Shown here in pieces: positions 1 through 59,546 of a stretch of DNA of 59,546 nucleotides. The translations under genes and the position numbers were made by a program. Within the stretch, counting starts at the first letter, position 1, and each line of letters starts with the position of its first letter. This stretch comes from Methanobrevibacter millerae (GTDB lineage Archaea; Methanobacteriota; Methanobacteria; Methanobacteriales; Methanobacteriaceae): assembly GCF_900103415.1 (NCBI RefSeq), contig NZ_FMXB01000020.1, positions 1 to 59,546 of the forward strand, given 5' to 3'. Below the pieces are notes generated by a model. That model ran no database searches and was not told the origin of the DNA. It was given only the letters and a program-made list of their open reading frames with translations.

Positions 1-2370
1 TTGACTGCTGGTGACAAGACTATTGTTGTTGAGTATTCTGGTGACGATAACTATGCTCCAACTCAAGTCATTTCAAACTTAACTGTCGATAAGACAAAAA
101 CAACTCCTGATTTGATTGTTGTGGATAAAGGAAACGGAACTGTCGTTGTCGTTGTAGGCGATAATGCAACAGGTAACGTAACGGTCACAGTTGACGGTGA
201 AAACTACACTGCTGAAGTAATTGACGGCGTTGCAGTTGTAAACCTGGACAATTTAACTCCGGGAACCCATGATATACAAATCGCATACTCAGGCGATGAC
301 AACCATGCTCCAAGCACTGCAGCTTCATCAGTAAATGTTCCTAAGGCGGAAAGCCCAATAAGCGTATCTGTTGAAGACATTTACGTTGGAGATACCGCAG
401 TCATTGAAGTTAAAGTTGCAGATAACGCAACGGGTAATGTCACGATTGAAATTGACGGTGTAAAATACTCATCTGAAATCAAAGGCGGTAAAGCAGTATT
501 TGAAGTTCCTGATTTGGCTAAAGGAACCAAGACAATAGCTGTTGATTATGTTGGTGATGATAGCTACCTTGCAAATCACACGACTGGAACGATTACCGTA
601 TCCAAACGTCCTTCATTCGTAAACGCAACAATCACTGACATTGATGTCGGTGAAAACGTAACGATTACTGTAACTGTCCCTGAAGATGCAACCGGACAGG
701 TATTGATTGACATTGACGGTGTCGGATATTATGTTAACGTAACCAACGGTGTTGGAGTCGCACAGATACCTCGCATGCCTAACGGAGTTTATGACGTAAA
801 CCTTACCTACACTGGTGATGACAAGTATGAATCAAGCTCAACCAAAGGCCTGTTCAATGTTTCAAAGGTTGAATCATTCGTAATTCCTGTGGCTCAAAAC
901 ATTACTGTGGGCGATTTGGAAGTAATTACTTTAACTGTTCCTCAAGACGCAACGGGCATTGTAACCGTTGTAATTGATGGAGTTGAATATCACTTTGATT
1001 TGGATGAAGGAAAACTTCTTTCACCTGATGAAAGCGGAGATATCTATTCAGTTGCAATAAGTGGCGGAAATGGAATACTTGTAATATCTGGACTTCCTAA
1101 AGGCGAATATGTTGTAAGCGCAATGTATAACGGTGATGCAAAATACCTGCCGTGCACAAATACGACAATCTTTACCGTATCCGATAAGGATCCTTCAATT
1201 AAAATCATAGACCAAAACAACGGAACCGTTGTGGTTGTATTGCCTGAAGACGCAACTGGAAACGTAACAGTTACTGTTGACGGCAAGACTTTCCAGGCAG
1301 AAGTGATTAACGGTACGGCTGTTATTAATGTGGATGGTTTGGATCCTGGTGAGCATGAAATGACCATAACTTACTCCGGTGATGACCACTATGGCGAAAA
1401 GACACAGACAGGAACTGTTAATGTTCCTAAAGTCCCTGCTCCAATAAGCGTCAGCGTGGATGACATCGGCGTGGGCCAGGCTGCTGTTGTAACCGTAACT
1501 CTTCCTGATGACGCAACGGGAAATGTCACGATTGAAATAAATGCCAAAAAATACACAGCAGAAATCGTTGATGGAAAGGCAGTATTCAACGTTGACGGTT
1601 TGGCAGTCGGAAACAAGACTGTTGCCGTAACCTATCCTGGAGATGATAAATACCTTTCTAATTTCACGACAGGCCAGTTTGAAGTGTCCAAAGTCCCTGC
1701 AAATGTAACCGCAACTTCCCATGACATCATGGTTGGAGATGAGGAAACCATTAAGGCCACATTTCCACAAGACGCTACAGGCCGTGCACTATTGAGATTG
1801 GGTGGTGAGGAATACTATGCAGATATAGTTAACGGTGAAGCCATATTTAAAGTTCCTAATTTGGCCAGCGGAGAATATGAAGCCCTTTTAGGCTATCCTG
1901 GTGATGAAAACTACGAGCCAAGCAATACGACAACTAAATTCACTGTATCCAAATACAGCGAACCCGTATCTGCAAGCGGAGACAGCATTGAAATAGGTGA
2001 AAACGGAACTGTTGTTGTAAAGCTTCCGATTGACGCAACCGGAACCGTTACCATAACGGTTGACGGCAAAACCTATACTCAGGAAGTCGTTGACGGCCAG
2101 GCGGTATTTTCAATTCCTGGTTTGCAAAGCGGAGTTCATCCGGTAACTGTCTATTACTCAGGTGACGCCAAATACGAAGCCAACGTAACCACTACAGCAA
2201 TCGTTGTAGCGGATAATGGCAATAATACTCCTGGAAACGGAAGCGATGTTCCTGAAAAGGCCAGTGAAGGCATAAGTCTCTCAAAATATCAAACGGGCAA
2301 TCCTATATTTGTCCTCTTATTAATCCTATTGATTGGCGGAGCTGCCAGATTCAGAAAATCTGAAGAATAG
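1..2370 (+). CDS. Adhesin-like Ig-repeat surface protein, 5' truncated by window edge
   Basis: The frame is open from base 1, so the N-terminus and signal peptide lie outside the window; the TTG at base 1 is not a credible start. The visible 789 residues hold eight Ig-like (bacterial Ig family) repeats of roughly 90-100 residues. Each carries a core such as DATGNVTVTVDG, then an AEVxxG strand and a YxGDDxY ending. The C-terminus has a short linker, a TGNP motif (KYQTGNPIF), one hydrophobic helix and a basic tail (RFRKSEE), as expected for anchoring in the archaeal membrane. N-glycosylation sequons (NxT/S) are frequent. The family is inferred to mediate attachment to other cells or host material; the ligand cannot be read from sequence. 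A T-rich tract after the stop may terminate transcription. Confidence 0.9.
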   Translation: MTAGDKTIVVEYSGDDNYAPTQVISNLTVDKTKTTPDLIVVDKGNGTVVVVVGDNATGNVTVTVDGENYTAEVIDGVAVVNLDNLTPGTHDIQIAYSGDDNHAPSTAASSVNVPKAESPISVSVEDIYVGDTAVIEVKVADNATGNVTIEIDGVKYSSEIKGGKAVFEVPDLAKGTKTIAVDYVGDDSYLANHTTGTITVSKRPSFVNATITDIDVGENVTITVTVPEDATGQVLIDIDGVGYYVNVTNGVGVAQIPRMPNGVYDVNLTYTGDDKYESSSTKGLFNVSKVESFVIPVAQNITVGDLEVITLTVPQDATGIVTVVIDGVEYHFDLDEGKLLSPDESGDIYSVAISGGNGILVISGLPKGEYVVSAMYNGDAKYLPCTNTTIFTVSDKDPSIKIIDQNNGTVVVVLPEDATGNVTVTVDGKTFQAEVINGTAVINVDGLDPGEHEMTITYSGDDHYGEKTQTGTVNVPKVPAPISVSVDDIGVGQAAVVTVTLPDDATGNVTIEINAKKYTAEIVDGKAVFNVDGLAVGNKTVAVTYPGDDKYLSNFTTGQFEVSKVPANVTATSHDIMVGDEETIKATFPQDATGRALLRLGGEEYYADIVNGEAIFKVPNLASGEYEALLGYPGDENYEPSNTTTKFTVSKYSEPVSASGDSIEIGENGTVVVKLPIDATGTVTITVDGKTYTQEVVDGQAVFSIPGLQSGVHPVTVYYSGDAKYEANVTTTAIVVADNGNNTPGNGSDVPEKASEGISLSKYQTGNPIFVLLLILLIGGAARFRKSEE

Positions 2371-2433
2371 CTCCCAACTTTTTTTCTATTTTTTGTAAAG
2401 CATTTATTAAACTGTTTTTATATAGATTGTATT

Positions 2434-3069
2434 ATGAAAACGATTGTCATTAATGCAAGTCCGAGAAAGAAATGGAATACTGCCGAGGTAATGCAGGCCG
2501 CCCAGAAAGGTGCGGAATCTGTCGGAGCCGAAGTGGAATATGTCAATTTATACGATCTTGTTTTTAAAGGATGCAGAAGCTGCCTTGTCTGTAAAATGAA
2601 GGAAAAGCCAAAGTGCAAATGCTACTGGAAAGATGAGCTCTCCCCATTGATTGAAAGGATTCTGGAAGCAGATACCTTATTGATAGGTTCGCCGATTTAC
2701 TTTGGAGAGCCTACAAGCGAATTCAGGGCGCTCATCGAAAGACTGATATTCTGCGTAATGTCTTATGACGACGGATCAAGCTATTACACAGGCAAGGTCA
2801 ATGTAGGCATATTCTACACAATGAATGCGCCGATTGACTACTATAAGCAGTCCATGGAAGAGAGTTTATCAAGCATCGAGTTTCTCTTCTCCTTTTTAAA
2901 CGGCGAGATAAGAACCTATCCGGTCTGTGATACACTTCAGGTTCATGACTATTCCAAATACAACATGGCAGGCTTTTCACAGGAAATGAAGGAAAAGCAG
3001 CTGATTTTGCAGTATCCGAAAGATATTGAAAACGCCTTTAAGATAGGAGCTGAACTCTCAAAGGAGTGA
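2434..3069 (+). CDS. Flavodoxin-like NAD(P)H-dependent FMN reductase / iron-sulfur flavoprotein family
   Basis: 211 residues with a flavodoxin-like fold. The N-terminal NASPRKKWNT loop fits the FMN phosphate site, and GSPIYFGEPT is the second conserved loop of this reductase family. Cysteines at residues 47, 50, 53, 61 and 63 resemble the cysteine cluster of archaeal iron-sulfur flavoproteins, so an Fe-S centre is possible. It is first in a tight operon with a nitroreductase (5-bp gap) and a MalY-type aminotransferase. No Shine-Dalgarno is visible before the ATG, and a TATA-like tract lies at about 2417-2424, so a very short leader is possible. The substrate is unknown. Confidence 0.85.
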   Translation: MKTIVINASPRKKWNTAEVMQAAQKGAESVGAEVEYVNLYDLVFKGCRSCLVCKMKEKPKCKCYWKDELSPLIERILEADTLLIGSPIYFGEPTSEFRALIERLIFCVMSYDDGSSYYTGKVNVGIFYTMNAPIDYYKQSMEESLSSIEFLFSFLNGEIRTYPVCDTLQVHDYSKYNMAGFSQEMKEKQLILQYPKDIENAFKIGAELSKE

Positions 3070-3074
3070 TTTGA

Positions 3075-3590
3075 ATGGCTGATTTTGAAGATGTAATCAA
3101 CATGAGAAGAAGTATCCGTGAGTATACTGACGAAGAAGTAAGTGACGAGGATATATTAAGGATTTTAAAGGCAGGAATGCAGGCTCCGGGTTCCAGGTTG
3201 GGCGCCGAGCCATGGGAATTTGTCGTAATTAAAAACAGGGAAACCTTGGAAAAGCTTTCGCAAATCAAGCCAAGGGTAAAGACAGCTCCCGTTGCAATCC
3301 TTCTGGTTGCCAATATCGAAAGGGCATTCTATAAGCTCCATTGGCAGCAGGACATGTCCGCAGCGGCAGAAAACATGCTTCTTGAAGCCGTCAACTTGGG
3401 CCTGGGAGGCCTTTGGAACGGCGTTGCGCCTACCGAAGAGACGATGCAGAAAGTTGCAGATTTGTTTGGCCTTGACAATGAAAACCAGATTCCCTTCTGC
3501 ATAATTACCTTAGGCTATCCTGCAGAGGGCTGGGAAAACAAATTCATGGACAAGTTCGACGAGGGAAGAATACACTATGAAAAATACTGA
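3075..3590 (+). CDS. Nitroreductase family protein
   Basis: 171 residues, the usual size of small archaeal FMN-dependent nitroreductases. The N-terminal MRRSIREYTDEEV and the following MQAPGSRLGAEPWEFVV segments are the family FMN-binding signatures; GLGGLWNGVAP is the conserved C-terminal half motif. The enzyme presumably uses NAD(P)H to reduce small electrophiles; the physiological substrate is unknown. The Shine-Dalgarno GGAGTGAT overlaps the stop of the upstream flavoprotein gene, and the 3' end overlaps the next gene by 14 bp, so the three are probably translationally coupled. A second nitroreductase lies at 45575-46075. Confidence 0.9.
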   Translation: MADFEDVINMRRSIREYTDEEVSDEDILRILKAGMQAPGSRLGAEPWEFVVIKNRETLEKLSQIKPRVKTAPVAILLVANIERAFYKLHWQQDMSAAAENMLLEAVNLGLGGLWNGVAPTEETMQKVADLFGLDNENQIPFCIITLGYPAEGWENKFMDKFDEGRIHYEKY

Positions 3591-4758
3591 ATACGATTTT
3601 GAAAGTGTCATTGACAGAAAGGACACCTATTGCTTGAAATGGGACTTATTCGGTGATGATTTGCCCATGTGGGTGGCTGATATGGATTTCAGGGTGGCTC
3701 CCCCAATACAAAATGCAATTCAAAAAAGGGCCGAGCATCCCGTATACGGCTATACTATTGTTCCGGATGAGCTGTTTGAAGCTTACATTAACTGGTGGGA
3801 TAGAAGATACGACTTGAAGATGTCAAAGGAAGACATGCTATATTCCATCGGTGTAATGCCATCGATATCCTCAATGATTCGATGTTTAACTGATGAAAAG
3901 GATGAGATTTTAATCCAGACTCCCGTCTATCATGTATTTTTCTATGTGATTGAAGACAACAACAGAAAAGTCCTTGAAAATCAGCTGATTTATGAAAACG
4001 GCGAGTATTCAATTGATTTTGATGATCTGGATGAGAAACTCTCTAAAGTCAAATTAATGATTTTATGCAATCCACATAATCCCGTCGGAAAGATATTTTC
4101 AAAAGATGACTTGGCCCGTATTGGCGAGTTGTGCAAAAAGCATGGCGTTATTTTAATAAGTGATGAAATCCACTGTGATTTAACCGATCCGGGCATTAAA
4201 TACATTCCTTTTGAAGCTGACGATTACGTGATAAGATGTCTTTCTCCATCCAAATCATTCAATATTGCGGGTTTTCAAAGCTCCATTGTCCATACGACAA
4301 ACAGTGAACTTTTGGAAAAAATAAAAACTCAAATGCATGTTGACAATTCAGACTCCTGCAATGTCTTTGCTGCCTCTGCTGTAATGGCTGCCTATAATGA
4401 ATCCGAAGACTGGCTGGAGCAGTTAAGGGAAACAATATTTAAAAACAAGCAGATTGTTCGTGATTACTTAAAAAGTGAGCTTCCTATTATCAAACTTGTT
4501 GAATGCGAGGCGACCTATCTTTTATGGCTTGACTGTTCGGCTTTAAACGTTTCGTCTAAAATTTTAAGCGAGTTTTTAAGGTCTAATCAGGGATTGTTCT
4601 TATCAGCGGGAATTGACTTCGGCCAATCAGGCGACACTTTCTTGAGGATGAACATAGCATGTCCCGAAGAACTGTTAATTGACGGCCTTCAGAGGCTAAA
4701 GGGCGGAATTATAGCTTTAAATAATATTAATAACCTATCAAATCATACTAGCTTTTGA
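3577..4758 (+). CDS. MalY/PatB-type PLP-dependent aminotransferase / cystathionine beta-lyase
   Basis: 393 residues, the length of MalY/PatB fold-type I PLP enzymes. Diagnostic features are LPMWVADMDF near the N-terminus, CNPHNPVGKIF in the cofactor region, ISDEIHCDL (aspartate contacting the PLP ring) and SPSKSFNIAGFQ with the Schiff-base lysine. Enzymes of this group cleave C-S bonds of cystathionine or cysteine, or transaminate aromatic acids; the exact substrate cannot be chosen here. The ATG lies inside the end of the nitroreductase gene, a 14-bp overlap typical of coupled translation. It is the last gene of the operon. Confidence 0.9.
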   Translation: MKNTEYDFESVIDRKDTYCLKWDLFGDDLPMWVADMDFRVAPPIQNAIQKRAEHPVYGYTIVPDELFEAYINWWDRRYDLKMSKEDMLYSIGVMPSISSMIRCLTDEKDEILIQTPVYHVFFYVIEDNNRKVLENQLIYENGEYSIDFDDLDEKLSKVKLMILCNPHNPVGKIFSKDDLARIGELCKKHGVILISDEIHCDLTDPGIKYIPFEADDYVIRCLSPSKSFNIAGFQSSIVHTTNSELLEKIKTQMHVDNSDSCNVFAASAVMAAYNESEDWLEQLRETIFKNKQIVRDYLKSELPIIKLVECEATYLLWLDCSALNVSSKILSEFLRSNQGLFLSAGIDFGQSGDTFLRMNIACPEELLIDGLQRLKGGIIALNNINNLSNHTSF

Positions 4759-4826
4759 AGATATTATTTTTCTGAATTCTTAATTGATTTTTAAAAAAGA
4801 TAAATTATTTATATATAAAAAAATAA

Positions 4827-4938
4827 GGTATATATAAAGAGTTAATAGATAAAAAAATAAGGTATATATAAAAAGTTAATAGATAAAAAAATAAGGTATA
4901 TATAAAGAGTTAATAGATAAAAAAATAAGCTATATATT
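4827..4938. repeat. 34-bp tandem direct repeat, about 3.3 copies, upstream of an ATPase gene
   Basis: The string GGTATATATAAA recurs at 4827, 4861 and 4895 with an exact 34-bp period, and a degenerate fourth copy starts at 4929 (GCTATATATTT). The intervening AGTTAATAGATAAAAAAATA is nearly identical in each unit. The array ends about 20 bp before the start codon of the ATPase gene. It contains repeated TATA-like elements, so it may be a variable-number promoter array. Confidence 0.9.
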
Positions 4939-4961
4939 TCAATAATATGGAGGTAAATAAA

Positions 4962-6413
4962 ATGGTTGAAAATAAAGCTGAAATTCAAAGATTTATCCTA
5001 AATCAGGTTAATGAGACTCAATTTTTATTGAATGATGAATTATACCATCAAAATATTAAATTAACGCCTAGATTAGAATTTGAAGAAATAAAAATTTATA
5101 TTGATGATTTTCTACAGGGAAATAACGTTAATCGTTTTGTTACATTGCCTGGCTTAAGAGGAGTTGGAAAAAGTACAATACTTTTAGAAGTCTATGACTA
5201 TTTATTTAATGAGAAAAATATTAATCCAGAAAATATCTTGTATATCTCCTGTGAACAATTGAATTATATTCAGCAATGCGATATTTATGCTGTAATTGAT
5301 GATTATATAAAAAATTTTCATCATGCAAGTATTAAAACATTAAATCATCAGATATTCCTATTAATTGACGAGTCACATTACGATAAAAATTGGTCACTTG
5401 CCGGCAAGATGATTTATGATCAAAGCAAAAAAATTTTCATGATATTTACGGGTTCATCAGCCCTTAACTTAAATTATGATGAAGAAGCTGCAAGAAGAAT
5501 AATTAATTACAATATTAATCCTTTAAATTACACGCAACACTTAAATTTAAAATATAAATATAATTCAATTGATTTATCAAATGCCTTAAGAGATTTAATT
5601 TTCACAGGAAATGTGGAAGATGCAATCGAAATTGAACAAAAGGTTAATCATGATTTGTTAAATTTAAAAGGATATTCATCTACTGATTGGGACAATTATT
5701 TCAAATTTGGAGGATTTCCCCAGGTCATGTTTGACACTAGACAAAGGGATATAGTTAAAAAAATGTTTAATTCAGTGAATACGGTTATTCAAAAAGACTT
5801 GGGAACAATTAAAAATATCACTACTGACACCCAAAGTTATGCAATGAGAATATTAAAATTCTTAGCACAAAAATATCCTGGTGATGTTTCACAAAATAAA
5901 TTGTCTTCAGAGCTTGGATGTCCATTCAGTACAATAAATACATTATTTTATTTATTTGAAAAAACACAATTACTCTTCCATTATGATGATTACGGTGGCA
6001 TAAACCATAGAACCAAAAAAGAAAAGCAATATTATTTTGCAACCCCTAGTATTCGTCATGTAATCAATTTGACATTTGGAGTTACTAAACTCAAAGAAGA
6101 AGAATATGAGGGAATTTTATTTGAGAATTTTGTTGCATCATTGTTATTTAATCTGATACATGATGACAATTTCTTTGATTTTGAGGTCTTTTTCGAAAAA
6201 AGGAAAGGGGGTGTAGATTTTCTTTTAAGTAAGATGTTTGAAAACCCTATTCCGATTGAAGTTGGCCATAAAAATAAAGATAAGCGTCAGATTATAAATG
6301 CGATGAAGCGTTATAATTCAAATCATGGGATAATTGTTTCACAAACAACAAGAACAATTAGAAAAGATGGCGATATAATATATATTCCAATGAAGACATT
6401 TTCATTCATTTAA
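4962..6413 (+). CDS. AAA-family ATPase with C-terminal DUF4143-like nuclease-fold domain
   Basis: 483 residues from the preferred start. Residues about 64-71 hold Walker A (GLRGVGKS), 131-139 hold Walker B with an unusual tail (IFLLIDESH) and 162-170 a sensor-like FTGSSALNL. A winged-helix-like segment follows, and the C-terminal domain carries GVDFLL and PIEVGHK, resembling the D and ExK core of the PD-(D/E)XK-like DUF4143 group. These ATPases are widespread in archaea, often near accessory genes, with largely unknown roles. ATG 4962 is chosen because GGAGGT at 4949-4954 lies 7 nt upstream; the ATG at 4947 overlaps that ribosome site. The gene is more AT-rich than its neighbours, which fits lateral transfer. 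Confidence 0.85.
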   Translation: MVENKAEIQRFILNQVNETQFLLNDELYHQNIKLTPRLEFEEIKIYIDDFLQGNNVNRFVTLPGLRGVGKSTILLEVYDYLFNEKNINPENILYISCEQLNYIQQCDIYAVIDDYIKNFHHASIKTLNHQIFLLIDESHYDKNWSLAGKMIYDQSKKIFMIFTGSSALNLNYDEEAARRIINYNINPLNYTQHLNLKYKYNSIDLSNALRDLIFTGNVEDAIEIEQKVNHDLLNLKGYSSTDWDNYFKFGGFPQVMFDTRQRDIVKKMFNSVNTVIQKDLGTIKNITTDTQSYAMRILKFLAQKYPGDVSQNKLSSELGCPFSTINTLFYLFEKTQLLFHYDDYGGINHRTKKEKQYYFATPSIRHVINLTFGVTKLKEEEYEGILFENFVASLLFNLIHDDNFFDFEVFFEKRKGGVDFLLSKMFENPIPIEVGHKNKDKRQIINAMKRYNSNHGIIVSQTTRTIRKDGDIIYIPMKTFSFI

Positions 6414-6484
6414 CAAATTCGCCCGAAAAACACAAATTAAAAGCTTACATTAAAATATTCAATGATTTGTATTTTTTTAGTCAG

Positions 6485-7273
6485 CTATTGCGTTAAATCG
6501 ATGAATCTCTGAATCAACCAGTCGGAGATGCTTATGTCGGATGAATATCTTATGATTTCATCCCTTTTAAACCATTGCGCCTTGACTATCTCATCACCGT
6601 CAACCTTTATCTCACCTGAATCATATTCGGCTTCAAAGGCAAGCATCAGTGAATTGGGAAATGGCCAGGACTGGCTTTTAAGGTAATTGACGTTTTTGAT
6701 TTTGATTCCTACCTCTTCAGCGACTTCCCTGTGGACGGCTTCCTCAATGGACTCGCCAGGTTCCACAAAACCGGCAATAAGTGCAAAGCGGATATTGTCA
6801 TGATAGCTGTGTTTTGCCATAAGCAATTTGTCCTCATTTCTGATGGCCACAATAATTGCAGGAGCGATTCTAGGATAGTGCACTTGACCGCATTTCATGC
6901 ATTTTAACATCATGTCCTTTTCATCTAATTGAGTCTTCGTTCCGCATCGTCCGCAATACTGATGTGATATATACCAATCGTTTACTAAAACAGCTTTTGT
7001 GCCCATAAGGTACAAGTCCCTGTTGAATTCATAGACTTCACGCAGGTCATAGCCATTCTTAAAATCGGCATTTACGCAAAAGCAGTCCTTGTTTTTATAT
7101 TTTCCGATATATAATGAGAAGTTAACGTCAATGTCGTCAATGCTTCTTGCCAATTCATCATTATCCAGATAGAGTTCCCTTTCGGAGTTGAAAATAAAGT
7201 AATAGGCGTCAACGCTTGTGTAGGTGTCGCTGAAATCAATTTCATAATCTTCGTAAATGGACTTTTCAATCAT
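6485..7273 (-). CDS. nudC: NADH pyrophosphatase-type NUDIX hydrolase
   Basis: 262 residues in NudC order: a variable N-terminal domain, a four-cysteine zinc ribbon (YCGRCGTKT then KCMKCGQ), the linker VHYPRIAPAIIVAI, and a Nudix box starting GFVEPGESIEEAV and ending REVAEEVGI. The following SQSWPFPNSLM is the characteristic NudC SQPWPFP-type motif that separates it from other Nudix proteins. It is expected to hydrolyse NAD(H) or remove NAD caps from RNA in the cytoplasm. It is divergent from ferritin, with an 81-bp shared promoter region. Confidence 0.93.
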   Translation of the reverse strand: MIEKSIYEDYEIDFSDTYTSVDAYYFIFNSERELYLDNDELARSIDDIDVNFSLYIGKYKNKDCFCVNADFKNGYDLREVYEFNRDLYLMGTKAVLVNDWYISHQYCGRCGTKTQLDEKDMMLKCMKCGQVHYPRIAPAIIVAIRNEDKLLMAKHSYHDNIRFALIAGFVEPGESIEEAVHREVAEEVGIKIKNVNYLKSQSWPFPNSLMLAFEAEYDSGEIKVDGDEIVKAQWFKRDEIIRYSSDISISDWLIQRFIDLTQ

Positions 7274-7354
7274 GGTATTACTTTGTTCTTTGATTAATTA
7301 AAATAGTTAAGGTTTATATTTAATCAATTACAAAATGTTAATCGGTGAAATAAA

Positions 7355-7855
7355 ATGGTTTCTGAAAATATGGAAAAAGCCTTAAACGGACAACTAAACG
7401 CTGAAGTTTATTCTGGATACTTATATTTATCCATGGCAGCTTATTTTGAAGATGAAGACTTAGCAGGTTTCGCTAACTGGATGAGAGTTCAGGCAGCAGA
7501 AGAACTTGAACACGGAATGAAATTCTATGACTACATCATAAGAAGAGGAGCTTCCGTAACCTTAACTGAAATCGAAGGACCTCAAACCGAATGGGATTCT
7601 CCATTGGCTGCATTTGAACATGTCCTTGAACATGAAAAAAAGGTATCCGGTCTTATCGATGACTTAGTTAACTTAGCTATTGAAGAAAAGGACCACGCTA
7701 CCAACAACTTCCTCCAATGGTTCGTTGAAGAACAGGTTGAAGAAGAGGAAAACGCAATGGAACTTGTTGCCAAAGCAAAACTGGCTGACGGCGACAAAAG
7801 ATTGATATACGAATTGAATAAAGAATTGGGTGCACGCGCACCTTCCGACGACTAG
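7355..7855 (+). CDS. Ferritin (non-heme iron storage)
   Basis: 166 residues, a typical bacterial/archaeal ferritin. The first helix has [20 protein letters not shown], and [15 protein letters not shown] gives the ferroxidase ExxH ligands; [10 protein letters not shown] in the fourth helix supplies further ligands. It should assemble into a 24-mer that oxidises and stores iron, protecting an anaerobe from peroxide chemistry. The Shine-Dalgarno GGTGA precedes the ATG, and a hairpin terminator follows the stop. Confidence 0.96.
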
Positions 7856-7886
7856 ATTTTTCTAGTCACCTTTCTTATTTTTTTTG
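7850..7886 (+). terminator. Hairpin terminator after ferritin
   Basis: GACTAG (7850-7855), a six-base loop and CTAGTC (7862-7867) form a perfect 6-bp stem overlapping the ferritin stop codon. A T-rich run follows at about 7876-7885. Confidence 0.7.
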
Positions 7887-7891
7887 ATAGC

Positions 7892-8539
7892 ATGAATGAA
7901 GAGCTTTACAAATCCCGCGTTGATTCTAAAGACTATGACGCTTCATTGATAGGTGAAAACGAATTGGGAAGCGTTTATCTGCATGGCCCAATTGGAAATG
8001 CCGAATCTGAGGTAAAAATAGCCTATCTGATAGGCATGCATCCCCTTGAAAGCAAGTCCCACAGGGCGCTTTTCGACAAGTTAATGGCCAAAAAAGATTT
8101 GAAATACTGTTATTATCTATATAACATTCACGTTAATGACGTTGAAAGCGAAAGCGAAGGCAGAATGGAAGGCCAGCTTTTGGCGCGCGAGTTTGTAACC
8201 TCAGACATTATTGATAAGAAGTATGACTTGTTTTTGGATATCCACTCCAACCGGGGAACGATCGGGCCTGGAAACTATGAGATAACTAATTTCCTTTTCG
8301 CTCCGGGCTTTGATGAGAAATCAACTGAATATGTAAATGCTTTGCTTGATTTGATTCCTGACCTGCAGTATTATGCTCCCGAACACAGGACAAGCCCTCC
8401 GTTCATAACGGAACCCACTGCCGAGGCGGGCATTCCAACTATTGTCTATGAATGCTATACCTTTGAAGAGATGGAAGTTACCTACGATTTGGCTTCAAAG
8501 TTAATCAATAGTGTTGAAAATTTAAATATTACTTCATAA
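7892..8539 (+). CDS. M14-like (succinylglutamate desuccinylase/aspartoacylase-type) zinc hydrolase
   Basis: 215 residues, shorter than typical AstE/AspA enzymes (about 300). The order of putative zinc ligands fits the M14 fold: GMHPLES (H..E) near residue 50 and DIHSN near residue 113, with a late glutamate in IVYECYTFEE as a candidate catalytic base. No signal peptide is present, so it is cytoplasmic. The substrate is unknown; deacylation of an N-acyl amino acid or amidated compound is a family-based guess. The K+ channel gene starts 12 bp downstream, suggesting one transcript. Confidence 0.65.
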   Translation: MNEELYKSRVDSKDYDASLIGENELGSVYLHGPIGNAESEVKIAYLIGMHPLESKSHRALFDKLMAKKDLKYCYYLYNIHVNDVESESEGRMEGQLLAREFVTSDIIDKKYDLFLDIHSNRGTIGPGNYEITNFLFAPGFDEKSTEYVNALLDLIPDLQYYAPEHRTSPPFITEPTAEAGIPTIVYECYTFEEMEVTYDLASKLINSVENLNITS

Positions 8540-8551
8540 ATAATATTATCC

Positions 8552-9271
8552 ATGGCAATAACTAGGAAGCGAGCATTTTATTTAATCTTAATTTTTTTAA
8601 TAATTATTGACATTTGCCTTTTGGCCTATGTTACATTTTATCCTGTTGATTCATCGCTTAAAGTCGGTGCCTGGACTTTTGATCTTATTTTGTGTGTTGT
8701 TTTGTGGATTGAATTCATCTACAGCTATTATCACTGTGACGACAGAAAACAGTATATGAGGGATAACGGATTGTCTATTTTGGGAATGCTTCCTTTGAAT
8801 TTCTATTTTCTCAGAGCATTAAGGCTGATTAAGCTGGTTCAGATGATTAAGCTCTACGTGCTGGCCCGTGACAGTGAAAAGGCATTTACCAGATTCCTCA
8901 AAAGAACCTATCTGGACAAGATTCTTTTTGTTGCTATACTCTTTATTTTTTTACTGACGGTTCTCATTCGAATAGTGGATTCGGATATCCATGATTTGGC
9001 TACTGCCCTCTGGTATATAGTCGTTTCCGCAACAAGTACAGGTTATGGCGATATTGTTCCAACGACAGTTTCTGGAAGGATTGTCGGTATTATTGCAATG
9101 GTCGGTGGAATACTGATTTTTTCCACATTAACGGCTGTAATCTCATCAATATACGTTTCAAGAATCAGCAGGGATACCCGTGATGATTTAGAATCAAAGA
9201 TAGAAGACTTAACGCTTGAAGTCAGTAAATTAAATGAAAAGTTAGATGAATTGAAAAATGAAAAGGATTGA
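8552..9271 (+). CDS. Voltage-gated-type potassium channel, six-helix form
   Basis: 239 residues. The pore region STGYGDIVP contains the TxGYGD potassium selectivity filter, preceded by helix ILFVAILFIFLLTVLI and followed by an inner helix around GGILIFSTLTAVISSIYV. Upstream there are two to three more membrane segments and a short arginine/lysine-bearing helix (RALRLIKLVQMIKLY), like a reduced S4 sensor. The C-terminus (about 35 residues, DLESKIEDLTLEVSKLNEK) is a predicted coiled coil suited to tetramer formation. It may set membrane potential. Confidence 0.92.
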   Translation: MAITRKRAFYLILIFLIIIDICLLAYVTFYPVDSSLKVGAWTFDLILCVVLWIEFIYSYYHCDDRKQYMRDNGLSILGMLPLNFYFLRALRLIKLVQMIKLYVLARDSEKAFTRFLKRTYLDKILFVAILFIFLLTVLIRIVDSDIHDLATALWYIVVSATSTGYGDIVPTTVSGRIVGIIAMVGGILIFSTLTAVISSIYVSRISRDTRDDLESKIEDLTLEVSKLNEKLDELKNEKD

Positions 9272-9277
9272 AGAAGT

Positions 9278-9709
9278 TTATAGGTTGTAAACTTCCTCTG
9301 CAGGCGTTATGGTTATGTTATTGTTATTTAAAACATCGATTAAGTTGTCGATGTCGTCAGTGTGCAATAATAGTATTGCCTTGTCTGCCTTGTCGTGTGT
9401 AAATGCGTAGAGGTATTCCAGATCTATGTTATTCTCCTTAATTACTTCTAAAACGCTTGTAAGACCTCCAGGTGTATCGTTCATTTCAACTCCGATGATT
9501 TCAGTGAGCTTGACAAGGAAATTGTTTTCTTCAAGAACCTCTTTTCCCTTTTCAGGATTGTCCACAACAAGCCTTATGATACCGAATTCGGATGTGTCCG
9601 CCATGCACATTGCCCTGATATTAATGTCGTTTTCGGACAGGACCTCCAGAGGTTTTGACAGGCTTCCCATCCTGTTTTGTAAAAATATTGATAGCTGTTT
9701 GATTTTCAT
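9278..9709 (-). CDS. Tandem ACT-domain regulatory protein
   Basis: 143 residues made of two ACT-type ligand-binding units; the first contains IFLQNRMGSLSKPLEVLSE, the second begins at about residue 75 (GVEMNDTPGGLTSVLEVIKE). Free-standing proteins of this kind sit beside phenylacetate-CoA ligases in many methanogens and probably sense an amino acid or aryl acid. Here it lies 13 bp downstream of such a ligase, with GGTGAT as ribosome site in the gap. It is convergent with the K+ channel gene, with only 6 bp between the stops. Confidence 0.9.
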   Translation of the reverse strand: MKIKQLSIFLQNRMGSLSKPLEVLSENDINIRAMCMADTSEFGIIRLVVDNPEKGKEVLEENNFLVKLTEIIGVEMNDTPGGLTSVLEVIKENNIDLEYLYAFTHDKADKAILLLHTDDIDNLIDVLNNNNITITPAEEVYNL

Positions 9710-9722
9710 AATTAATCACCTT

Positions 9723-11024
9723 TTAATGTAAATCCCTTTCATCTATTACTCTTTTTGCCTTTCCTTCAAATCTTGGAAGGCTTTTAGGTTCGACAAGAGT
9801 TACTTTCACTCTGATTCCGGTTTCGTTTTCGATGGATTTTCCGATCTTATCGGTAATGGCCATCATGTCTTTAACTCCGTCAAAGAAAAGGTTCTGTGAG
9901 GCTTCAACCTTGACTTCGATTTCGTCCAATGTTCCTGGTCTTGTAACGATTATTAAGTAATGAGGCTCTACATCGCCGATTCTAAGCAATGCCTTTTCTA
10001 TTTGTGACGGGAAAATTGCTACTCCCTTTACCTTAATCATGTCGTCTGATCTGCCGGTAATCCTGCTCATTCTCGCATGAGTCCTTCCGCATCCGCATTT
10101 CTCATAGGTCAGTTTCGTCAGGTCTTTGGTTCTGAATCTGATTACAGGCATTCCTTCCCTTTGAAGGTTTGTAAGGACCAGTTCTCCCTTTTGATTAGGT
10201 CCCAGGTTTTCCAAGGTATTTGGGTCGATGATTTCCGGATAGTAGATGTCTTCTGCAATGTGAAGTCCTTTCTGCTCGATGCATTCGACTCCGACTCCAG
10301 GACCCATGAGTTCGGTGAGTCCGTAGATGTTGTATGCCTTTGCGCCGAAGATTTCCTCAACCCTTTGCCTAATTTCTTCGGTCCACATTTCAGCTCCAAA
10401 TCCGATTGCCTTGATTCCCAAAGTCTTAGGGTCGATTCCGTCTTCAAGTGCAATTTCACCCAAGTGGATTCCATAGGATGGGGTAAAAATCAATCCTGTA
10501 GTGCCAAAGTCCTGCATGATTTCGATTTGTCTTCTTGTCTGGCCGGTTGAAATCGGGATAATGGCGGCTCCGACCTTATGGCTTCCGTAGTGAACTCCGA
10601 AACCTCCGGTAAACATCCCGTATCCGTGTGTGTTCTGGAGAATGTCGTTTTCGCCGATTCCCATCATGCTCAGTCCTCTGGCTATGGTTTCGGCCCATGT
10701 GTCAAGGTCCTTTTCGGTATAGCCTGAAACCACAGGCTTTCCGGTAGTTCCGGATGATGAGTGCAATTCCTTAATTTTGGACATGTCCACTGCGAATAAT
10801 CCGAAGGGATAGCTTTCACGCAGGTCATCCTTTGTTATGAACGGCAGCTTTTGAATATCATTTAGACATTCTATGTCTTCCGGATAAACTTCAGCTTCAC
10901 TGTATTTTTTATTGTAGTATGGTATTTCATTAAAAGCGCGCTTAACGGTCGCCTGAAGTTTCTTTAATTGCAATTCTTCAAGGTCTTGCCTTGGCATTGT
11001 TTCTATTTCTTCATTCCATATCAT
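9723..11024 (-). CDS. paaK: Phenylacetate-CoA ligase family, aryl-acid activating enzyme
   Basis: 433 residues, matching PaaK-type adenylate-forming ligases. The nucleotide motif SSGTTGKPVVSGYT, the YGLTELMGPGVG core and the RTKDLT and RITGRSDDMIKVKG motifs are all present, and a C-terminal ACT-like subdomain follows. In methanogens these enzymes are proposed to activate phenylacetate, 4-hydroxyphenylacetate or indoleacetate for reductive carboxylation to aromatic amino acids. Older annotations call them coenzyme F390 synthetase. It forms an operon with the ACT-domain protein, which supports a role in aromatic amino acid metabolism. Confidence 0.92.
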   Translation of the reverse strand: MIWNEEIETMPRQDLEELQLKKLQATVKRAFNEIPYYNKKYSEAEVYPEDIECLNDIQKLPFITKDDLRESYPFGLFAVDMSKIKELHSSSGTTGKPVVSGYTEKDLDTWAETIARGLSMMGIGENDILQNTHGYGMFTGGFGVHYGSHKVGAAIIPISTGQTRRQIEIMQDFGTTGLIFTPSYGIHLGEIALEDGIDPKTLGIKAIGFGAEMWTEEIRQRVEEIFGAKAYNIYGLTELMGPGVGVECIEQKGLHIAEDIYYPEIIDPNTLENLGPNQKGELVLTNLQREGMPVIRFRTKDLTKLTYEKCGCGRTHARMSRITGRSDDMIKVKGVAIFPSQIEKALLRIGDVEPHYLIIVTRPGTLDEIEVKVEASQNLFFDGVKDMMAITDKIGKSIENETGIRVKVTLVEPKSLPRFEGKAKRVIDERDLH

Positions 11025-11093
11025 GAACTAGCCTCATTTTGTTTAATATGATTAATTGTTTGTTTCATGATTAGTTTAAATTTTGCCATTAAA

Positions 11094-11163
11094 AGTAATA
11101 CTTTTTAGAGGTTTTTTACCTCATTAGTAATACTTTAATTAATTATATTAATAATAAAAAAAT
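11094..11163 (+). promoter_or_regulatory. Paired AGTAATACT operator and promoter, copy A
   Basis: AGTAATACTTT occurs at 11094-11104 and 11126-11136, exactly 32 bp apart. The core AGTA-A-TACT is a palindrome, and the first site extends to a perfect 15-bp palindrome. Between them lies GAGGT, five T, ACCTC. The 40 bp at 11124-11163, covering the second site and a TATA-like tract, are identical to 19663-19702 upstream of the CobN-like gene. Confidence 0.85.
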
Positions 11164-11221
11164 TAAATTTTATATGGCTATTCTTTATAGCTGGTTTTTT
11201 TCATATATATGGAGGTACATG

Positions 11222-14200
11222 ATGAAATTTAAAAATAAACTTGGGTTTTTGAGTATATTTTTATTTATTTTAATTATATCTTCAGGAATTGTTTTTGCTG
11301 AGGATTCAGCTCTGCCTTCAGTTGAAAACGGAGAGGTTTCTGGTAATGTAGATATTGCCACAGTCAATCCTTTTTCTACTAAAAATACCAGTGCTGAGCT
11401 TGAATATGAAATTCCGGCAAGTGCAAGTGAGATACAATCCGCTTATGTTGTTGTCTCTACCTACTCAGGTAGTGGGAATTATACTTATGGATTAACAACC
11501 AATATTTCTTTAAGGACTGCCAGTACGACAGAAGTATTGGAATATGCGAATTTAACATTCGTAAATGACACCGCAAACGATCCGGTTGTTTATCCTATAA
11601 CCGATCTTACTTCAAAACAATATTCTGATTATCAAAGTTTAATAAATATAACAGATAAGGTAAAAGGATTATCCTCCGGAGATACTGTTACGATTTCAGT
11701 AAACAATACTGAATTGGAAGGATATATCTTTGACGGAAGAATTAAATTAATAGCTTTAGTCTTTGCTTATAATGATAATGATAACGATAAGATATCCTAT
11801 TGGCTGAATATAGGTCAGGCATGGACAAAAGGAACTTTGACTACGGTCTTCAAAACGAAAGATTTTGATGGTGATTATGAGGATGTTGCTCTAGAATCAG
11901 TCTCTCTTTCAAGCACGGATGCTAATTATACATTAAACGGAATTGAATTGTCAGATCCGATTCAGAGAAAAGGCAGCAACTTTATTTATGATAAATGGGA
12001 TGTCACTGACATTTTTGAAATGGGCAATGACACAAGTCTGGCATGTACAAATACCGGAAAGTATTCCTATAAGGCTGTAATTCAGTTATTGACAGTATAT
12101 AATCCAGAAGTACATTATATTGCTGCTGATATTAAGACGGAATATACCAGTACTCCTAGCGTTTATGCCGGCGTCAACAATACATTAACTGTTAAAGTCA
12201 ACAACTATAATAAAAACTTTAACGGAAGTGTAAAATTATATATCGGCGATGAAGAACTCGATTCAGTTGACGTAGCTATCAATGCATACAATTCAACTTC
12301 AATTACTTTAGTTGATCCGACCATCAGGCCGGTTACTGCAAATACCGTTAATGGAAACAATAATGAGAAAGTTAATTATACCGTTGTTATTGAAGATGCT
12401 GACGGATTTGTGCTAAATGAAACTGATGCCAGCATTGTTTTAGTATATGACGGTTACTTAGGAAAAGATTTCGAATATCCTGGTGCTAATCCGCTTGAAA
12501 GGGAATTCTATATTACCGGTGACGTCATAGTTTTAAACACTGAAGATTATAGTGCTGCTGGTGCTACCAGCAGAAATGACACATATAATGTTGATTTGGA
12601 TGGCGGCGTTGTAAATACTGCTTTGTTATATGTTTCATACAACTGGGATAAAATTGTAGGTGATGACTATAATGCATGGAACACTACATTCAACGGTGTT
12701 GCCATTGCTCCTATTGCAACTTACCGTGACCAGTCTAATTTAGGTGGACTTTATGCTAAATACGGCTATGGTTTAGTAGTTTATAACGTAACTGAGTTAG
12801 TCGTTGACGGAAACAATACATTTGCATTGGAAAAGATTTCCGGTAATGCTGCTGTTTATCCAAGCAACTTAATTGTTTTAACCGATAAGAAGGTTAGTGC
12901 TGTTGAGTCTTATGTTTATATCTGGGAAGAAGCTGACTTATTATCCAAATCATATAATAAGTTTGTTCCTGCCGGATTTAACAGTACTTTTGAAATTGTA
13001 GACGGCAATGCCACTTTATATGTATTCGCTGCAAGCGCTCAGCCAGGTGAAGGTAATATAATCGTTAACAATGAAACCTACACTAACGTTTGGAACGGAA
13101 CTTCCAATTCATTCGATACATTTACTACAGAAGTGGATGCTGAAGATATCAGCGTTTACTTTGAGGCAACCGGCGCAACTATTTTAGGATTACATCAGAT
13201 GGTTGTTGTTGAAAATCCTCGCATTGCAGTAGATAGTGCTTTGAAAACCGAATATACCAGTGTTCCTACAATTTACGCTGGCGTCAACAATACATTGACC
13301 GTAACTGTAACCAACAATGGTGCAGAAATTGAAAATCTCACAGTTTATGTTTTACTTGACGGTGAAGAGTTTGCCAATTACACCATTGATTCATTGGCTG
13401 CAGGTGCCAGTGATGTTAATAATGTTGTTGATTTGACCATCAGGCCAATTACTGCCAATACAGTTAACGGCAATGACAATGAGAAAGTTAATTATATCGT
13501 TGGTATTAGGGGCGCTGACGGCAAAATAATTGATCTTGCTAATTATAGCTTTGTTGTTGTATATGACGGTTACTTAGGTAAAGATTTCGAATATCCTAAT
13601 GCAGAACCTTTATTAAGGGAATTCTTCATTACAGGTGACGTTATTGTTTTAAATACTAAAGATTACAGTGCAGGTGGTGCTACAAACAGAACTGATGTTT
13701 ATGAAATTGATTTAAATGACGGTATTGTTAATACTGCTTTATTATACGTTTCATACAACTGGGATAAGGTTTTAGACGATGATTATAATTCATGGAACAC
13801 TACATTCAACGGTGTTGCTATCGTTCCTATTGCTTCTTACCGTGACCAGTCTAATTTAGGTGGAGCTTCTGCTAAATACGGCTACGGTTTAGTTGTTTAT
13901 GATGTTACTGAGTTAGTCGTTGACGGAAACAATACATTTGCATTGGAAAAGATTTCCGGCATGTCTGCTGTCTATCCAAGCAACTTAATCGTATTGACCG
14001 ATAAGGATGCTAGCGCTGTTGAATCTACTGTTTATATTTGGGAAGAAGCTGATTTGTTATCTAAATCATATAATAAGTTTGTTCCTGCTGGTTTCAACTC
14101 CAATTTCACTGTGATTGACGGTAATGCTACTCTGTTTGTATTTGCTGCAAGCGCTCAAGCAGGTGAAGGTAACATAATCGTTAACAACGAAACTTATGAA

Positions 14201-16474
14201 AACGTCTGGAGCGGATCAAGCTATTCATTCGATATTTTCTCAACCGATGTTAACGGAACTGATATCAGTGTTTACTTTGAGGCAACCGGTTCAACCATTT
14301 TAGGCTTGCACCAGATGGTTGTTGTTGAAAATCCTCGCATTGCAATGTCTAGCGATATGAAATCCGAATATACCAGTGTTCCTAGCGTTTACGCAGGCGT
14401 TAACAATACATTTGCTTTAACCGTTAACAATGACGGCGCAGATGTTGAAAATGTTACAGTTTATGTTTTAGAAGGTCAAAATCTGGTTGGTAATTTCACA
14501 ATTGATTCAATGCTTTCAGGAGATAAGGAAGTCTTTACAGTTGTAGATCCTACAATCTGGCCAATCACTGAAAATACCGTTAACGGAAATGACAATGAGA
14601 TAGCTAATTATACCGTTGTCATTATGGACGCCGACGGCAATATAATTGACCTCGCTAATTACAGCTTTGTCGTTGTATACGACGGTTACTTAGGAAAAGA
14701 TTTCGAATATCCTAACGCTCTATCATTATTATGGGAAATCACTTTCACTGGTGATGCTATCGTTTTAAACACTGATGCTTACAGTGCAGGTGCCGCTACA
14801 AACAGAACTGATGTATATGAAGTTGATTTGGCTAATGGAACAGTCAATAGAGCTTTATTATACGTTTCATACAACTGGGATAAGGCTTTAGACGGTGACT
14901 ATAAAACCTGGAACGCTACATTCAACGGTGTCGCTATCACTCCTATTGAAGCTTTCCGTGACCAGTCCAATTTAGGTGGAGCTTCCGCTAAATACGGCTA
15001 CGGTTTAGTCGTTTATGACGTATCCGAGTTAGTCGTTGACGGAAACAATACCTTTGCATTCGAGAAAATTAAAGGCAATTCCGCTGTCTATCCAAGCAAC
15101 CTTATCGTATTGACAGACAAAAATAATTCCGCATACAAAACCGCTTACATCATTGAGGAAGCTGACTTGCTGTCCAAATCCTATAACAAGTATGTTCCTG
15201 CCGGTTTCGAAACTTCATTTGAAATCGTTGAAGGAAATGCAACATTATACGTATTTGCCGCAAGCGCTCAGGCCGGTGAAGGTAACATTATCGTTAACAA
15301 CGAAACCTATGAAAACGTCTGGAACGGTTCAAGCTATTCATTCGACACCTTCACAGTACCTGTTAACGGAACCGACATTAACGTTTACTTCGAAGCAACC
15401 GGCTCAACCATTTTGGGCCTGCATCAAATGATTATCGTTGAACACGAAAACTATTTGGTCATTGAAGCTCCTGATGTAACCAAATACTACAAAGGATCTG
15501 AAAGATTTGTCGTAACCGTAACGGACTGTGTAGGCACACCAGTAGCTAACAAAACAGTAAGCATTACAATCAACGGAGTAACCTACAACAGAACCACTGA
15601 TGAAAAAGGTATCGCAAGCATGGCTTTAGGCTTGAACAGCGGAGAATACAACGTAACCGCAGCTGTTGACAATAATACTGTTGATTCCATCGTTACCATA
15701 TTGCCGACCGTCAACGGTACTGACGTCGTTAAAGTCTTTAGAAACGGAACCCAGTACTATGCAACTTTCCTTGACTCTGAAGGAAACTACCTCAAGGACG
15801 GCACAACCGTTAACTTCAACATCAACGGCGTAATGTATGAACGTAAGGTATCAGGAAATTACGGTATGGCAAGATTAAACATTAATCTGGAACAGGGAAC
15901 CTATATAATCACTGCAATCAACCCGGTAACCGGAGAAAATGCAGCAAACAACATTACAGTACTTCCAAACATCGTTAACAATACAGATCTGGTAAAATAC
16001 TACAGAAACGATTCCCAATACTACGTAACCATTATAGGTGACGACGGCAATCCTGTAGGCGCCAACGAAACGGTCATTTTCAACATTAACGGTGTAATGT
16101 ATGAAAGAACAACCAATGAAAACGGAACGGCCAGATTAAACATTAACTTGCAGCCGGGCGACTATATCATTACTGCAATGTATAATGGATGCAATGTGGC
16201 AAACAACATTACCGTATTGCCTGTATTGTCTGCTGAAGATATTACAATGACCTACAAGGACGGAACCCAATTTAAAGCCAACCTTGTAGACGGTCAGGGC
16301 AAGCCATTAGCTGATACAAATGTTACTTTCAACATCAACGGTGTCTTCTACGATAGAGCCACCGATGCTAACGGTGTGGCCGCATTGAACATCAACCTGA
16401 TGCCTGGAGAATACATTATAACCTCAAGTTATAATGGAACAAATATCGCAAATACAATTAAAATTAACGGATGA
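11222..16474 (+). CDS. Giant DUF3344/Ig-repeat adhesin-like surface protein
   Basis: About 1750 residues. ATG 11222 is preferred because GGAGGT (11211-11216) ends 5 nt before it, and it yields a clean signal peptide (MKFKNKLGFLSIFLFILII, then FAED). An N-terminal DUF3344-like domain is followed by three near-identical blocks of about 370 residues (starting near 12140, 13250 and 14366). Each contains YDGYLGKDFEYP, YVSYNWDK, YPSNLIVLTDK and ATGxTILGLHQM. The last 350 residues hold four Ig-like repeats with the core FNINGVMYERTT and LNINLxPGxYIITA, ending IKING. No C-terminal membrane helix is present, so attachment must be non-covalent or through another protein. The paralog at 16609 has only one central block. 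Confidence 0.93.
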   Translation: MKFKNKLGFLSIFLFILIISSGIVFAEDSALPSVENGEVSGNVDIATVNPFSTKNTSAELEYEIPASASEIQSAYVVVSTYSGSGNYTYGLTTNISLRTASTTEVLEYANLTFVNDTANDPVVYPITDLTSKQYSDYQSLINITDKVKGLSSGDTVTISVNNTELEGYIFDGRIKLIALVFAYNDNDNDKISYWLNIGQAWTKGTLTTVFKTKDFDGDYEDVALESVSLSSTDANYTLNGIELSDPIQRKGSNFIYDKWDVTDIFEMGNDTSLACTNTGKYSYKAVIQLLTVYNPEVHYIAADIKTEYTSTPSVYAGVNNTLTVKVNNYNKNFNGSVKLYIGDEELDSVDVAINAYNSTSITLVDPTIRPVTANTVNGNNNEKVNYTVVIEDADGFVLNETDASIVLVYDGYLGKDFEYPGANPLEREFYITGDVIVLNTEDYSAAGATSRNDTYNVDLDGGVVNTALLYVSYNWDKIVGDDYNAWNTTFNGVAIAPIATYRDQSNLGGLYAKYGYGLVVYNVTELVVDGNNTFALEKISGNAAVYPSNLIVLTDKKVSAVESYVYIWEEADLLSKSYNKFVPAGFNSTFEIVDGNATLYVFAASAQPGEGNIIVNNETYTNVWNGTSNSFDTFTTEVDAEDISVYFEATGATILGLHQMVVVENPRIAVDSALKTEYTSVPTIYAGVNNTLTVTVTNNGAEIENLTVYVLLDGEEFANYTIDSLAAGASDVNNVVDLTIRPITANTVNGNDNEKVNYIVGIRGADGKIIDLANYSFVVVYDGYLGKDFEYPNAEPLLREFFITGDVIVLNTKDYSAGGATNRTDVYEIDLNDGIVNTALLYVSYNWDKVLDDDYNSWNTTFNGVAIVPIASYRDQSNLGGASAKYGYGLVVYDVTELVVDGNNTFALEKISGMSAVYPSNLIVLTDKDASAVESTVYIWEEADLLSKSYNKFVPAGFNSNFTVIDGNATLFVFAASAQAGEGNIIVNNETYENVWSGSSYSFDIFSTDVNGTDISVYFEATGSTILGLHQMVVVENPRIAMSSDMKSEYTSVPSVYAGVNNTFALTVNNDGADVENVTVYVLEGQNLVGNFTIDSMLSGDKEVFTVVDPTIWPITENTVNGNDNEIANYTVVIMDADGNIIDLANYSFVVVYDGYLGKDFEYPNALSLLWEITFTGDAIVLNTDAYSAGAATNRTDVYEVDLANGTVNRALLYVSYNWDKALDGDYKTWNATFNGVAITPIEAFRDQSNLGGASAKYGYGLVVYDVSELVVDGNNTFAFEKIKGNSAVYPSNLIVLTDKNNSAYKTAYIIEEADLLSKSYNKYVPAGFETSFEIVEGNATLYVFAASAQAGEGNIIVNNETYENVWNGSSYSFDTFTVPVNGTDINVYFEATGSTILGLHQMIIVEHENYLVIEAPDVTKYYKGSERFVVTVTDCVGTPVANKTVSITINGVTYNRTTDEKGIASMALGLNSGEYNVTAAVDNNTVDSIVTILPTVNGTDVVKVFRNGTQYYATFLDSEGNYLKDGTTVNFNINGVMYERKVSGNYGMARLNINLEQGTYIITAINPVTGENAANNITVLPNIVNNTDLVKYYRNDSQYYVTIIGDDGNPVGANETVIFNINGVMYERTTNENGTARLNINLQPGDYIITAMYNGCNVANNITVLPVLSAEDITMTYKDGTQFKANLVDGQGKPLADTNVTFNINGVFYDRATDANGVAALNINLMPGEYIITSSYNGTNIANTIKING

Positions 16475-16500
16475 TTAATTTCATCCCATTTTTATTTTTT
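16469..16500 (+). terminator. Hairpin terminator overlapping adhesin stop codon
   Basis: GGATGA (16469-16474, containing the TGA stop) pairs with TCATCC (16481-16486). A T-rich stretch follows at 16490-16500. Confidence 0.6.
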
Positions 16501-16501
16501 T

Positions 16502-16544
16502 AGTAATACTTTTTTTAGCATTTTCACCAATTCAGTAATACTTT
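16502..16544 (+). promoter_or_regulatory. Paired AGTAATACT operator, copy B
   Basis: AGTAATACTTT at 16502-16512 and 16534-16544, with the same 32-bp spacing as copies A and C. The intervening TTTTCACCAATT resembles TTTTCACCTATT in copy C. It lies 65 bp upstream of the second DUF3344 adhesin. Confidence 0.85.
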
Positions 16545-16608
16545 AACTAATTTTAAATATTATCTTCATTAAAGATTTTTAATGTATTAATTTACATTTG
16601 GTGTTAAA

Positions 16609-19608
16609 ATGAATTTTAAAAATATTTTTTTATGTTTTACAGTTCTCTTTTTAATTTCTATAATGTCAGGCACTGTTTTTGCTGATGAAGCGCCTGCCAT
16701 GAGTCTGGTTGAAGAGGGAACGGTATCTGGAGATGTAGCAGTACATGCTTCAAATCCATTTCATCCTTCAGGAAGTCTGGAATATACAATTCCCGATGAC
16801 GTAAGTCAGATACGTTCAGCTAATGTGATTGTAAGCTCTTACTCTGGAAGCGGAGCTCCAACGTATGCATTATACTCCAACGTTACTTTGGATACGGGCA
16901 ATGGAGTTGAAGTATTGGGTTATGAGGACTTGCGCTGTGATATTCCTATGGCCAATGATCCTACGGTTTACAGAATCAATGACCATACCACAAAGCAGTT
17001 TTCCGATTATCAGTCAAGCTATAATATCACTGATAAGGTAAAGGACCTCTCTAGTGGCGATACGATTAAGATATCAGTTCAGAATACGAGAAATCCTGAT
17101 TATCAGTTCGACGGCAGAATCAAAATGATATCTCTGGTATTGGCCTATGACGACGGGGACGATGACAAGATAACCTACTGGCTTAATGTCGGACAGTCAT
17201 GGACGCAAACCAGCCGTTCAAACCTGATAAAGACGAAAAATTTCAATGGAGAATATGACGAGGTGACCTTCGAGAATATCGCAACGTCATCCTATTCCGC
17301 ATTGTGCAGAATCAATGGCAAGCTCATATATGACCCTCTTTATGAAAAGCAGGGAAGCTATTTCATTGATGACATATGGGATATTAAAGACAATTTCAAA
17401 GTCGGAATTGACACTAATTTCTCATATAAGGCATCAGAAAGCGGTTTCGGCTCCTTCAAATCTGTTGTTCAGCTGCTGAAGGTAAGCAAATACAACATCA
17501 CTGTAAACGCCACCATAACGCCACAGTACAAGAATACTGTTTATGCGGGTGTCATCAATAATCTGACGGTGGACGTTTCATCAAACAAAAAGATTGATGT
17601 CGTTGTAAAGCTCTATGAGGGTAAAGATGTGCTTTACTCAGAAAACGTCACTTTAAGCAGAGGAAAAACTTTAATGCATTGCATTGACTCTAAAATCAGG
17701 CCGATAACAGAAAATACCGTAAACGGAAACGATAATGAGAAAGTCAATTATACTCTTGTAATCGAAGATGCAAAGGGAAATATTATAAGTGAAACTAATT
17801 CAAGTTTCGTTTTATTGTACAACGGCTATTTCGCAAAAGACCTTGAATATCCAAATGCAAATCCTCTTTTAAGGAAAATCACTGTTGTCGGTGATGTAAT
17901 CGTTTTAAATGGTGATGTTTACAGTGCAGCAGGCACCACCAACAGGACAGATGTCTTTAATCTGGAATTTAACGGAACCGTCAATACCGCTTTGCTTTAT
18001 GTTTCATACAACTGGGATAAAGACGTCAACGGCGACTTCAACACATGGAATGTCACGTTCAATAATGTTTCAATAGCTCCTGTCGCCTCATACCGTGACC
18101 AGTCCAATCTGGGAACATCAGGCAGATACGGATATGGATTGATAGTCTTTAATGTCACAGATCTGGCCGTTTCAGGGGAAAATGTCTTCTCATTCAACAA
18201 GACAGCAAAAATTTGCGCTGTCTATCCGAGCAGCCTTATTGTATTGACTGATAATGATGAAAGCAGCATTAAAACCGTCTACATCTTAGAGGAATCCGAT
18301 TTATTGTATACCAAGTACAATATGGGATTGCCTACCGGTTTCAACACTTTATTTGAAATAACTGACGGAAACGCAACGTTGTACGTATTTGCTGCCGGCG
18401 CACAGTCCGGTGAAGGTAACATTATCGTTAACGGCGAAACCTATGAAAACGTCTGGAACGGAACCACAAATACCTTTGACATGTTCAAAACGGATGTTAA
18501 CGCAACTGATGTGGAAATCTACTTTGAAGCAACCGGAGGAAGCATTTTAGGCCTTCATCAAATGATCGTCGTTGAGTATGAAAATTATCTGAGTGTTGAA
18601 GTTCCTGAAGTCGTAAAATACTTCAAGGGGTCTGAAAGACTTGTTGTTAATGTAAAGGATTACAACGGAAATCCTGTATCAAACAGGACAGTCAACATAA
18701 CATTGAACGGTGTCACATACTCAAGAACGACCGATGAAAACGGAAGTGCAAGTATGGCTTTAGGTTTAAACAGCGGCAAGTATAACGTAACCGCTGATGT
18801 TGATGGATTTAAGACTGAATCAAGCGTTACGATTTTGCCTACAGTCAACGGAACTGACGTTGTAAAGGTATTCAGAAACGCCACCCAGTACTATGCCACA
18901 TTCAGGGACTCCGAAGGCAATTACCTGTCTAACGGCACTGAAGTGACTTTCAACATCAACGGAGTTATGTACAAGCGTTACATTAATGGAAACGAAGGCA
19001 AAGCCAGACTAAACTTAAATCTTGAACAGGGAACCTACGTTATCACCGCAATCAATCCGGTAAATGGTGAAATGGCTGCAAACAACATTACAGTCATTCC
19101 AAGAATCGTCAACAACAACGACTTGGTAAAGTACTACAGAAATGGCTCCCAGTACTATGTAAGCATTTTGGGTGACGACGGTAAACCTGTAGGCGCCAAC
19201 GAAACGGTGACTTTCAACATCAACGGCGTAATGTATGAGAGAAAAACCAACGTGTCAGGCGTTGCAAGGCTCAACATCAACCTGCAGCCTGGAGAATACG
19301 TAATAACCGCAATGTACGGCGGATGCAACGTAGCAAACAACATTACAGTATTGCCTGTATTAACGGCCGAAAACGTTACTATGAGCTACAAGGACGGAAC
19401 CAAATTTAAAGCAACTTTAGTTGATGGTGAGGGAAATCCTTTAGCAAACACAAATGTCACGTTCAACATCAACGGTGTCTTTTATCAAAGAACCACAAAC
19501 GCTACGGGCGTTGCCGCATTGAACATCAATCTGATGCCGGGCGAATACATCATTACCTCAAGCTATAATGATGCAAATATCGCAAACACAATAAAGATCA
19601 ATGGATGA
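16609..19608 (+). CDS. DUF3344/Ig-repeat adhesin-like surface protein (paralog)
   Basis: 999 residues. The signal peptide is MNFKNIFLCFTVLFLISIMS followed by GTVFADE. It has an N-terminal DUF3344-like domain, a single copy of the 370-residue central block (YNGYFAKDLEYP, YVSYNWDK, YPSSLIVLTD, ATGGSILGLHQM) and four C-terminal Ig-like repeats ending IKING, as in the larger paralog. This looks like the unexpanded form of the 11222 gene. GGTGTT lies just before the ATG as a weak ribosome site. It shares the paired operator with its upstream paralog and the downstream CobN-like gene, so the three are probably co-regulated. No C-terminal anchor is seen. Confidence 0.93.
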   Translation: MNFKNIFLCFTVLFLISIMSGTVFADEAPAMSLVEEGTVSGDVAVHASNPFHPSGSLEYTIPDDVSQIRSANVIVSSYSGSGAPTYALYSNVTLDTGNGVEVLGYEDLRCDIPMANDPTVYRINDHTTKQFSDYQSSYNITDKVKDLSSGDTIKISVQNTRNPDYQFDGRIKMISLVLAYDDGDDDKITYWLNVGQSWTQTSRSNLIKTKNFNGEYDEVTFENIATSSYSALCRINGKLIYDPLYEKQGSYFIDDIWDIKDNFKVGIDTNFSYKASESGFGSFKSVVQLLKVSKYNITVNATITPQYKNTVYAGVINNLTVDVSSNKKIDVVVKLYEGKDVLYSENVTLSRGKTLMHCIDSKIRPITENTVNGNDNEKVNYTLVIEDAKGNIISETNSSFVLLYNGYFAKDLEYPNANPLLRKITVVGDVIVLNGDVYSAAGTTNRTDVFNLEFNGTVNTALLYVSYNWDKDVNGDFNTWNVTFNNVSIAPVASYRDQSNLGTSGRYGYGLIVFNVTDLAVSGENVFSFNKTAKICAVYPSSLIVLTDNDESSIKTVYILEESDLLYTKYNMGLPTGFNTLFEITDGNATLYVFAAGAQSGEGNIIVNGETYENVWNGTTNTFDMFKTDVNATDVEIYFEATGGSILGLHQMIVVEYENYLSVEVPEVVKYFKGSERLVVNVKDYNGNPVSNRTVNITLNGVTYSRTTDENGSASMALGLNSGKYNVTADVDGFKTESSVTILPTVNGTDVVKVFRNATQYYATFRDSEGNYLSNGTEVTFNINGVMYKRYINGNEGKARLNLNLEQGTYVITAINPVNGEMAANNITVIPRIVNNNDLVKYYRNGSQYYVSILGDDGKPVGANETVTFNINGVMYERKTNVSGVARLNINLQPGEYVITAMYGGCNVANNITVLPVLTAENVTMSYKDGTKFKATLVDGEGNPLANTNVTFNINGVFYQRTTNATGVAALNINLMPGEYIITSSYNDANIANTIKING

Positions 19609-19632
19609 TTTTTTCATCCATCATTATTTTTT
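19601..19632 (+). terminator. Hairpin terminator overlapping adhesin stop codon
   Basis: ATGGATGA (19601-19608, containing the TGA stop) pairs perfectly with TCATCCAT (19614-19621), a longer version of the hairpin at the end of the upstream paralog. A T-rich tract follows. Confidence 0.7.
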
Positions 19633-19702
19633 AGTAATACTTTTTCCCATATTTTCACCTATTTAGTAATACTTTAATTAATTATATTAATAATAAAAAA
19701 AT
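19633..19702 (+). promoter_or_regulatory. Paired AGTAATACT operator and promoter, copy C
   Basis: AGTAATACTTT at 19633-19643 and 19665-19675, again 32 bp apart. Bases 19663-19702 are identical to 11124-11163. The second site lies 83 bp upstream of the proposed ATT start of the CobN-like gene, almost the same distance as in copy A. Confidence 0.85.
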
Positions 19703-19758
19703 GATATTAATAGTGAAAAGGATTAAACAAAGTTCTTTTCGAAGGGGGTTTTAATATA

Positions 19759-22700
19759 ATTAAGAGTAAATTTGTTGCTTTTAATTTTAAAAATATAGCA
19801 ATATTAATTATTTTAATTGTTTTATTTTTGAGTTGTATTAATGCAACATTTGCTTTGGAAGACAATGGAACTGTTATTGCAGACAGCGTAAGCTCTCAAA
19901 ATCAGGCTTACAACAAGACAATGCTTCTTGTAAGCGATAACAGTGGAACAAACATCCTTGATTCTGCCGCAAATGAAGTGCTAAACAATTATTCTGACGT
20001 TAACATACAGGTCAGAAGTTCAGCTCAAATCTCCACTATGAAGGAGGAGGAACTTTTCAATCTGGTTGAGAAAAGCGATATCGTACTCATCAACTGGCTT
20101 ACCACCGATGCCGATTCCGTTTTTACAAACCTTTTGATTAAGCATCCTGACCTTTCAAACAAGGAAATGTTTCTTGTACTTGAAAGCTCCTCATCTTCAC
20201 AGCTTAAAACATTTAATCTGGTTAAGAATTCTACTATAAATTATCATAAAATCTTCTCAGACGGAATATTCACTGCAGATTATCTGAATGAATATTTCCA
20301 AACAACAAAAAGAGGCCAATCATTTAATACCGTTAGCGATTATCTGACCAACGGCAACGGAAATAAGGCAAATCCTCTGTTTAACCAGGCGGTCTTATAT
20401 AAAGACTGCAACGATAAGGAAAATGCGATAAACGAGATATTGTGGGCATTGAATGCATGCGGATACAACTGCCAGTATCTTGCCCCTAATTTCCACGAAT
20501 CCTATCAGTACGGCTTATACAGGGACAGATACATGACTCTTGAAGAATACATGAAACTATACTTCAATTCATCAAACGCCTACACCGTAGGTCTACTTGA
20601 AAGTAACATGTATGTATCAAGCGCATCTCTGGAACCTTATTATTCATTGATTAATGCTTTGGAAGCCAAAGGAGTTAACGTCATTCCTGTCGTGGCGGCA
20701 GGAGGGTCAGACGATCAGCTGAAGGTTATGGTTGAGTACTTTACCAATGCTCCTGATTATGAATCATTTTTAGAAAATTCATCAAATTACGAAAGCTATG
20801 TTGATGCGATAATCTCAATGCCTGCATACGGTATTGGGGGAACACTCTTTGATAAGGTCACCGAGTTCTTTGAAACCGCAGGCGTTCCGGTATTCAGGGC
20901 AGTGCACTCCGATTACGTAAGCAATGAGGAATGGGAGTTAAGCACTACCGGACTTCCGGGCAACAGAAGTGACAAATGGTGGCACGTAGCTATCGGCGAA
21001 GCGCAGGGCATCATAGAGGCTACCTTCGTAGGCGGAGTTACCAATGAGATATCCGCCACTACAGGCGCCAAATTAACCGGATACAAGTCTCACGAGACCA
21101 ACATTGACTTGTTTACCGACAGAATCATTTCCTGGATTGATTTGCAGTATGAGGAAAATCAAAACAAGAAGATTTCTCTTCTCTATTACAACTATCCTCC
21201 GGGAAAGCAGAACATCGGTTCAAGCTATTTGGACTCAATGACCAGTATCTACAACCTTTTGCAGACATTAAAGGCGGAAGGCTATGATGTCGGCCAGTTG
21301 CCGGATAACGTAAGCCAGCTGGAAGACATGATTATCAAGTCAGGTATTAACGTAGCTACATGGGCTCCGGGTGAACTGGAAAAGCTGGCAAACAGATCCA
21401 ATGTGGTTCTTCTTCCTGTCAGCGAATATGTGGAATGGTTTGAAAGTCTCGAACCGATTTCCAAACTCCAGGTAACCGAAGGGCCTGTTGCATACATTGG
21501 CGAGCTTTCAAGAAACGCAATAGCCATTGATTATACCGATCCGATGGATGAGAGACTCACCGACTGGTACGGTGAAATCATAGCGCTCTTGCCTGACAAC
21601 TACACTTCAAGGGCAATTCCTATTTTGGATAACATTGTTTCAGCCCTCAGAAAGTATCTCTCAACGGGCCTGGAATCCGACTATGAGATATTTTTAAAAT
21701 ACAAGCAGGAATGGGCTGATTTGGACGTGCCTGGTTTGAACGGATGGGGAGAGGCTCCCGGAAACATAATGACCGTTTGGAGAAACGGAACTCAATACTT
21801 CGTTATTCCCGGTCTTACTTTCGGAAACGTCTTCGTTGCCCCTGAACCTCAAAGGGGATGGGAAGCCGATTCAGATGCACTCTATCACAGCACTGCAGTC
21901 GCTCCGACCCATCAGTATCTTGCGGCATTCTACTATTTCCAGGAATACTATTCATCAGCAATGGTATTTGTCGGAAGGCACGCAACCCACGAATGGCTGC
22001 CTGGAAAGGAAGTTCTGTTGTCAACGACTGATTACGGTTCCATTATGGTTGGAGACGTACCTCAAATCTATTTCTACATCTCTGACGGTTTAGGTGAAGG
22101 TATTCAGGCAAAAAGAAGAGGTTTTGCAGTAATGATTTCTCATCTGACTTCCCCTCTTGCCTACACTCAGCTTTACGGAAACTTAACCGTCCTTGCCGGT
22201 CTGGTTAACGAGTATGAAAACGCAATGGATCAAAGCGCAAAGGACGCACTCCTGTCCGAAATCAGATACATTGTCGATACCAACAACTATGTTGGCTCAA
22301 TGGGCATAAGCAATGAAACATTCAACGGCTATACTGCCGACGAGTTAGTTTCCGCAGTCGACTCTTTCATCAAATCAGTTCAAAATGAGATATACACGTG
22401 GGGTCTGCACGCTCTGGGACAAAACTGGACGGATAAGGATATAGGCCTTTCCGTTTCGACGGCATTGTCACAGCAGTTCACCTATAATGGAGTCACAACC
22501 TCATTGTATGATGAAATAGCTAAAATCAAATACTCCAAAAACTACAATGAGCTCAATTCCCTTGAAAGAGGCGTAGTGATGAATTATTCAGCAGATGTCG
22601 TAATAGCATTAATCTATTATTCAAGCGAGGAAGTGTGCCAGGTGATTGGCGTTAATTCAACTTCACTGCTTGCGGCATTCGATTATGCGAAATTGTACAT

Positions 22701-24768
22701 TTCCCTAATCAAGCTGTCTGTTCAAAAGGAAATCGATTCATTCATTGATGCTTTAAACGGAAAATACATTGCTCCAGGTCCTGCAGGAGACGTGCTTGAC
22801 ATCAATTCACTTCCTACAGGAGGCAATTTCTTCCACGACCAGTCCCAGGAACTTCCAACAGAAGAGGCTTTCAAATACGGAAGGACACTAACATTACTGG
22901 CGTTAGAAGGCCTGACGGACGACACCGAAAAGCTTGTAATGGGAATCTGGTGTGTTGAAACCGCAAGAGATGACGGAGCATTAATTTCAGTTGTATTATA
23001 CTTATTGGGAATGGAACCTGTATACTCCTCCTCACCTAGTGCCGGGGGATACGTGCAGGTAGGAAATGATGAAGACCGTGACGACCATGAGCATGACGAG
23101 GAAGTTGCAGTAGGTGTTAAAACCAACATCATGCCTTCTTATGTTAAATTAAATGATTTGGTCCGTCCTGACGGCTGGGAAAAGAAAAGGATTGACGTTA
23201 CCGTAATCACGAGCGGTAACTTCAGGGACTTGTATTCCACCCAGGCAATGCTTATGGATAACGCATTCAGGATTTCCCTGGCCAGGTCATACATGTACAT
23301 CCTGGACAATGATGATTTGATGTCTGGCCCTTGGGGAAAGGACATTCAGGAAGGTCTCGATGAGGTAATGGCCTCAATCAACTACTACGGCGTCGGCGGC
23401 GAATCATTTGAGGAAAACAGTGTCGCAAAACACTGGGTAAGCGACTTCATATACTACAAGGAACTGGGCTATGATACCACTCATGCGGCCGAATACGCAA
23501 TAACCCGTATCTTTGCGCCTCCGAACGGTGATTACGGTGCAGGAATTGCAAAGTCTGTTTCCATGAGCTGGACCTGGAACGATACCGACGAGCTGTCCGA
23601 GTTCTATCTGGGCAGGATGGGTAACATGTACTCCAAGTTCTACTGGGGCGAAACCAATCCTCTGGTATTTGCAAGGGCTTTAAACAACACAAATGATTTG
23701 ATTGTAAGCCGTAACACCAACGTTTACGGTGTTCTGGACAACGATGATTTCTTCGATTACTGGGGCGGACTTTCAATGACGATGGCTTTCGTTAACGGAA
23801 ACACTCCGAAAATGAACGTATTGATGTATGGAAACAGGAACACTCCATATACTACGTCAATCGAACAGGCCATTTCAAAGGAAATCCTTACCAGATATTC
23901 CAATCCTGACTGGATTAGCGGAATGATGCAGGAAGGATACAGCGGTGCCAGATACATTTCAAACAAGTTCCTCACGGACTTGCTCGGATGGTCAGTGACA
24001 AGGCCTGAAGCCGTTTCAAACTACATGTGGGATGACGCATACGATGTCTATTTCAATGACAAGTACGGCATCGGCGTTACCGACTGGCTTAAAACGGGAA
24101 ACAACAACTATGCGTTCATTTCCTCAGCAGGTACATTACTCACAGCAGCTTATGAAGGCTACTGGAAAACCGATTCTGCAACATTATCCAGCCTTGCCAA
24201 CCAGTGGGCTCAGGCAGTAATTGCAAACGGAGTGGCCTGCTGTGACTGCAGTTGCGGTAACATTGCTATGATGCAGTGGGCGGTTGACTTTATCAATCCG
24301 GATCTGCTTGCCAAGTTCGCAGACCAGATTTTCCAGGCAACGAATCACAATTTTTTCAATCCTGCCAATTTCCAGAACAATCCTAATGCCGATGAGGCGG
24401 ACAGTAATATGGATGACAATACAGGCGTTAATACCAACAACGGTGACGTCCTGTCAAATTCAACTTCATCAACCTTAAAGTCAGACAGCGCAACATCCGG
24501 ATTTACCGGCAAGACTGCTGTCGGTGTTGGAGATTCCTCTTCACAGCCTGCTACAGCTTCAAGCTCATCTGAAATCTATGACTCAGAAAATGTGGGTGAA
24601 ACCGGTGGAGACTCAGCATCCAAAAGCTATGAGGTTGAAAAGTCCGTTTCAAGTAGCAGTACGACAACCGAGAAATCAATGTCAATACAGCTGATAATAT
24701 GTGTAATAATTTTAGTGGGAATTTTTGCTATAGGCTACTTTAGAAATAAACAAAAAGATGATTTTTGA
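19759..24768 (+). CDS. cobN: Exported, membrane-anchored CobN-like (cobaltochelatase/Mg-chelatase H family) protein
   Basis: About 1669 residues, somewhat longer than a typical CobN. The core has RHATHEWLPGKEVLLS, the HxxxEWLPGK-type signature of the CobN/ChlH family. The protein is clearly exported: an N-terminal Lys-rich stretch and helix (IAILIILIVLFLSC, then NATFALED), many NxT/S sequons, a Ser/Thr-rich linker near the end, and a C-terminal helix (LIICVIILVGIFAIGYF) with basic tail. An acidic/His loop (DEDRDDHEHDEE) and a CCDCSC cluster could bind metal. The first conventional start, TTG 19828, would cut off the signal peptide and has no ribosome site. AAGGGGGT (19742-19749) precedes in-frame ATA 19756 and ATT 19759, so a non-AUG start is likely. 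The chelatase substrate is unknown. Confidence 0.88.
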   Translation: MKSKFVAFNFKNIAILIILIVLFLSCINATFALEDNGTVIADSVSSQNQAYNKTMLLVSDNSGTNILDSAANEVLNNYSDVNIQVRSSAQISTMKEEELFNLVEKSDIVLINWLTTDADSVFTNLLIKHPDLSNKEMFLVLESSSSSQLKTFNLVKNSTINYHKIFSDGIFTADYLNEYFQTTKRGQSFNTVSDYLTNGNGNKANPLFNQAVLYKDCNDKENAINEILWALNACGYNCQYLAPNFHESYQYGLYRDRYMTLEEYMKLYFNSSNAYTVGLLESNMYVSSASLEPYYSLINALEAKGVNVIPVVAAGGSDDQLKVMVEYFTNAPDYESFLENSSNYESYVDAIISMPAYGIGGTLFDKVTEFFETAGVPVFRAVHSDYVSNEEWELSTTGLPGNRSDKWWHVAIGEAQGIIEATFVGGVTNEISATTGAKLTGYKSHETNIDLFTDRIISWIDLQYEENQNKKISLLYYNYPPGKQNIGSSYLDSMTSIYNLLQTLKAEGYDVGQLPDNVSQLEDMIIKSGINVATWAPGELEKLANRSNVVLLPVSEYVEWFESLEPISKLQVTEGPVAYIGELSRNAIAIDYTDPMDERLTDWYGEIIALLPDNYTSRAIPILDNIVSALRKYLSTGLESDYEIFLKYKQEWADLDVPGLNGWGEAPGNIMTVWRNGTQYFVIPGLTFGNVFVAPEPQRGWEADSDALYHSTAVAPTHQYLAAFYYFQEYYSSAMVFVGRHATHEWLPGKEVLLSTTDYGSIMVGDVPQIYFYISDGLGEGIQAKRRGFAVMISHLTSPLAYTQLYGNLTVLAGLVNEYENAMDQSAKDALLSEIRYIVDTNNYVGSMGISNETFNGYTADELVSAVDSFIKSVQNEIYTWGLHALGQNWTDKDIGLSVSTALSQQFTYNGVTTSLYDEIAKIKYSKNYNELNSLERGVVMNYSADVVIALIYYSSEEVCQVIGVNSTSLLAAFDYAKLYISLIKLSVQKEIDSFIDALNGKYIAPGPAGDVLDINSLPTGGNFFHDQSQELPTEEAFKYGRTLTLLALEGLTDDTEKLVMGIWCVETARDDGALISVVLYLLGMEPVYSSSPSAGGYVQVGNDEDRDDHEHDEEVAVGVKTNIMPSYVKLNDLVRPDGWEKKRIDVTVITSGNFRDLYSTQAMLMDNAFRISLARSYMYILDNDDLMSGPWGKDIQEGLDEVMASINYYGVGGESFEENSVAKHWVSDFIYYKELGYDTTHAAEYAITRIFAPPNGDYGAGIAKSVSMSWTWNDTDELSEFYLGRMGNMYSKFYWGETNPLVFARALNNTNDLIVSRNTNVYGVLDNDDFFDYWGGLSMTMAFVNGNTPKMNVLMYGNRNTPYTTSIEQAISKEILTRYSNPDWISGMMQEGYSGARYISNKFLTDLLGWSVTRPEAVSNYMWDDAYDVYFNDKYGIGVTDWLKTGNNNYAFISSAGTLLTAAYEGYWKTDSATLSSLANQWAQAVIANGVACCDCSCGNIAMMQWAVDFINPDLLAKFADQIFQATNHNFFNPANFQNNPNADEADSNMDDNTGVNTNNGDVLSNSTSSTLKSDSATSGFTGKTAVGVGDSSSQPATASSSSEIYDSENVGETGGDSASKSYEVEKSVSSSSTTTEKSMSIQLIICVIILVGIFAIGYFRNKQKDDF

Positions 24769-24799
24769 ATAACATTCGTTATTCTTTATTTTCTTTTTT
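24767..24799 (+). terminator. Hairpin terminator after CobN-like gene
   Basis: GAATAAC (24767-24773) and GTTATTC (24778-24784) form a perfect 7-bp stem with loop ATTC, overlapping the last base of the stop. A T-rich run follows. It may separate the chelatase transcript from the membrane module. Confidence 0.7.
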
Positions 24800-24893
24800 T
24801 TTGGATATGAATTAAAATTTATATAGTAAAAAAACGAAATATTAAAATGTAATTGATTTTTATTAATTAATTATTTTTAGAGAGGAATTAAAT

Positions 24894-25604
24894 ATGGATA
24901 TGATGAGTGTTTTATGGCAATTTGGTATCATTGCAGCTATTCTTGTCTTTGGTATTAAAGTGGGTTTAGCTTCAGGACTGGCCAATCTGTCAAAGAAATT
25001 ATTAGCGTTGATCTGTATAGGATATGGTGGTGGAGTACTTATTATTTCCGCTATAGCATCTTTATATGCAGAACAAATCACTCAAGCTATTTATAGTTAT
25101 AATTCTATATTCTATATGATTATGGCCCTTATCATGATTATAGCTGGTCTGATCACTATACGGGAATATAAGGTCCATGATCACAATACGAGTACTGCAA
25201 CGTCGCTGGCGGTAATTGCACCTTGTCCGTGCTGTTTCGGTTCAATCGTTGCAAGTATCTTAATTGTCGCTCCAACCATTGGAGTCGGCGCTTTTTATTT
25301 AAGCTGGTTTGCTGCTGCAACTTTGGTGGCTGTTATTATAATAACATACTTCGCATCAAACATCATAGTCAAGCATATAAGCAAGCCTTATCCGATTATC
25401 CTGGGAAACTTCATGCTTCTTTTAGGTGCTTATTTCCTGCTTTCTGCAATTGTAATTCCTAATATTGCAGGTTCACTAAGCAAGGATTTCGGCAACCTCA
25501 CGATGAGCTCTCCCGAATCCATTATCGCTATCGTTGTTATGCTGGTGATTCTGGTGATAATTGGAGTATTTTTAAATAAGAAAAGTAAACGTCTTTTAGA
25601 ATGA
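24894..25604 (+). CDS. DUF2162-type predicted membrane transporter
   Basis: 236 residues with six or more predicted membrane helices and almost no loops, matching the DUF2162 family found in methanogens. A distinctive APCPCCFGSIVASI segment places a CPCC motif at the start of a membrane helix, a candidate metal or thiol-redox site. It stands between the CobN-like gene and the ExbB/ExbD-like pair, 20 bp before the ExbB gene, so it is probably part of the same functional system. Ribosome site GAGGAA precedes the ATG. The transported substrate is unknown; cobalt, nickel or a corrinoid are guesses from context. Confidence 0.8.
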   Translation: MDMMSVLWQFGIIAAILVFGIKVGLASGLANLSKKLLALICIGYGGGVLIISAIASLYAEQITQAIYSYNSIFYMIMALIMIIAGLITIREYKVHDHNTSTATSLAVIAPCPCCFGSIVASILIVAPTIGVGAFYLSWFAAATLVAVIIITYFASNIIVKHISKPYPIILGNFMLLLGAYFLLSAIVIPNIAGSLSKDFGNLTMSSPESIIAIVVMLVILVIIGVFLNKKSKRLLE

Positions 25605-25624
25605 TAATTATTAGGTGATATATA

Positions 25625-26272
25625 ATGAGTGTAAGTATACCTGGTGGAGAATTTTTAACCGGTTCTTTGGATGTTATTTCACAGAGTCTGACCATTCCTG
25701 TATTGGTTATTCTTTTGATTATTGTGATTATTTCCATAATCTCATTGGGTGGATTAATATCTGAATATACTTCAAGAAAGAAAGTTCCAGTCGGAACTAT
25801 AAGGGATTTGATTTATCAAATCAACTCTGCCGCTTCCGTTGATGCACTTATAGGCATTATCGAAGGTGCGGAAATCCCAAAATCCCAGAAAAAAGTTTTA
25901 ACTGAAATCGCTAGCTCTTCAGCATTGGATGTAAATTCCAGAGAAGCTTTAGCACGTAAATTAGTCGAATATGAAGAAGAAAAAATCGATAATACATTAA
26001 GAAAAACCGATATCATTACAAAAGTGGGTCCTACCTTAGGGTTAATGGGTACTTTAATTCCTATGGGTCCGGGTCTTGCTGCATTAGGCGCAGGTGACGT
26101 AAATACCCTTGCGGAATCATTGACGCTTGCGTTCAACACAACAATTGTAGGTATCGGTTCCGGTGCTTTATGTTATTTCATCGGTAAAATCAGATCCGGC
26201 TGGTATGACCGTTACTTATCCGATTTGGATGCTTTATCTGATGCTGTTTTGGATTACATGAATAAACAGTGA
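25625..26272 (+). CDS. MotA/TolQ/ExbB family proton channel subunit
   Basis: 215 residues. There is one N-terminal membrane helix (around LVILLIIVIISIISLGG), a cytoplasmic domain, and two C-terminal helices containing GPTLGLMGTLIPMGPGL and TLAFNTTIVGIGSGALCY, the signature of ExbB/TolQ/MotA stators. The family converts ion flow into mechanical work on a partner protein. The ExbD-like partner is the next gene, 5 bp downstream. In an archaeon without an outer membrane the target cannot be a TonB receptor; the adjacent exported CobN-like protein is the obvious candidate. Confidence 0.92.
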   Translation: MSVSIPGGEFLTGSLDVISQSLTIPVLVILLIIVIISIISLGGLISEYTSRKKVPVGTIRDLIYQINSAASVDALIGIIEGAEIPKSQKKVLTEIASSSALDVNSREALARKLVEYEEEKIDNTLRKTDIITKVGPTLGLMGTLIPMGPGLAALGAGDVNTLAESLTLAFNTTIVGIGSGALCYFIGKIRSGWYDRYLSDLDALSDAVLDYMNKQ

Positions 26273-26277
26273 TTGTT

Positions 26278-26616
26278 ATGGTTCGAAAAAAACAAAGAAG
26301 ACGATCTAATCGTGTTGAAGAAGACCCTATGGCTGGTACGGCTAACCTTGTGGATGCAATGCTTGTTATTGCAGTTGGTTTTCTTGTCTTTGTAATCATC
26401 AGTTGGAACATGCAATCAATTGTCTTTAATGATGACATGACGCAAGAACAAAAGCAACAGGTTATGGAGACTATCAGCAGTGTTTCTGAAGTTACTCAGG
26501 GTCAGGAACTGAATGAGACTCCAGACACTTCAAACAGCTCAGGTCAGGGTTATACTGAAATGGGTAAGGTTTATAAAGATCCATCGACAGGTAAGCTGAT
26601 TATGGTAGAGGGTTGA
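26278..26616 (+). CDS. DUF2149 protein, ExbD/TolR-like stator subunit
   Basis: 112 residues. A basic N-terminus (VRKKQRRRSN) precedes one membrane helix, GTANLVDAMLVIAVGFLVF, whose Asp26 sits where ExbD, TolR and MotB carry the proton-binding aspartate (compare the IDVMLVLL pattern of ExbD). The rest is a short external domain rich in Gln/Ser, ending VYKDPSTGKLIMVEG, much smaller than a typical ExbD periplasmic domain. The start is ATG 26278: GTGAT overlapping the upstream stop is the ribosome site, and the in-frame GTG 26269 is part of it. This gene ends the operon, with a hairpin overlapping its stop. Confidence 0.85.
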   Translation: MVRKKQRRRSNRVEEDPMAGTANLVDAMLVIAVGFLVFVIISWNMQSIVFNDDMTQEQKQQVMETISSVSEVTQGQELNETPDTSNSSGQGYTEMGKVYKDPSTGKLIMVEG

Positions 26617-26642
26617 GCCTCTACTTAAAACTTTTTTTTTAT
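26605..26642 (+). terminator. Hairpin terminator after DUF2149 gene
   Basis: GTAGAGG (26605-26611) pairs with CCTCTAC (26618-26624) around the TGA stop, followed by a run of nine or more T from 26632. Confidence 0.75.
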
Positions 26643-26836
26643 TTTTCGCTTAAAATTTTAACTTATTTTCCTTTGATTCAGCTATCATTAAAATCATGTT
26701 TATGTTATTGAAATTGATTATTCTGATGTCTGTTTTCAATATTTATTGATGATGATATTTTTTTCAAGGATTTCCTTTGCAGTATGTAGATGTTCTTAGA
26801 TAAAAAATTAAAAAAAGAAGGGTTAATGTAAAACCC

Positions 26837-28450
26837 TTATGATAGGAAATTTGCCATTGAGTTTTTAATGGCGTCGGCAACGGCGCTTTCGATTGAACTG
26901 CGAATAGCATTAGATATGGTGTCAGACAATGCATTAGCTATGCCATTTTGTACTGCATCAGCTATTGCAGTTTTTAAGGTGTTTTCTAAAGAGTTATATA
27001 TTGCATTTTCAATTGTAGCTCTTAAAGCGCTTGGAATGCTTGAAGGTATTGCATCGGATATTGTGCTTCTGATGCTGCTTTCAATGGCATCGGTGAGTCC
27101 GCTGGGAATTGAACTTCCCATGGCGTTTTCAAGAGTGTTCTTAATGGTCTGTTCAAGTGTGTCTATTATCATAGGAGATAATGTGTTGTTGTTCAGGTCA
27201 GTTAACGGAATGCTCCATTTGAAGTTTCCTATATATGAAGGCATGCATACGCTTAAATTGACGTCGTTAAGCATTTCATATGCCATGCGCTTGATGTCTG
27301 CTGCGGAATAGTTTCCAATGCTGTCAAAAATGCCGCCAATAAATTCACTTACGATAACGCTGTTTGCTGCGGAGTATCCGTTGTATGTTGAAGTAATGAT
27401 GTATAATCCCACAGGCAGGTTGATGTTAAGTCTGGCTATTCCCAGAGCATCAGTAGTCTTGTGGTAGATTATGCCGTTTATGTTGAATTCCACTTCAGCT
27501 CCCTTAAGCCTTTTTCCCTGACCGTCAAGCACTTCAGCCAAAAACTGTGAACCGTCCTTATAGAAGAGCTTAAGGTCATTGGTTTTAAGGGTTCTCAATA
27601 CTGAAACGATGTTGGATTGTCTGCATCCGTTGTATTCGGTCGTTATGACATAATCGTAAGGGGCAAGGTTGATGTTTAAAGTGGCCTCGCCGTTTGAATT
27701 AATCGGACGGGTGTAGAATACTCCGTTGATGTTGAATTGAACCTCTCCGCTTTTGGCGCCATGGATTTTAACGACGAACTGTGAATCGTTTTTGTAATAC
27801 TTGGTCAAGTCATGACTTTCAATAAGTGATAAGACCTCGACGCTGTTGGACTTCTTTTCACCGGTTACCGGGTTTGTTGTCGTTATTGTGTATTTTCCCT
27901 GATCGAGGTTAATGTTTAAGTGAGCGACACCGTTTGCATCGGTCTGTCTTGTGTAGAATACTCCGTTGATATTGAATACGACGTTCTCATTTGCGCCGAC
28001 AGCTTTTCCCTGGCTGTCTAAAATTTTAGCTTCAAACTGACTGGCATTTCTGAAGTATTTGGTCAAATCATCAGCTATTATTGTTGGATTAACGGTAATC
28101 TTGTTTTTCACGGATTCACCGGCTTCAGGACATGTTGTGGTAATGTCATAGACTCCGGAATCCAGGTTAACTGCTATTGAAGCGGTTGAGTTCACAACTG
28201 CTCTTGTGTAGTCGATGTTGTTAATGTTGAAGACAACGCTGTCATAAGTCACGTTGTCATAAAGTTTCACTTCAAAGCGTTCGGAACCTCCATAATACTT
28301 TTCCAAATCATCATGAGTTTCAAATACTGATTGGGAAGCCCCGATATTGGAATCATCACCAATCAGTGCCGTATCGTTCAAATCACTTGCACCGACTGCA
28401 GTGATTGAAAACAACAGCACAATAAATAAAATTAGCACTTTTACTTTAAT
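26837..28450 (-). CDS. Ig-repeat surface protein with helical C-terminal repeat region
   Basis: About 537 residues. The signal peptide is KVKVLILFIVLLFSITAVGA. Four to five Ig-like repeats follow, of the same family as the C-termini of the two DUF3344 adhesins (FNINGVFYTRQTDANGVA, LNINLDQGKYTITT). Then a non-Ig segment leads into about 110 residues of amphipathic repeats with pattern xxSIPSxLxxxIExxI and AIxxAVADAI, without proline breaks late on, suggesting a helical bundle or coiled fibre. There is no membrane helix at the C-terminus. The longest frame begins at GTG 28459, but AGGTG (28461-28457) is a good ribosome site for ATT 28450, which gives a classical signal peptide. It is divergent from the small membrane protein pair. 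Confidence 0.85.
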   Translation of the reverse strand: MKVKVLILFIVLLFSITAVGASDLNDTALIGDDSNIGASQSVFETHDDLEKYYGGSERFEVKLYDNVTYDSVVFNINNIDYTRAVVNSTASIAVNLDSGVYDITTTCPEAGESVKNKITVNPTIIADDLTKYFRNASQFEAKILDSQGKAVGANENVVFNINGVFYTRQTDANGVAHLNINLDQGKYTITTTNPVTGEKKSNSVEVLSLIESHDLTKYYKNDSQFVVKIHGAKSGEVQFNINGVFYTRPINSNGEATLNINLAPYDYVITTEYNGCRQSNIVSVLRTLKTNDLKLFYKDGSQFLAEVLDGQGKRLKGAEVEFNINGIIYHKTTDALGIARLNINLPVGLYIITSTYNGYSAANSVIVSEFIGGIFDSIGNYSAADIKRMAYEMLNDVNLSVCMPSYIGNFKWSIPLTDLNNNTLSPMIIDTLEQTIKNTLENAMGSSIPSGLTDAIESSIRSTISDAIPSSIPSALRATIENAIYNSLENTLKTAIADAVQNGIANALSDTISNAIRSSIESAVADAIKNSMANFLS

Positions 28451-28525
28451 AATAACCACCTACGAGTTTCGTTTGTTAATAGTATATATATGGCTTTCAA
28501 TATAAATTAATATGGTGAATTTATT

Positions 28526-28810
28526 ATGTTGGAACAATATTTGCCATTTATGTGGTTAATTATTTTTGGAAATATTGAAAACCTGATTCTTGCTTCACAG
28601 GGTGTTGTCGAAGGTGTGAATCCAAAAGTTTTAGGTTTGTTAAGTATAATTATTGTAATCCTCTGGTTTATTTTGGGAACTGTAGCGACCGACGCTGCAA
28701 TGCAGTACTCCAATATCATCAACTTTATTGGTGGTCTTGCAATATTCATTTTGGGTATTCAGGCCGTTGTGGGAGCCGTTAAAAATTTAAGATCAAAAGG
28801 AGATGCTTAA
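28526..28810 (+). CDS. Small three-helix membrane protein (tandem paralog 1)
   Basis: 94 residues with three predicted membrane helices. The first contains FGNIENLILASQG, the second LLSIIIVILWFILGTVAT, the third FIGGLAIFILGIQAVVGAV. The sequence is about half the size of common six-helix transporters (LysE/TerC-like), so the product may pair with its neighbour. I do not recognise a specific family. It overlaps or abuts the next gene, its closest paralog. TATA-like elements lie in the 66-bp divergent spacer. Confidence 0.7.
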   Translation: MLEQYLPFMWLIIFGNIENLILASQGVVEGVNPKVLGLLSIIIVILWFILGTVATDAAMQYSNIINFIGGLAIFILGIQAVVGAVKNLRSKGDA

Positions 28811-28811
28811 G

Positions 28812-29084
28812 ATGGTAAATTGGAAAGATTATGCTCCTTTTTCAGGTTTGCTTATTTTTGGAAACATCGAAAACCTTATTCTGGCTTCCCAGGGTGCTGT
28901 AGCACATGTAAATCCGATTATACTGTGTGTATTAAGTCTGATTGCAGTTATCATTTGGCTGTTACTGGGAACTTACGCCACTAAAATAGCTATAAAATAT
29001 GCAGATTACATTGAAATAATCGGTGGAATTGCCATTATTCTTTTAGGTATTGAGGCAATGCTTGAAGGAGTCGGAATATTATAA
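28812..29084 (+). CDS. Small three-helix membrane protein (tandem paralog 2)
   Basis: 90 residues. It shares FGNIENLILASQGAV and the helix pattern with the upstream gene (LSLIAVIIWLLLGTYAT, IIGGIAIILLGIEAM). ATG 28812 is preferred to 28803 because AAGGAGA at 28797-28803 is the ribosome site. The conserved glutamate and asparagine in the first helix of both copies may be functional. An obligate heterodimer forming a six-helix transporter is inferred, not shown. A YhgE/Pip gene starts 15 bp downstream. Confidence 0.7.
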   Translation: MVNWKDYAPFSGLLIFGNIENLILASQGAVAHVNPIILCVLSLIAVIIWLLLGTYATKIAIKYADYIEIIGGIAIILLGIEAMLEGVGIL

Positions 29085-29099
29085 TTATGTGTGATTTAA

Positions 29100-30953
29100 A
29101 TGGGATTTCAGGACTTATTGAAGTTTAGAAAGGATACGAGAAACAACATTTTTGAAATAATAAGAAAGGATGCCAAATCCGCAGTTTCAAATCCGATTGT
29201 TATACTGGTTTTAATAGCAATCATAATATTGCCTTCTCTCTACGGGCTGATAAATATTTATGCCTGCTGGGATCCATATGAAAACACCAATCACGTTCAG
29301 TTTGCCATTGCAAATGACGATTTGGGCGCCTCATATCAGGGTGTTGATATTCATGCAGGTTACGATCTGGTGGAGATGCTCAAGAATAATACCAAGTTCG
29401 AGTGGGTTTTTGTAACTTCCGATGAACTGCGGGAAGGGATCCATAACGGAACCTATTATGCGGGCATTATCGTTCCCGCCAATTTCAGTGAATCGATAGT
29501 CTCGATTACAACCGATGATCCTCATTCGGCCGTATTGGAATATAGGGTTAATGAAAAAACCAATCCCGTTGCAGCCAAGCTGACCGATGCCGCTGCAAAG
29601 GAGGTATACAATAACATCAATGCCGAAATCGTTACTTTCATTAATCTGGCTGCATATAATAAACTGGGCGAACTTCAGTCAGGTCTGGCTTCAGGAGCAA
29701 GTCAGCTGGCTTCAGGAGGAGTTCTATTGTCCAATGGTGCTGGTCAGGTCGGAAGCGGTGCAAGCCAGCTTGTAAGCGGAGCGAATCAGCTGTCAAGCGG
29801 AGCGAATCAGTTGTCAAGCGGCGCCAATGATTTGGCTACAGGCGCCAGTCAGGTTGCAGACGGTGCAGGTCAGGTCGCAGGAGGAACCGGTCAGGCCGCT
29901 TCAACGGTCAATCAGGTCACGGGTGAGATTTCACAGGTTACTGAATACATTAAGGACGGTTCATCTTCCCAAGCTGTAAAGGATGAAATGGACAAAATCA
30001 ATGAAAAATCCCAGAATGTCTCCCAAAAAGTCAATCAGCTTAATGACGGCGCTCACCAGGTTGCAGATGGAGCCGGTGCCGTTTCAAGTGGTGCAATGTC
30101 ATTATCAGGCGGTGCAAGTCAGCTTTCAGGCGGTGTCGATCAATTGAGTCAGGGTTCAGTAAGCCTTGCTGCCGGAGCTCAGTTATTGGCCAATTCAGCT
30201 GCTACTGCATTATTTACGGCATCAAGCTCATTGTCCGGTGCTGCAAGCGGATTGGATGCAGTAACCGGTTTGAACGAATCTCAAGTCGGAGATTATTTCT
30301 ACGCTCCGGTCAAATTGGACAGGCATGAGGAGTTCTCAACAAGCAATTACGGTTCACAGGTGTCTCCGTTTTATCTGGCGCTATGTATGTGGGTCGGTGC
30401 GCTGATTACCTGCGTAATGCTTAAGACTGGTTCAAGCGTAGGTACCAGATACAGGCCTCATGAAGTATATCTGGGCAAGCTGGTTTTATTCAATACATTG
30501 GCCATTCTGCAGACAACCGTTACGTTAATAGGATGCTTTATTTTGGGAATTGACATATCAAATCCATTGATGTTTATCTTTTCCTGTTATTTCGTAGCAT
30601 TGGCATTCATGATGTTGATATATTCGCTGATTTCCGTTTTCGGAGACGTCGGAAAGGGAATAGTCATTATTCTTCTCGTGTTCCAGATATCCGGTACCGG
30701 AGGTATTTATCCTGTTGAAATCATGAACGAGATTTTCGGAATTATATATCCTTACCTGCCGATGACCCATGCAATCAACCTTATACGTGAATCACAGCTC
30801 GGACTGATATGGGCCAATTACATTCCGTCATTTTTAGTCTTGCTGGCCTTGGGTCTGGTTATCCCGATAATTGCGTTTGTTTTAAAGAGAAGCTTTGATA
30901 AGCACACTAAATATTTCGAGGACAAACTGGAAGAAGCTGATCTTTTCAATTAA
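29100..30953 (+). CDS. YhgE/Pip family ABC-2-type membrane protein
   Basis: 617 residues. An N-terminal helix (IVILVLIAIIILPSLYGLIN) leads into an extracytoplasmic region. Residues about 195-370 are a long repeat of SGASQLxSGANQL type units, predicted to form a helical coiled rod. The C-terminal third has five to six helices of the ABC-2 permease type (YPYLPMTHAINLIRESQLG near the end). Members include phage-infection protein Pip of lactococci and components linked to type VII-like secretion. The function here is unknown; it may be a surface receptor or exporter without its own ATPase. It is in the same run as the two small membrane proteins. Confidence 0.88.
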   Translation: MGFQDLLKFRKDTRNNIFEIIRKDAKSAVSNPIVILVLIAIIILPSLYGLINIYACWDPYENTNHVQFAIANDDLGASYQGVDIHAGYDLVEMLKNNTKFEWVFVTSDELREGIHNGTYYAGIIVPANFSESIVSITTDDPHSAVLEYRVNEKTNPVAAKLTDAAAKEVYNNINAEIVTFINLAAYNKLGELQSGLASGASQLASGGVLLSNGAGQVGSGASQLVSGANQLSSGANQLSSGANDLATGASQVADGAGQVAGGTGQAASTVNQVTGEISQVTEYIKDGSSSQAVKDEMDKINEKSQNVSQKVNQLNDGAHQVADGAGAVSSGAMSLSGGASQLSGGVDQLSQGSVSLAAGAQLLANSAATALFTASSSLSGAASGLDAVTGLNESQVGDYFYAPVKLDRHEEFSTSNYGSQVSPFYLALCMWVGALITCVMLKTGSSVGTRYRPHEVYLGKLVLFNTLAILQTTVTLIGCFILGIDISNPLMFIFSCYFVALAFMMLIYSLISVFGDVGKGIVIILLVFQISGTGGIYPVEIMNEIFGIIYPYLPMTHAINLIRESQLGLIWANYIPSFLVLLALGLVIPIIAFVLKRSFDKHTKYFEDKLEEADLFN

Positions 30954-31054
30954 TTTCAGATTTTTCCATTTTCATTTTATTTTTTCAAAACCGATTATTT
31001 TATAAATCATTTTTTCTAAATTAATACTTACGAATTTTTAATGGTGTTTGTGAT

Positions 31055-31372
31055 ATGGAATTCTGTCCTAACTGCGGTTCGATGCTGATGCCCGAGAATG
31101 GCGTAATCAAATGTGCATGCGGCTATGAAAAATCCCTTAGTGAAAACGATTTGGATGAGCAGTACAGGTTCGAAGGCGAAAAGAATAAGGATTTGGAAGT
31201 CATCGTAACCGACAATAATAACGTTGCCCTTCCGACGACAAGGATAACCTGCTACAGATGCGGAGGGACAAAGGGATACTGGTGGACGGTGCAGACGCGC
31301 TCCGCCGATGAGGCCCCGACCAATTTCATAAGATGCGCCAAGTGCGGAAACACCTGGAGAAGCTCAAACTAA
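31055..31372 (+). CDS. tfs: Transcription factor S (TFIIS/RPA12-like)
   Basis: 105 residues with two zinc ribbons: FCPNCGSML...CACG at the N-terminus and CYRCGGTKGYWW...CAKCGNTW at the C-terminus. The acidic hairpin TRSADEAPT carries the DE pair that inserts in the RNA polymerase active site to stimulate transcript cleavage. It is a standard archaeal gene. The Shine-Dalgarno GTGAT precedes the ATG. Confidence 0.95.
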   Translation: MEFCPNCGSMLMPENGVIKCACGYEKSLSENDLDEQYRFEGEKNKDLEVIVTDNNNVALPTTRITCYRCGGTKGYWWTVQTRSADEAPTNFIRCAKCGNTWRSSN

Positions 31373-31541
31373 ACAATTTCTTTTTTTTTAAATGAGTTTT
31401 TCTTTTCATTAAATTAATACTTCACATAATAAGTGTATTTTTTAAACGGGTTTTCTTGCATTTAACGTGTTCATTAATTTATTCTTTAGCATGGTGATGT
31501 ATGCATGCATACCGTGAAAGATAAAAATAGTAAAGTATTGA

Positions 31542-32573
31542 TTATTCCTTTTTAAGATTTTCAATATCCTTTTTAAGCGTTCTGATTTCATCTTTAAGGG
31601 CTTTGATTTCATCGCTTGAATCCAGATTGTCTTTTAGTTCCTCGATAATACTTTCTTTTTCACCATTTGAAGACTCCATATCTTCTTTCCTGGTTTTGAT
31701 GGCTAAAGAGAACAGTATTATTCCGACAACTGATGCGAAAAGCATTTCCGGATAAAGGTTATGAATGAAAGGGAATGAAATGTCTGACGGTGTCATTACA
31801 ACAACCATAAGCATTTCAAAGCCGGTAAAGAGAAACATTATTATAATGGCTTCAAGAGGCCTTGGGAATTTTTTATCGTTTAAAATGAAAAACAGGCTTC
31901 CTACAATTCCGCTTATCACCGTTGAAACGGCGCATGGAAGTGCAGTGACTCCGCCCATGGAGAATCTGTATGCTGCGGATATGATTCCTACTGGTATTCC
32001 AACAAAAGGACCTCCAAACAGGCCGCTGATCATAACCACCATGCATCTGACATTTGCCGGAGCGCCGTCAACGTCTATGGTGAAGTATGTGGCGTAAAGA
32101 GCCAGTAAGGCAAATATGATGAAACATACGAAAATATTCCTTTTGGTGAATTTGCCGCGTATAATCTCCTTGAAGGGCTTTAGCATGGTCGCCAAAAGAA
32201 TGAAAATCAGGGTTATTGACAAGATTCTGAACATTTCCAGATATGGGCCGAAAAGTTCTGCGGTATTTGCCTTTTCGCCGAAATAGGAAGTCATGATGCT
32301 TATTATGGTTATCATGATTAATGCGCCTAATTCATATAGCAATCCGCCTTTTTCCCTTAATCCGGATAATTTTGCCGTAATGAATCCTATGATTATAACG
32401 GTAGGTACAACGCTTGAAAAATACTCATAAGTCTGCAATTGGACGTTTATTCCGGTTTTTGAATAATAACCGATTAATCCTATAAAAAGAATGATGTTTG
32501 AAATGATTAATATGAGATAAATGGCGTTCATCATCTGCTTCTTGTTTGTTGATTTGAGTTTGTCTTTTGCCAT
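31542..32573 (-). CDS. 5TM-LYT domain membrane protein with C-terminal coiled coil
   Basis: About 343 residues. Eight or so membrane helices are predicted; residues about 165-235 (GAPANVRCMVVMISGLFGGP, then GGVTALPCAVSTVISGIVG) match the sensory module of LytS/YhcK-type five-helix receptors. No kinase or GGDEF output domain is present. The C-terminus is a Glu/Lys-rich coiled coil (IKALKDEIRTLKKDIENL). ATG 32573 is preferred over TTG 32582. A sensor that signals through protein contacts is a reasonable inference; the ligand is unknown. Confidence 0.75.
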   Translation of the reverse strand: MAKDKLKSTNKKQMMNAIYLILIISNIILFIGLIGYYSKTGINVQLQTYEYFSSVVPTVIIIGFITAKLSGLREKGGLLYELGALIMITIISIMTSYFGEKANTAELFGPYLEMFRILSITLIFILLATMLKPFKEIIRGKFTKRNIFVCFIIFALLALYATYFTIDVDGAPANVRCMVVMISGLFGGPFVGIPVGIISAAYRFSMGGVTALPCAVSTVISGIVGSLFFILNDKKFPRPLEAIIIMFLFTGFEMLMVVVMTPSDISFPFIHNLYPEMLFASVVGIILFSLAIKTRKEDMESSNGEKESIIEELKDNLDSSDEIKALKDEIRTLKKDIENLKKE

Positions 32574-32757
32574 ATTAATCAATCTTTAAAAAATGTTCAC
32601 TGAAACTATCTATATTGATGATTGTATTAATATTTTTTCAAATATTTCATTTTATTTAAGGTTTGCACACTTTTTTTTTTGAAAATACCAAAACATATAT
32701 AAAAATGATATTATCCTTTAATAAATTCAAAAGTATTAAAATTTCGTTTTTAAATTA

Positions 32758-34367
32758 GGGACTGTCAATTTGTTAGGTCTTAAGTGATTGATTTATGTGT
32801 ATTTCCCATTTTATTATTTTTTTAGTCTATTTTTTCTTTTTTCAACTAAAGATTTAAATATGATGGTTGTTTTTGATTCTTTGATTTTAATTTTTTGCAC
32901 ATTTTTGATTTTTTATTTTTGTTAATATGTTTCTAATTTGTATTTTAATAACTATATATTACTTAATTAACTTATAATTATTTTTTTGTTTTTAATTTTA
33001 AATTTTAAGTGTAATAAACTATATATAGGTTGGAAGACAAATTATTATATATGTACAGCGAAAATAATTGTCTTCCATTTGTTATATTGGAAAATGGTCA
33101 ATATATATTTGTCGGTGATTTTGTTGATCCGATTAGGCATGATAATAGACGCGAGATTTTAGATAATTCTTTTCAAATTATTCTTCCAATTAAGAGCATT
33201 CTTGATGATACGTTCTTTGTTAACTCAGATGGGGTTATAGAATATCGTGAACGTCATTGTTGTAAATGTGGATCTAAACACATTATTAAAAAAGATTATA
33301 ATTGGAGAACATTATATTTAGAAAAGGGAATACCAATTAAAGTCAAAATAAAACGATATTTATGTCGTAAATGTGGAAAAAAATCTCAAACAGAGTTTTT
33401 AGGATTTTATGCTAAATACTCCAATTTTTCAAATATTATTAAAAATAAGATTGTTAATGCTCGTGAAAATAGTTGGATTTCATTAAGAACTATTAAAAGA
33501 TTAATTAAAGACTGGTTGGGTATTAATATATCTCATGAAACGATAAGAAAAACTTTATTAGTTGAAGGTAAATTTTATTATTTCAATGATGAAATAAAAC
33601 TGTCAGGATATTACGCATATGACGAACAGTGGGAGAAAGTTAACGGAAAATGGGTTTACTATCTTGTCCTATTTGATTTAGTCAATAACGTTCCTGTGGC
33701 ATCTATGTTGACCAAAAAACTAAAGCATAATCTCATTAAAGATTTTATTGATATGAGTATTCCGTTTAAAGACCGTATTGCCATAGTAACTGATTTAAAA
33801 CCAGAATATGACCAAATTATGAACAAATTAGGATTTGTTCATCAACACTGCACATTTCACTTAGAAAAAAAAACATAAAATCCAACATGGAAAAGAAAAT
33901 AAATGAAGACATGGCAGATTATCGTTTAGAATTAAAAAATACACATCAAAAATACTCAAAAGATGAAATCAATGAAATCATAAAATAGAAAAAAGAAGAA
34001 GTAAAATCAGAAATTTGGGAATATATAAAAGAATTCATGGAATTATTCAAAAAACCAACATTCAATGAAGCAATAGATTATGTAAACAAATTAAAAAAAG
34101 AAATAAACGATTATCCAAAACATTTAGCAAATTATTTGAAAAAAAATTTTTTCACAGAATACAGAAAATTCTTAAGATTCATGGAAAATGACTATAAAAG
34201 ACATTTGGACAGCACCAATAATAAATTAGAAAATTTCAATGGAAATACAATGCCAAAATATGAAAAAAGAAGTTATAGAACAATGCAAGGATTATGGAGT
34301 GCACTAATGCACAAAAAAGATGGATGGATAAAAAGACGAAAAGAAGACCTAACAAATTGACAGTCCC
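32758..34367 (+). mobile_element. Decayed insertion sequence with 24-bp perfect terminal inverted repeats
   Basis: The left end 32758-32781 (GGGACTGTCAATTTGTTAGG...) is repeated perfectly and inverted at 34344-34367, giving a 1610-bp element. It encloses one transposase gene, now broken, and about 270 bp of AT-rich left-end sequence without a gene. No clear target-site duplication is visible. The IS family is uncertain: the N-terminal zinc ribbon is ISL3-like, but I cannot confirm it. Confidence 0.9.
33030..34360 (+). pseudogene. Broken DDE-type transposase
   Basis: The first half (33030-33878) has a four-cysteine zinc ribbon (CCKCGSKH...CRKCGKK), the first catalytic aspartate in YAYDEQWEK, a second in AIVTDLKPEY and a CTFHLEK motif. 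The frame is lost in a run of nine A at 33865-33873. It continues in the -1 frame (NIKSNMEKKI...), meets an in-frame TAG at 33986-33988, and then runs to 34360 with a C-terminal HLDSTNNKLENFNG segment that would hold the catalytic glutamate. Two lesions make it non-functional. The stop lies within the right inverted repeat. Confidence 0.9.
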
Positions 34368-34430
34368 TGAAAATTTCATAACAGTCTAATTAATATATTG
34401 AAAAATCATAAATATATATGAGGTTAATCA

Positions 34431-35135
34431 ATGACTACGATTATCGAATTCAAGAATGTGAACAAAGAGTACAAATCAGGGGATCATGTTTTAAAAGCGA
34501 TGGATGACGTGAATTTCTCAATTGATGAAGGGGAATTTGTAGTAATCCTTGGACCTTCCGGTGCGGGCAAATCAACACTTTTAAACCTTTTAGGGGGTCT
34601 TGATTCCGTAACGTCCGGCCAGATTATCGTCAACGGCGAGCATGTAGAATCATTTGACGACAATCAGTTGACGAGCTACAGGGCAAAAAACGTCGGTTTC
34701 ATTTTCCAGTTCTACAATCTGATTCCAAATCTTACTTCTCTTGAAAATGTCGAGCTTATGAAGGATATTGTGGACGTTGACATCGATGGATTGAGCGTAC
34801 TGGATTCAGTCGGTCTTAAGGAACATGCAAATCAGTTCCCTGCACAGCTGTCCGGAGGGGAGCAGCAGAGGGTATCCATTGCAAGGGCAGTGGCCAAGCA
34901 GCCTACCATGCTTTTATGTGATGAGCCGACTGGAGCTCTTGACTCAAATACGGGTGTTCTGATTTTGAATCTGCTTCAGGATATGAGCAACAACAAAAAT
35001 ACCACAGTTATTATCGTAACTCACAATGCGATTTTGGCGGAAGCCGCAGACAAGGTAATCAGAATTAAAAACGGCCAGATAGAAAGTATTGTTATCAACG
35101 ACAATCCGAAAAGAGTATCTGATTTGGAATGGTGA
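34431..35135 (+). CDS. ABC transporter ATP-binding protein, MacB/LolD type
   Basis: 234 residues. Walker A is [10 protein letters not shown], the signature is [14 protein letters not shown], Walker B is [12 protein letters not shown] and the switch histidine lies in IIVTHN. The GALD segment and [11 protein letters not shown] are typical of the MacB/LolD/FtsE branch. It pairs with the FtsX-like permease gene starting 4 bp downstream. Ribosome site GAGGT precedes the ATG. The cargo is unknown; such pairs in archaea export peptides or act in envelope stress. Confidence 0.95.
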
Positions 35136-35139
35136 GTAT

Positions 35140-37410
35140 ATGCTTGCAAAAAAGATGATGCGAGACATATGGAACAATAAGGCCCAATTCATATCCATCT
35201 TTTTAATGGCATTTTTAGGTGTTTTCGTTTTTGTCGGCATCAGTGCCGAATCTGCCGGACTTGAGGCTAATTCGGCAGAATTTTATGAGGAAACCAACTT
35301 TGCTGACGGATGGATTTATTCGCCTTACCTGAATGACCTTTTTCTGAATCAGGTATGGTATTTAGGCGCAACCACACAAATGGAACGGCAGCTGGTAGTT
35401 GATTCGGTGGCGGACTTTGACAATGACCCCGAGATAAAGCTGCACTTCGTTGAAAACAATACGATATCCAAATTCTATCCTGTTGAAGGATCAGAAGTGG
35501 ATATTAATGACAGCGATGGTGTGTGGCTGGATAAGTATTTTGCAGATGCAAAGGGTCTTAAGGTCGGTGACAACATCAGTTTTGATGCTGAAGGTTACCA
35601 TATAGAAAAGCAGATCAGAGGTATTGGCTATTCGCCTGAATACATTTATCATACTCCATCCTATTCAACGAGGTTGGATTTCAGCAAGATGGGCTTTGCC
35701 TACCTGTCACATAATGCATTTCCCGAAGACAATATCACATATAATGTTTTGAATGTTAAATTTGACGGTAAAAGCAGCACATTTGAAAAGTTGCTGGATT
35801 ATCGTCTGAACGGTTATTACAGCACCTTTCTTGACAGGTCTTCACATCCTAGTCATAATCACTTTTCACATGAAATCTCTCAGCACAAAATGATGGCGGA
35901 CATTTTCCCTGTTGTGTTCATTCTAATTACAATGCTTATTCTTGCAACTACAATGACAAGGATAATTGCACATCAGAGAACTCAAATAGGTACGTTAAAG
36001 GCGGTTGGATTTAAGAGCATTACAATTACCCTACATTATATATCGTATGGATTCTTTCTGGTTCTGATTGGATCCATTTTGGGGCTGATTTTAGGTCCGA
36101 TGATAGTGCCTTCAATCTTTCTTGAGCCAATGACTGAAGTATATGCGATGCCGTCATGGAAACCTATCTGGACTTTGAATTTCGTACTGGTAGTTGCATT
36201 GATGGTCTTGTCTTCGGTTGCGGTTTCATATTATGCCGTCAAAAACATTTCAAACGAAAAGCCTTCTCAGACCATAAAGCCTAAGCCTCCCAAGGCGTCA
36301 ACTTCCGGATTACTTGAAAGGTCAAGAATCTGGAATCGATTGTCATTCAATTTTCGCTGGAATTACAGAGATGCTAAAAGAAATAAATTAAGAGGATTAA
36401 TGACTATTATAGGTGTTATGGGTTGCTGTGCACTTTTAGTTGGTGCATTTGGAATGTATGATGGGGTCAACGATGCAAAAAATTGGGAGTACAGTCAGAT
36501 ACTACATTATGACTCAAAACTGATTATAGATGATAACGCATCTGATGTTCAAATCGATGAGGTGGCAGGCAAAGTAAACGGGCAAAAGATAATGGAAGAA
36601 CCGGTTGAAATGGAATCCGGTGACATTAAGAAATCGGGACTCCTTCAGGTTTTAAACAACACTGATTTGATAACGCCAACGGATAAGGATAAGAATAGGA
36701 TAGAAATTGCATCTGATGAGTTTTCAATTTCACAAAAGATGGCAGATTTATTGGGAGTAGGCATTGGAGATACTGTCAAATGGCATATTATGGGATCAAA
36801 TGATTGGGTTAATGCGACTATCGATAAAATCCATGCGGACCCTTCCTCCCAGGGCCTAATCATGTCTCCGGAAAAACTGGAGGATTTGGGATTAAACTAC
36901 ACTGTTACCAGTATTATAACGTCAGATTATGTGAATGAATCATATGATGGCATTAAAACATCTGTTTCCATTAGTGAAATCCTTGATAACTGGGATGAGT
37001 CAACCAAGAGCATGTGGCTTCTGATTTACATATTGACATTTTTTGCCTGCATTCTGGCTGTTGTCGTATTATATAATCTGGGGCTTTTGTCATTCACTGA
37101 AATCGAAAGGGAAATTGCAACTCTTAAGGTGTTGGGATTCAAAAGCAGGGATTTGAGAAGATTTCTGTTAACACAAAACCTGATTTTCACGTTCATAGGA
37201 TATCTATTGGGTGTTCCTTTAGGATTCTATATTCTAAAAGTAATTTGGCGGGGATCAGGTGATAATTTATATATGGTGCCTTCTTTAACTCTTAATAATC
37301 TGTTGTTGACTGCAGCAATAACCTTTTCACTGTCAATAATTATAAATCTGTTGTTTTCAGGCAAAATCAAGAACCTTGACATGGTAGAATCCCTTAAGGG
37401 TCAAGAATAG
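35140..37410 (+). CDS. ABC transporter permease, FtsX/MacB family with duplicated core
   Basis: About 756 residues. An N-terminal helix, a large extracytoplasmic domain, three helices with the FtsX motif (AHQRTQIGTLKAVGFKS), a central helix, a second extracytoplasmic domain, and three C-terminal helices with a second copy (IEREIATLKVLGFKSRDL) make a pseudo-dimeric permease. This layout suggests it needs no second permease. ATG 35140 is preferred because GGTGAG overlapping the upstream stop is the ribosome site; the longer frame from 35089 runs inside the ATPase gene. Confidence 0.92.
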   Translation: MLAKKMMRDIWNNKAQFISIFLMAFLGVFVFVGISAESAGLEANSAEFYEETNFADGWIYSPYLNDLFLNQVWYLGATTQMERQLVVDSVADFDNDPEIKLHFVENNTISKFYPVEGSEVDINDSDGVWLDKYFADAKGLKVGDNISFDAEGYHIEKQIRGIGYSPEYIYHTPSYSTRLDFSKMGFAYLSHNAFPEDNITYNVLNVKFDGKSSTFEKLLDYRLNGYYSTFLDRSSHPSHNHFSHEISQHKMMADIFPVVFILITMLILATTMTRIIAHQRTQIGTLKAVGFKSITITLHYISYGFFLVLIGSILGLILGPMIVPSIFLEPMTEVYAMPSWKPIWTLNFVLVVALMVLSSVAVSYYAVKNISNEKPSQTIKPKPPKASTSGLLERSRIWNRLSFNFRWNYRDAKRNKLRGLMTIIGVMGCCALLVGAFGMYDGVNDAKNWEYSQILHYDSKLIIDDNASDVQIDEVAGKVNGQKIMEEPVEMESGDIKKSGLLQVLNNTDLITPTDKDKNRIEIASDEFSISQKMADLLGVGIGDTVKWHIMGSNDWVNATIDKIHADPSSQGLIMSPEKLEDLGLNYTVTSIITSDYVNESYDGIKTSVSISEILDNWDESTKSMWLLIYILTFFACILAVVVLYNLGLLSFTEIEREIATLKVLGFKSRDLRRFLLTQNLIFTFIGYLLGVPLGFYILKVIWRGSGDNLYMVPSLTLNNLLLTAAITFSLSIIINLLFSGKIKNLDMVESLKGQE

Positions 37411-37485
37411 ATTAAAGGTTTTTTTGTAAAAGTTAATATGATATTAAATCAAAATATTTAACTATATAATTTTTGAGGTTATATT

Positions 37486-38031
37486 ATGGCAGATTTAAAA
37501 GGTACAAAAACTGAAGAAAACTTAAAAGCTGCACTTGCAGGTGAATCTCAGGCTCGTGTAAAATATGAATTTTACGCATCCCAGGCCAAAAAAGACGGAT
37601 ATGTTGAAATCAAGGAAATTTTCCAGGAATCCTCCGACAATGAAAAGGAACATGCAAAAGTCTGGTTTAAATTGTTGAATGGTGGAAAAGTACCTCCTAC
37701 AACCGACAATCTCGCTGATGCTGCTGCAGGAGAACATGAGGAATGGACAGAAATGTATAAGAACTTCGCAGCTGAAGCACGTGAAGAAGGCTTTGAAGAT
37801 ATTGCAGCCTTGTTTGACGCTGCTGCAGCTACCGAAAAGGCTCACGAAGAAAGGTACAATGCCCTATCCGACAAGATTGCTGCAGATAAGGTGTTCAAAA
37901 AAGATGAAGAGATTGCATGGAAATGTAACAACTGCGGATACATACATTACGGAAAGGAAGCTCCTGAAGTATGTCCTCTATGCGACCATCCGCAAGCTCA
38001 CTTCAGAAAAAAGGATGAAAGTTATATCTAG
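37486..38031 (+). CDS. rbr: Rubrerythrin
   Basis: 181 residues. An N-terminal ferritin-like di-iron domain (NLKAALAGESQARVKYEFYA, EKEHAKVWF, EKAHEERY) precedes a C-terminal rubredoxin-like FeS4 site (WKCNNCGYIHYG and CPLCDHPQAHF). It reduces hydrogen peroxide in anaerobes. The ribosome site GAGGT precedes the ATG, and a T-rich stretch follows the stop. It stands alone, with its own promoter region. Confidence 0.96.
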   Translation: MADLKGTKTEENLKAALAGESQARVKYEFYASQAKKDGYVEIKEIFQESSDNEKEHAKVWFKLLNGGKVPPTTDNLADAAAGEHEEWTEMYKNFAAEAREEGFEDIAALFDAAAATEKAHEERYNALSDKIAADKVFKKDEEIAWKCNNCGYIHYGKEAPEVCPLCDHPQAHFRKKDESYI

Positions 38032-38754
38032 ACTGTCTTTTTTTAACGTGGAAGGAATTTCATTTTTTCCACTTTTCCATTTATTTTTTTATATCATTAT
38101 ATTAGCTTTGAGGCATCACCAAAATGTGGGTTAATACTAAAACCTTGTTTTTAATTAAACGATAAATTAAATATTTTATTCTAAATTAATCGTTTTCAAA
38201 TTTTGTTAACTACATCTACCATTAATTACAAATATTCTGCTTAAAAAAGTGGGGTTGGTAATTCAGAAATCAAATCAATTAAAAAAAAGGAAAATGGGTT
38301 GAGAAATTAGTCTCAACTTTGAACAGTAATTTTGTTTGCAATGTTTGTTCCATTATAGCTTGAAGTTATAATGTATTCGCCAGGCATCAGGATAATGTTT
38401 AACTTGGCCTGACCATTCCCGTCAGTTACTTTGCTGTATAAATATATATAAAAAAATTCTTTATATATGATATAAACTTTGTATTTAATGCTTAATAAAA
38501 ATAACACATTCGGTTGTGGCGGCGGCTAAAAATGATTAATGATTTTAGCACTAAATACAAGAATATACTTATTTAATGAACAATTTAAATGATAATTATT
38601 TAAATTCTTGCTAAATGAGTGGAGAATTACAAAGCGTCTGAAAGATTAAGTTTAGAGTTTTATTTATTTTTGCTCCCCAATATGTAGTTGCAATGCAGGC
38701 AATTCAATATAAGATTTTAAATAATATTAGGCATAAAGTATTATTGGGGGAGTT
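38032..38754. other. Long intergenic region holding an adhesin remnant
   Basis: 723 bp without an intact gene. It holds T-rich sequence after rubrerythrin, the broken Ig-repeat fragment at 38313-38441, and the promoter region of the DUF2142 gene. No RNA gene was recognised. Confidence 0.7.
38313..38441 (-). pseudogene. C-terminal remnant of an Ig-repeat adhesin
   Basis: About 42 codons, from SKVTDGNGQAKLNI through PGEYIITSSYNGTNIANKI to a stop, match the last Ig repeat of the adhesins at 11222 and 16609 almost residue for residue, with high nucleotide identity over about 60 bp. Upstream the frame enters unrelated AT-rich sequence, so the rest of the gene is lost. The longer frame to 38507 has no credible start. 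Confidence 0.85.
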
Positions 38755-40359
38755 ATGTCGCAGGATAGCTATTTTTCAAATGATTTCACGAAAACGTTAA
38801 TGGATTGCAAAAAGTATTGGATAATCTATCTTATTTTTATTGCGGTTACCTGCGCATCCACTATAACATCCAAAAACTTTGCACATCCCCAATTTCCAAT
38901 ATGCGTATTCATAATCGCTGCGATTCTTGGAATACTGTGCATAACCTATTATTTCATGCACGATTCTGAAGACGAGCTATACAAGGTCGCATTCGTCATA
39001 ATAATATGTTTTGGGCTGATTACCGCTTTAATTGTTCCGATTGTAGATGTAAGCGATGAGCTGGAACACCTTACGCGGGCTGAAATCACCTCGAGAGGGA
39101 TTATAGTTCCCCATTGGGAAAGCGGAGAACATAATCTGGACAGGCTCTACAATCATACCGAAGGAAGATACAGCAAGGCTTTAAATACGGACGTGGGATT
39201 TGAGACGGTTCAAAGCCACATGTTCTTTTTGCACAACCGGGAAAATACGGTTTTTGACACGCCCGGAGATACGGACAAGATTAACTATACAATGATTCTT
39301 GACGGCTCTGCATTTGAGCAAAATCCCTTTTACGGATACCTGCCTCAGGCGATAGGGGTTTTTCTAGCCAAGTTCTTTGATATGAACGTCATATGGATGC
39401 TCTGGCTTCCGAGAATGTTCAATTTAATATTTTATGCGGGAGTGATATCCCTTGCGGTTAAAAAGACTCCGGCATTGAAGATTCCTCTTCTTGCGGTTGC
39501 CTGCATACCGATTTCGATTTATCAGGCGGCTTCGGTAAGTATAGATTCGATGGTGATTGGTCTTGGACTCCTTACGATAGCATATTTCATATATCTCTAC
39601 AAAGCGGAAACGGAAAGCCTTGACACAAAGGAAATCGCAATATTCTGCGCTCTTTCGCTTCTTTTGGGATTATGCAAGCTGCCGTATCTGGCGTTCGTTT
39701 TTCTCATATTGCTTGTTCCTAAGTCAAACTTTAAAAACGAGAAGGCTTTAACCTACATGATACTCGGTATACTTGCCGTAAGTGCGATTGGAGTCTTGTG
39801 GAGTACGTATTCGACACCGGCACTTATGCATTCATGGAGATCAAAGCTCAACTACATGAATCCTTCACTGCAGATGCAATATCTGATAAATCATCCTGTA
39901 AGCATCCTGTACTTCCTAAAACAGATTTTCACGTTCAACCTTGGAGCGATTCTTAAAGGATTCTTTAATTTCTTTGGCGCCAACAATCCGAACCACTATT
40001 CGGACAACTATAAGCTAATCACAATCCTGATTTGGATATTTCTGGCTGCAACGCTTTTATTCTATCCGAAAAAGACCAGATTCAGCCGTAAAGCAAGATT
40101 TGGAACACTTATGGTACTTCTGATAATATATGTGGGAACGTGCTTTGTTCAGCTTTTGACATGGGCCGATGTTGGCCAAAGGGCGCTTGGAGTAAGCACG
40201 AGATATTTCTTACCTCTCTTTGCTCTGCTTCCGATTATCGTTTCAGACAGAATAAGACTTCCCGACAGGTTTAAGGACAGCTATGACTCCTATGCAATGA
40301 TTTTCATAATAGGCTTTTTGGCAACGCTGGTAATAGCCTTTGCAACGAAATACTACTGA
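38755..40359 (+). CDS. DUF2142 polytopic membrane protein, probable GT-C-type glycosyltransferase
   Basis: 534 residues with about ten to twelve predicted helices. The first extracytoplasmic loop carries VSDELEHLTRAE, an acidic motif resembling the metal/lipid-phosphate site of GT-C glycosyltransferases, and the protein matches DUF2142. These enzymes are thought to use lipid-linked sugars for surface polysaccharides or glycoproteins. GGGGGAG precedes the ATG as ribosome site. Confidence 0.85.
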   Translation: MSQDSYFSNDFTKTLMDCKKYWIIYLIFIAVTCASTITSKNFAHPQFPICVFIIAAILGILCITYYFMHDSEDELYKVAFVIIICFGLITALIVPIVDVSDELEHLTRAEITSRGIIVPHWESGEHNLDRLYNHTEGRYSKALNTDVGFETVQSHMFFLHNRENTVFDTPGDTDKINYTMILDGSAFEQNPFYGYLPQAIGVFLAKFFDMNVIWMLWLPRMFNLIFYAGVISLAVKKTPALKIPLLAVACIPISIYQAASVSIDSMVIGLGLLTIAYFIYLYKAETESLDTKEIAIFCALSLLLGLCKLPYLAFVFLILLVPKSNFKNEKALTYMILGILAVSAIGVLWSTYSTPALMHSWRSKLNYMNPSLQMQYLINHPVSILYFLKQIFTFNLGAILKGFFNFFGANNPNHYSDNYKLITILIWIFLAATLLFYPKKTRFSRKARFGTLMVLLIIYVGTCFVQLLTWADVGQRALGVSTRYFLPLFALLPIIVSDRIRLPDRFKDSYDSYAMIFIIGFLATLVIAFATKYY

Positions 40360-40409
40360 TTAACTTTCAGATAAAATTATTTAATTTATGAGAGCAAATA
40401 GTTAATATT

Positions 40410-41972
40410 ATGAAGCAGGTACAGGACACTCTAAAATCTATTGTAGAAAATCCGAGGCATATTTTCAAGCTGACCGTACAGGGAGTGCTGGTCGGTATAT
40501 TTGCCGGATTGATGGTATCACTGTACAGGTATCTTTTATACGCATCTGAAGACGTTTTAAGAAGCTATTTGGATATAATTAATGGAAATCTCATATATAT
40601 TATAGTCTTTTTTGTAGGTTTAATCATTTTGGGATTGCTGACGGCATGGCTTATGCGATGGGAAAGGGACGCCATGGGAAGCGGAATACCTCAGGTTAAT
40701 GCGGAAACCAAGGGATTTCTCGATGTTAACTGGTATAAGACATTGTTTGCAAAGATTGTCGGCGGAGTATTCACTGCTTTAGGCGGGCTCTCGCTGGGTC
40801 CTGAAGGCCCGTCAGTCCAGATTGGCGCAATGGCCGGCAAAGGGGTTTCAAAGATTTTTAAAGAATCAAAAACAGATGAGCTGAGGCTTATTTTGGTAGG
40901 TTCTGCTGTCGGTATCACTGCAGCATTCAACGCTCCTTTGGCAGGTGTTATTTTCATTTTGGAAGAGATCAATCACGGCTTTGATAAAACATTGGTTTTC
41001 ATTGCATTGGTATCAGCTATCGTGTCCGATTTCATTTCAAACCTGATTTTCGGCCAGTCAACGATTCTCTCATTCCCGATATCCAACATTCCCTTATCCT
41101 CATACTGGCTTTTGATATTGCTTGGTCTTGTTCTGGGACTTCTCGGATACCTGTATAACGTCGCAATGATAAAGGCCGAGGACCTGTGGGCCAAAATACC
41201 TAACTTAAGCCTTGAAGTCAAGTTCGTGGCTGTATTTATTGTTTCAGGCGTAATTGCGTTAACCTTGCCTCAGGTAAGCTGCGGAGGCCATTTCATGATG
41301 GATCTGCTCGGAGTTGCAATGCCTTCGTTAACGTTGCTTTTAATCTATTTTGTTGCAAAAGCATTATTTTCAGTATTTTCCTTTTCTTCAGGAGCTCCAG
41401 GAGGAATATTCTTGCCTATACTTGTTTTGGGAGCATATATCGGAGCCATTTTCGCATCTGTTTTCATACCTATCTGCGGGCTTGAAAGCGTTTTAATTTA
41501 CAAGTTCATCATAATCTCCATGGCAGGATTTTTCACGGCAACCGTCAGATCACCTATAACTGGAATCGTTCTCCTTTCGGAAATGTCAGGCTCAACAGAA
41601 GCCCTTGTTGCAATGCTTCTTGTCTGCCTTATAGCATACATCGTTCCGACGCTTCTTGGAAACGAGCCGATTTATGAAGCATTGCTTGAGAGATTGTTAA
41701 ATAAACGCCAGGAAAAGTTCACTCCCGAACCTTCCAGACATGTCCTCTCAGAGTATATGGTTCCTCTGGACTGCAAATACATTGGCGTTGAAATCCAGAA
41801 TATTCCATTTCCGAAAAATTCAATCGTCGTTTCCGTCATAAGAAACGGAAGCTATGTCATTGCCCGCGAGGACTTCAAGATTAATTACGGCGACCAGATT
41901 CATATATTGACTGACGTTAATGATTTTCCATATGCAAACCGTGAGATAGAAGAGATTATTAATGGGAAATGA
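40410..41972 (+). CDS. ClC-family chloride channel/antiporter with C-terminal TrkA-C domain
   Basis: 520 residues. ClC anion-site motifs are GSGIPQV, GLSLGPEGPSVQIGA (the gating glutamate of GxEGP is kept, which suggests H+/Cl- exchange) and SSGAPGGIFLP. The last 80 residues (IEIQNIPFPKNSIVVSVIR-like strand pattern, then GDQIHILTD) form a TrkA-C/RCK-C ligand-binding domain. It probably contributes to pH or anion homeostasis. The ATG has no strong ribosome site. Confidence 0.95.
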   Translation: MKQVQDTLKSIVENPRHIFKLTVQGVLVGIFAGLMVSLYRYLLYASEDVLRSYLDIINGNLIYIIVFFVGLIILGLLTAWLMRWERDAMGSGIPQVNAETKGFLDVNWYKTLFAKIVGGVFTALGGLSLGPEGPSVQIGAMAGKGVSKIFKESKTDELRLILVGSAVGITAAFNAPLAGVIFILEEINHGFDKTLVFIALVSAIVSDFISNLIFGQSTILSFPISNIPLSSYWLLILLGLVLGLLGYLYNVAMIKAEDLWAKIPNLSLEVKFVAVFIVSGVIALTLPQVSCGGHFMMDLLGVAMPSLTLLLIYFVAKALFSVFSFSSGAPGGIFLPILVLGAYIGAIFASVFIPICGLESVLIYKFIIISMAGFFTATVRSPITGIVLLSEMSGSTEALVAMLLVCLIAYIVPTLLGNEPIYEALLERLLNKRQEKFTPEPSRHVLSEYMVPLDCKYIGVEIQNIPFPKNSIVVSVIRNGSYVIAREDFKINYGDQIHILTDVNDFPYANREIEEIINGK

Positions 41973-41979
41973 TAATTTT

Positions 41980-42199
41980 TTAGTTCATATTAAATTTAGC
42001 AGTAATTGTCGTAATCATTTTAATCGTTTTTTCATTAAATGTAGCATGCCCATTTTCATCAATATTTTTAGAAACTACATCTAAAACATCTTTCATTTCA
42101 TCCATTTCTTTTTTTTGCTTGATTTCTTTCTTGTTCTGCTTTTTCAGCAGCTTTTTTAATTAATCGTTTTTCGAGTCTTTCTAGTCTTGAATATGGCAT
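41980..42199 (-). pseudogene. Frameshifted C-terminal fragment of an Rpn-type nuclease/transposase-like gene
   Basis: The fragment begins MPYSRLERLEKRLIKKAAEK, loses frame in an A-run after QERNQAKK, and continues in another frame as EMDEMKDVLDVVSKNIDENG to a stop at 41980. It parallels the C-terminus of the neighbouring fragment at 42367 (SYSRLERREKRFKDAVKK, DEEGRVTLNKATFDKLL-type ending), so the two are diverged paralogs. The N-terminal catalytic part is missing. Confidence 0.75.
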
Positions 42200-42366
42200 G
42201 GTTATCGTCTCCGTTAATCTATCAAATCAATTAGAAGAAAAAAATAATATTATTTAATAAACATTTGTGGGTTGTGAACAGCAATAATAGAAAAAACCAC
42301 TATTTTTTCTGTTTTTTGTGAATTAAAGCAAAAAATAATGGGGAAAGATAATTTTTCCATCAAATA

Positions 42367-42855
42367 TTAAAGTTTAGTGGTAATTGATAACAGCTTATCA
42401 AACGTGGCTTTGTTTAATGTAACACGCCCTTCATCATCCCGATTACTTTTGGCTTCTTCTAAAATATCATTTATTTCCTTTTTTTCTAGTTCTGCTTTTT
42501 CTATTGCTTGGTCTCTTTCTTGTTCTGCTTTTTTAACAGCATCTTTGAATCGTTTTTCGCGTCTTTCGAGTCTTGAATATGACATAGTTATCGTCTCCAT
42601 TAATTCTTCAGCCAAATCTTCATCATCAACAATCAAATCGACTAAAATCAGTTGACATAACCAGATTCTACTCCTATCATTTTCAGAGATATTTAATCGA
42701 GGAGTTAATTGGCATAACTCTTTAATTAATTGGTCTTCATCTTCATAGCCATGATTGGTTAATGGTAAGATGGAGAAAACGTATTTCTCATCTTTTTCTA
42801 ATTCTGAGTTGCTTTCAACTTTGTTATTAATAGTATTTAATACTTAATATATAAA
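42367..42855 (-). pseudogene. N-terminally truncated Rpn-family (PD-(D/E)XK) nuclease/transposase-like gene
   Basis: The frame is open from about 42855 but has no start codon with a ribosome site. It reads through NKVESNSELEKDEKYVFSIL and QLTPRLNISENDRSRIWLCQ into IVDDEDLAEELMETITMSYS and a Glu/Lys-rich coiled tail. This resembles the C-terminal half of Rpn/PDDEXK family transposase-like proteins, which are about 300 residues; the nuclease half is absent. An ATG at 42636 could give an 89-residue product, but this is likely decay. Confidence 0.65.
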
Positions 42856-42912
42856 ATAAAACAAAAAAGGTAATAAAAACATAAAAATATGAAAAAATGA
42901 TATATTAGGTTT

Positions 42913-43809
42913 TTATGAATTTTGTATGTAATATTTAATTGTTTTTATTAGCTTTACTTTTTGTTGTTCCTTGATTTTTATTTTATTTTTAGAAAGATAA
43001 TTGTTTAATATGTTTGAAGTATCATCCATAGATAAATTATTTTCATTTATTTGATCTACAATGGAGATAATGATATCTATAAAGCTTATTGGGAATAAAT
43101 CGATTTTTGGAATGAAATTTTCCTTATAATCTTCAACATTAAAAGTTTGATATTCAAAGAATTTTCTATTTACATATAGAGAATATTTATCTTTTACTTC
43201 TTTTTTACTTGTTAAATGACTATTTGATTTATTTTTACTAGAATCTGAAGAAATAATGTGTATTTTACATTTAATGTAATTAGAAATTATATCAATTTTT
43301 TCGAATTTCTCATTAGCATAATTTTCAAATAGTTGAGGTAATCCAATTAAAATTGATTCAATTGGTTTTATATGTAACTGATGTATTATTTCATCATTAT
43401 AATGCTCATATAGTGTTTTTAATTGATTATATTCTAAATTTTTAATAGGACAATTTACATTTTGATTTTTGCAAGCATTTGCTGGAAGTGATAAAATATT
43501 ATCTTTGAAAAAGGATTTCCAACTTTTTCGAGTTAAATCATCTCCTTTAAATTCGATGAAAAATAATGTTAATTTATTATTTTTATTAAAATTAAAGTAT
43601 AATCCATCGACTGTTGCTGGTGAACTTTGATTTTGAAATGCTTCTTCAATAATCTTTTCGAAGTTTAAAATTTTAGTGTTTGACTTAACTAAACTTTTTT
43701 TATTTTCTTTATCTATTGAAACTTTACTTATTGTTTGTGAATATTTATCGTTATCTAAATGAACTAGATTATTTAAAAATCTAAGAAAATTGAATTCATT
43801 TGAATACAA
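42913..43809 (-). CDS. Probable PD-(D/E)XK nuclease, partner of the AAA ATPase
   Basis: 298 residues, no signal peptide or membrane helix. Residues 64-90 (SPATVDGLYFNF, then LTLFFIEFKGDD) give Asp68 and a Glu86-x-Lys88 pair on successive strands after an N-terminal glutamate (E55/E56). That is the core of PD-(D/E)XK nucleases, though the assignment rests on this motif alone. The remainder is Lys/Asn-rich and unrecognised. It lies 14 bp downstream of the ATPase gene and is very AT-rich, as is its partner. A toxin/effector role in a two-gene defence system is inferred. Confidence 0.6.
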   Translation of the reverse strand: MYSNEFNFLRFLNNLVHLDNDKYSQTISKVSIDKENKKSLVKSNTKILNFEKIIEEAFQNQSSPATVDGLYFNFNKNNKLTLFFIEFKGDDLTRKSWKSFFKDNILSLPANACKNQNVNCPIKNLEYNQLKTLYEHYNDEIIHQLHIKPIESILIGLPQLFENYANEKFEKIDIISNYIKCKIHIISSDSSKNKSNSHLTSKKEVKDKYSLYVNRKFFEYQTFNVEDYKENFIPKIDLFPISFIDIIISIVDQINENNLSMDDTSNILNNYLSKNKIKIKEQQKVKLIKTIKYYIQNS

Positions 43810-43823
43810 AGAAAATCCCTCCT

Positions 43824-45176
43824 TTATTCAAATTCTTCATTCCAATCATTATCAAATCTAACTTTATTAATAATATGGTATGGCTCAGCAAGGTTATCGT
43901 ATAAAATTTCTAAATTTTCACATTTAATTTCATTAATATTAAATTTTTGATGTGTTTCATCAATTGATTCACATAAAAAGAAGCTAGTTTTATCATTAAT
44001 GTTATATTTTTTACAATAAACTTCAAAAGCTTCTATAATATATGGGCTATGTGAATTTATGTATATACTAATATCCAATTCAACAGCCATTTTTACTAAA
44101 AGTTCTGCTAATTGAATTTGTATGCCTGGATGTAAGTTAATTTCCGGTTCATCAAAAATTATCCAATCTCCAGGTGATATGCATTTATTTGTTAATAATA
44201 ATTGCAATATGCCTAATTGTTTATATCCTGATGCAATATTCTTAATATCATATTCGTTTTCGTTTGTTTTAAAAATGAACTTTGATGATTCTTCATCAAA
44301 TTCAAAACATCCACCAATTAAGTTTATAAATTTTGATTCTAAATTTTTACTATTTTGGTAATATAATTCTTCTAATGCTATGGAGTTATTATCTCTTTTT
44401 GATATTAATCCTCGTAATAAATTATAATAATGAAATTGTCCAGTATTTCCATTAATTTTAAGCCCATTATCATTCTTTATATAGAAATTTAATAATGATG
44501 GGGAATCAATATAAATAATATTTTTGAAATCAAATTTATTTAGGCTCATTTGATTGTTAAATGAGATATTTAATGAATTATCCTTAAAATCTAATTTATA
44601 ATTGAATAAATTATCAAATTCATCTCCAAATTCAATTAAAGCATTTTTAAAGAATTTCATTTGGGATTGTCCGAATTCAACAAATAATAAATAATTTATT
44701 ACTCTTGTTATGTATCCATATTCATTTTTATTAATATCAATAGTTTCTTTAATTAAATCTAAATCATTTTTACATGATTCATTTTTAAGCAGTTCATATT
44801 TATCAATGATATTTTTAAATTTTAAGAAGAAATCTTCTAAATATTCGTAACTGATATTATTTTCTTTCCAATTTAACATTAATGAATTAATTTCTTCGGA
44901 TAATTCACCAAAATCGTATTCTATAGAATCCTGATTTGATCTTGAAAAATTATTTATCCATCTATTAATGAAGGAATCATAAGATGAGAATATTCCTTGA
45001 TTTTCGATTATTTTTCCTTGATTAGATATGGAAGTTAAAAAACAAAATAATAATTTGCTGGAAAATGATTTACCACTTCCATTTATTCCTCCAAGAATAT
45101 TGATTTGGTTAATATCAATATTAGCCTCATTAATTGGTCCAAAATTATTAATTTTAAAATTTATTTTATTTTGCAT
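43824..45176 (-). CDS. ABC/RecF-type AAA ATPase (AAA_15/AAA_21-like), probable defence sensor
   Basis: 450 residues. It starts with INFKINNFGPINEANIDIN, the usual RecF-like lead strand, then Walker A GGINGSGKS (29-37). Signature-like ASGYKQ lies at 315-320, Walker B IIFDEPE at 339-345 with LHPG after it, and the switch histidine in NSHSPYII (374-381). The middle 250 residues are the Lys/Asn-rich coiled or lid insertion typical of this class. Such ATPases pair with nucleases in several anti-phage systems (Septu, PARIS, OLD-type). The pair here is not assigned to any of them. Confidence 0.85.
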   Translation of the reverse strand: MQNKINFKINNFGPINEANIDINQINILGGINGSGKSFSSKLLFCFLTSISNQGKIIENQGIFSSYDSFINRWINNFSRSNQDSIEYDFGELSEEINSLMLNWKENNISYEYLEDFFLKFKNIIDKYELLKNESCKNDLDLIKETIDINKNEYGYITRVINYLLFVEFGQSQMKFFKNALIEFGDEFDNLFNYKLDFKDNSLNISFNNQMSLNKFDFKNIIYIDSPSLLNFYIKNDNGLKINGNTGQFHYYNLLRGLISKRDNNSIALEELYYQNSKNLESKFINLIGGCFEFDEESSKFIFKTNENEYDIKNIASGYKQLGILQLLLTNKCISPGDWIIFDEPEINLHPGIQIQLAELLVKMAVELDISIYINSHSPYIIEAFEVYCKKYNINDKTSFFLCESIDETHQKFNINEIKCENLEILYDNLAEPYHIINKVRFDNDWNEEFE

Positions 45177-45574
45177 GTTAACATTCCTTAAGTCTATAAA
45201 TTAATTATATCATTTTATCTATAAGAAATTTTTTTCTTGTGATGGAAATATTGAATATTATTTTATTGTTAATTGCATATAATAATTTTGATTTTTCAAT
45301 AATTTCAAATTCATGATTATAAATACTAAAGTTAATTCATTGCAAAAACAATAAATTTCCACCGCCAAATCTACATCAACAATTAATGAAAGATAAAAAA
45401 ACATTAACACTAGCCATTAAATTAATCACTACATCAATTAAATTAACACCTGAAAGTAAAAGCATTAATTTGTGAAGCCATTATTTTAATTTAATCGAAT
45501 AGTTTTCAGCTTCGCTAGAGATAAATATCATAACCGCAAAAAATATAGTATAATTAACGTGAGGAAGTATTGTC
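45177..45574. other. AT-rich intergenic region
   Basis: 398 bp between divergent genes. No gene or RNA structure was recognised. It must hold the promoter of the ATPase/nuclease operon and that of the nitroreductase, for which GTGAGGA just upstream of 45575 is the ribosome site. Confidence 0.6.
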
Positions 45575-46075
45575 ATGAACCCGATTTTTGAAAGGCAAAG
45601 CATTAGGAAATATGCAGATGAGGAAGTAAGTGAAAAACAGTTGAAGGAACTTTTAAAGGCAGGAATGCAGGCGCCGTCCGCCTGTAACCAGCAGGCATGG
45701 GAATTTATAGTAATCTCTGATGAAAATGACAAGATTGCCATATCAGAGATGCACCGCTTTGCAAAACCTGCGCGAAACGCATCAAAGCTGATTGTGGTTT
45801 TGGGAAATCTCGAAAAGGCTAAAATAAAGTCAATGATTGAGCAGGATTTAGGTGCGTGCTGTGAAAACATCCTTCTTCAGGCAACCTATGAAGGCTTGGG
45901 TGCGGTCTGGCTTGGCTTTCATCCGATTGAAGACAGGAGCCAGAAAATTAAAGACTATTTAAACATTCCAGATTGCTGCATTCCCTTTGCGGTCATCTGC
46001 GTCGGCGTTCCCGCTCATGAAGGCAGCGTAAAAATAAGGTATGACGAATCCAAAATTCATTATGATAGATATTAA
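45575..46075 (+). CDS. Nitroreductase family protein (second copy)
   Basis: 166 residues. RQSIRKYADEEV, MQAPSACNQQAWEFIVI and YEGLGAVWLGFHP are the FMN-binding and core motifs. It is related to but distinct from the 3075 gene. The substrate is unknown. Its 3' end overlaps the convergent regulator gene by 4 bp, which allows antisense interference but does not prove a link. Confidence 0.92.
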   Translation: MNPIFERQSIRKYADEEVSEKQLKELLKAGMQAPSACNQQAWEFIVISDENDKIAISEMHRFAKPARNASKLIVVLGNLEKAKIKSMIEQDLGACCENILLQATYEGLGAVWLGFHPIEDRSQKIKDYLNIPDCCIPFAVICVGVPAHEGSVKIRYDESKIHYDRY

Positions 46076-46332
46076 AGGTACTTGAGGACTTCAAGACCCA
46101 TCTGCGTGCACTTGTAAAGGCGGCCCTTTCTCATTTCCTCGTTAACGCAGACCACAAGCTTTTCCTGTTTCAGGTCTGAAAGCGCCGCTGAAACCTGGCT
46201 GGTTCTAACGTCCAGTTCCTTTCCTATTTCTGAAGGCATCTTGATTTCATTGCCTATGCTTTTCAGGGTGTTTGTCCTGTATGGTGAAACCTTGACAAAT
46301 CCAAGTTTCCGGTATAGCTCTTTTTCGTCCAT
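46072..46332 (-). CDS. Small winged-helix transcriptional regulator
   Basis: 86 residues, almost entirely one wHTH domain. MPSEIGKELDVRTSQVSAAL is the helix-turn-helix, and the wing is around KLVVCVNEEMRKGRLYKCT, as in small ArsR/MarR-like archaeal regulators. There is no ligand domain or metal-binding cysteine pair. It is convergent with the nitroreductase; the target is unknown. Confidence 0.85.
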   Translation of the reverse strand: MDEKELYRKLGFVKVSPYRTNTLKSIGNEIKMPSEIGKELDVRTSQVSAALSDLKQEKLVVCVNEEMRKGRLYKCTQMGLEVLKYL

Positions 46333-46413
46333 GATATTACTTTGTTATACCATTAAAAATCATTATATAAGGTTTAAATCGTTTTGGATTTATTTGAATA
46401 TAAGTTATATACA

Positions 46414-48384
46414 TCATTGATTTTTGAGTTTTTTGGTGTTTTCCTTTATGATGCGATAGATGCTTTCGGCTCCGATAATCTCGTCTGAGGAAACGTCCCA
46501 GCTTGACGGATATAAAATAAACGGCTTTGACTGGTCTCCTCCGATTCCACCGTGGCTTCCAACAAGCTCTTCGAATGCGCAGACTTCATCGGCCTCGGCA
46601 TCATAGAAGCTGTTTACCAGAATGTCAGGGGTGTGCTCAAAGGAGCTGTTTCTTCTAAGGTGCCTTGCGGCATTCTTTCCGAAGCCTTCAAGAGGATTTT
46701 CGCCTTCGATCTCATCAGTATCTAAATAATAGATTCCGTTCTTTCCTATTGCCATGTCGCCGTTTTCGCTTGAACGCACAAGAATAAAGCCGACGTATTC
46801 GTTTTCGATGATTCCTGGTATCAATTCAGGAAACAGCGCATTAATCTCTTCGTAGGTCAGCCTTTTGGTCCATCTGGTCAAATAAATCATTCCCAGGTTT
46901 CCTGAAGCAAGAACGATAACGTCTGAATCGGTCAGTTCTCCCTCTGCATCATCATCGTTCGCATCTCTCAAGTTGCTTATGGTTTTAATCAATGGAACGA
47001 AGTTCTGAGCCTGTTTCTCGTCGGATGAGAGGTTTGCGTAAATTGACATGTCATTCGGAAGCAGTGACTTTACAAGCTCCTCAAGGGATTCGCCGTTTCT
47101 CTGGGTGAAGGTTGCCCCGTTTGTCTGTCCGTGGTCTGACTGGATTACGAACTGGTACGGCCTTGGGGAATATACGCTTGCGCCGATGAGGCGTTTAATC
47201 TGTCTGTCCATGTCCTTAAGGGCATTGAATGCGTCGCTGTCACGGACTCCTGAGTGGTGGGCAATCTCGTCATATCCGAGGTATGTTGAATATGCGATGT
47301 CGACCTCTCCGACCATCATATCCCCGATTAGGGTTGAAGTGTTTATCTCACGCATGTAAACGTTGGTTCCGGCCCTTGTCGGGATATACAGAATTCCCCT
47401 TTTGATTCTCGGGCGGATATCGCGCACTTTGTGCATTATCTGGGAATATATTTCATGTCCCATGTCGGCAAATAGCAGGAAAACGATATATGCGAAATAG
47501 CTCGGATTTGAAAATACGGAATACCATGACTTGTTGAAGAGCTTTCTGACTTGTGTGATTTTACTGAATGTGAATATGACGTTGTCGGTATCTCCTGAAA
47601 AGAGATTTGATCTGCTTGCGCCGTTATCCACAAGAAGTCCGTCCCCGTTTGAAATTCTCTCTTCAAGAACCTTGACTTTGCTTACTCCTGAGCACTGCAT
47701 CATCTGGTTGTCGTTTGACTTTTCAATCCATCTGAAAGCAGTGATGCCCTCGTTGTTTCCGTGAAGTATTCCTGCCTGGCTTGCGCCGGTCTGTGATGAG
47801 AGGTCGGTTTCCCACTCCCTTAACGTGTGGGATTTTGAATCGATGAGCTCTTTCGTGGCAGGCATCAATCCCTTTTCAAGGGCTTCATTTAAAACGCTGT
47901 GTGCAAGACCGTCGATTTCAATGACAATCACGCCAGGATATTTCTTGGCATCTTTCGGCCTTTTTCTTAATGCGTCCCTTATTACGGACCTGTAATATGA
48001 TGAATCGTCATCTATGGTTACGATTGCAGAAAGAATAGTGGTTACGGCAGCCATGAATATCGGAACTATTATCAATCCCCAATCAGTTATTTCAAAGCCG
48101 AAAATCGGTGCGAAAAGACTCATTATCAGCCCGTTCAATATTAATGATCCTATTCCGAAGGTAATAACCAGAAACGGCATGAATACCCTTGTCAGTATGG
48201 GCCATAATAGGGCATTTATTATACTGATGAAAATTACAAAAAGGGCAATATCGTCAAAATAGCTCACTTTTACTCCTATTCCAAAATAGCATAGGATATA
48301 GAGGGCTATTACTTCTCCTACAAAAATCAGCAAACTTCTCTTTAGGGGTCTTTTCGGCTTGGGGATTTCTCTTTCTTCGGTCAT
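46414..48384 (-). CDS. Holin-like membrane domain fused to alkaline-phosphatase-superfamily phosphodiesterase
   Basis: 656 residues. The first 130 form four helices resembling the 4-TMS phage-holin family (LFVIFISIINALLWPILTRV). The rest is a type I phosphodiesterase/nucleotide pyrophosphatase domain: metal site VIVIEIDGLAHSVL, nucleophile region SSQTGASQAGILHGN, and further ligands in SDHGQTNG and GSHGGIGG. The predicted catalytic domain follows the last helix; sidedness is not determined by sequence alone. It may act on phospho- or nucleotide-linked envelope components. It is a known fusion in archaea and bacteria, with unproven function. Confidence 0.85.
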   Translation of the reverse strand: MTEEREIPKPKRPLKRSLLIFVGEVIALYILCYFGIGVKVSYFDDIALFVIFISIINALLWPILTRVFMPFLVITFGIGSLILNGLIMSLFAPIFGFEITDWGLIIVPIFMAAVTTILSAIVTIDDDSSYYRSVIRDALRKRPKDAKKYPGVIVIEIDGLAHSVLNEALEKGLMPATKELIDSKSHTLREWETDLSSQTGASQAGILHGNNEGITAFRWIEKSNDNQMMQCSGVSKVKVLEERISNGDGLLVDNGASRSNLFSGDTDNVIFTFSKITQVRKLFNKSWYSVFSNPSYFAYIVFLLFADMGHEIYSQIMHKVRDIRPRIKRGILYIPTRAGTNVYMREINTSTLIGDMMVGEVDIAYSTYLGYDEIAHHSGVRDSDAFNALKDMDRQIKRLIGASVYSPRPYQFVIQSDHGQTNGATFTQRNGESLEELVKSLLPNDMSIYANLSSDEKQAQNFVPLIKTISNLRDANDDDAEGELTDSDVIVLASGNLGMIYLTRWTKRLTYEEINALFPELIPGIIENEYVGFILVRSSENGDMAIGKNGIYYLDTDEIEGENPLEGFGKNAARHLRRNSSFEHTPDILVNSFYDAEADEVCAFEELVGSHGGIGGDQSKPFILYPSSWDVSSDEIIGAESIYRIIKENTKKLKNQ

Positions 48385-48510
48385 GATAATTATTTATAAT
48401 CAATTTTAATAATATTCTTTTGTATTAATTAGGCAAATATAAATAATATTGGAACATAATTTTAATTAATAACTTACTTTGTAAGTTTAATATTTATTCG
48501 AGGTTAAATG

Positions 48511-49482
48511 ATGGTAAGTGTAAACTTAGAAGCTAAAAAAACCGTAGATGTAATGATTGAAAAAGCAGATGCATTAAACATCGCAGTATCAACTTTAGAA
48601 AACGGCGCTACCGTTTTGGATTGTGGTGTAAATGTAGATGGAAGTTTTAAGGCAGGCGAACTTTATACTAAAGTCTGTCTGGGTGGACTCGCAGACGTCG
48701 GAATCTCAATTCCTGGCGACTTGTCTGAAAAATTCGCTCTTCCTTCCGTAAAAATCAAAACGGACTCACCTTCCATTTCAACATTAGGTTCACAAAAGGC
48801 CGGATGGTCTGTAAGCGTAGGAGATTTCTTTGCATTGGGTTCAGGTCCTGCACGTGCAATCGCACTCAAGCCTGCAGAAACCTATGAGGAAATCGGATAC
48901 GAAGACAAGGATGCCGATTTGGCCATTTTAACATTGGAAGCTGACGTACTTCCTGGCGAAGACGTGGCACAATACATTGCCGATGAATGTGACGTTGACG
49001 TTAAAAACGTTTATCTTTTAGTTGCTCCAACTTCCTCCCTTGTAGGATCCATCCAGATTTCAGGAAGGGTTGTTGAAAACGGTACCTACAAGATGCTTGA
49101 AGCAATCAAGTTTGACGTAACCAAGGTAAAACACGCTGCAGGTATCGCTCCTATCGCACCGGTAGACCCTGACGGACTCAAGGCAATGGGAAAAACCAAC
49201 GACGCCGTTTTATTCGGTGGAAGAACCTACTACTATGTTGAATCCGATGAAAACGACGATGTCGCTGATGTGGCTGCAAAATTACCATCTTCAGCTGCTG
49301 ACGGATATGGAAAACCATTCTTCGACGTATTTAAGGAAGCTGAATTTGACTTCTACAAAATCGATAAGGGAATGTTCGCTCCAGCAGAAGTCGTCATCAA
49401 CGATTTGACAACCGGTAAGATTTACAAGGAAGGATTCGTAAACGCAGACCTTCTTAAAAAATCCTTCGGCGTAGACGAATAG
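48511..49482 (+). CDS. mch: Methenyltetrahydromethanopterin cyclohydrolase
   Basis: 323 residues, the normal length of Mch. The protein starts MVSVNLEAKKTVDVMIEKAD. The conserved glycine-rich segments LGGLADVGISIPG and GSGPARAI and the C-terminal FDVFKEAEFDFYKIDKGMF are family features. It interconverts methenyl- and formyl-H4MPT in the hydrogenotrophic methanogenesis pathway. ATG 48511 is chosen over 48508 because GAGGT ends 6 nt upstream. It is monocistronic, with a hairpin terminator. Confidence 0.97.
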   Translation: MVSVNLEAKKTVDVMIEKADALNIAVSTLENGATVLDCGVNVDGSFKAGELYTKVCLGGLADVGISIPGDLSEKFALPSVKIKTDSPSISTLGSQKAGWSVSVGDFFALGSGPARAIALKPAETYEEIGYEDKDADLAILTLEADVLPGEDVAQYIADECDVDVKNVYLLVAPTSSLVGSIQISGRVVENGTYKMLEAIKFDVTKVKHAAGIAPIAPVDPDGLKAMGKTNDAVLFGGRTYYYVESDENDDVADVAAKLPSSAADGYGKPFFDVFKEAEFDFYKIDKGMFAPAEVVINDLTTGKIYKEGFVNADLLKKSFGVDE

Positions 49483-49491
49483 ATTTAAAAG

Positions 49492-49518
49492 GCTATCTTT
49501 CATGATAGCTACTTTTTT
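49492..49518 (+). terminator. Hairpin terminator after mch
   Basis: GCTATC (49492-49497) pairs with GATAGC (49504-49509), followed by a run of seven T. Confidence 0.75.
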
Positions 49519-49620
49519 TACTTTTTTTCATTTGAATTTTGCTTAATTTTATATACCATTAACTTAATATATTATATAATCTCTTTTTGAGAGTGTATAA
49601 TTTAGAAAGGTGTATAAAAT

Positions 49621-50430
49621 ATGCAATTAGGTGAAATTTTTACAGACGCATTAAAATATCCGCTTTCCGACTATAAGAACTGGATGATTGTGGGTGTAGT
49701 GGCAGTATGCTGCGGTCTTCAGGCAGTATTTGCCCAGCTGGGAATATATAACCAGACATTGTATACGGCATTGAGTGCCATTTCACTTGTATTAATCATT
49801 GTATTAATGGGATACGGCCTAAGCGTAATCAAGGAAGCGATAGATTTTGAAGATGAAATCCCTGCCTTTGACTGGGTAAAGAACTTCGTTGACGGCATCA
49901 AGTATATTGTCGTGGCTTTTGTATACTTCATCATTCCGATGATTATCGTTTCAATAATAGGCATTTTGATTTGCGGAGTTCCGCTTTCACAGATTTTAAC
50001 TGAAAGCAACATTCAGAAATTCGCTGCCTTAAACGGCACCGTAACCCAGGCGGACGTCCTAAGCATTGCTCCTCAGGGCCTATGGAACTCACTATTTGCG
50101 GCCATTGCAGTTACCGCAATCATTGCAATCGTATTCTTTATCGCATTTGCAATTTTCGAATACATTGCAGTCTGCAGGCTGGCCAAATATGACAGTTTGG
50201 GAGAAGCCTTCAGGGTCAGGGAAATCTATTCAGACATAAGAGAAATAGGCATTTTAAAAATCATAGCATATCTTATCATTGCAATCTTAATCTCAAGCAT
50301 TGCAGGAATGATCTGCGCATTCATAACCGCCATACCTTATGTGGGAATAATCATAGCCGCTCTGGTCGGATATTCATTCATTTTCCTGTTCAACAACAGG
50401 GCATTAGGTTTACTCTACTCAGATGTATAA
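49621..50430 (+). CDS. DUF4013 polytopic membrane protein
   Basis: 269 residues with about six predicted helices, the pattern of DUF4013 proteins common in Methanobrevibacter. It begins MQLGEIFTDALKYPLSDYKN, the recurring DUF4013 lead, and has a GxxxGxx-rich final helix pair. The function is unknown. AAAGGTG precedes the ATG as ribosome site; a long T tract after the stop probably terminates. Confidence 0.85.
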   Translation: MQLGEIFTDALKYPLSDYKNWMIVGVVAVCCGLQAVFAQLGIYNQTLYTALSAISLVLIIVLMGYGLSVIKEAIDFEDEIPAFDWVKNFVDGIKYIVVAFVYFIIPMIIVSIIGILICGVPLSQILTESNIQKFAALNGTVTQADVLSIAPQGLWNSLFAAIAVTAIIAIVFFIAFAIFEYIAVCRLAKYDSLGEAFRVREIYSDIREIGILKIIAYLIIAILISSIAGMICAFITAIPYVGIIIAALVGYSFIFLFNNRALGLLYSDV

Positions 50431-50479
50431 ACCTAATTCTTTTTTTTTTATTTTTTAGAAATCTTTATTTACTTTTTTT

Positions 50480-51043
50480 GTGAAATATCTATATATGAAG
50501 GGGATTGAAAAGCTCACTGCCGACGTTGACGTCGGGGAGTTTATTGAAAGCTATGTGGATATTGAAAGGTTTGAGGGCCTTTGTGAGGAATGTGACAATT
50601 ACGGCAAAAACTGGAACTGTCCTCCTTTTGACTTTGACGTTATGGACGTGTGGAATTCATATGATAAACTGAAGGTAATTGCCTTCAAGATGATTTTTGA
50701 CGATGAGGAAATCGCAAACGAATTTTCCGACAAGGAGCTTGAATTCGTTTTAAAGCGCCTTGAGCGTATGAAGGTCAAGCTGATGAACGACATTTACGTT
50801 TTGGAGAATGAGGACTCTATGGGATTGTTTTTGGGAAACTGCAATCTGTGCATGAAATGCACCCGAGAGTTCGGCATGCCATGCAAGATGCCGTTCAAGA
50901 TGAGATACTCCATAGAATCCCTTGGCGGAAACGTGGACAAGCTAATTGAGGATGTCTTCGGCTTGAAAATACTTTACGCTGAAAACGGTCATCTTCCGGA
51001 GTACATGATATTTGTCGGCGGACTGCTGTACGGGAAAAAATAA
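50480..51043 (+). CDS. DUF2284 cysteine-rich metal-binding protein
   Basis: 187 residues. Cysteines in LCEECDNYGKNWNCPPF and in NCNLCMKCTREFGMPCKMP form two clusters typical of DUF2284 proteins, which are thought to bind metal or an Fe-S centre. It is cytoplasmic. The start is GTG 50480 by longest frame; ATG 50495 is an alternative. The role is unknown. Confidence 0.85.
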   Translation: MKYLYMKGIEKLTADVDVGEFIESYVDIERFEGLCEECDNYGKNWNCPPFDFDVMDVWNSYDKLKVIAFKMIFDDEEIANEFSDKELEFVLKRLERMKVKLMNDIYVLENEDSMGLFLGNCNLCMKCTREFGMPCKMPFKMRYSIESLGGNVDKLIEDVFGLKILYAENGHLPEYMIFVGGLLYGKK

Positions 51044-51380
51044 TATCTTTTCCTTAATTTTTATTAACATTCTAATTTATGGAAATTTTCTTATTTAACT
51101 GTATCAGATATCTACTTTTTTGCTTTAAAAAATCAATAATATCGGTTAAAATCTTATCATTTTTGATATTTTTTAAAATCCATGTGGGGAATTGCTAATT
51201 ATTTATTCAAATGTGATTTATTTTTGAAGTGATTATTTCGATTTGATTCTATGATTTTAATTTTTGCTAATCAAAAATCGTTTTAAATGTGAAATTAATG
51301 TATGATTTTCAGTTTTATCGGATTTTTTCTAGTCAAAAATCTTTTTATATAGGATTTACATATATAATAATGGTGATAAA
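51044..51380. promoter_or_regulatory. AT-rich region upstream of npdG with a repeated 22-bp element
   Basis: 337 bp without a gene. CTAATCAAAAATCGTTTT at 51267 and CTAGTCAAAAATCTTTTT at 51329 are direct repeats 62 bp apart. The second is part of a perfect inverted repeat, GATTTTT (51321-51327) with AAAAATC. Candidate regulator sites; no known motif was recognised. Confidence 0.45.
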
Positions 51381-52061
51381 ATGATAGTTAGTATTATTGG
51401 CGGAACCGGACCTCAGGGTCTTGGAATTGGTGAAAGATTAGCAATTGCAGGTGTTGACGTCATTATAGGTTCCAGAAAAGAAGAAAAAGCATTAGATGTT
51501 GTAGAACAAGCTAAAAAAGATTTAGCTGACTATGATTTATCCAACATGAAAGGAATGGCAAACGAAGATGCGGCAAAAGAAGGTGACGTATTGATTATCA
51601 CCGTGCCGCTGGCTGCACAGAAACCAACAGTTGAAGGTATCAAGGAATTCTGTAAGGATAAAATCGTTATGGATGCAACCGTACCTTTAGAAACAGCTAT
51701 TGGCGGAAAACCATTCAGGTTCATCGATTTGATGGAAGGATCAGCTGCCGAAAGAACCGCTTCAATCCTTGACGGAACAGGCGCCAAAGTAATCTGCGCA
51801 TTCTGTAACATTTCAAACTCTCACCTGTCAAACATCCCTGAAGACATTGACTGTGACTGTCTGATTGCAGGTGACGACAAGCAGTCCAAGGAAGTTGCAG
51901 CCGAAATCATCAACAAGATTCCTGGAGTCAAGACAATTGACTGCGGTATCCTTGAAAAGGCACGCATCATCGAAAAGATCACTCCACTGCTTATCGGATT
52001 GAACATCAAATACAAATCCCATTACGGCGGATTAAGAATTACTGGAATTAACTTTGAATAA
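51381..52061 (+). CDS. npdG: F420-dependent NADP reductase
   Basis: 226 residues, the size of Fno/NpdG. The N-terminal IIGGTGPQGLGIGERLA is the NADP-binding Rossmann loop, IGSRKEEKA holds the basic residues that contact the NADP phosphate, and KSHYGGLRITGI ends the protein as in known Fno enzymes. It moves hydride between F420H2 and NADP+, supplying NADPH for biosynthesis. GGTGAT lies 5 nt before the ATG. Confidence 0.96.
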   Translation: MIVSIIGGTGPQGLGIGERLAIAGVDVIIGSRKEEKALDVVEQAKKDLADYDLSNMKGMANEDAAKEGDVLIITVPLAAQKPTVEGIKEFCKDKIVMDATVPLETAIGGKPFRFIDLMEGSAAERTASILDGTGAKVICAFCNISNSHLSNIPEDIDCDCLIAGDDKQSKEVAAEIINKIPGVKTIDCGILEKARIIEKITPLLIGLNIKYKSHYGGLRITGINFE

Positions 52062-52090
52062 TTCTACTCTTTTTTTATTTTTTAGATAAA

Positions 52091-52579
52091 ATGGATGAAC
52101 TGGAAGCTTTAATTGGCAAATCCGTTAATGACATTGATTCGGATATATTGAAAGCCCTTGAAAACGTAGGCTTTAAAGTCGGCGTTCTGGAATATAAGTA
52201 TAAGAACTGCGGCGTTCGCTATCCGGTTGAATCATTCATATTAGCCAGCATTGATTTTAATGATTTGATATCCTTTGATGATTTGTTTGGCTTTGAGAAA
52301 TTATTTATTTTCTGGCATTTCAATGAAGTAATTACTGATTTTGAGATTTATGACATTACCTCTGAAATTGATGTTTTGAAAAGGGATTACGGGCTGATTG
52401 AAATGAAGATTTTAAATGACGAGGCTCACAATATCCGCTCCGGTGACACTGAATTTCTGGGTGCAAAAAGATTGAATGAAACGGTTCTGATTAATGGCAG
52501 AAAAGCCAATAAGCGAGAATTCGTTTTGAAAAAGAAGTACCTGCAGAAGATACTTAATCAAATAGCATATTTTTATTAA
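52091..52579 (+). CDS. Hypothetical protein
   Basis: 162 residues, not recognised. No signal peptide or membrane helix. The N-terminus is acidic (DELEALIGKSVNDIDSDILK), the middle rich in aromatic and acidic residues (FDDLFGFEKLFIFWHFNE), and the C-terminus basic (KANKREFVLKKKYLQKI). It starts 29 bp after npdG, with T-rich sequence between, so co-transcription is uncertain. Frame length and codon use suggest a real gene. Confidence 0.65.
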   Translation: MDELEALIGKSVNDIDSDILKALENVGFKVGVLEYKYKNCGVRYPVESFILASIDFNDLISFDDLFGFEKLFIFWHFNEVITDFEIYDITSEIDVLKRDYGLIEMKILNDEAHNIRSGDTEFLGAKRLNETVLINGRKANKREFVLKKKYLQKILNQIAYFY

Positions 52580-52608
52580 AAATAATTAAAAAAAGATAAA
52601 AAGGGAAA

Positions 52609-53127
52609 TCATCCAAAATGGAATGCAATGTTTCCCATTAATGCCTGTATAGGTATCTGTAATATATTCATTTGGCTGTTGCTCATTGCAGTGCTTACGG
52701 CATCGCCTCTTGACATTGTTCCCTGAACGTTTGCGCTGCCGGCATATCCGTTATACGCATCGTTTGAACGGATTTTATCAACAATTCCATCGCCGTATAT
52801 CGCATTTGCGGCCTCATTGTTGATTCCGACAATCAGATGAGGTCTGAAATGGTATGTATATTCCATAATGTCACGGGCAGCTCCATAAGGGTCATCCGGA
52901 TGGTCGTCATGAATGTTGTGCAGTGTTTCGCCCTGAGCATTGACTGAACTTCCAGGATAAATCCATTCGAATCCTGTCATTGAGAACTTTGCGGCCATGT
53001 CAACGCCTCCGGCACCGCCTTCGTCAACGTCCTCTGCAATAACCAGGATAGGGCTTGCAAGTGTTGAAACCATAAATCCTGCAATCAGGACTATTATTAT
53101 CAAAAGAATTAAGGTTATTTTTCTCAT
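52609..53127 (-). CDS. Exported or membrane-anchored hypothetical protein
   Basis: 172 residues. An N-terminal helix (ITLILLIIIVLIAGFMVSTL) serves as signal anchor or signal peptide. The mature part has a His/Asp-rich stretch, HNIHDDHPDDPYGAARDIME, and a Gly/Ala/Ser-rich C-terminus with several helical segments. I do not recognise a family. The acidic/His stretch could bind metal. It is convergent with the 52091 gene, with a 29-bp gap. Confidence 0.7.
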   Translation of the reverse strand: MRKITLILLIIIVLIAGFMVSTLASPILVIAEDVDEGGAGGVDMAAKFSMTGFEWIYPGSSVNAQGETLHNIHDDHPDDPYGAARDIMEYTYHFRPHLIVGINNEAANAIYGDGIVDKIRSNDAYNGYAGSANVQGTMSRGDAVSTAMSNSQMNILQIPIQALMGNIAFHFG

Positions 53128-53192
53128 GGTTAACCTTTATAAGATTTTTATATATTAATAGTTATCTGTTTTTTAGAAATATTCTTTACACA

Positions 53193-53819
53193 TTATTTAA
53201 AGGAATCAAATTCTTTTTGTGCGTTTTCAAAAAAGTATGCCAGATCACGTCCGTGAACGAAGATGTGGCTTACGGTGATTGACACGCTCATCTTAAAGTC
53301 TTCATTAACCTTTCCCCAGGTAATCAGTGGCTGAATCTGGTCCGGATTAAGAACGCAGGTAGTTATTGACTCAAAGTCAACCCACGGTATGCAGGAATAG
53401 TTTGCGATATTGGTAAAGTCCCTTTTTTCCATTTCAAGATGAAATCTTTCCATTTTGCCATTCAAAATGTCTTGTGAAATCTCGCGAACGTAATCGTGCC
53501 ATTCGAATATGTCTGAAAAGCACTGTGGTGTTTTAACCCTCATTTCCTTATACTCCTCTGAGCCTTCAGCCATTATCGGACTTACCGCTTCAAGATAGTC
53601 GTATTCAACGGCTTCATCATTGATTATTCTTCTTTTCAGGTTGGAAACTTTGTTCAGGGCGTTTGAAAGGCATCCCAAAGATAAAATGAAAAATGAATAG
53701 TCATTTTCTTTACACAGTTTCCATAGCTTTTCAACGTCAATTCGTGCAGACATCGTGTATCTTGCGGATTGAAAGTTTTTAAATGGGTTGTTTTCCAGGT
53801 CAAAATCAATCTTTTTCAT
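53193..53819 (-). CDS. Chloramphenicol-acetyltransferase-like protein
   Basis: 208 residues, the size of CAT trimers. The N-terminal FKNFQSARYTMSARIDV and the motif IPWVDFESITT match the CAT fold. The catalytic-site motif, normally HHAVCDG, reads SHIFVHG here: the second histidine is kept but the first is serine and the aspartate is histidine. It may be an acetyltransferase for another substrate or weakly active. Drug resistance should not be assumed. Confidence 0.82.
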   Translation of the reverse strand: MKKIDFDLENNPFKNFQSARYTMSARIDVEKLWKLCKENDYSFFILSLGCLSNALNKVSNLKRRIINDEAVEYDYLEAVSPIMAEGSEEYKEMRVKTPQCFSDIFEWHDYVREISQDILNGKMERFHLEMEKRDFTNIANYSCIPWVDFESITTCVLNPDQIQPLITWGKVNEDFKMSVSITVSHIFVHGRDLAYFFENAQKEFDSFK

Positions 53820-53895
53820 AATAAATACCTTAATTATTTATATGTTCAACTGATATATTATATATTGTTTATTTATTTAATAGGATCATGTTAAT

Positions 53896-55227
53896 ATGAA
53901 AGTAGTAATTGTCGGTGGAGGAGCTGGAGGAATCTCCACAGCTTCAAATATTCGTAAGATTGATAAAGATTGTGAAATCGTTGTATTGACAAGAGATGAT
54001 AAGGTCGCATACTCTCCATGCGCCATTCCGTACGTCCTGTCCGGAACAATCAAATCTTTTGATGATATTATAATGAGAACTCCTGAAGACTATAAGGCCA
54101 AAAACATTGATGTCATAACCGAAGTGGAAGTTACGGCAGTTGACAGTGACGAAAAGACCGTAACCTATGAAGGTAAATCAGAATCAAAAACCATTAATTA
54201 TGACAAGCTTGTTTTGGCTACCGGTGGTAAACCGTTCGTTCCTCCAATGGACGGAGTTGAACTGGACGGCGTCTATCAAATCAGAAACATTGAAGACGGT
54301 AAAAGGGTTCAAAATGCAATGAAAGATGCCAAAAGTGCAATTGTAACCGGTGCAGGTTTAATCGGTATTGAAATCGCATTCGCATTGATGAAACAAGGCC
54401 TGAACGTTACCCTAAGTGAAATGATGCCTCAAATCGTGCCTAGGTCTCTGGACAAGGACATGTCCGACATTTTAGTGAAATACCTTGAAATGGAAGGCAT
54501 CAACGTCGTTTTGGGAAAACCAATCACCAAATTAATCGGTGAAGGCAAAGTCGAAAAGGCATGCTTCGGAGACGAGGAGCTAATCGACGCAGACATGGTC
54601 ATTCTCGCTACCGGTGTAAGAGCAGAGCTTGAGCTTGCAAGAATGGCAGGATGCGAAATCGGAAGATGGGCAATACTTGTAAACGACAGGATGGAAACCT
54701 CAGTTGAAGATGTCTATGCCGTCGGAGACTGCGTAGAGTCAAAAGACCTCATCTTAGGTTCAAACACCATTTCCCAGTTAGGTACCACTGCAGTCAGGGA
54801 ATCAAAGACATTGGCCCGTACGATATGCGACAAGAAATCAAAATTCAATCCTGTACTCAACTCCATGGTTTCCAAGGTAGGAAAACTGGAATTCGGTGCG
54901 GTCGGATACACCACCAGCTTTGCCCAGCAGAACAGAATCAGGCCTGTTGTGCAGAAGGTCGAGGCCCTTACGAGGGCACGCTACTATCCTAACGCAAAAC
55001 CAATGGACATCAAGGTTATCTGTGACGGAAACGGAACCATCATAGGTTGTCAGATAATAGCTGAAGAAAGGGTAGCCGAAAGAATCGATACCATGACTTT
55101 AGCCATTACGGAAGGCCTTACATGCTTTGACCTGTCAAACATGGAATTCGCCTACGCACCGCCTGTATCAATGGTTACCGATCCTTTAATCCTTGCAGTT
55201 GAAGAGGTAAGCAAAAAATTCAATTAA
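53896..55227 (+). CDS. FAD-dependent pyridine nucleotide-disulfide oxidoreductase, CoA-disulfide reductase/NADH oxidase type
   Basis: 443 residues. The N-terminal FAD loop is GGGAGGISTASNIR, and the redox Cys42 lies in VAYSPCAIPYVLSG, the single-cysteine site of CoA-disulfide reductases and NADH oxidases. The second nucleotide loop is GAGLIGIEIAFAL, and YAVGDCVE closes the FAD site. It probably reduces CoA disulfide, polysulfide or oxygen. An Mrp/NBP35 gene begins 23 bp downstream, suggesting an operon. Confidence 0.92.
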   Translation: MKVVIVGGGAGGISTASNIRKIDKDCEIVVLTRDDKVAYSPCAIPYVLSGTIKSFDDIIMRTPEDYKAKNIDVITEVEVTAVDSDEKTVTYEGKSESKTINYDKLVLATGGKPFVPPMDGVELDGVYQIRNIEDGKRVQNAMKDAKSAIVTGAGLIGIEIAFALMKQGLNVTLSEMMPQIVPRSLDKDMSDILVKYLEMEGINVVLGKPITKLIGEGKVEKACFGDEELIDADMVILATGVRAELELARMAGCEIGRWAILVNDRMETSVEDVYAVGDCVESKDLILGSNTISQLGTTAVRESKTLARTICDKKSKFNPVLNSMVSKVGKLEFGAVGYTTSFAQQNRIRPVVQKVEALTRARYYPNAKPMDIKVICDGNGTIIGCQIIAEERVAERIDTMTLAITEGLTCFDLSNMEFAYAPPVSMVTDPLILAVEEVSKKFN

Positions 55228-55250
55228 ATATTATATGGGAGATGAGAAAA

Positions 55251-56129
55251 ATGGCAGAAAATCAACATCATGGTCATCACGGTCACGGGGGCGAAATGAC
55301 TCCCGAACAGCAAAAGCAGATGATTGAACAGGAAATCAAATTGGCAAGAAACTTAGGCCAAATCAAGTATAAAATAGCCGTTATGAGCGGAAAGGGCGGT
55401 GTCGGAAAATCCACTGTTGCTGCAAACCTTGCCGAAACCTTCCAGAAACTGGGTTATTCCGTAGGAATATTGGATGCGGACATTCACGGACCTAACATTC
55501 CTAAAATGCTTGGTCTTGAAGGAGAACAGCTATATGTCAACCAGAACCACAATATGATTCCTGTAGAGGCTCCAAGCGGACTTAAGGTAATGTCAATGGC
55601 GTTCATGCTCGACAGCATCGACACTCCAATCATCTGGAGAGGACCTCAAAAGTCAGGATCCATCAAGCAGTTAATCGCTGAAGTCGAATGGGGACCTTTA
55701 GACTTTTTATTTATCGATAACCCGCCTGGAACAGGAGACGAGCCTTTAACTGTGCTTCAGACCATTCCTAATATCGATGCGGTAATAATGGTAACCACTC
55801 CAAACGTCGTTTCACAGGAAGACGTATTGAAATGCGTCAAGATGGTCAATATGCTCAACGTTGAAAACATAGGCCTTATCGAGAACATGGCATACTACAT
55901 ATGTCCTCACTGCGGCGAAAAGCTCAACGTATTCGGTGAAGGTGACGGAGAATCATTTTCCAAAGAAATGGAAATCAATTATTTCGGTGACTTGCCGTTA
56001 ACTGAAAAGGTAAGTGACTCACCAAACCAAGACGGAGTCGTTTCAACCCTCGACCCGGACGGAGAAGTCTCAAAAAGATTCGTTGAAATTGCAAACGCCA
56101 TAAAGGAAGCTTTCCTTAAAGAAGAGTAA
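55251..56129 (+). CDS. Mrp/NBP35 (ApbC) family Fe-S cluster carrier ATPase
   Basis: About 292 residues. A His-rich N-terminus (HHGHHGHGG) precedes the deviant P-loop SGKGGVGKSTVAANL and the switch VMSMAF. The C-terminal CPHC motif (residues about 221-224) is the cluster-binding pair. The family assembles and transfers Fe-S clusters. ATG 55251 is preferred over 55242 because GGGAGATGA is the ribosome site. The His-rich extension may bind metal. It overlaps the convergent 56116 gene by 14 bp. Confidence 0.94.
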   Translation: MAENQHHGHHGHGGEMTPEQQKQMIEQEIKLARNLGQIKYKIAVMSGKGGVGKSTVAANLAETFQKLGYSVGILDADIHGPNIPKMLGLEGEQLYVNQNHNMIPVEAPSGLKVMSMAFMLDSIDTPIIWRGPQKSGSIKQLIAEVEWGPLDFLFIDNPPGTGDEPLTVLQTIPNIDAVIMVTTPNVVSQEDVLKCVKMVNMLNVENIGLIENMAYYICPHCGEKLNVFGEGDGESFSKEMEINYFGDLPLTEKVSDSPNQDGVVSTLDPDGEVSKRFVEIANAIKEAFLKEE

Positions 56130-56490
56130 TGTAGCTCACGCTTGCAATGTTAATAAGATATCCCAGAAAATCGGGATCATCTACTTTTTTTATTTTTTCT
56201 ATCGCATAATCCTTGTTTTCATCCATCTCATTTAATTCGTAATATTCCATTCCACGATTGTACTCGCCCAAATCCGTAAAGATCGGAATGACATAGTTCC
56301 CGTCATTTCCATAGGGGATGGTAACCGCTTCATCGTTTTCCGTTGATATGATGAACGTATTGTCTTTAAGATACTCTTTAATTTCAGCTTTTGTTTTTTC
56401 AATCATTTCCTGATTGTTGTTTTCCTCATGCAGATAAATCATAGTGATTAGCCGCTTGAGTTCCGGGTGCTTAACTTCTTCGATTTTCAT
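56116..56490 (-). CDS. SseB-like small protein
   Basis: 124 residues. The pattern IPYGNDGNYVIPIFTDLGEY resembles the SseB N-terminal domain, where a value-and-threshold-like strand pair is conserved. It is acidic, with no signal peptide. The function is unknown in archaea. Its 3' end overlaps the Mrp gene by 14 bp in convergent orientation. Confidence 0.6.
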   Translation of the reverse strand: MKIEEVKHPELKRLITMIYLHEENNNQEMIEKTKAEIKEYLKDNTFIISTENDEAVTIPYGNDGNYVIPIFTDLGEYNRGMEYYELNEMDENKDYAIEKIKKVDDPDFLGYLINIASVSYITLL

Positions 56491-56555
56491 TGTAGTTATC
56501 TTTGATTTTAATCTTATTTAATTTTTAATTCATTGAAATTTTACTTATGAGTGAA

Positions 56556-56627
56556 GACAATTCTTAGGAGTAAGGACAATTCTTAGGAGTAAGGACAATT
56601 CTTAGGAGTAAGGACAATTCTTAGGAC
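56556..56627. repeat. 19-bp tandem repeat, 3.8 copies
   Basis: GACAATTCTTAGGAGTAAG repeats exactly at 56556, 56575 and 56594, with a partial copy at 56613-56627. It lies 66 bp upstream of the GHKL ATPase gene. Possible variable-number promoter or operator array. Confidence 0.92.
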
Positions 56628-56692
56628 TTATTTCAACAAACTATTTATTTTAAGAAGTTCAATGATAATTTACAAATTAATACGGTGATTTT

Positions 56693-57394
56693 ATGGAAAT
56701 GTGTCTGTTGAAAGATTTTGAAAAGTATTTGAAAAATGAAACAAATTCATCTGTTATGGCATTGGCAAATTTGTGTAGCAAATATGATTTTAATTCAAAC
56801 TCTATTAAAAATAAATTAAAAAATTTAGATGATTCATTTATTTTTAATGAAATAAATTCTAAACAAGATAATTCTAGTAAAATAATCAATGATTACTTCT
56901 CCAAATTTAATGTTAAAAATAAAAATGTATTGAGATTTATTTTACATGAAGTTATTGACAATATGTATGATCATTCAAAGTTTAAAAATGCATATTCTTT
57001 GGCGAAAAATAATGGGGGTTTTGTAGATTTTTGTTTAATTGATGATGGTATTTCTATTTATAAATCATTTGAAAATAATAAAATTGATTTTATGGATGAT
57101 TGTACTTCTATTTTAATGGCAATAAATGGAAAATCAACAAAACAAATTAATGGATATGTTTCAAGAGGTTATGGGTTAAATAATATTGTTTCTTTAATTA
57201 ATGATTCAAATGGCTCTATTTTAATAGTGTCTGGATGTGGATTAATTTATATAAATAATAATAATGTATTTAAGAAATCAATTAGAAATAAATGCATTGA
57301 AGGTACATTGATTGCATTTAGATTAGATTTAACTTATGATTTTGAAAATTTTTATGATATAATTGATGGTCATCAAAATTTTAAGGAGGATTAA
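56693..57394 (+). CDS. GHKL-type ATP-binding protein, histidine-kinase-like
   Basis: 233 residues. N-box HEVIDNMYDHS (85-95), G1 CLIDDGIS (114-121) and G2 SRGYGLNNI (157-165), with EGTLIAFRL at the end, make a complete GHKL nucleotide site as in anti-sigma kinases and histidine kinases. There is no phospho-acceptor histidine domain, sensor or membrane helix. The N-terminal 80 residues are unrecognised. It is very AT-rich. The STAS-like partner starts 2 bp after its stop. GGTGAT is the ribosome site. Confidence 0.8.
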   Translation: MEMCLLKDFEKYLKNETNSSVMALANLCSKYDFNSNSIKNKLKNLDDSFIFNEINSKQDNSSKIINDYFSKFNVKNKNVLRFILHEVIDNMYDHSKFKNAYSLAKNNGGFVDFCLIDDGISIYKSFENNKIDFMDDCTSILMAINGKSTKQINGYVSRGYGLNNIVSLINDSNGSILIVSGCGLIYINNNNVFKKSIRNKCIEGTLIAFRLDLTYDFENFYDIIDGHQNFKED

Positions 57395-57396
57395 TT

Positions 57397-57666
57397 ATGG
57401 TATTAATAAAGCTTAAAGAAGAATTTGGGGTTGATTTGGGCTCACGTTCATATGCTGTTAAATTATTTGAAAATTTAAAAAACTCATCATCCAAAACAAC
57501 AATCGATTTTGAGGGTATTGAATTTGTAAGCCGCAGTTTTTCACAGGAATATCTGAATTCCAGATTAATGGCTGATTTTGAAATGGAAGAAATCAATGTG
57601 CCGGATGCCGTTAGAAAGATGTTCAATGTTGTATTAAAGAATAATGATATTGATATGAGATACTAG
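57397..57666 (+). CDS. STAS-like DUF4325-type protein
   Basis: 89 residues. [20 protein letters not shown], then [20 protein letters not shown] is the core of the STAS-like (DUF4325) fold, similar in layout to anti-anti-sigma proteins. The serine of SRSFSQEYL is the place where phosphorylation would occur in SpoIIAA-type proteins. It is paired with the GHKL ATPase gene (2-bp gap, GGAGG ribosome site inside the upstream end). It overlaps the convergent msrAB end by 4 bp. Confidence 0.8.
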
Positions 57667-58568
57667 TCAAACAAGGGGACATATTCCCCATACCCTTCAT
57701 TTTCCAAATCCTTTTTGGCAACAAACCTTAATGCTGCTGAATTGATGCAGTATCTTTTCATTCCGTCAGGCCCGTCATTGAATTCATGGCCCAGATGTGA
57801 ATTGGCTTTTTTACTTCTCACTTCGGTTCTTACCATTCCGTAGGAGAAATCCCTGTGCTTTACAATGGCATCATCATTTGCAGGTTTGGTAAATGCCGGC
57901 CATCCGCATCCTGAATCGTACTTGTCAAGGGAAGTGAAGAGAACTTCGCCGTCTACAACGTCCACATATATGCCGTCTTCAAAAAAATCATCATACTTTC
58001 CAGTGAACGGCGCTTCCGTTAATGAAAGCTGTGTTATCTGATACTCTTCACTGCTTAAGTGGTCGAATTCTTTATCGTCTATTTGATTTAAATCAACGTG
58101 GCAGTAGCCCTGCGGGTTTTTCTCAAGGTATTTCTGATGATAGTCCTCGGCGATGTAGAATCCGTGAATCTCATGGGCTTCAACCACAATTTTCTTATCA
58201 GAGGCTTTCTGCTTGCGGTTTAAAAATCTGATAACGGCGCTTCGCTGTGAAGGCTCGTTCCAGTATATTCCGGTCCTGTACTGCGTTCCAGCATCAGCCC
58301 CCTGCCGGTTCAGGCTGTAGGGGTCGATAATTTTAAAGAACTCTTCCAGGATTTCCTCAAGTGAGATGATTTCCGGATTGTATGTCAGCTTAACGCATTC
58401 CGTGTGTCCTGTTCTGCCGGTGCAGACGCTTTCATATGTCGGATCATGGGTTTTGCCGTTGGCATAGCCCACTTCGGTCATGTTGACTCCCTTAAGCCTT
58501 GACATGTAGGCTTCAACGCCCCAAAAGCAACCGCCGGCCAAATAGATAATCTGCTGAGACTTATACAT
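57663..58568 (-). CDS. msrAB: Bifunctional peptide methionine sulfoxide reductase MsrA/MsrB
   Basis: About 301 residues. The N-terminal MsrA domain has [11 protein letters not shown] with its catalytic cysteine, plus GYCHVDLNQ late in the domain. The C-terminal MsrB domain has [11 protein letters not shown] and the catalytic [11 protein letters not shown]. MsrB lacks the two CxxC zinc pairs, so it is the metal-free type. It repairs both methionine sulfoxide epimers. The start is taken as ATG 58568 ([13 protein letters not shown]); a longer frame begins at GTG 58589, whose GTGAT looks more like a ribosome site. Confidence 0.95.
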
Positions 58569-58684
58569 AGTTAAAAATGTAATTATCACATTATTTATAG
58601 CTTTTCAATTTGCTTAGAAAATTATATATTAAATCGAATTCAAAATTATCATTAGGTATAATTTTAATCGGAGGACTTTTTAAG

Positions 58685-58867
58685 ATGTTTTATTCAACAA
58701 TTATGAAAATTGATTCAATTGACAGATTAAGGGATATCAGAGACGCATTGCTTGTTGAACAAGGAATTAACCCAACCCGTCAAGGTGAACAAGCCATTAA
58801 AGTTGTAGTTGAAAGAATTGATGAAATTCAAGCTACTTTAGATAAATCCGCTACCAGAAACAAGTGA
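58685..58867 (+). CDS. Small conserved hypothetical protein
   Basis: 60 residues. MFYSTIMKIDSIDRLRDIRD then an amphipathic helix ending ATLDKSATRNK. GGAGGA (58671-58676) precedes ATG 58685 at the right distance, so the longer frame from 58610 is rejected. No membrane helix or recognised domain. The next gene starts 5 bp after its stop, suggesting co-expression. Confidence 0.7.
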   Translation: MFYSTIMKIDSIDRLRDIRDALLVEQGINPTRQGEQAIKVVVERIDEIQATLDKSATRNK

Positions 58868-58872
58868 TTTTC

Positions 58873-59139
58873 GTGATTAGATTATTGACCGGACGCAGGC
58901 GTCTGCTTAGAAAAAGAATGTATAAAGCCCCTCATCAGAGAAACAGGGCCAATTATTATTATCGTGAAAACAAGAGTTTCACAAAGCCTTTCCAAAAGGA
59001 GTATGTTAACAAGGAAAGGATTCAGACAAAGCGCAGACCGAAAAGAGAGGTCATGTCCGGCTTTAAAATGTCCTACAGGTATAAGTATTACAGGGATGAA
59101 TTAATAGAAGAGGATGAGGAAGAAATCACAGATTCCTAA
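58873..59139 (+). CDS. Small strongly basic hypothetical protein
   Basis: About 88 residues, with Arg/Lys-rich stretches (LLTGRRRLLRKRMYK, QTKRRPKREV) and an acidic end (ELIEEDEEEIT). It looks suited to nucleic acid or ribosome binding, but no family is recognised. GTG 58873 is preferred over 58864 because GTGAT at 58864-58868 can act as the ribosome site. Confidence 0.6.
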   Translation: MIRLLTGRRRLLRKRMYKAPHQRNRANYYYRENKSFTKPFQKEYVNKERIQTKRRPKREVMSGFKMSYRYKYYRDELIEEDEEEITDS

Positions 59140-59233
59140 TCTCTTCTTTTGTTATGATTTTATTCTCTGAGTGAATATTCAAGATAAGACCTGAAAACTC
59201 ATCATCATTTTCTGCTAAATTTTTAATTGAACC

Positions 59234-59258
59234 TCCCCGACCTTTTAGAGGTCGGGGA
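59234..59258 (-). other. Strong hairpin at the 3' side of tnpB (element right end or guide RNA scaffold)
   Basis: TCCCCGACCT (59234-59243) and AGGTCGGGGA (59249-59258) form a perfect 10-bp stem with a 5-base loop. It lies 31 bp beyond the tnpB-type stop, where IS200/IS605 elements have their right-end hairpin and TnpB guide RNA. It may also terminate transcription. Confidence 0.7.
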
Positions 59259-59288
59259 TTCCTAGATTTTTTTTTGCTTAATAGTCTA

Positions 59289-59546
59289 TTAAGTCTGAAC
59301 TAGGCTATCCCCGTCGCACCAACGGTTCAGTATATTAATTGCGGCATTTACATCTCTATCAAGTATTTTTCCACATTTCGGACACATCCATTCCCGTTCT
59401 TTTACATCCAAATCTTCATTGATGTGTTGGCAGTGGTGGCATGTTTTGCTTGTATTTTTTGCGTTTGTGAATTGTACACCGTCTGCTTCGGGTTTGTAGA
59501 GTTGGAATTTATCTTTAAGTCTTTGTATGAATCTCGATAGAGGAAA
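59289..59546 (-). CDS. tnpB: TnpB-type (IS200/IS605 OrfB) protein, C-terminal end only
   Basis: 85 codons up to the stop at 59289; the frame is open to the window edge, so the N-terminal part lies outside. It has the four-cysteine zinc ribbon CHHC...CPKC and the third RuvC motif DRDVNAAINIL with its aspartate, ending RWCDGDSLVQT. TnpB is an RNA-guided nuclease associated with IS200/IS605 elements. Whether the rest of the gene is intact cannot be seen. Confidence 0.92.
   Translation of the reverse strand, partial: FPLSRFIQRLKDKFQLYKPEADGVQFTNAKNTSKTCHHCQHINEDLDVKEREWMCPKCGKILDRDVNAAINILNRWCDGDSLVQT

Follow-up and report, generated by a model that had tools for sequence, protein, structure and literature searches.

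Paired GTAWTAC dyads form a regulatory element that is dispersed through the genomes of Methanobacteriaceae and that is probably, judging from its sequence and target genes, a NikR nickel-starvation operator with unusual spacing. The element has the form GTAWTAC-N24/25/26-GTAWTAC, in which the two dyads are 31–33 bp, or about three helical turns, apart. We consider it likely that the pair serves a nickel-starvation regulon as its operator, with the genome's single NikR as the most likely protein to bind it. NikR-type nickel operators are already known, and what is new here is the third helical turn in the operator spacing.

The paired motif in the window

The window (the whole stretch of DNA that was analysed, 59,546 bases) contains six copies of AGTAATACT versus 0.36 expected, and none of 100 shuffles reaches six. 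The six copies form three pairs, each exactly 32 bp apart, as a preliminary description of this DNA had reported. The features of this region are:

11094, 11126, 16502, 16534, 19633, 19665 (+): starts of AGTAATACT
11094..11134 (+): operator pair A, two AGTAATACT dyads 32 bp apart, 5' of DUF3344 surface protein 1
11143..11151 (+): TATA-like box TTATATTAA of a presumed promoter, 8 bp 3' of the second dyad of pair A
11174..16474 (+): DUF3344/Ig-like secreted surface protein 1, a 1766-residue ORF with a likely start at ~11220–11223, after GGAGG
16502..16542 (+): operator pair B, 5' of DUF3344 surface protein 2
16552..16559 (+): presumed TATA-like box TTTAAATA, 9 bp 3' of the second dyad of pair B
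16609..19608 (+): DUF3344/Ig-like secreted surface protein 2, 999 residues
19633..19673 (+): operator pair C, 5' of the CobN-like gene
19682..19690 (+): presumed TATA-like box TTATATTAA, 8 bp 3' of the second dyad of pair C
19756..24768 (+): CobN/Mg-chelatase-like protein (PF02514), apparent non-AUG (ATA or ATT) start
24894..25604 (+): DUF2162 predicted membrane transporter (PF09930)
25625..26272 (+): MotA/TolQ/ExbB-like proton channel protein (PF01618)
26278..26616 (+): DUF2149 protein in the ExbD-like position (PF09919)

All three pairs are non-coding and lie upstream of the DUF3344 genes (11174 and 16609) and the CobN-like gene. When up to three mismatches are allowed, the paired pattern has eight matches in the window versus 0.5 expected, six of which are the three pairs counted on both strands. 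The dyad has the structure AGTA-A-TACT, and the copy at 11094 widens to a 15-bp odd palindrome, AAAAGTAATACTTTT; both features had been described correctly. Copies A and C are indeed identical over 40 bp (11124–11163 = 19663–19702), but the identity spans the second dyad and the TATA region and does not cover the whole pair. It could result from a local duplication or from a common promoter. Copying of the element, as had been suggested, need not be invoked because pairs at different genes are alike in little but their two dyads; the spacer between the dyads is AT-rich and poorly conserved. The distance from the pair to the TATA-like box seen in the window is also found at CobN-like promoters of other Methanobrevibacter.

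The two DUF3344, CobN-like, DUF2162, ExbB-like and DUF2149 genes are consecutive. The CobN-like protein has, as judged by eye, a signal peptide and a C-terminal membrane anchor, and is probably located outside the cell. An extracellular chelatase-type protein would have no access to ATP-driven partners, and we therefore read it as a metal- or tetrapyrrole-binding protein. The ExbB-like pair of proteins possibly energises this surface module, which may be a cell-surface capture and uptake system for nickel or nickel-tetrapyrrole. A strong GGAGG/GGGGG site precedes the apparent translation start of the CobN-like gene (window 19743–19761), which is not AUG but either ATA or ATT. The listed TTG start at 19828 is too far downstream, as only translation from the non-AUG codon has the signal peptide in frame. 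Loci L121, L122 and L127 have the same start region, AATATAATTAAGAG, and L123 and L134 have closely similar versions of it.

Distribution and targets of the pair

The pattern GTAWTAC-N10-40-GTAWTAC gives 17 pairs in the window's genome (G000), 12 of them spaced by 32 or 33 bp, versus 6 pairs for its reversed form. Five genomes together contain 70 exact GTAWTAC pairs spaced 17–49 bp, of which 44 are at 32/33 bp (4.5 expected), 47 at 31–33 bp and 4 at the 20–22 bp of a two-turn NikR site. The earlier proposals of a single regulator and of a spacing that puts both dyads on the same DNA face are supported. The central base and the orientation of the dyads are variable, and a T after the C is usual (0.85–0.95).

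The 32/33-bp pair is present in 136 of the 150 genomes of the order. It occurs in all 67 genomes of the genus (486 matches versus 15 for the reversed-pattern control) and in 65 of 71 genomes of the rest of the family (273 versus 4), which amounts to 759 matches versus 19 for the two sets combined, and in 4 of 12 genomes of the two other families (4 versus 1). In the latter two, cbiM is preceded by a near-exact 33-bp pair (L172, L174–L176, L178, L179, L182, L183), as is a CobN-like gene in three genomes. With this genome- and family-wide occurrence, the notion of a local element special to the three surface-protein genes was abandoned.

The genome scan proposed in the preliminary description, extended to relatives, places the pairs in promoters and not in genes. 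In the window's genome, the 12 pairs are all intergenic, one of them overlapping the stop end of a neighbouring gene by 4 nt. In 33 loci from relatives, most of them picked for motif or DUF2162 matches, there are 44 exact pairs, none inside a gene and 43 adjoining an orthologue of a target in the window's genome; 8 of the 33 loci have no exact pair. There are 46 named DUF2162 loci, nearly all from Methanobrevibacter, and 11 of them have a CobN match. An exact pair is located at the CobN or DUF3344 gene in eight of the 11 (L125 at DUF3344 only), and at neither gene in three (L126, a short contig, L161 and L162). The other 35 loci, with a different DUF2162 cluster or too little flank, contain no exact pair, and three of them have a one-mismatch pair 5' of an FmdE-like gene.

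The exact-pair targets in the window's genome are the NikA-like SBP5 (nikABC-like) operon, a gene for a NikD-like ATPase divergent from a GNAT gene, cbiM/nikM and a P1B-type ATPase gene (two pairs each), the three window genes and two surface-protein genes, one of which encodes Ig-like domains and is divergent from a SurE-like gene. One pair is found in a long gap near a HisA-like gene, and the hmd–hcgG gap holds a pair with one mismatch. The hmd and hcgG genes serve the nickel-free [Fe]-hydrogenase and its cofactor, and hmd/hcg are classic nickel-limitation genes. Orthologous promoters in other genomes (NikA-like SBP5, NikD-like ATPase, CbiM, hmd, hcgG and P1B-ATPase) also carry the pair. Upstream DNA is usable at 11 hmd loci of the genus, and 10 of these have a 31–33 bp pair with at most one mismatch, a count that omits 6 of 17 genus loci with a contig-end cut or a partial gene (L038, L039, L040, L042, L045, L047). 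Hmd matches in other families are paralogues with 27–30% identity (one at 66%) and so are uninformative for or against.

The targets thus are genes of nickel transport or nickel use, as in NikR-type regulons. The preliminary description had suggested a metal- or corrinoid-responsive regulator. The metal part of this suggestion stands, with nickel indicated by the targets, and corrinoid control was rejected because the pair's companions are nickel importers, hmd/hcg and the P1B-ATPase. Joint control of the surface proteins and the CobN-like protein, also suggested there, is supported. By eye, the pair follows the TATA-like box at nikA, lies around it at cbiM and the P-ATPase, and is ~8–10 bp upstream of it at the CobN and DUF3344 promoters. 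This variable position suits a blocking repressor; the class just before the box would also suit an activator.

Several sites have peculiarities of their own. The P1B-type heavy-metal ATPase, which has a His-rich tail, mostly has two or three pairs around its TATA-like box (L018:5422–5534 = G000:C5; L103, L107, L110, L114, L206). Between the two pairs of the cbiM promoter at L009:5735–5816 (G000:C11) lie additional single dyads that may serve cooperative binding or looping, and L108 and L119 have a similar layout. At the HisA-like gene, a conserved pair is located 500–650 bp upstream (L020:5068–5107 = G000:C12:51067; L104, L109, L115). No clear target gene was found for this site in the window's genome and no Rfam family accounts for the long gap, which perhaps encodes a small RNA or peptide. 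A perfect inverted GTAATACTT-N11-AAGTATTAC with 22-bp spacing (L019:4618–4646, G000:C8:34617), perhaps a related but different operator, lies between a presumed Tfx-like regulator gene and a MobB-like gene, near apparent formylmethanofuran dehydrogenase genes. An exact pair at L204:12482–12520 (G079:C1:427481) is in a phage-like region with no evident nickel gene.

Published proteomics and RNA-seq data from relatives agree, by analogy, with nickel control of common targets. Genome G079, presumably the M. ruminantium strain of the lauric-acid data, has the pair at its hmd, cbiM and nikA promoters. Upon addition of lauric acid, hmd, the adjacent 'bioB2' (a radical-SAM protein in G079), cbiM1/N1, nikA2/B2/C2/D2 and a GNAT gene rise together in M. 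ruminantium (PMC5816558). The P-ATPase of G079 also has pairs, and its gene could not be recognised among the published genes, a list that omits hypothetical proteins. Lauric acid is not nickel limitation, so these data show co-regulation and not the signal. The G079 cluster with ExbB and the DUF2162 position has no site within one mismatch, though its genes rose with lauric acid. For lack of such a site, we do not claim that nickel induces the CobN cluster of M. ruminantium. A link to the P-type ATPase mru_1861, down by 6.6 log2 units with lauric acid, was also dropped: the candidate (L216) has no pair, and the pair-bearing P-ATPase is elsewhere (L206). The P-ATPase-like gene of L216, near the estimated place of mru_1861, adjoins a gene that is CsoR-like by eye.

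In M. marburgensis, nickel limitation is reported to be the only condition with abundant CobN1 and NikR1; a transporter and an ABC transporter are then up as well (PMC12350162), and hmd transcription also rises (PMC3087415). The locus number of the up-regulated transporter is adjacent to those of CobN-like genes, and we take the transporter to be DUF2162.

NikR as the candidate regulator and competing readings

NikR is a nickel-dependent ribbon-helix-helix repressor, the tetramer of which contains two ribbon-helix-helix dimers. Its gene is single-copy in 35 of 37 genomes of the genus; a NikR match is absent in G005 and G009 (77 and 89% complete), both motif-bearing genomes of the genus. A weak third NikR type was not found among the genus genomes. 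The NikR of L016 matches PF08753 and PF01402 (1.5e-30 for the nickel domain) and retains the HIHM...C region in an alignment to 2bj1 and H. pylori NikR, i.e. its nickel-binding domain is intact. Its DNA-reading strand, RISMSL, is similar to the RFSVSL of H. pylori NikR. The gene is two away from that of the hydrogenase maturation protease HycI, with a methyltransferase gene alongside. Autoregulation of nikR is frequent, not universal, and here a pair with at most one mismatch is found in the upstream 400 bp of 1 of 50 nikR loci. A degenerate pair (two mismatches) precedes one nikR paralogue at five of that paralogue's six loci in family f2, which we take to be Methanothermobacter. In Methanoperedens plasmids, NikR adjoins CbiMNQO and DUF3344 surface proteins (PMC9674854).

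We infer NikR as the binder and repression as the sign of control. When nickel is sufficient, a Ni-NikR tetramer would bind both GTAWTAC dyads on one DNA face, three turns apart, possibly with one ribbon-helix-helix dimer on each 9-bp dyad, and would block TBP/TFB or RNA polymerase. When nickel is scarce, NikR would be released and three groups of proteins would be made: the importers NikABC/NikD and CbiM/NikM; Hmd, the nickel-free [Fe]-hydrogenase, together with the enzymes for its cofactor; and the window's surface module (two DUF3344 proteins, exported CobN-like protein, DUF2162, ExbB-like and DUF2149 proteins). A simple starvation regulon does not predict the P1B-ATPase, usually an exporter, under the same operator.

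The nickel-starvation operator could instead be read by another, undescribed regulator, for example an activator bound as two dimers three turns apart. The three-turn spacing and self-symmetric 9-bp dyads are unlike described NikR operators, nikR autoregulation is not convincing, and the CobN and DUF3344 promoters have the pair directly 5' of the TATA-like box, a position also used by archaeal activators. We nevertheless regard such a regulator as unlikely, given that the half-site core is that reported for H. pylori NikR, that the target set fits NikR regulons as described, nickel-independent hydrogenase included, and that a pair overlapping or following the core promoter, as at nikA, cbiM and the P-ATPase, suits a repressor. 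Even less probable is a response to another metal or several (cobalt, zinc). The names cbiM and CobN recall cobalt, the P1B-ATPase is among the targets, and one Methanothermobacter NikR homologue was suggested to be zinc-responsive (PMC3087415), but hmd/hcg belong to nickel limitation, as does the abundance of M. marburgensis CobN1 (PMC12350162), and the weak third NikR type was not found among the genus genomes. A chance origin, or a repeat that was copied and has no regulatory role, would draw on the AT-richness of intergenic DNA and the 40 bp common to copies A and C; it is scarcely credible in view of the large enrichment over shuffles and reversed patterns, the fixed spacing and the conserved orthologous promoters.

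A broader form of the NikR reading, which we put forward tentatively and at somewhat less than even chances, is that Methanobacteriaceae possess a class of three-turn NikR operators through which the change to the nickel-free hydrogenase Hmd and the display of a DUF3344/CobN-like/ExbB surface machine are switched together as a single response to nickel starvation. At the pseudomurein wall, this machine would capture nickel or nickel-tetrapyrrole, and the role of some gut-methanogen 'adhesins' would be to acquire metal. For methane producers of the gut and rumen, the pair offers a cis-regulatory code of nickel starvation that can be tested. It would connect nickel supply with 'adhesin-like' surface proteins and an exported CobN-like protein, and would place the Hmd switch under the same control. 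Methyl-coenzyme M reductase and the [NiFe]-hydrogenases use nickel as their metal, and the finding therefore bears on methane output. The spacing also raises a structural question for NikR, namely whether its tetramer can span 31–33 bp.

Comparison with known systems

A three-turn NikR operator was not found in the literature consulted, in which described operators are two-turn, i.e. one helical turn shorter. A description of the paired motif was likewise not found in searches of the literature on NikR, methanogens, DUF3344 or the Hmd/nickel regulon; an earlier archaeal prediction is possible in a 2006 J. Bacteriol. NikR-site study, which according to a later paper covered eight methanogens (PMC10617489).

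Methanothermobacter marburgensis likewise raises Hmd, CobN1, NikR1 and transporters at scarce nickel; the cited parts of these reports give no operator (PMC12350162, PMC3087415), and family f2 shows only near-exact pairs, at cbiM and CobN. In E. coli, as here proposed, Ni-NikR represses a nickel ABC importer via an inverted repeat, but that site, GTATGA-N16-TCATAC, is described as controlling the nik operon only (PMC7055735).

The half-site GTAWTAC contains TAWTA and resembles GTATTAC/GTAACAC. The predicted delta-proteobacterial NikR site, GTGTTAC-N13/14-GTAACAC, likewise occurs with its half-sites in either orientation, and the predicted regulon includes the nikMNQO transporter and a nickel-independent [Fe]-only hydrogenase (PMC545781). 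It differs in its N13/14 gap and hydrogenase family, and the cited part of that study names no CobN-like or DUF3344 proteins. The H. pylori site, TRTTA-N15-TAWTA, shares the TAWTA half-site and the placement of two half-sites on one face, and its regulon similarly unites nickel genes with outer-membrane protein genes (PMC5385501). Unlike the H. pylori site, with its 15-nt gap and centres 20 bp (two turns) apart, the pair described here has fully palindromic 9-bp dyads, lies at archaeal core promoters and spans 31–33 bp, or three turns.

Follow-up and report, generated by a model that had tools for sequence, protein, structure and literature searches.

The locus described here suggests an undescribed, motor-driven way of obtaining metals from outside the cell, and we see an even chance that it encodes a cell-surface machine for processing metallo-tetrapyrroles in which ion motive force replaces AAA+ ATPases. 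What speaks for such a machine is the order of its genes, the homology of three of its proteins to components S, U and V of the bacterial Hmu system, a C-terminal tail shared among exported proteins, the co-occurrence of its genes across genomes, and a set of shared operators. The tail, the coupling of CobN to DUF2162, the operators and the AAA+ contrast between exported and cytoplasmic CobNs are new; the core layout is known from Hmu.

Gene order and conservation of the locus

The window (the whole stretch of 59,546 nucleotides that was analysed, contig C20 of a 2.72-Mb genome in 48 contigs) carries on its + strand, in this order, genes for a CobN-like protein, a DUF2162 protein, an ExbB-like protein and a DUF2149 protein (Table 1; ORF calls and Pfam matches), the same four-gene module, in the same order, that the sequence-only reading had described. 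Of the span given there (19633-26616), the right edge is indeed the end of the DUF2149 gene, but the left edge does not lie inside the CobN gene: 19633 is exactly the start of the first box of an operator pair outside it, and the CobN frame is open only from 19717. Further downstream (28526-29084) lie two small membrane proteins, of 94 and 93 aa, which are related to each other and have no Pfam match.

Table 1. Coordinates of genes, operators and sequence motifs at the locus.
Feature	Position	Strand	Basis
Paired operator box AGTAATACT-N23-AGTAATACT, before first DUF3344 gene	11094..11134	+	Motif search
DUF3344/Ig-like surface protein, exported, 1766 aa, likely accessory	11174..16474	+	ORF; DUF3344 core match; shared operator
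Second paired operator box, same 32-bp period	16502..16542	+	Motif search
DUF3344/Ig-like surface protein, exported, 999 aa, likely accessory	16609..19608	+	PF11824, 178 bits
Third paired operator box, before CobN operon	19633..19673	+	Motif search
CobN-like class I chelatase large-subunit homologue, exported, C-anchored	19759..24768	+	CobN-Mg_chel PF02514, 710 bits, E 6e-213; nearest solved relative HmuS 9d26
TTG start candidate	19828	+	First standard start codon in CobN frame
Active-site His (GRHATHEW), conserved, equivalent to HmuS His-538	21979..21981	+	Residue mapping
Asp at place of HmuS His-1209 (DNDDFFDYWGG)	23746..23748	+	Residue mapping
KSYEV tail box before C-terminal TM of CobN-like protein	24622..24636	+	Whole tail match 24622-24756
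DUF2162 membrane protein, 7-8 TM	24894..25604	+	PF09930, 224 bits
APCPCC motif of DUF2162, CobN-associated form	25218..25235	+	Motif comparison across loci
ExbB/TolQ/MotA-type channel, HmuU homologue	25625..26272	+	MotA_ExbB PF01618, 38.5 bits (cut-off 22.9); hhalign
DUF2149 protein, ExbD-like, HmuV homologue	26269..26616	+	PF09919, 81 bits; hhalign 97.8%
DUF2149 TM Asp	26353-26355	+	Conserved in archaea and HmuV

Among 20 near-complete genomes covering eight genera the cassette lies directly 3' of CobN in 11, and within about 12 kb of it in seven of the remaining nine. The layout is thus conserved and not a product of chance, and this shared neighbourhood bears out the linkage of the stator pair to CobN that had been claimed. 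In a phylum sample of 150 genomes, DUF2149 was found in 134 (up to six copies per genome) and CobN in 118; both occur in 114, DUF2149 only in 20, CobN only in four and neither in 12. Scattered distribution, which the sequence-only reading had named as evidence against itself, is seen only for extra copies of the cassette. CobN as the sole client of the stator does not hold up, since DUF2149 occurs without CobN in those 20 genomes and stator copies without CobN adjoin exported proteins with an anchor that are of FmdE-domain (about 930-1014 aa), Ig-like or beta-helix type. The stator cassette is therefore modular, and not for CobN alone.

DUF2162 follows CobN more closely. CPCC is present in every DUF2162 of the CobN loci read, and the DNA pattern for APCPCC/VPCPCC occurs in 114 of the 150 genomes, its reversed control in none. 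An APCPCC-type DUF2162 is present in 111 of the 118 genomes with CobN; seven genomes have CobN only, three the motif only and 29 neither (Fisher P 4e-21, a value that ignores the shared ancestry of the genomes). The counts for 91 good genomes are 77, two, zero and 12, respectively, and genomes lacking both CobN and APCPCC are spread across eight genera. A universal redox pair formed by the DUF2162 cysteines is not supported, the motif being missing in several copies with a non-CobN client.

The window contains six copies of AGTAWTACT against an expectation of 0.39. They form three pairs, each with its boxes exactly 32 bp apart, and these precede the two DUF3344 genes and CobN. A background of 400 kb, sampled as stretches from the same genome, holds four single boxes and no pair with one mismatch per box allowed. 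The 32-bp period recurs beside CobN and DUF3344 in related loci, and the DUF3344 core is present in seven CobN-cassette loci. A 7-base core precedes 24 of 56 target genes compared with 28 of 563 others, a comparison in which the AT content of the targets is higher and some of the "others" duplicate or adjoin targets. No archaeal NikR motif to set beside AGTAWTACT was found in the literature searched.

The CobN-like protein, its tail and its stator

By its full-length CobN/ChlH match and conserved cleft His, the protein belongs to the class I chelatase large-subunit superfamily. From its N-terminus it runs through a signal segment and the chelatase body to a Ser-rich linker, followed by the KSYEV box and a single C-terminal TM segment; the hydrophobic signal segment (IKSKFVAFNFKNIAILIILIVLFLSCINATFA), linker and C-terminal segment agree with the exported protein that had been proposed. 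The cytoplasmic location expected of a CobN cobaltochelatase does not apply to a protein with both signal and anchor, and the NCBIfam CobN equivalog TIGR02257 scores 415 bits against a cut-off of 822, the CobN and BchH cut-offs both lying far above the scores of the window protein. No CobS/CobT or ChlI/ChlD partner gene lies beside CobN within the window, and PF01078 matches in the window's own genome are weak and partial. The same genome encodes another exported CobN, on contig C15, where the cassette is missing. CobN paralogues are strongly expanded in four genomes of the order and class (G010, G015, G006 and G001), where some copies are broken by stops.

Starting at the TTG would remove the signal peptide of CobN. 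The ribosome-binding site points instead to an ATA/ATT near 19756-19759 that this genome shares with a relative (L044), which makes a non-canonical start codon probable. Gene prediction programs will cut off the signal peptide here, both in the window (19743-19830) and in L044.

By residue mapping the protein shares superfamily residues with HmuS, a proven haem de-chelatase that removes iron from haem (PMC12583661), but not the residues that define HmuS. The superfamily His and Glu equivalent to HmuS 538 and 577 are kept, the His being residue 718 when counted from the TTG. The HmuS haem ligands Met-79 and His-254 are replaced by Leu and Ala; the HmuS motif LSLDHxxEFMGG is absent, with LDNDDFFDYWGG in its place and Asp for both His-1209 and Glu-1212; and the Met-rich insertion, 169-231 residues with 13-21 Met in typical HmuS, is absent, its place taken by a 71-residue segment with one Met. 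The cytoplasmic CobN of L159 has the His/Glu pair of HmuS. These missing hallmarks rule out a true HmuS, and we classify the protein on its residues as a relative of HmuS and not a member of its family. Haem de-chelation is accordingly not transferable to it.

Exported CobNs and most other stator-adjacent exported proteins have a C-terminal tail in common ([K/N][SA]YE[VI]-linker-TM-G[YF]). Every exported CobN examined has it, in its strict or its relaxed form; cytoplasmic CobNs lack it, and it is missing on some beta-helix stator clients. A profile of the tail was built from the exported CobN and client families themselves, so matches on those families are not independent. By this profile the window's genome encodes about seven proteins with the tail and some thermophiles encode eight or nine, each of these genomes having one DUF2149. 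Full matches occur in two of 16 genomes without DUF2149; in both, the assembly is fragmented or incomplete and CobN is present too. Seven of 11 CobN-less genomes with DUF2149 have tail matches, several directly before ExbB-DUF2149; the tail thus follows the stator even where CobN is lacking, and a tail tied to CobN alone was rejected. We infer that it is a candidate docking element for the stator. At the place of the archaeal YEV box, the C-termini of Bacteroidota HmuS have a patch (MKKE) of moderate conservation within the variable linker that leads to the last TM.

The stator itself is recognisable in both parts. The ExbB-like channel belongs to the ExbB/TolQ/MotA family and conserves GTLIP and TT (polar channel residues). 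DUF2149 appears ExbD/TolR-like, with a predicted single N-terminal TM carrying a protonatable Asp that is conserved at at least 85% in 64 archaeal DUF2149 and HmuV sequences. The earlier suggestion that the pair has a target other than a TonB receptor is supported.

A candidate mechanism and its alternatives

The tetrapyrrole or metal theme first proposed is supported. Neighbours of CobN paralogues or sister proteins, at loci other than the window's, point to metal release. In all five genomes of one genus (L157, L181-L184), FeoA (named from size and sequence) and FeoB come next after an exported CobN with the tail. This agrees with the adjacent numbers of cobN (17530) and feoAB (17520, 17510) in Methanothermobacter marburgensis (PMC3087415) and suggests that the genus is Methanothermobacter. 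In that species, high-level production of a protein annotated CobN1, which may not be this CobN, is confined to nickel limitation (PMC12350162). FmdE-domain tail proteins adjoin CbiM in six loci, one of them in the window's genome. At L147 (9310-14445) an exported FmdE-domain tail protein is divergent from CbiM and accompanied by a small exported protein with HPGHG, a pair that likely serves surface capture of Co or Ni.

For the machine that we favour, the transfer of energy, the direction of the reaction, the substrate and the roles of DUF2162 and DUF3344 are our reading of these data. DUF3344 proteins would present or capture a tetrapyrrole compound on the surface, and the anchored CobN-like protein would clamp the macrocycle in its central cleft and take the metal out (insertion being less likely). 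The ExbB/DUF2149 stator would engage the YEV tail and convert the ion gradient into mechanical work. It would stand in for the AAA+ subunits (CobST, ChlID) by which cytoplasmic relatives are driven and which cannot work outside the cell because there is no ATP there. DUF2162 with APCPCC would be the membrane partner specific to CobN and might hand the metal on. We propose a stator in place of an AAA+ ATPase mainly because cytoplasmic CobNs, which have neither signal nor tail (L159, 1205 aa; L041, 1236 aa), lie within a few genes of a ChlI/ChlD-type AAA-VWA gene, with a fused AAA-VWA ChlD protein, whereas no AAA+ ChlD-type neighbour of exported CobNs was found in the loci read.

The position of the tail motif before a TM segment, laid out as a C-terminal anchor, and its presence on unrelated proteins (FmdE, Ig-like and others) would also suit a sorting or anchoring signal, with the stator cassette as a processing or placement device instead of a catalytic drive. 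We think this unlikely: exosortase/archaeosortase PF09721 was absent from 11 genomes, with a positive M. jannaschii control, leaving an archaeosortase signal without its cognate enzyme there; ExbB/ExbD-type pairs are energy converters; and other anchored surface proteins at the same loci lack the tail. Capture and uptake only, in which CobN binds a corrinoid, haem or F430-like compound and DUF2162, energised by the stator, carries it across, also strikes us as improbable. Pfam does label DUF2162 a predicted transporter, and its APCPCC-type accompanies CobN almost one to one; yet the CobN-like protein retains the superfamily's catalytic His and Glu, DUF2162 is small, with 7-8 TM and no fold match (predicted structure with mean pLDDT 77, no significant PDB match), and FeoAB beside a CobN paralogue suggests free metal. 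It is very doubtful that the locus encodes an external cobalt or nickel chelatase finishing a cofactor precursor, given that exported CobNs have no CobST/ChlID partner beside them, that the NCBIfam CobN and BchH cut-offs are far from reached, and that biosynthesis outside the cell has no clear reason, even though the superfamily inserts Mg and Co and the acidic cleft motif lacks the HmuS His.

Extending the preferred reading, it is possible, if somewhat short of an even chance, that Methanobacteria have a general system of ion-motive-force transduction for surface proteins, comparable to TonB in bacteria. Its stator would read the YEV tail on several membrane-anchored surface enzymes and, in the CobN types, do the work of the chelatase AAA+ motor. 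By extension, HmuU/HmuV in Bacteroidota would then power HmuS, instead of or besides the outer-membrane receptor. The archaeal core is colinear with that of Hmu although there is no outer membrane, which suggests a purpose for the conserved stator and opens the roles of HmuT, U and V to testing. If it is a docking element, the tail would identify a group of methanogen surface enzymes that are driven by a motor, and a route by which tetrapyrroles may supply Ni, Co or Fe.

Comparison with known systems

The closest parallel is Hmu (hmuYRSTUV) of Bacteroidota, which likewise combines an exported, anchored CobN-type protein, a 7-8 TM protein, an ExbB homologue and DUF2149, in the same order. The best PDB match of the CobN-like protein is HmuS (9d26), named Bacteroidota loci run HmuS, 7-TM protein, ExbB, DUF2149 as does the archaeal locus, and hhalign aligns HmuU with the archaeal ExbB (probability 100%, 34% identity), HmuV with DUF2149 (97.8%) and HmuS with the archaeal CobN (100%). 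By these profile comparisons S, U and V are homologous to their archaeal counterparts and the layout matches hmuS-T-U-V, with T alike in position only: hhalign of DUF2162 and HmuT (probability 0.6%) detects no homology, fold searches with each give no significant match, and DUF2162 as an HmuT homologue was discarded. The "unexplored system" of the sequence-only reading is not wholly unexplored, since CobN-x-ExbB-DUF2149 is the core of hmuS-T-U-V. HmuU/V have been assigned to powering the outer-membrane receptor and the role of HmuT called unclear; purified HmuS is active in vitro without the stator (PMC12583661), which counts against the machine that we favour. The same authors call archaeal use of HmuS homologues unclear and describe archaea as lacking complete hmu operons (PMC12583661, 2025). 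By analogy, the archaeal module may operate as the inner part of Hmu does, although it has no outer membrane, HmuY or HmuR, DUF2162 has no detectable relation to HmuT, and the HmuS active-site and haem-site residues and Met-rich insertion are absent.

With the class I chelatases CobNST and ChlHID the locus shares the large-subunit family and the conserved His/Glu, but its protein is surface-located, with signal, tail and anchor, and has no AAA+ partner gene nearby. As in TonB-ExbB-ExbD and the Tol/Mot stators, an ExbB-type channel is paired with a single-TM protein carrying a membrane Asp, and a single stator could work for a number of clients with the tail, much as several receptors share TonB; unlike those systems, it has no TonB or outer membrane, its partner is DUF2149, and the client itself carries the candidate docking tail, ahead of a membrane anchor. 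The cobN-exbB-exbD-tonB cluster of Geobacter lovleyi, for which transport was proposed, also places an orphan CobN without CobST beside a stator, but in a Gram-negative host with outer-membrane receptors (PMC3403914). Haloarchaeal CobN-ChlID, for which salvage has been suggested, is likewise an archaeal CobN homologue of unclear role; it differs in having an AAA+ subunit as partner, and in this resembles the cytoplasmic CobNs seen here (PMC8305020).
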